From assembly GCA_002898895.1 (NCBI GenBank), contig BEHS01000008.1:1-32143 (forward strand): a stretch of DNA of 32,143 bases. Direction: 5' to 3'. A model generated the notes under the pieces. That model searched no databases and was not told the origin of the DNA. It saw only the letters and a list, made by a program, of their open reading frames with translations. Made by a program: the position numbers and the translations under genes. Source of the stretch: a bacterium HR16. Lineage in GTDB: Bacteria > Armatimonadota > HRBIN16. Positions 1 through 32,143 of this stretch are shown here, in pieces (the first letter of the stretch is position 1; each line of letters starts with the position of its first letter).

Positions 1-344
1 CCATTGTCCCAACGGAAGGCATGGTAGTTGCCCAGCCCAGTGCTTGCCATCCAGCCGACCACAACTGAACCATCGGCAGATACTCCAAAGGCGATACCAT
101 GTGTGCCCGGAGTGCCCAAGTCAATAATGCCCGTACGCTGTGTCCAGATGAAGGGGCGCTGATAACCGCTCGCCCCCTCTGCGCTGCCAACGACCACAGA
201 ACCGTCCGCAGACACGGCGCGTGCAATACTCCACGACCCGCCGGGCAGTGTGCCCAGCCACGTAAGCGATTGCGCCAAAGAGGGAATCGCAGAGATACAT
301 AGCCACATTGCAGCCCCTGCGATGACGAGACCGGAGCGGACCAT
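1..344 (-). CDS. Partial secreted HAF-repeat (extracellular repeat) protein; C-terminus runs off the left window edge
   Basis: Hand translation of the minus strand from ATG at 344: MVRSGLVIAGAAMWLCISAIPSLAQSLTWLGTLPGGSWSIARAVSADGSVVVGSAEGASGYQRPFIWTQRTGIIDLGTPGTHGIAFGVSADGSVVVGWMASTGLGNYHAFRWDNG. It has a signal peptide plus repeated VSADGSVVVG...W motifs typical of HAF repeats. Missing from the ORF track because no stop lies within the window. Confidence 0.85.
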   Translation of the reverse strand, partial: MVRSGLVIAGAAMWLCISAIPSLAQSLTWLGTLPGGSWSIARAVSADGSVVVGSAEGASGYQRPFIWTQRTGIIDLGTPGTHGIAFGVSADGSVVVGWMASTGLGNYHAFRWDN

Positions 345-515
345 GTTTACTCATCCCTTCCAGCAAGAAAATGCTACTCGTAGTCTATCACAATCTTGTA
401 AGGAGCGTCAACTGCGAAGCCTGTTTGTTCTCTGTTCACCTGCCAAGACAGAATCTTCTGGATGGTCACGCTTCATCGTAACCGAAACCACCGCAACGGT
501 TCGGCGGCAGCCTCG

Positions 516-577
516 CCCTCCAGAGGGTCAACAGCCAGCGCAGACAGGCTTCGTTTGTGAGGAAACGACTTCAGCCG
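516..577. repeat. Dispersed intergenic repeat family A, copy 1 (hairpin CCCTC-CA-GAGGG followed by conserved core ACAGCCAGCGCAG...CTTCAGCCG)
   Basis: Core 531-577 matches 10713-10759 at 40/47 positions by hand alignment; both copies have a small hairpin immediately 5' of the core. Confidence 0.75.
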
Positions 578-589
578 TGAACGAAGAGG

Positions 590-2557
590 CTAATGGAATA
601 TCTGTAACGTGGGCACACCCCACACGACGCCAATCAACGACCACAACGCGCCCATCGTGTAATCCCCCAGCACCAGCCCGAGAAAGAAAGGCAGTGTGCG
701 CCGGTACATGCGCAGTCCACCGTAGCGCAGCACGAAGAACTTCACCAGCCACGCGATGAAGAACGGTAGCCACAACCACACCAGCCCCGGACCGATGCAA
801 TACCCCAGCGGATGAAACGGAAAACCCACAAAGCGCGTGCGCATGGCGTACAGAAACAATGTGAATAGACTGGCTGCTCCCACCACTCCCCAGCGGTTCA
901 CCTCCGCCTTAAAACCCGAGTTCATCGCCCCCTCCAGCCAGTTGAAACTCTCAACGCCTGTCCACACCGCAAAGCCCCGGCATTTCGCCAGCGCGCCCTC
1001 GCGATACAGCACATGCAAACATGCCCACTGCCCCACCACCGTCGCCAGCGCAATAGAGAGCAGTATAGGCAACACCAGCCTGCGCAACGGGATGCCGTGC
1101 TCCTGCGCCAGCTTGAAGCCCTCCATCTGGCTGGGCATAATGTGGCTGCGGTTTAATCGCCAGAACCAGTGACTGAGCGCAGCCGCCGCCATCGTCGGAG
1201 CGGTCATCAGCGTGGAATCGAACAGGCGAAACAGGCGAATCGGCTCCAGGTCCCACACCGTATGCTGACCACCCGCTTCCGCCCGCACGCGCGTGATGCA
1301 CAGCGCCAGCAGGAAGTACGTACCCACCATCAACAGCACCCACAGCAGGCTCATGCCCGCCAGCCACCAGAAGCCCGTGAAAGCCACCAGCCCTGCGGCT
1401 GCACCCACCAGCGCCACACGGTACGGAAGCGGTTCGTCAGCGTCCAGCGAGCGGTCGCCGCGCCACGCGATGGCGAAAACCTCTTTCAAGTAGCCCCTGC
1501 TGGCGTATAGCAGCAGGATGCCGAAGGTGACCCACGCCCCGATGCCCTGCTCGCTGACGTAGGGAAAATCGGGGATGTTGCTGTAGCCCAGCTGGTACCC
1601 GATTACCATCTGCGCCTTGATGAACAGATAGAAAAACCAGCATGAGAAGGAGACATCCAGCGGCACCAGATACGCCAGCCCGATGGCAAAGGGATAGAAA
1701 GTGCGCACGAACCAGCCCACAGCCGTCCACGGAGGCTGCGTGAACTGAATGGGTACCGCCCGCGTCTGGAAGTACGGCAAGCTGGGAAACCACTCGTGCA
1801 AACCGTTGAGCAGGTCCAGCCCCGCCGCCGCGAGAAAACCCAGCCAGAGAGCGCGCGTGCGTATCATCGCGCCCGGCGCGAACGGCTCGGTAAGCGCGAG
1901 GGGCAAGCGCACGATAGGAAAGGAAAGGCGCGTCTGGTCCATCCACGCACGGCGGAAAATGGTGTTCAGACACAGCATCGTCCAGCCTGCGATAAGGATG
2001 AACAGGCTCCAGAACGCCAGCGGAGCCGCCCACATCTTCAACACTTCCAGACGATACAGTGTGCTGTTGCCCTGAAAGAAGCCCTCCAGCAGTTCCTTGT
2101 CCCACACGAGTAACCAGCGAGGCAGATGGGGAAACAGGGTGTCCTCCCAGCGATTGGACGGAGCGGCGAACCACCTCGCCCACCCCATGAGGGAGATGAG
2201 GTTGATTATAAAGTCATGTGTGGCGATAGTGCACGACATCACCAGCATTAGATAAACGACCACCAGTTCCGCCGGATTCAACACCCAGCGCGGAGCCACA
2301 CGGCGCAGTAGTGCGTTAAGCAATACCAGCGCGAACAGGTAGAAAACAGGTGTGACAAACAACGGATTAAGCGTGAGGATGGCATACCAGCGCAGTTCCG
2401 CCACAATCACCCAGTACACGTTCAGCGGGATGAGCAGAACACCCAGCAGGATCGCGCGAAGCGAAACGCCTACCGATGGCTTCTGAGGTGCGTGTCCGTC
2501 GGTAGAGTCGGTCAACGGATGTGCAATTGCATACTCCTCGCTCTGCAAAGGCCCCAC
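590..2557 (-). CDS. Large polytopic membrane protein, DUF6785/DUF6784-type family
   Basis: 655-aa ORF with many hydrophobic helices, GTG start at 2557; resembles uncharacterised DUF6785 membrane proteins. Confidence 0.75.
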   Translation of the reverse strand: MGPLQSEEYAIAHPLTDSTDGHAPQKPSVGVSLRAILLGVLLIPLNVYWVIVAELRWYAILTLNPLFVTPVFYLFALVLLNALLRRVAPRWVLNPAELVVVYLMLVMSCTIATHDFIINLISLMGWARWFAAPSNRWEDTLFPHLPRWLLVWDKELLEGFFQGNSTLYRLEVLKMWAAPLAFWSLFILIAGWTMLCLNTIFRRAWMDQTRLSFPIVRLPLALTEPFAPGAMIRTRALWLGFLAAAGLDLLNGLHEWFPSLPYFQTRAVPIQFTQPPWTAVGWFVRTFYPFAIGLAYLVPLDVSFSCWFFYLFIKAQMVIGYQLGYSNIPDFPYVSEQGIGAWVTFGILLLYASRGYLKEVFAIAWRGDRSLDADEPLPYRVALVGAAAGLVAFTGFWWLAGMSLLWVLLMVGTYFLLALCITRVRAEAGGQHTVWDLEPIRLFRLFDSTLMTAPTMAAAALSHWFWRLNRSHIMPSQMEGFKLAQEHGIPLRRLVLPILLSIALATVVGQWACLHVLYREGALAKCRGFAVWTGVESFNWLEGAMNSGFKAEVNRWGVVGAASLFTLFLYAMRTRFVGFPFHPLGYCIGPGLVWLWLPFFIAWLVKFFVLRYGGLRMYRRTLPFFLGLVLGDYTMGALWSLIGVVWGVPTLQIFH

Positions 2558-2624
2558 AGCTATCCCCGCCTCCGGCGCACAGATTCGCTATGCGGGTACG
2601 TCTTGCCTTTCGCGACCTCATCGC

Positions 2625-2653
2625 TTGACCTGATGCACCGCAGCGAGTACAAT
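2625..2653 (+). promoter_or_regulatory. Sigma70-like promoter for the PhyH gene (TTGACC-17 bp-TACAAT)
   Basis: TTGACC at 2625-2630, TACAAT at 2648-2653, 17-bp spacer; located ~70 bp upstream of the ATG. Confidence 0.6.
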
Positions 2654-2722
2654 TAGTCAAGCTAGAGGACAGTACCAGAAACGATACTTTGCGGACCACC
2701 GATTATCACAGGAGGAAACGCC

Positions 2723-3574
2723 ATGCCTTCTCTGCTACCGACGGAAGCCGACGTGCAGTTCTATCGCGAAAACGGTTACTGGATTGCGCCGAAAATCCTC
2801 TCCGACGAGGAGCTGGAACTGCTCCGTGAGCACCATGCAAAGGTCATCGCGGGCGAGTACAGCACACAACGCCCTCCGTGGAGCCGGAACATTGAACCCG
2901 GTCAACCTCTGAGCCACATCGTGAAGATCGACAACAGCTACTGGGCGGAGTCGGTGATCGCGAGGGTGGTGTTGCATCCGCTTATCGGCGAGATGGCAGC
3001 ACGGCTGGCGGGAGCAAAAGGCATTCGCCTGTGGCATGACCAGCTGCTCTACAAACCGCCGGACACCGGCGCGCGCGGCAATGTGGGCTGGCATCAGGAC
3101 TACCAGTACTGGCAATGCACTGACCCACCCGAGCTGCTGACCGCATGGCTGGCTCTGGACGATGTGACCGAAGAGAACGGCTGTATGCAGGTAGTGCCGG
3201 GTAGCCATAAATGGGGGCTTCTGCCGGAAGGCAACTTCTTCGAGCAGGATCTGGAAACTCTGCAGAGGCGCATCGAGCAGGTATCCGGTCGCCCATGGCG
3301 TACCGTCAAGTGCGAGTTGCCCGCAGGCGCGCTCAGTTTCCATCACTGCCTGACTATTCACGGTAGCGGACCGAACCTCGTCCAGCGTCCTCGTCGTTCG
3401 TGGGCGATTCACCTCATGCCCGACGGCACACGCTATCGTGCAAATACCCCCAGCGACCGCCACATGAACGTGTTCCTGCTGGGCGGTAAAGACGGCGACC
3501 CGTTCGCTGGTCCGTACTTCCCTTTGCTATACCGCGAGGGTGAGCAAGCGAACGCATGGCAGACGATAGAGTAG
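2723..3574 (+). CDS. Phytanoyl-CoA dioxygenase (PhyH) family Fe(II)/2OG oxygenase
   Basis: 283 aa; GWHQDYQYW (HxD) and SFHHCLTIHGSGPNLVQRPRRSWAIHLMPDG motifs; RBS aggagg before the ATG. Confidence 0.9.
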   Translation: MPSLLPTEADVQFYRENGYWIAPKILSDEELELLREHHAKVIAGEYSTQRPPWSRNIEPGQPLSHIVKIDNSYWAESVIARVVLHPLIGEMAARLAGAKGIRLWHDQLLYKPPDTGARGNVGWHQDYQYWQCTDPPELLTAWLALDDVTEENGCMQVVPGSHKWGLLPEGNFFEQDLETLQRRIEQVSGRPWRTVKCELPAGALSFHHCLTIHGSGPNLVQRPRRSWAIHLMPDGTRYRANTPSDRHMNVFLLGGKDGDPFAGPYFPLLYREGEQANAWQTIE

Positions 3575-3584
3575 CATTGCCATG

Positions 3585-3618
3585 GCGGAGCAGTGCCCTT
3601 CGTCTGACGCTGCTCCGC
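3585..3618. other. Stem-loop downstream of the PhyH gene (GCGGAGCAG ... CTGCTCCGC)
   Basis: Perfect 9-bp arms 3585-3593 and 3610-3618, 16-nt loop; no T-tract. Confidence 0.4.
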
Positions 3619-3673
3619 TGCCTGCCTCCCGCGAACCCGCTCGATGGTATAATCCTGAGTGAGGTGAGAGGCG

Positions 3674-3919
3674 ATGTCCTTGCATATCGAACTGAACCCG
3701 GAACAGGAAGACGCACTACGCAGCCTGTCCGCCTGGCACCACAAAAGCGTCGAAGAGATTGTCTGTGAGGCGGTGCAGAAGTTTATTAGAGAGTCATCCA
3801 CTTCAGACGATTGGGAAGAGCGAAAGGCGCGTGCCTTGCAGGCGGTGGGACGCTTTCGCTCGGGGAAGCGCAGGGTTTCCGAGCAGCATGACCGCTACCT
3901 TGCGGAGGCATTTGAATAG
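3674..3919 (+). CDS. Small ribbon-helix-helix/VapB-like antitoxin, no adjacent toxin
   Basis: 81 aa, MSLHIELNPEQEDALRSLSAWHHKSVEEIVCEAVQKFIRESS...SEQHDRYLAEAFE; RHH-like N-terminus and VapB-like C-terminal tail; TATAAT at 3648-3653. Confidence 0.65.
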   Translation: MSLHIELNPEQEDALRSLSAWHHKSVEEIVCEAVQKFIRESSTSDDWEERKARALQAVGRFRSGKRRVSEQHDRYLAEAFE

Positions 3920-3955
3920 AAAAGCCCCCTCTTCTTATGGAAGAGGGGGTAGAGG
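3920..3955 (-). terminator. Rho-independent-type terminator for the efflux operon (minus strand), convergent with the antitoxin gene
   Basis: Perfect 10-bp arms CCCCCTCTTC (3925-3934) / GAAGAGGGGG (3940-3949) with loop TTATG; on the minus strand the hairpin is followed by CTTTTCTATT. Confidence 0.7.
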
Positions 3956-3972
3956 GCTAAGGAGTGGCTGAT

Positions 3973-6900
3973 TCAGTCGACGACCTCTGGTTCGCGCACA
4001 GGTACTCGCTCCTTCGGGTACACGCCCCGTCGGAACACCGTACGCGCGAACCAGTTGCCCATGTCATCGAACACCGTATACACACAGGGGATAACCACCA
4101 GTGTCAGCAGGGTAGACAGGATTAACCCACCGATGACCGCAATACCCAGCGGCGCGCGGAACTCCGAACCACGTCCAATCGCCAGAGCGGTTGGCAACAT
4201 GCCGAACACCATCGCGAAGGTGGTCATCAGGATCGGGCGCAATCGGGTGGGCCCGGCTTCCAGCAACGCCTGCAAACGCGGCAAGCCGCGGCTGCGCAGG
4301 GTGTTGGTATAGTCCACCAGCAGGATGGCGTTCTTGGTGACCAGCCCCATCAGCATGATGATACCGATCATCGACACGATGTTCAGCGAGTTGCCGGTGA
4401 TAATCAACCCCAGCAACGCGCCGATCATCGCCTGCGGCAGGCTCAGCATGATGGTCAACGGCATCAACAGCGATTCAAACAGCGCCGCCATCAGCATGTA
4501 CACCAGCACAATCGCCAGCATCAACGCCTGCCCCAGGTAACCGCCTTCCTCCTGCTGGAACTGAATCTCTCCAGCCCATCTCAGCTGCACGCCAGGCGGA
4601 GGCAAGTTCGCTTTCGCCAGCGCCTCGTTAATCACCAGCTGCATGTTGCCCGGCGCGTAGCCCGGCTTCAGGAACGCGGTGAAGGTGACCAGCCTCTGAC
4701 GGTTCTTGCGGTCTATCTTGGTTGGTCCGGTGGTCATCTCCACCACAGCCACATCGGACAGACGCACGGGACGCCCGTTGAAGTATCCGATAACCAGATT
4801 GCGTACCGTGTTCACGTCCTCCCGTTGCGCCTTCGTCAACTGCACGCGGATGTTGTATTCCTTACCCGCCTCGCGAAACTTGGTGTCGGTATTGCCCTCG
4901 ATATAGGTGCGCAGAGCAGAGGCAACCTGTGCTACCGTCATGCCCACAGACGCCGCCTTATCGGGGTCTACACGCACCTGCAGCTCGGGCTTGCCCAGCT
5001 TCCACGAGATGTCGGGGTCTACGATGCCTTCAATCGGCGACACCACTGCCATCACGCGCTCGGCGGTGCGCACCAGCAGTTCGGTGTCCTGTCCGGTCAG
5101 CTCAATCTGAATAGGTGCACCACCGCCGCCGCGAAAGCCCGACACCGCGTTGATTCTAATCTTCGCGCCGGGGATGGTTCCTATCTTCTGGCGTATCTCT
5201 TCGGCAATCTCGGAGCTGGGACGGGTGCGCAGATAGGGATGCTTGACCCAGGGCAGCCACCCGGTCAACCTGTCCCCCAGAGCCTGCTTCTCCGCGCAGG
5301 TAATTTGCACTTCGCCGTATTGCGCCCCGCGCCCGCCGGTGCCAAACACGCCTGCAGTGGTGTTGCCTACGCTGGTGAACATGTGCTCTACGTCACGGCG
5401 AATGGAGGGGGTGTTGTATATTACCTCCTCGATACGTGCCAGCACACGGTCGGTCGATGCCAGCGAGGTGCCAGCAGGCATTTCTACCGTGATTTGAATC
5501 AATCCCTGGTCCTGGTCCGGCGCGAAGCGGAAAGGTAATAGCGGTCTTCCCACTGCACTGCCCAGCAAGCCTGAGAGGAAGAACGCCCCTGCCATGATGA
5601 ATGTACCCCATCCGGCGACGAACAGCGGTCTGCGGTTACTGCGCCAAATCAGCGCGAGCAGCCAGAACAGAAAGCCGAACACCGCTGTAAAGCCTGCAAC
5701 GAACGCCGACGGCATCACAAAATGCCTGCCCACCAGCGAGCCGGCGATAATCAGCAGAATGCTCAACAGCAACCCGTTGCCGATGCCGATAACCAGCCAG
5801 CGGCGGCGCAACGCCCGCTCCAGAACGCGCCGATATATCCGGTCCAGTGCGTGATAGAAGCGGTCAAACGCTGCGAACAGACCACGCTTCGCCTCTACCT
5901 GCTCGCCAGTGCGGAACCAGCGCGACGCCAGCATCGGCGTGAGCGTAAACGAAACGAGCAGGGAGAAGAGGGTGGCTGTCGCTACCGTGATGCCGAACGA
6001 GCGGAAAAACTGCCCCACGATTCCGCCCATAAAAGCGATGGGCACGAACACCACCACATCTACCAGCGTGATGGTAATCGCCGCCAGACCGATTTCCGAA
6101 CGTCCGTTCAGCGCGGCTTCTGCAGGCTCCTCCCCACCGGTCAGGTGGCGGAAGATGTTCTCCAGCACCACAATAGAATCGTCCACCAGAATACCTACCG
6201 CCAGTGACAGCGCAAGCATGGTCATGGTGTTTAGCGTGAACCCGAAGCCGTACATCACCAGGAAGGTGCTGACGATGGATGTCGGTATCGCCAGCGAGAC
6301 GATAAAGGTACCACGCAAATTGTGCAGAAAGAGGTACACCACGAACACCGCCAGAAATACCGCCAGGAATAGCGCGACCCGCAGGTCGGTCAGGCTCTCC
6401 AGAACGAATTTGGACTGATCCTGCGTGAGCACGAACTCGATATCTCGTGGCAGCTCCTTCTTCAGTTGCTCTACCTCGCGCTTGACGCCCTCGCAGACCT
6501 CCACCGTATTTGCATCGGCGGCTTTGGTGATGATGATGGCAACCGTATTGCGGGTGTTCACCCGTGCCCCTTCGGTGCGTTCTGCGATGTCATCCTTGAC
6601 AGTGGCCACGTCGGAAAGACGTATCACGTTGGGCGTGCCCATCGGGTTCATGCGGTTTGTGACCGGAATACGCACGTTGCGAATCTGGTCGAGGTTCTCG
6701 AACTCGCCCACTACACGGACGGCATATTCGTGACGCGCCTCCTCGATGCGTCCGCTGGGCACGTTCAGGTTCGCTGCCTGCAGTGCTTGCACTACCTGCA
6801 TGATGTTTAACCCGTAGGCATCGAGGCGCGCCTGGTCTACCTCCACCCGAACCTCGCGCACGTCGCCTCCCACCACCGAAACCGAAGCCACGCCCTGCAC

Positions 6901-7398
6901 GCGAGCCAATCGGTTGCTGACGATTTCCTCCGCGATATAGCGCAACTGCTTGCTGGGGCGGTCACTGGACATACCGTAGTAAAGCACCGGGAAGGCGTTG
7001 ATGTCTATCTTGGAGATAGAAGGCGACAGCGCCTCACGCGGCAGGGAGGCGCGAATGGCATCTACCTTCTCACGCACATCGGCGGCTGCCTGGCTGGAGT
7101 CGATACCCAGATTGAACTCGATGGCAACCAGCGAGATACCTTCCTGCGAAACCGATGTGACGTTTTTGACGCCGTTAATGCCGTTGACCGCGTCTTCAAT
7201 CCGTTTCGAGATGAGCGTCTCCACCTCGCGCGGACCCGCACCCGGGTAGACCGTTGTGACGATCACATACGGGAAGTCCACGCTTGGGTTCAGCTCCACG
7301 CGCATTTTGCCGGCAGCCGTCCAGCCCAGCACCGCCAGCGCAGAGAACACCATCAGGATGAAAACGGGGCGCCGTATTGCAATACTGGTAAGCCACAT
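3973..7398 (-). CDS. RND-family multidrug/HAE efflux pump inner-membrane protein (AcrB/MexB-like)
   Basis: Starts MWLTSIAIRRPVFILMVFSALAVLG; RND motifs VGILVDDSIVVLENI, FAPDQDQG, MGLVTKNAILLVDY. ATG at 7398 with GGGAG upstream preferred over the 7473 start of the track. Confidence 0.95.
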   Translation of the reverse strand: MWLTSIAIRRPVFILMVFSALAVLGWTAAGKMRVELNPSVDFPYVIVTTVYPGAGPREVETLISKRIEDAVNGINGVKNVTSVSQEGISLVAIEFNLGIDSSQAAADVREKVDAIRASLPREALSPSISKIDINAFPVLYYGMSSDRPSKQLRYIAEEIVSNRLARVQGVASVSVVGGDVREVRVEVDQARLDAYGLNIMQVVQALQAANLNVPSGRIEEARHEYAVRVVGEFENLDQIRNVRIPVTNRMNPMGTPNVIRLSDVATVKDDIAERTEGARVNTRNTVAIIITKAADANTVEVCEGVKREVEQLKKELPRDIEFVLTQDQSKFVLESLTDLRVALFLAVFLAVFVVYLFLHNLRGTFIVSLAIPTSIVSTFLVMYGFGFTLNTMTMLALSLAVGILVDDSIVVLENIFRHLTGGEEPAEAALNGRSEIGLAAITITLVDVVVFVPIAFMGGIVGQFFRSFGITVATATLFSLLVSFTLTPMLASRWFRTGEQVEAKRGLFAAFDRFYHALDRIYRRVLERALRRRWLVIGIGNGLLLSILLIIAGSLVGRHFVMPSAFVAGFTAVFGFLFWLLALIWRSNRRPLFVAGWGTFIMAGAFFLSGLLGSAVGRPLLPFRFAPDQDQGLIQITVEMPAGTSLASTDRVLARIEEVIYNTPSIRRDVEHMFTSVGNTTAGVFGTGGRGAQYGEVQITCAEKQALGDRLTGWLPWVKHPYLRTRPSSEIAEEIRQKIGTIPGAKIRINAVSGFRGGGGAPIQIELTGQDTELLVRTAERVMAVVSPIEGIVDPDISWKLGKPELQVRVDPDKAASVGMTVAQVASALRTYIEGNTDTKFREAGKEYNIRVQLTKAQREDVNTVRNLVIGYFNGRPVRLSDVAVVEMTTGPTKIDRKNRQRLVTFTAFLKPGYAPGNMQLVINEALAKANLPPPGVQLRWAGEIQFQQEEGGYLGQALMLAIVLVYMLMAALFESLLMPLTIMLSLPQAMIGALLGLIITGNSLNIVSMIGIIMLMGLVTKNAILLVDYTNTLRSRGLPRLQALLEAGPTRLRPILMTTFAMVFGMLPTALAIGRGSEFRAPLGIAVIGGLILSTLLTLVVIPCVYTVFDDMGNWFARTVFRRGVYPKERVPVREPEVVD

Positions 7399-7423
7399 AC
7401 TCCCTCTCTCCCCTCCGCCTGAA

Positions 7424-8890
7424 CTAGGAACCGCCTGCGGTTGACGCTTCCGCGGTCTGCAACTGTTCCACACGCACTTTGTCGCCGTCGCGCAGGTTCT
7501 CCTGTCCCTGCACCACTACCTGCGCGCCCACCGGGATACCCCGCACCTCGGCGTTCATGCCGTTGATGTAGCCTGTCTGCACTGTCACCCGCCGGGCAAC
7601 GCCCTCTTTGACGACAAACACCACCTGCTTGCCGTCTTGTATGAGTATGGCGTCTTTCGGGATGAGCACGACGTTGCGATGTACATCCACCAGTATCTCG
7701 CCGCGCGCGAACATCTCCGGCTTTAGCGCACCACCCTCATTGCGCATATCCACACGCACCACGAAGTCGCGCGAGCCCTCCGAGCCAACAGGATAGAGCC
7801 GGCTCACCGTACCACGAAACTGTCTGCCCGGATAGGCGTCCACCGTCACGGTCACCGGCTGTCCCACGCGAACATAGCGCACCTCTGTCTCGGAGACACG
7901 CGCCTCGAAGAAGATGGCATTCAGGTTCACAATACGCAGTAGCGGCGTACCTGCCCCCGCCATCTGCCCGGGCTGTGCTGCACGCATGGCAACTGTGCCG
8001 TTGATGGGCGAGCGGATGAACGCACTTTCATACTGCTGACGTGCGTAGAACAGACCCGCCTCCGCCTGCGCCACCAGCGCCTTCGCCGCGTTGACCTCAT
8101 CCTGACGCACACGCAACTGCAGGTCTCCTGTGCGCGCCAGGCGAACCGCTTCCTCCGCTTGCTTGACCAGCGCACGCTGCGCGTCGATCTCCTCCTGGCG
8201 TGGGCCCTCCTGTACCAGGCTCAGCTGCTCCTGCGCGGTTCGATATTGCGCCAGTGCGATGTCATAGGCGGTTTGGGCGGCATCCAGCTGCTGTTTGGAC
8301 ACCGCATCTTGCTGATAGAGACGGCGCACTCGCTCCAGGTTCGCCTGCGCGTTCTCCAGATTCGCCTTTGCGGAAGCTACCTGTTGCTCCACCTGTTGCC
8401 GCTCCTGACGGCGCGCCCCTGCCTCCAGTGCCCGCAGACGAGCCCTCGCCGCTTCCAGCGCAGCTTCCGCCTGACGCAGGCTGGTCTCGTTCTGGGTCGG
8501 CTGCAACTCCAGAGCAGTTTGCGCCTGCTTGAGCCGCGCGCGAGCCGACCTCAGCGTCGCCTCTGCCTGACGCAGCTGCGCTTCGAGGTCGTTGGTCTCC
8601 AGCTGTACCACCACCTGCCCTGCCCGCACGGCGTCCCCCTCGCGCACAAAAACCTTCGCAATCTTGCCCGGCACCTTGGCGGAGAGCATCACGTCGTCCA
8701 GTGTCTGCAGGGAGCCTGTCACCGAGACGGTAAACGGGATGTCGCCGCTACGCGCGCTCACCACTGCTACGGCGGTTGCCGGTGCAGCGGCTTGCTGTGT
8801 AGGGGAAACCGGTGCACGTCGCGCACACCCACCAAGCAGACCTGCTAACCCCAGCAGGGCGAAACCTGCGATAAGTGCCTTCCGGTACAC
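7424..8890 (-). CDS. RND efflux membrane fusion protein (lipoprotein, AcrA-like)
   Basis: GTG start at 8890 with AAAGGAGGGG upstream gives VYRKALIAGFALLGLAGLLGGC (lipobox); biotinyl/lipoyl hairpin and long coiled coil; located between tolC-like and RND genes. Confidence 0.92.
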   Translation of the reverse strand: MYRKALIAGFALLGLAGLLGGCARRAPVSPTQQAAAPATAVAVVSARSGDIPFTVSVTGSLQTLDDVMLSAKVPGKIAKVFVREGDAVRAGQVVVQLETNDLEAQLRQAEATLRSARARLKQAQTALELQPTQNETSLRQAEAALEAARARLRALEAGARRQERQQVEQQVASAKANLENAQANLERVRRLYQQDAVSKQQLDAAQTAYDIALAQYRTAQEQLSLVQEGPRQEEIDAQRALVKQAEEAVRLARTGDLQLRVRQDEVNAAKALVAQAEAGLFYARQQYESAFIRSPINGTVAMRAAQPGQMAGAGTPLLRIVNLNAIFFEARVSETEVRYVRVGQPVTVTVDAYPGRQFRGTVSRLYPVGSEGSRDFVVRVDMRNEGGALKPEMFARGEILVDVHRNVVLIPKDAILIQDGKQVVFVVKEGVARRVTVQTGYINGMNAEVRGIPVGAQVVVQGQENLRDGDKVRVEQLQTAEASTAGGS

Positions 8891-8936
8891 TGCAATGCCC
8901 CTCCTTTGTGAAATCGCCTTTATTATCTCTCCCTTA

Positions 8937-10271
8937 TCAGGGTGCCTGTGCATATCTGCCCATCGCTTTCTCGAGGCGCGCCCACGCCACACGCAGGTCA
9001 TAGCGGGCGTTGACGAGATTCTGCTCTGCCTGCGTGTATGCCAGCTCGGCGTCGCTCAACTCCAGCTGGGTGGAGACCCCCGCCTCGTAACGCAGGCGAG
9101 CCACACGCAAGCTCTCGGTAGCCGCCTGTAAACCCTTTTCCGCCGCCGCTACCTTCTCGCGCGCCTCTTGCAGGCTCAGGTAGGCGTTGCGCACCTCTAA
9201 CGCGATGCCTTCGCGCACGTTCTCGATAGTGATTTTTGCCTTATCTACGTCGGCGCGTGCCTGCTCGATGCGTCCCTGAGTCTGTCCACTATCCCAAATC
9301 TTGAACTGCAGAGCAGCGATCGTGGTGAAACTGGATTCGCGAGGCTGGAAGGTGGAGGTTTTCAGGTTGAAATCCCACTGCCCACGCACCACCAGGCTGG
9401 GCAACTGGTCACGCTTTGCCGCGGTGACCTGCTTCTCCGCCAGCGAAACGCCCAGATTCGCCTGCATCATCTCAGGACGTCTGGAGAGAGCCTCCTGCAG
9501 ATACCGGTTGAACTCCGCCGGTTCAGGCTCCGGTTCCTCAGCAGGCAACAGTTCTACCGGCTCATCGACGCGCCTGCCCAGCACGTTGTTGAACGCCGCC
9601 TTCGCCAGCTGCAGGGCGTTTCGCGCGGTAATCACCGCCTGTTGCGCAGAGGCGACAGCCGCATCGGCACGCATCACATCCAGCTTTGGGCTAACACCTG
9701 CCTCTACCGCTGCTTGTGCCAGCTTACGCCGGATTTCCGCATTCTGCAACGCCTCTTCCGCTACCTTCACCAGCTCCTGTGCACGCAACACATCGTAAAA
9801 CGCCTGCTTCACCTGCAGCACAACCTCGTTGCGTGTGCGTTGCGCGTCCAGATTGGCGATGCGCGAATACAGCGAAGCGGCGTCCGTCGCGGTACGAACC
9901 AGTCCGCTCACATCTATCACCTGGCTCAGGCTCACCGTCGCTGTGCCCGAATCGATGGGTTGAATCTCTATCTCGTTAAAGGTAAAAGTTCCTGTGATGG
10001 GGTCAAAAGAAGGGAACTTCGCTTTCGGCACGCGGTCCAGCCGGCGATAGTTTGCGGAGACATCCAGCTGGGGATAGCCTGCTCCCCTCGCTTCGCGTAC
10101 ACGTGCGTTGGCTTTCCGCTCATCCTGCAGCGCCAAGCGCAGCGTTCGGCTGTTCTGTAAAGCGATGCGAATACTGTCCTGAAGGGTTAACGCCGATGGC
10201 TGCTGTTGTGCCCACCCACCTGCCGACAGCACGACAGCCAGCAGCACCACATGCAGTCGCAACAGTTTCAC
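8937..10271 (-). CDS. TolC-family outer-membrane efflux protein
   Basis: 444 aa, signal peptide, LTLQDSIRIALQNSRTLRLA and repeated ELxxAELAYTQAEQNLVNARYDLRVAWARLEKAMG; overlaps the upstream AbrB gene by GTGA. Confidence 0.93.
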   Translation of the reverse strand: MKLLRLHVVLLAVVLSAGGWAQQQPSALTLQDSIRIALQNSRTLRLALQDERKANARVREARGAGYPQLDVSANYRRLDRVPKAKFPSFDPITGTFTFNEIEIQPIDSGTATVSLSQVIDVSGLVRTATDAASLYSRIANLDAQRTRNEVVLQVKQAFYDVLRAQELVKVAEEALQNAEIRRKLAQAAVEAGVSPKLDVMRADAAVASAQQAVITARNALQLAKAAFNNVLGRRVDEPVELLPAEEPEPEPAEFNRYLQEALSRRPEMMQANLGVSLAEKQVTAAKRDQLPSLVVRGQWDFNLKTSTFQPRESSFTTIAALQFKIWDSGQTQGRIEQARADVDKAKITIENVREGIALEVRNAYLSLQEAREKVAAAEKGLQAATESLRVARLRYEAGVSTQLELSDAELAYTQAEQNLVNARYDLRVAWARLEKAMGRYAQAP

Positions 10272-10537
10272 TCGCCTTCACCTCCAGATTGTGCAAACTG
10301 GCTTTCCAATCGCTCGACCTCCCGCTGGAACATCTCCAGAAACTCTCTGATGGATTGCATCTTGAAAGCGACGAAGCCCGCATATACCGGGTGGCGCATG
10401 ATGATGAGCTTATCACCCGGCTCGATGCCCAGCTCCCGCCTCGCCTCCGCGGGTATGACAATTTGTCCGCGCTCGCCTACGGTTACCATCCCGTAAGTGG
10501 CTTCTTCCAGCCAGCATTCCGCTCGCTCCTGCATCAT
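10268..10537 (-). CDS. AbrB/SpoVT-type (swapped-hairpin) DNA-binding protein, first gene of the efflux operon
   Basis: 89 aa; ATYGMVTVGERGQIVIPAEARRELGIEPGDKLIIM is a classic AbrB/MazE-fold motif; translationally coupled to the TolC gene. Confidence 0.88.
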   Translation of the reverse strand: MMQERAECWLEEATYGMVTVGERGQIVIPAEARRELGIEPGDKLIIMRHPVYAGFVAFKMQSIREFLEMFQREVERLESQFAQSGGEGE

Positions 10538-10549
10538 TATCCCCCTGCC

Positions 10550-10580
10550 TCATGTAGTTCATAAAAATCATGTAAATCAT
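10550..10580 (-). promoter_or_regulatory. Candidate operator: tandem 13-mers TCATGTAGTTCAT / TCATGTAAATCAT
   Basis: Two direct 13-mers (11/13 identical), start-to-start 18 bp, lying between the -10 box and the AbrB start codon. Confidence 0.5.
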
Positions 10581-10592
10581 GCACTCAGCAGG

Positions 10593-10621
10593 AATATACC
10601 ATAGCAGCGCGAGATTGTCAA
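10593..10621 (-). promoter_or_regulatory. Sigma70-like promoter of the AbrB-TolC-MFP-RND operon (TTGACA-17 bp-TATATT)
   Basis: Minus strand TTGACA (10621-10616), 17-bp spacer, TATATT (10598-10593). Confidence 0.75.
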
Positions 10622-10690
10622 CATCTGTGAAGCAAATGCGCCAGGATTTCAACGTAGCACACACGGACAGAACCGCTCCCATGCAAACGA

Positions 10691-10759
10691 AACCCTGCTT
10701 CCGCAGGGTTGAACAGCCAGCGCAGGCCGGCTTCGTCTGTGAATGAACGGCTTCAGCCG
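10691..10759. repeat. Dispersed intergenic repeat family A, copy 2
   Basis: Hairpin AACCCTGC-TTCC-GCAGGGTT (10691-10710), then core 10713-10759 matching 531-577 at 40/47 positions. Confidence 0.75.
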
Positions 10760-10808
10760 CAGGCTTGATGCACGATACGCGGATTGCGCCAGAGTGGCTG
10801 CGCTTGCC

Positions 10809-10882
10809 TGTCATTCTGAGCGGAGCGAAGAATCTCGTGTGTATCGCCATTCTGAGATGCTTCGCTGTTGCTCAGCATGACA
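10809..10882. repeat. Dispersed repeat family B (TGTCATTCTGAGCGNAGCGAAGNATCTC), inverted pair
   Basis: 10809-10836 tgtcattctgagcggagcgaagaatctc (+) and 10854-10882, the reverse complement of TGTCATGCTGAGCAACAGCGAAGCATCTC. Confidence 0.85.
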
Positions 10883-10971
10883 AAATAGACTGAAACGCGC
10901 CTCTGGTTCGGAAACGGTTGTTCCATTCCGCTTAAGCAACAGGAACGCACCGGTCTGCACGCAGCCGTTCT

Positions 10972-12780
10972 TTACTCAGCCACCTTCAGCACGCTGAGGA
11001 ACGCTTCCTGAGGTATCTCCACGTTGCCCAGCTGCTTCATGCGCTTCTTACCCTCTTTCTGCTTCTCCAGCAGCTTGCGCTTGCGGGTGACATCACCGCC
11101 GTAGCACTTCGCCAGCACGTTCTTGCGGAAGGGAGGAATGCGCTCGGCGGCAATCACCTTGCTGCCGATAGCAGCCTGTATGCGCACCTCAAACTGCTGG
11201 CGTGGTACCACCTCGCGCAGGCGTTCTACCAGCGCACGCCCCCGGCTGTAGGCGCGGTCGCGGTGCGTGATGAAGCTGAGCGCGTCTACCGGCTCGCCAT
11301 TAATGAGAATGTCCAGCTTCACCAGTTCCGACTGCCGGTAGCCGATGGGCTCGTAGTCGAAGGAGGCGTAGCCCTTCGAACGGCTTTTGAGCTGGTCATA
11401 GAAGTCCAGCAGGATTTCCGCCAGAGGCAGGTCGTAGGTGAGCAGCACGCGATTAGGCGAGGGATACTCCATCTTCACGAACTCGCCGCGCCGCTCCATA
11501 GCGAGCTCCATCATCGCCCCCACATACTCGCTGGGCACAAAGATGGTGGCGCGGATATACGGCTCTTCCACCGTCGCGATGGTGGTGGGCGGGGGCCAGT
11601 GCGCCGGATTGTCCAGCAGGATGACCTCACCTTTCGTGGTGGTGATGCGATAGACTACGCTGGGAGCGGTGGCAATCAGCGACAGCCCAAACTCGCGCTC
11701 CAACCGCTCCTGCACGATGTCCATGTGCAGTAAGCCCAGAAAGCCACAGCGGAAGCCAAACCCCAGTGCAGCGGAGGTCTCCGGTTCGAACACCAGTGCG
11801 GCGTCGTTCAGCTGTAGTTTCATCAGGGCATCGCGCAGGTCGGAGAACTCCTCACCCTCCACCGGGTACAGTCCGCAGTACACCATCGGCTTCACCGGTT
11901 TGTAGCCGGGCAGGGGTTGAGTGGCGGGACGTTCGGCATCGGTGATGGTGTCGCCCACGCGGGTATCGCCGACGGTCTTGATGCCGGCGGTCAGGTAGCC
12001 CACCTCACCTGTGCGCAGTTCGTCGCCCTCCTGCAGGCGCGGTGTGAAGAAGCCCACGCTGGTCACCTCGAACTCGCGCCCGGTGGACATGAAACGGATG
12101 CGCATCCCCGGGCGCACCACGCCATCCACCACGCGGATATACACCACCACGCCCAGATAGGGGTCGAAGTGCGAGTCGAAGATGAGCGCGCGCAGAGGAG
12201 CATCAGGGTTGCCACGAGGGGGCGGGATTTTGTGCACCACCGCCTCCAGAATCTCCTCCGTGCCGATGCCCTCTTTTGCGCTGGCAAGGATGGCTTCGGA
12301 GGGGTCCAGCATGAGGATATTCTCTATCTCCTCCTTCACGCGCTCGGGGTCGGCGGCGGGCAGGTCTATCTTGTTGATGACAGGGATAATCTCCAGATTG
12401 TTGTTCATCGCCAGGTTGACGTTGGCGATGGTCTGCGCCTCCACACCCTGCGAGGCATCTACTACCAGCAGTGCGCCCTCGCACGCGGCGAGGCTGCGCG
12501 AGACCTCGTAGGTGAAGTCCACGTGCCCCGGCGTGTCAATCAGGTTGAGCTCGTACTCCTGCCCATTGCGCGCCCGGTAGGTGAGGCGCACGGCGGTCAT
12601 CTTGATGGTGATGCCCCGCTCGCGCTCCAGGTCCATCTGGTCCAGCACCTGCTCCTGCATCTGGCGGGGGTCAATCGCGCCCGTGAACTCCAGAATGCGG
12701 TCGGCAAGGGTGGACTTTCCGTGGTCGATATGCGCGATGATACAGAAGTTTCGGATATGGTCTTGCGGCGCGTGTTGCAT
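10972..12780 (-). CDS. lepA: Elongation factor 4 (LepA)
   Basis: [40 protein letters not shown]-terminal [30 protein letters not shown] at 12780 with AGGAGG upstream. Confidence 0.98.
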
Positions 12781-12842
12781 CGATGCCTCCTGCACCGATG
12801 CGTATTGTATCCGAGAAGAGGGCGAAAAGTCAATGCACGCTG

Positions 12843-14906
12843 CTAAGGTAGCTTCTTCCTGTACGCATCCCGATACAGCCCTATCTTCTCCACAGGTATT
12901 GGCTGGAAGCCTATCTTGAACGCGGGCGAATCTTTGCGCAGGCGCACGCCCTTCGGGGTGACTTCCACACCGGCATCGCCCTCCGTAATGTTGTCGCGGA
13001 TGGTGATGACTTTATCCGTCAGGTTGTCGTACAGGTCTATCCACCGCCCGCCTACGCTGATGTTGCGCACTATCTTGTTGCCCTTTGGCACAGCGGGTTC
13101 GTCGTTCAGGATGTTGACCAGCTCCGGGTAGCGTTCGCTCCACGGGGGTTTTTGATAGGGAACCGCCTTCAGTCGGTCCATCAGCGTGCTGTCGCGCCCG
13201 TCGAACCAGAAGCTCGCCCAGCCCATCCCCCGCGCGTCAACGTGCACCGACGGCTCGCAATCCACGAAGATGTTGTTCTCTACCGTGTTATCACGTCCAC
13301 CGCCAATCATCGCCGCACGCCCCGCGCGCACGAACAGGTTGCCGAAGATGGTGGTACCACAGGTGCAGTCGTCCAGATATACCGCCATCACATCCACAAA
13401 CGTCTCCGCCTGCAGGGATTTACCCAGGTCGTGGAAATAGTTGTAGCGGATGATGGTGCCGCGCTGGGTGAGGTCACGCCCCATGTAGAACGCGCCTGCG
13501 TCGCCCGTCTCGGTGCATACATGGTGGATTTCGTTGAACTCGATCAGGTGGTCGTTCCCGCCCAGCAAGATGGCGGTGTGGGGTGAGTCATACATCAGGT
13601 TATGCGCCACGCGCACACCCACACCCCCTACCAGCACCGCCGGACGGTAGGTGCGGCTCCAGCGGTTGAAGCGTGCAAACAGGCAGTTCAACACCTCGTG
13701 CTTGCAAGGGGTGAGGGTGTTGCGGTCGCCACCGGAGACCTGCACACCGCCATCGCCCAAATCCATAAAATCGCAGGAGACCACTTTGTGTTCGCTCCCG
13801 CCCTCGATGATGACGCCCACCGTGCCGACGTTGCGGAAGTTGCACCCCGCAATCGCCACGCGACTGCCTCCACGCACTTCCACCCCCGTGCCGCGGCACA
13901 CCTCAAAGGCGACGCCCTGAATCTTCACGTGCGACACACCCTGCAGGGTGGCCAGAGGTGTCTCGGTGAGCGATACCATCGCCTCGCCCTTGCCTTCATC
14001 GGGCGGATAAAAGAAGAGCATACCCGTGTCGCGGTCGAGGTACCATTCACCGGGCGCGTCCAGTTCCTCCAGCAGGTTCAGCACACGGAACCGCTTGCCG
14101 GGTGTATAGCCATATACGCCGTGCGGCTCGACGGTGACTATTTCGCCCTTGTCGGGGTCTATAGAGGCAACCTTCTCGTAGCTGTCCGCCCAGTCCCACG
14201 TCCAGTAGCCGTGTACCCACACGTCCTTCGCCTCTGCCCAGCGTTTCAGACGCGGCTCATCGCAGGTGAAGCGTCCTCCCTGCTGACCTGCGGGAGCGGT
14301 AGCGATTTTCAGCCAGCCCTCATTGGGGTAGCGGGCAAGAGGCATCGGCTTGCCGTTGTAGAACAGCTCCAGCCCGGCAGGGATGGTGGCGGATAGCCCA
14401 AAACCCCTGCGTCGCATCTGCCCGAAGTCGATGATGCCATGCGCTTTCAGGTCAACGCACACCACCTTGCCCCGCGCCTCGGGTGGCAGCCTGCGCAACA
14501 CGGTTTCATCGGTTACCGGTTTCCACCCATTCACACTCTTTCCGCCCACAATGCGTACCTTCTCGTTGCGATACGCGCCGTAGATGATGGGCGACTCGGC
14601 GGTTCCGCCATCTTCGACGGTTAGCGCGAAAGGTTGCTGGCGGAAATAGGTTCCCCCACGCAGCCACACGGTCACGCCGCCTCTGGGCAGCCTGCCCTGT
14701 CGCTTCAAATCGCGGATAGCATCACGCGCTCGTTCCAATGTGGCGAAGGGTCCATCTGTGCGCTGGCGGTTCGGAGCAGGCAGTGTACCTGACCATGCGT
14801 CATTGCCCCGAGGTGAGACGTAGATGTTCATCGGTTTCGCTCCTGCAGGCAAAAGGATGGAAAACAAGAGACACCCGACGCCGACGTACCGGAATACACA
14901 GCCCAC
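12843..14906 (-). CDS. Secreted right-handed parallel beta-helix repeat protein (DUF1565-like, pectate-lyase-like fold)
   Basis: [37 protein letters not shown] opening plus repeating [20 protein letters not shown] / [15 protein letters not shown] rungs; start probably GTG at 14906 (AGGAGG upstream). Confidence 0.85.
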
Positions 14907-14954
14907 CGTATCTTCCTCCTTAACCCTGCGATTACAGGTCAATGTTGCGGAAGG

Positions 14955-15848
14955 CTACCACCCCATCTGCGCCGACATCTGCTCCAGAAACTGGCGCGAT
15001 TCGATGTACGCCTTCTCGATATCGGGCACGTTGCCGATATCGATAGCCACGTATCCGTCGTAGCCATGCTTCTTGAGGGCGGTGAACACCCCTTCCCAGT
15101 CTATCGTGCCCTTGCCGAGCGCGAGGTGCTCGTTAGTGCGCCCGTCGTTGTCCGAGACGTGCACGTAGAAGATGCGCTTGCCCAGCTTCTCCACCGACAG
15201 GGGCAATATCTCCTTTTGCGCGTTCTGGTGACCGGTATCCAGCACCATGCCGAAGTTGTCACTGCCCACATGCTCCCACAGGCGCAGGAAGGCATCGGTG
15301 TTGCTGACCAGCTCGCCCACGCGCGGCTCCAGGCAGAACTTCAGCCCCGCATCCTTCGCCCGCTCGGCGCAGAAGCGGAAGCTGTCCACCATCGCCGACC
15401 ACAGGTCGTCCCAGCGGAAGCTCGGGTCTATCTTGACCTTAAACTGTTTGCCGAACTTGATGGCTTCCTTGTAGGGCGCATCGCCCACAAACTCCAGTGG
15501 TGGGGTGAAGCTGTCGGTCTGGATGGTATCACAGCCGAAGTAATTCGCCAGCTCAATACCGACAAGGTACAGGTCTTTCGCCTTCCGGCGTCTGGCTTCG
15601 TCCATCGACACGATGTCGGGCAGCACAGGACAGAAGTTAATCACCTTCAGCCCCAGGTTCTCGCAGTGCGCTTTGAGGTCGGCTCGGTGTTTGTACACCT
15701 CCATCAGGTTCTCCTCGCGCACGCCTTCCAGCTCCACACTGGTGAAACCCATCTCGCGCATCTCGCCCAGCACCTTAAAAGTGTCCTCCAGGCTGGGCGG
15801 GTAGCCGTATTTGGAAATGGCGTATAGCCAGCAGCAGCTGATTTTCAT
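14955..15848 (-). CDS. Sugar phosphate isomerase/epimerase (AP endonuclease family 2 TIM barrel)
   Basis: 297 aa; FCLEPRVGELVSN, GMVLDTGHQN, IFYVHVSDNDGR, GYDGYVAIDIGN motifs; RBS aggagg. Confidence 0.88.
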   Translation of the reverse strand: MKISCCWLYAISKYGYPPSLEDTFKVLGEMREMGFTSVELEGVREENLMEVYKHRADLKAHCENLGLKVINFCPVLPDIVSMDEARRRKAKDLYLVGIELANYFGCDTIQTDSFTPPLEFVGDAPYKEAIKFGKQFKVKIDPSFRWDDLWSAMVDSFRFCAERAKDAGLKFCLEPRVGELVSNTDAFLRLWEHVGSDNFGMVLDTGHQNAQKEILPLSVEKLGKRIFYVHVSDNDGRTNEHLALGKGTIDWEGVFTALKKHGYDGYVAIDIGNVPDIEKAYIESRQFLEQMSAQMGW

Positions 15849-15872
15849 GCTTATCCTCCTCTTGCAAAAACG

Positions 15873-15896
15873 GGGGCAACCACAATGGATTGCCCC
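15873..15896 (-). terminator. Hairpin overlapping the PIG-L stop codon, terminator-like on the minus strand
   Basis: GGGGCAA (15873-15879) / TTGCCCC (15890-15896); on the minus strand followed by CGTTTTTG. Confidence 0.6.
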
Positions 15897-16579
15897 TACA
15901 GCAACGTTGGCAACAGGTTCGATCTCAGAAACGCTTCTGCGTATCGGGTTCCTCGCGCGTATCCTCGCGCCTTCGCCAGCCCCTCGATGTACTCCATGAT
16001 GCCGGGTAACACCGCAAACTGGCTTTGCTGGGTCTGCATCGCCTCCAGCTTTTTAGGGAACGTGTCGGTGATGTCTATCAGCAGGGAGGGATGCGTGAAC
16101 AGCTCCAGCACCTCGTAATAATACAGCTCTGGCGTGTACCACGGCTCGCCGAAGTCCACCAGCACATGTTCGGAGGCTTTCCAGCGGGCTTCGTCGGTAA
16201 GCGCACAGATGGCGCGGTGGTCGCGGTGCTTGTCCTCGTTCCAGTGGGTGAGGATGACATCGGGGCGGTAATGACGGATGAGACGCACGCATTCTTGATA
16301 CGTCTCGCGGTCGTTCACCACGCCCTGCGTGGGTTTGCCCAATATCACGCGCTCGGTGATGCCCAGCACCCTGTCGCAGGCTTCCGCTTCCGCCCGACGC
16401 ACCTCGGCGATTTTCTCCTTCATTTCGGGGGTACTGTAACCTGTCTCCCCCGCACAAAAAGTGACCACAAACACCTGCCTGCCCATCGCCGAGAGACGGG
16501 CAATCGTGCCGCCACAGCCGATAATCTCGTCGTCAGGGTGTGCTGCAAATACCAGCACTCGTTGCCAGCGGTCTATCAT
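15896..16579 (-). CDS. PIG-L/LmbE family deacetylase
   Basis: VLVFAAHPDDEIIGCGGTIARLSAMG and HWNEDKHRDHRAIC motifs. Confidence 0.93.
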   Translation of the reverse strand: MIDRWQRVLVFAAHPDDEIIGCGGTIARLSAMGRQVFVVTFCAGETGYSTPEMKEKIAEVRRAEAEACDRVLGITERVILGKPTQGVVNDRETYQECVRLIRHYRPDVILTHWNEDKHRDHRAICALTDEARWKASEHVLVDFGEPWYTPELYYYEVLELFTHPSLLIDITDTFPKKLEAMQTQQSQFAVLPGIMEYIEGLAKARGYARGTRYAEAFLRSNLLPTLL

Positions 16580-16588
16580 CCTCTTCTC

Positions 16589-17401
16589 CTACAGATTGCG
16601 CTGCCACTCGCGCATCACCGCTTCCGTATCCTTCATCCAGCGGTAGTCGGGTGCGTCGTTGGGGATGAGGTCACGGCTTTCACCTGCCAGCGTCCACAGG
16701 TAGTACACGCGCGTGCCGGGCGCGGCGGCGATGGGATGGTAACCTCGGCGAATCAACAACACCGAGTTCTCGCGGATGGGTAACACTTCGTCTACATCGC
16801 CCTCGGCGGTGTAGAGGCGCGCCACCCCAAAGCTGTTCGCGGGTTGCACCTTGAAAAAGTACACCTCCTCCTGCTTGCTCTCGTAGGGAGGGTTATGCAC
16901 GTCGTGTTTGTGAGGAGGCCAGCTCGACCAGTTGCCCGGCGGGTTGATGGTCTCACCCACTACCAGACGCGAGGCGGGTATGCGTTTGTCCACAATGTCT
17001 TTCACATCGCGCCGCCAGTTCCACACGCCCACATCACGCACGTTCACCTCCTCGGGCTTTATCAGCTTGGGGAGGGCGTCCGCTGCCACGTGTGTTTTGC
17101 TGATGGCTACCTCCGCCTCGTCCAGCACCTCTATCTTTACCTGCGTTTCGTTCGGGGCGTAGAGGCTCCAGGCGTTGCCGTCGAACACGCTGCGCCGCCC
17201 ACCGACGACGGAATAGTCCTCGCCGTTTACCCACAGGTGGCATCTGCCCGTCAGGAACACCAGCACCGCCTCACGGTCCCCCGTGTTACAGGTATAGGTA
17301 TCGCCTTTTTTCCCCTTGAAGACGCCGAATTCGATATACTGCATCTCGCCCGGCTCCACCAGCGAGTTGTAGCCGTACTGTAAGCTCACCTGTTTGATCA
17401 T
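16589..17401 (-). CDS. iolB: 5-deoxy-glucuronate isomerase (IolB/KduI family)
   Basis: 270 aa; GETINPPGNWSSWPPHKHDVHNPPYESKQEEVYFFKV is characteristic of IolB. Confidence 0.85.
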   Translation of the reverse strand: MIKQVSLQYGYNSLVEPGEMQYIEFGVFKGKKGDTYTCNTGDREAVLVFLTGRCHLWVNGEDYSVVGGRRSVFDGNAWSLYAPNETQVKIEVLDEAEVAISKTHVAADALPKLIKPEEVNVRDVGVWNWRRDVKDIVDKRIPASRLVVGETINPPGNWSSWPPHKHDVHNPPYESKQEEVYFFKVQPANSFGVARLYTAEGDVDEVLPIRENSVLLIRRGYHPIAAAPGTRVYYLWTLAGESRDLIPNDAPDYRWMKDTEAVMREWQRNL

Positions 17402-17479
17402 CCGTCGTCCCTCTCACGCGAATAGACTGACGTGTTGATTCGAGGTGGCCGGGAAGATTCCTGCGACAGGCTTGCTCAG

Positions 17480-17541
17480 TGGAGGGATGCGCTCCGTCGC
17501 ATCCATGAAACCTTGTGATCACGACGGAGCGTGACCCTCCA
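17480..17541. repeat. Inverted-repeat element (REP-like family C), two palindromic units head to head
   Basis: TGGAGGGATGCGCTCCGTCG (17480-17499) versus the reverse complement of CGACGGAGCGTGACCCTCCA (17522-17541): 17/20 match. Each arm is also locally palindromic. Confidence 0.85.
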
Positions 17542-17582
17542 GCGAGAACAATCGGTCTTTGTACCGTTGCGCAAGCGCACGC

Positions 17583-18128
17583 CTACCTGTTCGCAGGTAT
17601 AATCGGCTTAGCAGGTTTCTCCAGCGCGCGCCGTACTGTTTCCTCAAGCACCTTCTCGGTGTTCTGCGGATCGTAGCCTTCCAGTCGCAGGGCAATCACG
17701 CCGTCCTTGTCAATCACGACAAGCGTCGGCAGGTTGCGAATCTGGTAGGACTGCTTGGCTTCCCCGCTGGTGTCGGCAGCGATGGGATAGGTAACGCCCA
17801 TCTCCTTCGCAAACCGCACCACTTTGTCGTAGTCGTCAATGTCTACCGCCACGCCGATCACGGTCACCTCCTGGCCTTTGTACCGCTTGTAAAACTCTTC
17901 CATCCTGGGCATGGTGTAACGACAGGGGGCACACCACGTTGCCCAGAAATCCAGCACAATCACATCGCCATGATAGGAAGAGAGAGACCTCTGTAAGCCA
18001 TCTTCCGTGAACCGGAGTACCACATCGGGAGCGGTCTGCCCCGCACCGACCGGTTCGCCGGGCAAGAAGGCGTAGAGGATAAGGGCTACTACGACAGCCC
18101 CGACAGCGTAAGCAAATAGCCGGCGCAT
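17583..18128 (-). CDS. TlpA-like membrane-anchored thioredoxin-fold protein
   Basis: N-terminal TM MRRLFAYAVGAVVVALILYAFLPG; DFWATWCAPCRYTMPRMEEF active site. ATG at 18128 with GGGAGG upstream preferred over 18275. Confidence 0.9.
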   Translation of the reverse strand: MRRLFAYAVGAVVVALILYAFLPGEPVGAGQTAPDVVLRFTEDGLQRSLSSYHGDVIVLDFWATWCAPCRYTMPRMEEFYKRYKGQEVTVIGVAVDIDDYDKVVRFAKEMGVTYPIAADTSGEAKQSYQIRNLPTLVVIDKDGVIALRLEGYDPQNTEKVLEETVRRALEKPAKPIIPANR

Positions 18129-18258
18129 AGTTACCTCCCTATCAACGACATCATCCGCTGGATTCTTACGCTTGAGGGGTTCTACACGTGTTCCCGCAAC
18201 GCCTTCCGCGCCACCAGAAGGAGCACCAGCCTGATTCTGCGAAAAAGGGACACTGGTA

Positions 18259-18338
18259 CGCACGGATGAGACCAATCGGCACGGTTTATTCCACTGTGTG
18301 CATCCGTTGCATCCGTGTTCATCTGTGGGCTATTCACG
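18259..18338. repeat. Probable dispersed repeat family D (CACGGATGAG...GCATCCGTTGCATCCGTGTTCATCTGTGG)
   Basis: Only one copy in the window; the ATCCGTGTTCATCTGTGG string resembles dispersed repeats seen in other bacterial genomes. Confidence 0.35.
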
Positions 18339-18366
18339 CTTCAGAGCATTTTCGAGGTGGTGAAAG

Positions 18367-21300
18367 ATGAGGCGCGAATGCGGTTGCTCCGGGAATTGCG
18401 GAGGCGACCTGAACCGACGGGAGTTTCTACAAATCCTGCTGGTGGGCGCAGCGGGCACCATGTTTGCATGCGCTCTGCCCTCTGACGATGAAGAGGAGAA
18501 ACCGGCGGTGTGGCAGGTTTCCAGAAGCGAGCTACCTCCCGTACGTTTGCCCCGCATTGGTGTAACACAGACACCGCGCACTTATCGCGGACAGAATCTG
18601 GAATACGTGCTGATGCCTATCGGCGGAATCGGCACGGGCACGGTGTGGCTGGACGGACAGGGGCGACTGGCGGTGTGGCAGGTTTTCAACAACCTCACCG
18701 AAGAGTCTCTGCCCCACGTGCATTTCGCTCTGCGCACAGGAGGCGATCTCTACCTGCTGGAGAGCCTCGACGGGGCAGAGGTGCCCACCTTGCCCGTGGT
18801 CTCCTTCGAAGGAGGCTACCCGATTGCGCGACTGCATTACGATACCGCCACCCTGCCTGTGGAGCTCACCCTCGAAGCGTTCAACCCGCTCATCCCGCTG
18901 GACACGTTCCATTCGTCGCTTCCCTGCGCCATCTTCCGGTGGACGGTGCACAACCGCTCGAAGCAGGCGGTGGAACTGAGCCTGCTGTTTACCCTGCCGC
19001 AGTCGGGACAGTGGGGCAACGCGCTGGAGGCAACACCGGGCTTCGAGCGCTACCTCAGCTCCGTACCCATGCTGGCGCCGGGCGCTCACACTCTGCGCGA
19101 CCGCCACACGAAGCAGGACATCTCCCCTGCGCCTCTGTACCACCTGCTCCTGCAGCAGCCAGAGTCTCGCGTACTGCGGATGGCAGCGGAAGCGGTAAGT
19201 ACGCTGGAGCGCGGAGGCGTCGTGCTGATAACTCGTCCTACTTCCCGATTCTGGCAGGAGTGGAAACCCAATTGGGAGGTACTTGAGGACTTCGAGGGTG
19301 ACAGCTACGGCAACTGGACGGTGGAGGGCACCGCATTCGGAGATAGACCACATACCGGAACCTCCCCCGGACAACAGCCGGTCAGCGGCTTCTGGGGGAA
19401 GGGGCTGGTGAATACCTACCTGCCGAACGACGAGCCACAGGGCACGCTCACTTCGCCACCTTTCCTCATCCGCAAGCGCTACATCGGTTTCCTGATAGGT
19501 GGAGGCAATCATCCCGGCGAGACGTGCATCAACCTGTTGGTAGATGGAAAGGTAGTGCGCACCGCTACCGGACGCAATAACGAGCGGCTGGAGCCTCATG
19601 AGTGGGAGGTTTCCGAGTTTCTCGGCAAGCGGGCGCAGATACAGATTGTGGACAGGCACTCTGGCGGATGGGGGCACATTAATATCGACCACATCGTCCT
19701 CTCCGACGCGTCGCCGGTAGCGTTGTTCTCGGCGGTAGAGGCGATACCGAAACTGCATGACGCGCTACCGTTGAAAGCGAAGGCGATACGCGAGGTGAAC
19801 CTGATGGAAGGTGACCTCACCCCCCGGTGGACGCCACAGGGCAAACAGATGTTCGCCGACCTGGATATGAAGGACTGGCGTGTTCGGTATTATCTCCGGC
19901 TGGAGGGCTTCGAACCGGGCGACTGGCAGGTATGGGCACAGATGTCCAACGGCGACCCGCTGATACTGATGCGTCAGCATGGACGAGGCAAGGTAATCCT
20001 GGTGCTTTCCTCCTCCCTGCCGGAGCTGCCCACCTCGTGGAGCGAGCGGATGTTTGTCGCTGCGCTCGGTCTTCAGGATACACAGAACCTGCTGCTCCAG
20101 CCGGCACATCCACGTGCAGGCAGCATCGCGGTCAAAACGGACGCCCCGCCCGTCCACTCCCGCTGGAACACGCTGTCCGACCTGCGCAAAAGCGGAAACC
20201 GAACCGGCCAGCACGGTGCGATAGAGGTACCGCTGAAACTGAAGCCAAAGCAGACGCGCACCGTGCACTTCGTGCTGGGCTGGAGCTACCCGAACGTGGA
20301 GCGATTCGGGCACAGAGGCAACCTGTACTACCGCTGGTTCCAGACCGCCCAACAGGTGGCAGACTACGCGCTGCGGAATCTGGACAGACTCTGGGGCTGG
20401 ACACGCCTGTACCACCAGACCATGTACGAGTCCAACCTGCCCCCGCTGATGCTGGATGCCATCACCTCGCAGGCGGTCATCCTGCGCGGTCCCACTTGCT
20501 TCTGGTCCGGGGACGGCTACTTCGGCGGCTTCGAGGGGAGCTACGGCTGTTGCCCGCTCAACTGCACGCACGTATGGAACTACGCACAGACACACGCCCG
20601 CCTCTTCCCCGAAATCGGGCGCAACATGCGCGAGAGCGACCTGCTGGTGTATCTGCACCCCAACGGCGAGACCTCGCACCGCCAGCACGCCCCACACAAC
20701 GCCTTCATCGACGGGCAGTGCGCCACGATATGCGCCGCCTATCGCGAGCACCTTACCTCACCGGATGATAATTTCCTGCGCAAGGTGTGGAGTCGGGTAA
20801 AACTGGCAACCGACTGGCTGATTTCCGCCATCGACTCCGATGAGGACGGCGTGCCCTCCGGGCATCAGTGGAATACGTACGACTGCGCGGTATCGGGAGC
20901 GACCACCTTTATCGGCTCGCAGTACCTGTGCGCACTGGCAGCAGCGGAACAGATGGCTCTGCGCATGGGCGACAACGCCTCCGCCCGGCGATACCGGCGC
21001 ATCCGTCTGGCGGGAACGCGCAATCAAGACGCTCAGCTGTGGAACGGCGAGTACTACATCCAGAAGCCCGGCACCCCACCTGCTCACGACTACAACACGG
21101 GTTGCCACAGTGACCAGCTGCTGGGGCAGTGGTGGGCGCACCAGCTGGGGCTGGGCTATCTGTATCCGCGCGAAAAGGTGCGTCAGGCACTGCAGGCGAT
21201 TTATCGCTACAACTTCCGCCGCAACATGTATGGACACAGACAGATACCCCGTCGCTACGTGCTGGACGATGAGGGCGGTCTGCTGATGTGCACATGGCCT

Positions 21301-21909
21301 CACGGCGGTCGTCCCGACCCCTTCATCATCTACGCCGATGAGGTGTGGACGGGCATCGAGTACGCCACCGCCGGACTGATGCTGTGGGAAGGCATGGTCA
21401 ACGAGGCGGTGGAGATAGTGAACACCACTCGCGGTCGCTACGACGGACGCCGGCGCGACGGGCTGGACTCCGGTCCGGGCGGTAACCCGTTTAACGAGCT
21501 GGAGTGCGGCAAGTTCTACGCCCGTGCGATGAGTTCGTTCGGGCTGTTGCTGGCGGCGCAAGGGCTGATTCTGGACACGCCTGCTGGCGTGCTGGGCTTC
21601 GCCCCCCGCTGGCAACCCGAGGACCATCGCAGCTTCTTCATCACGGGCACAGGGTGGGGACTGTTTGCCCAGAAGCGCGGGCGCAATGAACAGCGCGAGC
21701 AGATAGACCTGCGCTACGGTTCCCTGCGCTTACGCAAGCTGGTGTTCCAGTTACCGGAAGGCGTAACCCTGCGCTCTGCCAGCGTGCGGATTGGTGGACG
21801 CACGGTGCAAACCTCAGCGCAGGTGGAGGGTAACCTGGTCACCGTCCGCTTCGTGCAGGAACAGCACCTGGAGGCTCCGACACGGGTAACGGTGCGTTTG
21901 TCATTCTGA
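18367..21909 (+). CDS. GH116-family glycosidase (bile-acid beta-glucosidase-like), probably Tat-exported, with inserted beta-sandwich region
   Basis: N-terminal LEYVLMPIGGIGTGTVWLDGQGRLAVWQVFNN and C-terminal SGHQWNTYDCAVSGATTFIGSQYLCALAAAEQMA, GLDSGPGGNPFNELECGKFYARAMSSFGLLLA; NRREFLQ twin-arginine signal. Confidence 0.88.
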   Translation: MRRECGCSGNCGGDLNRREFLQILLVGAAGTMFACALPSDDEEEKPAVWQVSRSELPPVRLPRIGVTQTPRTYRGQNLEYVLMPIGGIGTGTVWLDGQGRLAVWQVFNNLTEESLPHVHFALRTGGDLYLLESLDGAEVPTLPVVSFEGGYPIARLHYDTATLPVELTLEAFNPLIPLDTFHSSLPCAIFRWTVHNRSKQAVELSLLFTLPQSGQWGNALEATPGFERYLSSVPMLAPGAHTLRDRHTKQDISPAPLYHLLLQQPESRVLRMAAEAVSTLERGGVVLITRPTSRFWQEWKPNWEVLEDFEGDSYGNWTVEGTAFGDRPHTGTSPGQQPVSGFWGKGLVNTYLPNDEPQGTLTSPPFLIRKRYIGFLIGGGNHPGETCINLLVDGKVVRTATGRNNERLEPHEWEVSEFLGKRAQIQIVDRHSGGWGHINIDHIVLSDASPVALFSAVEAIPKLHDALPLKAKAIREVNLMEGDLTPRWTPQGKQMFADLDMKDWRVRYYLRLEGFEPGDWQVWAQMSNGDPLILMRQHGRGKVILVLSSSLPELPTSWSERMFVAALGLQDTQNLLLQPAHPRAGSIAVKTDAPPVHSRWNTLSDLRKSGNRTGQHGAIEVPLKLKPKQTRTVHFVLGWSYPNVERFGHRGNLYYRWFQTAQQVADYALRNLDRLWGWTRLYHQTMYESNLPPLMLDAITSQAVILRGPTCFWSGDGYFGGFEGSYGCCPLNCTHVWNYAQTHARLFPEIGRNMRESDLLVYLHPNGETSHRQHAPHNAFIDGQCATICAAYREHLTSPDDNFLRKVWSRVKLATDWLISAIDSDEDGVPSGHQWNTYDCAVSGATTFIGSQYLCALAAAEQMALRMGDNASARRYRRIRLAGTRNQDAQLWNGEYYIQKPGTPPAHDYNTGCHSDQLLGQWWAHQLGLGYLYPREKVRQALQAIYRYNFRRNMYGHRQIPRRYVLDDEGGLLMCTWPHGGRPDPFIIYADEVWTGIEYATAGLMLWEGMVNEAVEIVNTTRGRYDGRRRDGLDSGPGGNPFNELECGKFYARAMSSFGLLLAAQGLILDTPAGVLGFAPRWQPEDHRSFFITGTGWGLFAQKRGRNEQREQIDLRYGSLRLRKLVFQLPEGVTLRSASVRIGGRTVQTSAQVEGNLVTVRFVQEQHLEAPTRVTVRLSF

Positions 21910-21990
21910 GCGTTAGCGAAGCATCTCGTCCTCTTGTCATGCTGAACGAAGTGAAGCATCTTTGAGACTCTTCGCTTGCGCTCAGAATGG
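21899..21990. repeat. Dispersed repeat family B, three units overlapping the end of the GH116 CDS
   Basis: 21899-21927 tgtcattctgagcgttagcgaagcatctc, 21935-21961 tgtcatgctgaacgaagtgaagcatct, inverted unit 21966-21990 gactcttcgcttgcgctcagaatgg. Confidence 0.85.
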
Positions 21991-21999
21991 GTCGCCAAT

Positions 22000-23307
22000 C
22001 TACGCCGCCGCTCCAGCCAGCGGTTCCAGCATCAGCGTCTCGGTCTCGTCGTCGTAGGCGATGAGCTCGCCATAACGCCCCCACTCGATGATAGTGTTAA
22101 TCTGCTTCTCCGCTTCGGCGGGTGGCAGCTCCAGCTCGATGGCGGCACGCACGAAATCGCGTTTCAGGCTCTGGTTCTCCGCCAGATGCAACATGTTCAT
22201 CAACCACTGGAAGATAGGCAATCGGCGGATGCGCGTGGAAAAAATCTCTTTGCGCGTCAGGATGCTCGCTTCGCTGAAGGTCTCACCCAACGGGGTAAGC
22301 ATCACGTCACCCTGCCCCACGCGCACGAAGCCCAGCAGCTCGGCGGTGTCAATCAGGCGCAGCACCAGGTCGGAGTCCGCGCCAAAGTCCTCGGTGAGCT
22401 GATAGATGTCGTAAGTGGGCTGCGAGGACTCGGCGAGGTGCTCCAGCAAACCCACCAGGTCGCTAATCTGGATTTGAGGCAGCCAGCGCGTAACACCCGG
22501 CTTGCCCGGGGCGGTTCCCATCTCCACCGGCTCGGGCTGCGTCTGCCCGGCGAGAATGGCGTAAATCTGGTCAATCAGCCTCAGAAACTGCGGCGACTTC
22601 CGATGTCGCGGCTGAGGCAACTCCACGTTGACCTCGGCGATGACCCGCCCGGGCGACGTGCCCATGATGATAAGGCGGTCCGCCATCTCCGCTGCTTCCT
22701 CGATGTTGTGCGTGACCATCAGGATGGTCTTGGTGGGGATTTTGCCGTCCAGCCACAGCTCCAGCAGCTCGCCTCGCAGTGCTTCCGAGCTGAGCACGTC
22801 CAGCGCGGAGAAGGGCTCGTCGAGGCACAGCAGCTCCGGCTCTACCGCCATCGCGCGGGCGAAACCCACCTTCTGGCGCATCCCGCCGGACAGCTCGCGC
22901 GGGTAGGCGTTCTCAAACCCATCCAGACCCACGCGGTCCAGCAGGTCCAGAGCGCGTGCGGTGCGGATTTTGGGCGGAATCCCCCTTGCCTTCAGCGCAA
23001 CCTCCACGTTCTCCTGCACGGACAGCCACGGGAAGAGCGCAAAGGTCTGAAATACGATGCTGGCGTGCGGGTTCACTCCTCGCAGTTCCTGCCCGCGATA
23101 ACGAATGACCCCCTCTGTGGGGCGTTGCAGACCGGTGATGAGGCGCAGCAGTGTGCTCTTGCCGCAGCCCGACGGTCCCAGCAAGCACACAAACTCCCCT
23201 TCCCCAATGCTCAGGTTGATGTCCTGAACCGCATAAAACCGCTTCCTGCCGGTGGCGTACACCTGGCTCACATGCTCCAGTTCTACAAGCACCTGCCCGT
23301 TGTTCAT
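22000..23307 (-). CDS. ABC transporter ATP-binding protein (NitT/TauT type) with C-terminal AAA-associated domain
   Basis: LLGPSGCGKSTLLRLITGL Walker A, LSGGMRQKVGFARAMAVEPELLCLDEPFSALD; ~170-aa C-terminal extension typical of AAA_assoc_C. Confidence 0.93.
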   Translation of the reverse strand: MNNGQVLVELEHVSQVYATGRKRFYAVQDINLSIGEGEFVCLLGPSGCGKSTLLRLITGLQRPTEGVIRYRGQELRGVNPHASIVFQTFALFPWLSVQENVEVALKARGIPPKIRTARALDLLDRVGLDGFENAYPRELSGGMRQKVGFARAMAVEPELLCLDEPFSALDVLSSEALRGELLELWLDGKIPTKTILMVTHNIEEAAEMADRLIIMGTSPGRVIAEVNVELPQPRHRKSPQFLRLIDQIYAILAGQTQPEPVEMGTAPGKPGVTRWLPQIQISDLVGLLEHLAESSQPTYDIYQLTEDFGADSDLVLRLIDTAELLGFVRVGQGDVMLTPLGETFSEASILTRKEIFSTRIRRLPIFQWLMNMLHLAENQSLKRDFVRAAIELELPPAEAEKQINTIIEWGRYGELIAYDDETETLMLEPLAGAAA

Positions 23308-23310
23308 CTT

Positions 23311-25035
23311 TCACTCCATCCGATAGCGTGATGCGGCGATTCGATATAACCGTCTCCAGAGCAAGCGGTTCACGAGCACCACCGTCAGAATCATCGTCAG
23401 CGTAGACGCCAGCAGCAGCGGGAAGTCACCCTGCGCCGTACTGAAGGCTATCAGGTCTCCCAGGCCGTTAACCCGAAGCGTTTTGCCCCCAAATTCCACA
23501 TATTCTGCAACAATGCTGGCGTTCCATGCACCACCACTGGCGGTAATCGCGCCGGTGATGAGATACGGGAACAGCGCAGGCAATATCAGTACCCTCCACC
23601 TCTGCCAGCGATTCAGCCCCAATAAGGTGACGGTAAACCGCAGCTCCTGCGGGATAGACATGGTACCCGCAATCACATTAAATAGAAGATACCACTGCGT
23701 GCCGGTTAACATCAACAGGATGGCTGCCATATTTAGTCCGCCCGGCAGATTCAGCAACATCAGCACGAACACCGGAAACAGAGCGGTAGCGGGAATGGAG
23801 GCAGCAATCTGCACCAGTGGCTGTAACCACGCTGCGAGGCGAGCGTTCATGCCGATATACACCCCCAGCGGAACCGTCCAGCCGAACGCGATAGCCAGCG
23901 CAACAAACACCCGCAGAGCGGTCATGAACACACCATGCAGGATGGCGAACCACTGCGACAGCTGTACTTGCGCCAGCAGATGCAGAGCGCGCAACGTCCC
24001 GTAACCGACCAGCAACAGCACGGTCAGGAAAAACAGCCGCCAGGCGACATCCTCGCGCTGGGGATGCGCGGAGACATGCTCCGGGCGGAACGGCCAGACC
24101 CGTAGTGTCCACTCGTCGATTCGCTCCCCGATACGCTCCCAGAGCGCCGATACCCTCTCCGAGAATCTGGAGGAACGCAGCACATCGTAGAACCACGAGC
24201 TGGCATGTGTCTCCTGTTCTATCATCTCCAGTTTGAACTTCTCACTCCACGCCACCAGCGGACGCCACACCAGCTGGTCCAGCAGCACAATCACCAGCAC
24301 CAGCGTGCCCAGTCCCCAGAGGATGGCGGCGACGTTGCCCTGATGAGAAGCCTCGCGCAGATAAGCCCCCAGACCGGGTAGCCGGTAATCACGCTCGCCA
24401 ACGGTGAATATCTCCGCTGCCATCAGGAAGAACCAGCCACCTGCCCAGCTCATCATGCTGTTCCAGATAAGCCCTATCGCGCCGAAGGGCAGCTCCAGCT
24501 TGCGCATCCGCAGCCACCAGTTCAACCGAAACACCTCCGCTGCCTCGCGCAGATGCCTCGGCAAGGTGGTTAAGGATTGATACCAGGAAAAGGTCAGGTT
24601 CCACACCTGGCTGGTGAAGATGAGCACGATAGAAGCCAGTTCCGCAGCGAGCCGCTCATGCATGAAAGCGTTCAGTCCCAGCAGCACCACCGGCAGAAAA
24701 GACAGGATAGGCACGCTCTGCAGCACGTCCAGCGTGGGCAGCAGAATCTGCTCTGCCCGACGACTGCGTGCCGCCGCGTAGCCGTATACCAGCGTGAACG
24801 CCAGTGAGAGCAGGTACGCCGCACCCATCCGCAGCACCGAACGCAGCGCGTAATACGGCAACGCAGAAGGTTCCAGAGTGATACCCGGACCCTTCACCAC
24901 TTCGGGCGCGCGAAAACCAAAATACACCCCCGTGTAGAGCAACGCCGTGATTGTCAGCAAGACGAAGGCGTCGCTCCACCGAAACTCCCGGGTAGTTTGT
25001 TTGAGCTCGTAAATCGGCGATTTCAAGAAGTGCAT
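23311..25035 (-). CDS. ABC transporter permease, two fused binding-protein-dependent permease domains
   Basis: 574 aa with two permease halves: first EAAEVFRLNWWLRMRKLELPFGAIGLIWNSMMSWAGGWFFL, second QELRFTVTLLGLNRWQRWRVLILPALFPYLITGAITASGGAWNASIVAEY. Confidence 0.92.
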   Translation of the reverse strand: MHFLKSPIYELKQTTREFRWSDAFVLLTITALLYTGVYFGFRAPEVVKGPGITLEPSALPYYALRSVLRMGAAYLLSLAFTLVYGYAAARSRRAEQILLPTLDVLQSVPILSFLPVVLLGLNAFMHERLAAELASIVLIFTSQVWNLTFSWYQSLTTLPRHLREAAEVFRLNWWLRMRKLELPFGAIGLIWNSMMSWAGGWFFLMAAEIFTVGERDYRLPGLGAYLREASHQGNVAAILWGLGTLVLVIVLLDQLVWRPLVAWSEKFKLEMIEQETHASSWFYDVLRSSRFSERVSALWERIGERIDEWTLRVWPFRPEHVSAHPQREDVAWRLFFLTVLLLVGYGTLRALHLLAQVQLSQWFAILHGVFMTALRVFVALAIAFGWTVPLGVYIGMNARLAAWLQPLVQIAASIPATALFPVFVLMLLNLPGGLNMAAILLMLTGTQWYLLFNVIAGTMSIPQELRFTVTLLGLNRWQRWRVLILPALFPYLITGAITASGGAWNASIVAEYVEFGGKTLRVNGLGDLIAFSTAQGDFPLLLASTLTMILTVVLVNRLLWRRLYRIAASRYRME

Positions 25036-25201
25036 CGGTAAAGGTTCCTTTTCCAGCGTGGAACAGATGACGCGGATGTGTCACCACCTTATTATACATG
25101 GCAGGAAGGGGTGGGAACAAGCAAAGAATCCTCTGTTTGCAGTAAAACTTCATCGTGATGCAACCTTGATATGCCTCCGGGGGTCTTTCCGAAAGGAAAA
25201 G

Positions 25202-26554
25202 ATGCGAGCGATATTGCCCATAGCACTCCTCGTCACCACGTTGTGCGCAGCGACCATCTGGGCGCAGCAGTCCGCGCGCACTTCGCCGGCATGGAAGCAA
25301 CAGTTTCTGCGCGCCCGACAGGTATGGGACAAGGGCGAAACAGACCGCGCGCTGGCTGTGCTGGAGAAAGCATACGCTCTTGCACCCGACAACCTCGCCC
25401 GCGCCCAGATTGCCTTCCGCTACGCCGACTGGTCGCACCAGCTGGGCAGATACACCACTGCAAGACGCTGGTACGAACGGTGCCTTGCGCTTGCGCCACC
25501 GGGTTCCGACCTGATACGCCGGGCGCGCGAGGGGTTGCACAGTCTGCCCGTCGCTCCTCCCCAGCCTGCGATACCACCCTTTACCACCGTACCGCCGCCG
25601 GCTGGCAAGGCGAACCTGCTCACCCCGACCGCTACCGCCTTTCTGGTGTTGCTCTTCGGGCTACTGCTGACGCTGCAGTGGGCAAGCGACTGGAAGCGAG
25701 AGGCTTTCTTTGCGCAGGTGATACTGAGCATCCTGTTCGCGGGGGGGATTGCCATGATGCTCCCTTTAGGCATGTTGCTGGCAACGCAACAGCTATACCC
25801 CCAGCCCGATAGCTGGATAGCGGGCGTATTAACACTCGGCAGTATCGCCTGCATCGCCTTCGCCGCACGCTCATGGCAACAGGGGCAGTTACTGCGCAAC
25901 ACTCCCCTTACCCGCCTGCGTAGCGCATCGCATGGCTTCCTGAAGGCGCGCGGTATCGCCGAGCCTGCTTTTGGCGTTATCACCAGCCAAGTGGGAGACA
26001 TCCCCGGCATCTACATCAGCGAACTCTCCGAGCGCTACGTGCGTCGCACGGAACAGTACTACGACTCGCAGAGCAAACGCTGGAAAACGCGCACCGTCTA
26101 TCGCTGGGAGACCATCTACAGCTCGGCGCAGGGCGTTGACTTCGTACTGGATGACGGCACGGGCAAGGCGGTGGTGGAGGTCAACGGCGCGGAGTTCTAC
26201 CCAGACCACCTGGCTCTGTTCTACAACTACCGGCCTGTTCGCTCGTTTCCGTGGTTCGCCAGCGTGGGCGACGTGCGCACGCGGGTACATTTCATTCCTC
26301 CCAATGCGACGGTGACCGTCTGGGCGAGGTACTACGAGCACGACCTGCCCGGCACCACCCGCGACGAGATGCGCCTGCAGTACGACCGTTTCCATAAATG
26401 CATGGTGGTGCTGGAGGGGCAAGAGAGCAAAGTGTATACCACCCGCACGGGCGCAGGGCTTGCGCTGGCGATTATCGGACTGGTGATGTTGCTGGGCGTG
26501 ATGTTCATTCTGCTGAACCCCGGCGTGGTAACAGACTACATCGAAGGATATTAG
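25202..26554 (+). CDS. TPR-containing membrane protein with C-terminal GIDE/MUL1-like domain
   Basis: Signal peptide MRAILPIALLVTTLCAATIWAQ, TPR (RALAVLEKAYALAPDNLARAQIAFRYADW), central TMs, then FLKARGIAEPAFGVITSQVGDIPGIYISELSERYVRR...DFVLDDGTGKAVVEVNGAEF and C-terminal TM. ATG at 25202. Confidence 0.7.
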   Translation: MRAILPIALLVTTLCAATIWAQQSARTSPAWKQQFLRARQVWDKGETDRALAVLEKAYALAPDNLARAQIAFRYADWSHQLGRYTTARRWYERCLALAPPGSDLIRRAREGLHSLPVAPPQPAIPPFTTVPPPAGKANLLTPTATAFLVLLFGLLLTLQWASDWKREAFFAQVILSILFAGGIAMMLPLGMLLATQQLYPQPDSWIAGVLTLGSIACIAFAARSWQQGQLLRNTPLTRLRSASHGFLKARGIAEPAFGVITSQVGDIPGIYISELSERYVRRTEQYYDSQSKRWKTRTVYRWETIYSSAQGVDFVLDDGTGKAVVEVNGAEFYPDHLALFYNYRPVRSFPWFASVGDVRTRVHFIPPNATVTVWARYYEHDLPGTTRDEMRLQYDRFHKCMVVLEGQESKVYTTRTGAGLALAIIGLVMLLGVMFILLNPGVVTDYIEGY

Positions 26555-26566
26555 GAGGAGAACAAG

Positions 26567-27130
26567 ATGGCAACCGTGTCAACGTTAGCGATTGTGCTGT
26601 TCATCATCGGCGGCGTGCTGGTGATATGGGTCATCGCCGCCTACAACAACCTGGTGAACCTGCGCGGGCAAGCACAGCGCGCGTGGGCGAACGTGGATGT
26701 GGTGCTCAAACAGCGATGGGACCTCATCCCGAACCTGGTGGAGACGGTGAAAGGCTACGCCCAGCACGAAAAGCAGGTTCTGGAGCGTATCGCCGAACTG
26801 CGCGCGGTCGCGCTGGGTGCACAAGACCGCAAAGAGCGCATTCAGGCGGAGCAAGAGGCAACGCGCCTGCTGGGCAACATCATCGTGTGGGGCGAGCAGT
26901 ACCCGGAACTCAAGGCGAACGAGAACTTCCTGCACCTCCAGCGCACGCTGGCAGACCTGGAGGAACAAATCGCCGACCGACGCGAGCTGTACAACGAAGC
27001 GGCGACTAACTACAACGTATACCAGAAGACTTTCCCCGCCGTGCTGGTAGCGCAGAGCGTTTGGGCGGAAGAGATGCCTCTCTTTGAGGCGGCACCGCAG
27101 GAAAGGGAGGTACCGAAGGTGCAGTTTTAG
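26567..27130 (+). CDS. lemA: LemA family protein
   Basis: N-terminal TM then YNNLVNLRGQAQRAWANVDVVLKQRWDLIPNLVETVKGYAQHEKQVLE, the LemA signature. Confidence 0.97.
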   Translation: MATVSTLAIVLFIIGGVLVIWVIAAYNNLVNLRGQAQRAWANVDVVLKQRWDLIPNLVETVKGYAQHEKQVLERIAELRAVALGAQDRKERIQAEQEATRLLGNIIVWGEQYPELKANENFLHLQRTLADLEEQIADRRELYNEAATNYNVYQKTFPAVLVAQSVWAEEMPLFEAAPQEREVPKVQF

Positions 27131-27147
27131 ATAACCCTAAAAAGGTG

Positions 27148-27179
27148 TTGACAGATTTAGCTGAAGATAGTAGTATAAT
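27148..27179 (+). promoter_or_regulatory. Sigma70-like promoter upstream of the helicase gene
   Basis: TTGACA at 27148-27153; TAGTAT at 27171-27176 (17-bp spacer), overlapping TATAAT at 27174-27179 (20-bp spacer). Confidence 0.6.
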
Positions 27180-27254
27180 GCCATAGGCATCGGGAGGTAT
27201 GCCGCGTACAGCCGCGCTCAGCATATTCTACCAATCTTCAAGGGAGTGGGGTTT

Positions 27255-30200
27255 ATGCTGGTATATTGCACAGAGGAGTTCAAAAATAGACTCAAGCAGC
27301 TTAATCTTGTGGATAAGTTCGCAGAGATCGAGGGGGCGATCCGACAAGCAGAAGCTGTGCCCCGCTTGGTCGATGCTGGACTAGAACCGTACCACGGGAT
27401 CTGGATAAAGAAATTAGGTGGAGTAGGAACGGTTAGCCAACTTCGGATGCTCAGCTGCGTTATTAATGTAAAGCACCATAGTGCATTGGTGCTTTGCTTT
27501 TTTGCTCTGCTCAAAAGATCGGATCAAGAATACGACAAGATTCGGAAAATGCTTGAACAGGGGCGATATTCCCCGCCTGTTTCTGAAGAGGAGGTAGACT
27601 CCTGGCTTAACTCTCTACCACACCTCGAAGAAACAGACACTGGACGTCTACCGCCGTTAGAAAGCAGTTACAGGGTCTGGTTTCACCCGCTTGGGGGACT
27701 TGCAAAGTCTGCTGACGATGCGGTTTACGAGTCTATTGAGTGGTGCAAAAGATCGCGCGACAACGAGACACAGACATTCTGGCAAGATTACTACAAACTT
27801 GTCGGTGACGTGATAGACGATGATACTGCTGGAGAGGAGATTGAAATAGATGGAGCAACCTTGCGCTATCATCGTAGAAACAGACGAGGAATACTTTTCC
27901 AAAGGTACGATCTCGAAGGACGCTTGCAGATCTTATTGCTATTACAGACTGCAGCCCATCACAACCATGTCGACGAAGCACGTAGACTGTTAACAACTCT
28001 CCAAATTGACAAGATTAGCTCTTGTGATGACATCGCCAGAGTAGCAGGAAGAGCATATCCATACTATATTCTAGCAGACGACCAACTGTGGCACGATATT
28101 CAGAATGACCAAACCGCCAATCTTGCCCTGTCAGCAGAGGAAGAAAATCTGCTTTCAGACGCCCTTGCACTTCCTCACCAGTTACCGTTATTTATAAACG
28201 GACGAGCAGGCAGTGGCAAGTCGACGATGCTTTACTACCTCTTCGCTCGATATATAGAACGCGCTCTGAGGCTTCATTGCCCGGAGAAGCTCATTTTCCT
28301 CACCTACAGCGAGCCGCTGTTGCACATAGCCAAGCAGTCTGTGACCAATGTTTTAATGTCCCAGCTAAGCCGTCAAAGTGTAAAATCGTCAGATAACAAA
28401 CTTGATGAAGTGATTGAACAATGCTTCTGGCCATTCCAAAAGTTCCTGCTGCAGCTTGTACAGAAGCAGGCAGACGAAGCGAAACGGACAAGCCAAGACC
28501 TATTGTTCCCCTCCCACAAGTACGTTGATTTTCGTGAGTTCAAGCAGATCCTCTGTCGCTGTCATCTGCCTGAAGCCAGGCAGTTTTCTCCGGAGACAGT
28601 GTGGCATGTCATCCGTACTTACATTAAGGGTTACAAAGTCGATGATTTCCTTTCTCCCGATGAGTACGAGGATATCCCCCGAGATGAACGAACGGTGGAC
28701 AAAGAAACATACGCTGTAATCTATGATAGAATATGGCATTGGTATCAAAACTTACTCGACAGTGACGGACTCTGGGACGATCAGGATCTCGTGCGTTACG
28801 TGCTGTCCCTGAACATAAATGACATGCCTTGGTTTATAGCGATATTTTGCGATGAAGTACAAGACTTTAGTCGCGTAGAGTTCCAGCTGCTTTTCAAACT
28901 CTCCATTGCGTCTAGGTTCAATCTGCCTCCTGAAGCTACCAACCTGCCATTTGCTTTCGCTGGCGATCCGTTGCAGACTATTAGCCCTACGGGATTTCGT
29001 TGGGAAGCACTGAAAGCGGCGTTTTACAACAACGTCGTAGCTCCGCTTGGTGTCCTCGGAGACCACTACTCGCTTAAGGAGAGAGAACTAGAGTACAACT
29101 ACCGTTCGACCCCGGAAGTCACCCGCTTCGCCAATTTAGTACAGCTATGGCGCAGTGCAATATTTAATCGCCTTTCGGTCAAGCCGCAGAAGCCGTGGCA
29201 AGCTGTTCGTGGCGCCGTTCCCGGCTTATACATTATCGAGCGTGATGTTTCAGCAGCCCAGTTTGCTGAGAGTGCCCAGAAAAAGGAATATACCATCATT
29301 GTACCCTGCGAGCTTGGCGGCGAAGAAGATTTTGTGAGGCAAGACGATGTCTTAGGACGACTTGAAGGTATTGCTAATATTTGGAGCCCCTCTGCAGCCA
29401 AGGGGCTCGAGTTCCGACAGGTGATAATATACAAATTTGGCGATCACTGTACTGTCGATTTCGAAAACAAGGAGCGCAATGACATTCGTGAAGAGTACTT
29501 CTTCAATAAACTTTATGTCGCTGTCACTCGCGCCAGGGAAAGACTTTTCATCGTGGACACCATAGAGGGATATGAAAAGCTGTGGAAGTACTTTACTGAA
29601 CAAGCATATGGGAACCTGTTACAGAACGAGCAAATTAGGCGAAGATGGAACGAGCATGATGTGCAAACTTTTGCACAGGACATACCTGTCGAGGTAATCC
29701 AGGCCGACAAGCCGTTGGAAATCGCTGAGCAGCTGCAAGTGAAAGGTGAACAATCAGACGATGCGCTGTTGTTACTACGCGCTTCCGAATACTACACCCT
29801 CGCTGGGGATAGCTTTCACGCAAGCCTCTGCAAGGCCAGGGCACAGCATCTTTTAAGAGACTACGATAGCGCTGGTAAGCTGTATACAGAGATTGGCAAG
29901 CATCAGGAAGCTTTCGAAAGCTACTGGCAAGGCAGGTTATGGAGAGAAGCATATAATCTACAATGCCAGTTCTCAGTAGGCAACGACGTACAGCGCGATG
30001 TCGTTAATTCAATGGTAACGCAGGGAGAGGTGGATTTCGTAGAGAGGGCTGTGTCATTAATTGATAAGAGTCTTTATAGACTGTCTCAATATCCTGAACA
30101 CTTGGGTGATTTAGCTGCTCGTTATGTGAAAGCTACTGAATATTTGCTCAGCCATGCCAACTATTCTGCCGAAGAGCCATGGGAAAAGCGAGGGGACTGC

Positions 30201-31760
30201 GCTATACGCATGGCTGATATGGCTACCATAGACTTTGAAACCCGCAAGGGTTTGCGTACCGTCGCTTTCCTTTGCTTCTATAGGACGCAGAGATGGACTA
30301 GCGCAGTCGATGCAGCAGAACGAGCAGGTATTCGCGACGGACGCGAATACTTTGAGGCAAAGGCATATGCTGAGGGGATGCCTGCTGGGCTGCAATGGCT
30401 AGCACGTCTCCGCGACGGTGACGAGCGGATACTGAGCGAATGGCAGAAGGCTGGAAAGCCCATGAATAGGGAGTGGGCGAGGTATTTGACCCGTCCTCTG
30501 GAAAACGCACGGAAATTTGTCGAACTGACACAAGCCTATGAGGAGCTCGCCGAACCGTATAGAATTCTGGATGTTTTAAACAACGCCATCCTTTCTGGAA
30601 AAGTAACCGAAGATGAACTAATAGGTTCGATACGTGCTCTGCAAGAACTGCCCGTCTGGCATTCTAAGGTAGACCTAATAAGTGCAGCCGAGGGTAGATA
30701 CGCCCAGATCGCGGAGAAGCTGATTGATCTCCTGTCTAATGCAGTGATTGCATCTCCTTCTGACAAGGACGTAGACGAAAACAAACGCAGGCTACGTTTG
30801 TCTTACGTAAGGCTAATTAAGAATATGTTGAGTCGTAAGCCTGCTGATACTCAGGCACTCTCACGCCTTTTCAAAGCGTCGTTAGCGCTAGGAGCACGAG
30901 ACGAGACATCCCGGTCTGCCTACATGCTCCTGCGTCAATACGATGTCTCATCTCAAGAATTCAGCAAGATAGTCTCTGACATTAACGCTGCAAGGCTCTT
31001 GGGCCATACAATACAGGTGATGGCAGATGATATAGCAGACAGTGCCGAAGCAGCCGCCAAGCTGCTACATTACGTTCTTACTTATCCAGAGGCTGAACAG
31101 ACAAAAAGTCTCCGAGTGGTTACTTCAGCTATTGAGACGATGATACAAGGACTCATTGACTCCACACAATGGAAAGTTTACATAAGTGCCAATAATCTGT
31201 TTTCCGCATACATAATTCTCCAAGAGAACCACATTGACGCATTGCGTTACCTAGAATCGTTCACAGAACACCAGGATACCGAACTTCGCGACAGCGCTCG
31301 CTCATGTTGGTTACAAATGAAGCGGAAACAAATCACGTACCATGAGAGCAGGAGTGAAAACGCTGCAGCGGAAAGGACGAGGCGTGAGCTTGTACGTAGG
31401 ATGAAAGATTGGGGTATGCTTGTGGAGACAACAGAACCGACCAAGTTGGAGGCTGCACGGTTCTTGTGGTTGGTAGACGGTGATGTAACGTTTGAAGAAG
31501 ACGATGAGGCTTTCTACACTTCTCTAGGACAGGTTGGGCTTCGCTTGCTCAAAAGGCGAAAGAAGATGATTCTTGTCAACGCTGTTAGCTTTGCTTACTA
31601 TACTATTGATATGATAGGCGCCACACAGGCGGCAACGAGTCCGATCTGGGAGATCGTGCACATAGAGAGTGAAAAGCGCGGAAGGTATACCATCAAGGTC
31701 GGTGATCGCGTTGTAACGGTAACGACACGGCAAAAGCAAGTGCAAACCAAATATACTTAA
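27255..31760 (+). CDS. Giant UvrD/Rep-like SF1 helicase with possible RelE-like N-terminus and long TPR-like C-terminus
   Basis: Walker A LFINGRAGSGKSTMLYYLF, Walker B IFCDEVQDFSRVEFQLL, FAGDPLQTISPTGFRWEAL, LEYNYRSTPEVTRFANL, AAKGLEFRQVIIY, FFNKLYVAVTRARERLFIVD. ATG at 27255 (LVYCTEEF...) preferred over GTG 27246. Confidence 0.92.
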   Translation: MLVYCTEEFKNRLKQLNLVDKFAEIEGAIRQAEAVPRLVDAGLEPYHGIWIKKLGGVGTVSQLRMLSCVINVKHHSALVLCFFALLKRSDQEYDKIRKMLEQGRYSPPVSEEEVDSWLNSLPHLEETDTGRLPPLESSYRVWFHPLGGLAKSADDAVYESIEWCKRSRDNETQTFWQDYYKLVGDVIDDDTAGEEIEIDGATLRYHRRNRRGILFQRYDLEGRLQILLLLQTAAHHNHVDEARRLLTTLQIDKISSCDDIARVAGRAYPYYILADDQLWHDIQNDQTANLALSAEEENLLSDALALPHQLPLFINGRAGSGKSTMLYYLFARYIERALRLHCPEKLIFLTYSEPLLHIAKQSVTNVLMSQLSRQSVKSSDNKLDEVIEQCFWPFQKFLLQLVQKQADEAKRTSQDLLFPSHKYVDFREFKQILCRCHLPEARQFSPETVWHVIRTYIKGYKVDDFLSPDEYEDIPRDERTVDKETYAVIYDRIWHWYQNLLDSDGLWDDQDLVRYVLSLNINDMPWFIAIFCDEVQDFSRVEFQLLFKLSIASRFNLPPEATNLPFAFAGDPLQTISPTGFRWEALKAAFYNNVVAPLGVLGDHYSLKERELEYNYRSTPEVTRFANLVQLWRSAIFNRLSVKPQKPWQAVRGAVPGLYIIERDVSAAQFAESAQKKEYTIIVPCELGGEEDFVRQDDVLGRLEGIANIWSPSAAKGLEFRQVIIYKFGDHCTVDFENKERNDIREEYFFNKLYVAVTRARERLFIVDTIEGYEKLWKYFTEQAYGNLLQNEQIRRRWNEHDVQTFAQDIPVEVIQADKPLEIAEQLQVKGEQSDDALLLLRASEYYTLAGDSFHASLCKARAQHLLRDYDSAGKLYTEIGKHQEAFESYWQGRLWREAYNLQCQFSVGNDVQRDVVNSMVTQGEVDFVERAVSLIDKSLYRLSQYPEHLGDLAARYVKATEYLLSHANYSAEEPWEKRGDCAIRMADMATIDFETRKGLRTVAFLCFYRTQRWTSAVDAAERAGIRDGREYFEAKAYAEGMPAGLQWLARLRDGDERILSEWQKAGKPMNREWARYLTRPLENARKFVELTQAYEELAEPYRILDVLNNAILSGKVTEDELIGSIRALQELPVWHSKVDLISAAEGRYAQIAEKLIDLLSNAVIASPSDKDVDENKRRLRLSYVRLIKNMLSRKPADTQALSRLFKASLALGARDETSRSAYMLLRQYDVSSQEFSKIVSDINAARLLGHTIQVMADDIADSAEAAAKLLHYVLTYPEAEQTKSLRVVTSAIETMIQGLIDSTQWKVYISANNLFSAYIILQENHIDALRYLESFTEHQDTELRDSARSCWLQMKRKQITYHESRSENAAAERTRRELVRRMKDWGMLVETTEPTKLEAARFLWLVDGDVTFEEDDEAFYTSLGQVGLRLLKRRKKMILVNAVSFAYYTIDMIGATQAATSPIWEIVHIESEKRGRYTIKVGDRVVTVTTRQKQVQTKYT

Positions 31761-31783
31761 AATAGCCCCCAGAGAGTAAAAAC

Positions 31784-31823
31784 TCGTCTGCCAAAAGATC
31801 TGTATGGTGTTCTTTGCAAACGA
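31784..31823. other. Imperfect inverted repeat in the intergenic region after the helicase gene
   Basis: TCGTCTGCCAAAAGA (31784-31798) versus TCTTTGCAAACGA (31811-31823; reverse complement TCGTTTGCAAAGA), 12-nt loop. Confidence 0.45.
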
Positions 31824-31987
31824 CTGGAAAACAAGCTGAGCATCTCGTACGCCCTTTTTTGAAATTCGTAGGTCTATCCCGCGATTCCCCCCTGACAAGC
31901 AAACCATTGTGTGTTATCTCATAATACTGGGTGTGCAATTGGCAAACTGCAGGCTCCTTGACAAGACGAAGGTGAGGGAGGTTTGCC

Positions 31988-32143
31988 ATGAACACAGGAA
32001 GAACTGTGGTTCAACAACTGGTGGAAGGTAGTCTGGAGTCTCTACTGTCCCTTGCCGAGCAAGCGTTGTGGAACGATACTTTGCGCCGACCGGTGATGCG
32101 GCAACTTGAAAAGCGTGTGCTGGCGCACGTGCAGGCGAGTGCC
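31988..32143 (+). CDS. 5' end of an unidentified protein truncated by the right window edge
   Basis: ATG at 31988 preceded by gtgagggagg RBS; open for 52 codons: MNTGRTVVQQLVEGSLESLLSLAEQALWNDTLRRPVMRQLEKRVLAHVQASA. Confidence 0.6.
   Translation, partial: MNTGRTVVQQLVEGSLESLLSLAEQALWNDTLRRPVMRQLEKRVLAHVQASA

What the first reader, a model, noticed from the sequence alone, without database searches (positions are those of the whole stretch)
27255..31760. 1,500-aa standalone SF1 helicase with TPR-like C-terminus: candidate uncharacterised defence or conflict protein
All UvrD-type helicase motifs are present (GRAGSGKST, CDEVQD, GDPLQT, YNYRST, KGLEFRQV, VAVTRARERL). The catalytic core covers only the middle part of the protein (about 28.1-29.6 kb). 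It is followed by ~700 aa of helical, TPR-like sequence (e.g. LLLLRASEYYTLAGDSFHASLCKARAQHLLRDYDSAGKLYTEIGKHQEAFESYWQGRLWREAYN). Housekeeping UvrD/Rep/PcrA proteins are about half this length and lack such a tail. Large multidomain NTPases fused to helical repeats are common in prokaryotic immunity (established generally); a defence role here is inference.
Basis: partly seen in the sequence, partly recalled or inferred. Interest (0 to 1): 0.82.

Follow-up and report, generated by a model that had tools for sequence, protein, structure and literature searches.

The report
RNase–helicase–repeat protein, likely phage defence
The gene encodes one very large protein that joins a ribosome-targeting RNA-cutting toxin domain to a DNA/RNA-moving motor and a long repeat scaffold; it arrived by horizontal transfer and its relatives often sit inside bacterial anti-virus gene clusters, so it is probably a one-gene immune weapon related to, but distinct from, the recently described ArmD protein.

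Summary
The ORF is real (27255-31760, +, 1501 aa), with all UvrD-type motifs and a ~710-aa helical tail. Residues 1-100 form a RelE-type mRNA-interferase domain: the AlphaFold model matches E. coli RelE, and the only residues of the first 158 conserved in over 90% of 79 homologues are R64 and Y93. With R88 (90%) they match RelE's catalytic R61, Y87 and R81. The protein is thus RelE RNase + SF1 helicase + alpha-solenoid + small beta domain.

The gene is a single-gene insertion: GC falls from 0.60 to 0.48 across it, and three sister genomes keep the empty site. It is in 6 of 291 Armatimonadota genomes and at least 87 other loci, mostly filamentous cyanobacteria but also many other phyla. Outside cyanobacteria about 10 of 36 loci have defence neighbours; some copies sit inside Type I/III restriction or DISARM-like operons.

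Published ArmD of ARMADA Type II (RelE + GajB-like helicase, 704 aa) is the nearest tested architecture; it lacks the tail and is a more distant helicase, so this is a new, tailed, often standalone subfamily. Defence is likely but untested; abortive versus direct action is unresolved. Observation confirmed, interpretation partly supported.

The parts
27255..31760 (+). Whole gene: RelE-like RNase + UvrD-type SF1 helicase + alpha-solenoid + C-terminal beta domain, 1501 aa
   Evidence: ORF and translation; collinear full-length homologues of 1350-1713 aa
27255..27557 (+). RelE-like mRNA-interferase domain (aa 1-~101); putative catalytic residues K52, R64, R88, Y93
   Evidence: AlphaFold2 model; Foldseek hits to RelE/HigB/ParE and Cami1; conservation R64 77/79, R88 71/79, Y93 76/79, K52 69/79; RelE roles of K52/R61/R81/Y87 from PMC2807027
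27717..28124 (+). Conserved accessory alpha/beta region between RNase domain and helicase (aa ~155-290), fold not assigned
   Evidence: AlphaFold2 model, high pLDDT over most of it; invariant or near-invariant E159, W163, R266, Y268, P269, W279
28122..29624 (+). UvrD-type SF1 helicase core (aa ~290-790)
   Evidence: Pfam PF00580 and PF13361 above cut-offs; motif columns invariant or nearly so in 79 homologues
29712..31409 (+). Alpha-helical solenoid, TPR-like (aa ~820-1385)
   Evidence: AlphaFold2 model, Foldseek to TPR/solenoid proteins; roughly the first 300 aa are high confidence, aa ~1136-1285 low
31512..31754 (+). Small C-terminal beta-rich domain (aa ~1420-1500), moderate to low confidence
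   Evidence: AlphaFold2 secondary structure
27131..31884 (.). Inserted segment (about 4.75 kb, one gene) between lemA and a radical-SAM-type gene
   Evidence: GC drop; window 27130 and 31887 are adjacent (within a few nt) in sister genomes L140, L143, L144; no flanking repeats or integrase found
27148..27179 (+). Promoter-like site (TTGACA .. TAGTAT/TATAAT) inside the inserted segment
   Evidence: the pattern is no more frequent than chance, so suggestive only

Best explanation
The protein is probably a self-contained anti-phage (conflict) effector. Its N-terminal RelE-type domain would cut mRNA in the ribosomal A site. The SF1 helicase would act as the ATP-driven sensor/switch, engaging phage nucleic acid or transcripts. 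The long solenoid and beta domain would hold the RNase in check and recruit the ribosome or the infection signal. Shown here: architecture, conservation of the RelE catalytic residues, horizontal single-gene acquisition, and embedding of homologues in restriction/DISARM-type operons. Inferred: RNase activity, what activates it, and the defence phenotype.
For: RelE fold: Foldseek E. coli RelE 2kc8 prob 0.99 and 4fxe prob 0.97 with TMt 0.62, Mtb RelE2 3g5o TMt 0.64, Cami1 as top hit. R64, R88 and Y93 correspond to RelE R61, R81 and Y87, and R64 and Y93 are the only >=90% positions in the first 158 residues. The sister subfamily B (RelE + the same helicase type + clear TPRs) gives a sequence-level RelE/ParE match (hhalign P=1.1e-4) and has the closest helicase core (67-181 bits, against 40 for UvrD, 29 for ArmD, 17 for AddA). 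Insertion with empty site and GC shift. Patchy: 6/291 genomes of the phylum. Phyla mixed in the tree outside cyanobacteria. Operon embedding: L040 between HsdS and HsdR, L064 ahead of Type III Mod/Res, L075 between DrmMI and DrmA, L081 next to PDC-M68B, L053 near DrmA. ArmD, with the same RNase-helicase head, is essential for ARMADA defence (PMC12458937).
Against: No activity data. Direct sequence comparison of this family's N-terminus with RelE is weak (hhalign P=0.037; ParE E=0.13 in one of 26 members), so RelE rests on structure, conserved residues and the bridging subfamily. About two thirds of non-cyanobacterial loci and most cyanobacterial ones have no evident defence neighbour, and no matched random control for neighbourhood was possible. 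ARMADA acts non-abortively (PMC12458937), which does not fit simple translation shut-off.
Confidence: 0.55

Rival explanations
1. Translation or RNA quality-control factor: the RelE-like domain docks on stalled ribosomes and trims mRNA, the helicase removes mRNA or nascent complexes, and the solenoid is a scaffold (analogous to helicase plus TPR surveillance complexes such as Ski). It would be beneficial but not primarily anti-phage.
For: Largely vertical occurrence in filamentous cyanobacteria among ordinary genes; solenoid hits include Ski3 and ribosome-bound NatA (unspecific).
Against: Patchy, horizontally moved, absent from most relatives; copies inside Type I/III R-M and DISARM-like operons.
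Confidence: 0.2
2. Partner subunit that works only with other defence proteins (ArmD-like): the helicase and RelE domain help a methyltransferase/YprA/restriction complex against phage DNA directly, without abortive translation arrest.
For: ArmD in ARMADA Type II has the same head and is required together with three other genes (PMC12458937); L075, L040 and L064 lie inside such operons.
Against: In this genome it came in alone with no partner gene within the inserted 4.75 kb; most homologues lack a conserved partner.
Confidence: 0.15
3. Ordinary DNA repair helicase (UvrD/Rep/PcrA type) with an extended tail.
For: Pfam UvrD domains above cut-off.
Against: The genome has its own UvrD (L001, 742 aa frame, 261 bits) and AddA-like proteins; this family is accessory and carries an RNase domain with conserved active-site residues.
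Confidence: 0.05
4. The RelE-fold domain is a non-catalytic adaptor (for example a ribosome- or nucleic-acid-binding module), and the helicase is the effector on phage DNA.
For: RelE-like domains in helicases such as CoCoNuT CnuH show no detectable sequence conservation with characterised RelE-family members (PMC11090510); in ArmD the tested essential residue is in the helicase, and no RelE-domain mutant is among those reported in that section.
Against: Here R64, Y93 and R88 are the most conserved residues of the domain and match those most critical for RelE catalysis.
Confidence: 0.15

Closest known systems
ArmD of ARMADA Type II (E. coli ATCC 8739 WP_000218176.1; PMC12458937)
   [quoted passage not shown] defence context; helicase Walker A essential in ArmD
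   Different: 704 aa, no solenoid tail, obligate four-gene operon; helicase core only 29 bits to this family's profile, below housekeeping UvrD at 40 and far below subfamily B at 67-181
Subfamily B: RelE-SF1 helicase-TPR proteins of the same genus, cyanobacterial plasmids and a Paraclostridium plasmid (named here; annotated only as UvrD-helicase or TPR proteins)
   Same: Same domain order, nearest helicase cores, RelE-like N-terminus with its own conserved Arg and a HDD motif
   Different: Shorter (about 720-1100 aa, with repeat-expanded copies), recognisable TPRs, no large solenoid/beta tail
Cami1 (CARF-RelE effector of type III CRISPR)
   Same: RelE RNase domain fused to a sensor; top Foldseek hit of the N-terminal model; mRNA cleavage at the A site (PMC11229360)
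   Different: Sensor is a CARF domain for cA4; no helicase, no solenoid
CnuH of CoCoNuT Type II/III-A (PMC11090510)
   Same: RelE/colicin D-like RNase domain next to an SF1 helicase
   Different: UPF1-like helicase, other domains, works within a McrBC-like CoCoNuT system
GajB of Gabija
   Same: UvrD-type helicase in defence; best PADLOC match (E 3.8e-9)
   Different: No RNase domain or solenoid; needs GajA (own knowledge); only short stretches matched

Membership tests
UvrD-type SF1 helicase | Walker A/B and motifs III-VI intact | tested here: met
RelE/ParE toxin superfamily | RelE fold (beta-alpha-alpha-beta-beta-beta) | tested here: met
   AlphaFold2 plus Foldseek, probability 0.9-0.99, TMt 0.55-0.64 for the best RelE chains; E-values 0.04-0.14 with a 310-aa query
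RelE/ParE toxin superfamily | Catalytic residues equivalent to R61, R81, Y87 | tested here: met
   R64 77/79, R88 71/79, Y93 76/79; R64/R88 pairing with RelE arginines in hhalign
RelE/ParE toxin superfamily | Significant sequence match to RelE/ParE profiles | tested here: inconclusive
   Own family weak; the bridging subfamily B gives P=1.1e-4
RelE/ParE toxin superfamily | Ribosome-dependent mRNA cleavage | not testable with these tools
   Needs biochemistry
ARMADA Type II (ArmD) | RelE-like domain N-terminal to a UvrD/GajB-like helicase | tested here: met
ARMADA Type II (ArmD) | Operon with ArmA, ArmB and ArmC | tested here: not met
   Window neighbours are efflux, LepA, GH116, LemA and similar genes; none is a YprA/PglX/BrxHII gene
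ARMADA Type II (ArmD) | Orthology of the helicase to ArmD | tested here: not met
   ArmD scores below housekeeping UvrD with this family's helicase profile; length 704 against 1501 aa
TPR protein | TPR motif detected by profile | tested here: not met
   No TPR at E<=1; only fold-class similarity
Anti-phage defence gene | Located with known defence genes more often than chance | tested here: inconclusive
   About 10 of 36 non-cyanobacterial loci, several operonic, but few cyanobacterial loci and no matched control
Anti-phage defence gene | Protection in a phage assay | not testable with these tools
   Needs experiment

The most novel reading that the evidence does not exclude
A new, widespread one-gene immune system: a ribosome-targeting RelE RNase held in check and triggered by its own SF1 motor and solenoid sensor, with no antitoxin and no partner proteins, shared by filamentous cyanobacteria and spread by transfer across about ten phyla.
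Probability: 0.35. Interest if true: 0.8.

Novelty: new variant of a known kind. Interest (0 to 1): 0.6.

Why it matters
It would extend the RNase-helicase module, so far reported as one subunit of ARMADA, to a family of single giant proteins. That suggests RelE toxins can be controlled in cis by a motor and scaffold instead of by an antitoxin. It gives a simple test system (one gene, defined catalytic residues) for how a translating ribosome is targeted during infection, and it may explain part of the unassigned large UvrD proteins of multicellular cyanobacteria.

Tried and rejected
A conserved operon partner: clustering of neighbours found only lineage synteny and generic families. A direct HMM match of the N-terminus to solved structures found only KaiC noise. 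ParE in the own genome: none. Phage records: no match; plasmids only distant subfamily B-like hits. Target-site duplications or terminal inverted repeats at the insertion: none of note. Membership in ARMADA as ArmD: rejected on context, length and helicase score. An ordinary repair helicase: rejected because a separate UvrD exists and this gene is accessory. A resemblance of the post-helicase region to animal TRANK1 is from memory only; literature searches found no paper linking TRANK1 to prokaryotes and it was not tested. The first genome-contig scan with the single sequence found nothing; the alignment-based one worked.
Full report
Observation. The ORF 27246-31760 (+) is open, with an ATG at 27255 and 1501 codons. 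Pfam reports only UvrD-helicase and UvrD_C above cut-off. The window is the whole contig C8 of a draft genome. The phylum is Armatimonadota: hit G043:C167 is the 38,244-base contig titled 'Armatimonadetes bacterium isolate S016_27'.

N-terminal domain. An alignment of 59 homologues gave an AlphaFold2 model of residues 1-310 with mean pLDDT 86. Residues 1-~100 have the order beta, alpha, alpha, (alpha), then four strands. Foldseek against the PDB is dominated by RelE, HigB and ParE toxins: E. coli RelE 2kc8 probability 0.99; 4fxe 0.97 with TMt 0.62; Mtb RelE2 3g5o TMt 0.64. Cami1, a CARF-RelE effector, is the top hit. E-values are modest because the query is 310 aa and RelE covers under a third of it.

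Catalytic residues. In the first 158 residues only two columns reach 90% identity across 79 homologues (threshold as computed): R64 (77/79) and Y93 (76/79). R88 is Arg in 71/79 and K52 is Lys in 69/79. E. coli RelE cleaves A-site mRNA with Y87, R61 and R81 as the critical residues and K52/K54 in support (PMC2807027). The order and approximate spacing agree, and the weak hhalign between the family and bona fide RelE/ParE proteins of the same phylum pairs R64 and R88 with the RelE arginines (P=0.037). A stronger bridge is subfamily B, found in the same genus and on cyanobacterial and clostridial plasmids: RelE-like N-terminus, the same type of helicase, then TPRs. Its N-terminus matches RelE/ParE at P=1.1e-4, and its helicase core is the closest relative of the window family (67-181 bits, against 40 for the genome's own UvrD, 29 for ArmD and 17 for AddA).

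Tail. AlphaFold2 of residues 775-1501 (56 homologues, mean pLDDT 77.5) shows a helical solenoid at about aa 820-1385, very confident over roughly its first 300 residues, and a small beta domain at about 1420-1500. Foldseek returns TPR superhelices, Ski3, NatA subunits and other solenoids with low TM-scores. This supports an alpha-solenoid scaffold, not a specific family. Pfam detects no TPR here, whereas subfamily B members of the same genus have unmistakable TPRs.

Origin and distribution. GC content falls from about 0.60 to 0.47-0.49 exactly over this gene. In three sister genomes (L140, L143, L144) the end of lemA and the sequence matching window 31887 onward are separated by only a few bases, so the gene is an insertion of about 4.75 kb. 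No direct or inverted repeats or integrase were found. No sister genome in the genus has the gene. In the phylum 6 of 291 genomes have it, and a pattern-based scan of 84,980 species found at least 87 loci (a lower bound). About half are filamentous cyanobacteria, the rest spread over Pseudomonadota, Bacteroidota, Acidobacteriota, Planctomycetota, Verrucomicrobiota, Bacillota, Chloroflexota, Myxococcota and others. The tree has one largely cyanobacterial group and a well-supported group (100*) of strongly mixed phyla, and the Armatimonadota members fall in separate places. One viral-contig member (L162) lies beside an IS5-like transposase and terminase genes (identified by eye).

Neighbourhood. 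There is no conserved partner across the family. In non-cyanobacterial loci, PADLOC marks strong defence neighbours: L040 has Type I HsdS upstream and HsdR downstream of the gene; L064 is followed at 17 nt by Type III methyltransferase and restriction genes; L075 lies between DrmMI-like methylase genes (38 nt) and a DrmA-like gene (4-nt overlap); L081 is 35 nt from PDC-M68B; L053 is near DrmA; L062, L068 and L092 are near methyltransferases or a Type II helicase; L045 is near a Cas10; L057 is near an NsnA-like gene. That is about 10 of 36 loci. Cyanobacterial loci have few such hits. The two scans were not matched in extent and no random control could be run, so this is supporting evidence only. 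In the window itself the neighbours are ordinary: efflux pump, LepA, sugar enzymes, LemA.

Prior knowledge. [quoted passage not shown] All four genes are needed for phage defence, ArmD K266A abolishes it, and defence is direct rather than abortive. I located ArmD in E. coli ATCC 8739 (4239557-4241671, 704 aa). It has no tail and is a distant helicase. Subfamily B links both groups: its profile scores ArmD at 103 bits and the window protein at 185, against 72 for UvrD. So the window protein works like an ArmD-type RNase-helicase but is not ArmD and not ARMADA.

Mechanism. The most likely reading is a one-protein effector: RelE RNase for the damage, SF1 motor for sensing or gating, solenoid and beta domain for recognition and restraint. 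The single-gene insertion with no antitoxin or partner supports self-sufficiency. Which nucleic acid the motor engages, what releases the RNase and whether cells survive are unknown. Because ARMADA is non-abortive, translation shut-off should not be assumed.

Verdict. Observation confirmed; interpretation partly supported and sharpened. Novelty is a new variant of a known kind (RelE-helicase conflict proteins), with an untested but testable one-gene defence hypothesis.

Noticed in passing
L153 (own genome C1:64866-67460), L151, L152, L154-L157: A second RelE-helicase-TPR family (subfamily B) occurs in 7 of 10 genomes of the genus; the own-genome copy is interrupted by a TAG, and in G005 the TPR array is expanded within a 2812-codon open frame.
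   Followed up: partly
L148, L149, L150 (plasmids pEu1, pHD0315_2-4, pCRI9333.06): Subfamily B genes sit near ParA-type genes (ParB too on pEu1) on plasmids typed non-mobilizable where shown, suggesting a plasmid-borne conflict or maintenance role.
   Followed up: partly
L162:184-4536: A family member at the edge of an IMG/VR contig beside an IS5-like transposase and phage terminase genes (identified by eye): possible prophage cargo.
   Followed up: partly
L040:8466-18131, L064:4728-17562, L075:5692-16251: Homologues embedded in Type I R-M, Type III R-M and DISARM/ARMADA-like operons; good candidates for experimental follow-up.
   Followed up: partly
L012:8445-11660 and L006:4999-6000: In one Armatimonadota genome the gene follows a Nudix-like protein (judged by eye from the sequence) and a large protein of unknown family.
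   Followed up: no
window 3973-10271: RND efflux operon (AcrB-type pump, HlyD, OEP), ordinary.
   Followed up: yes
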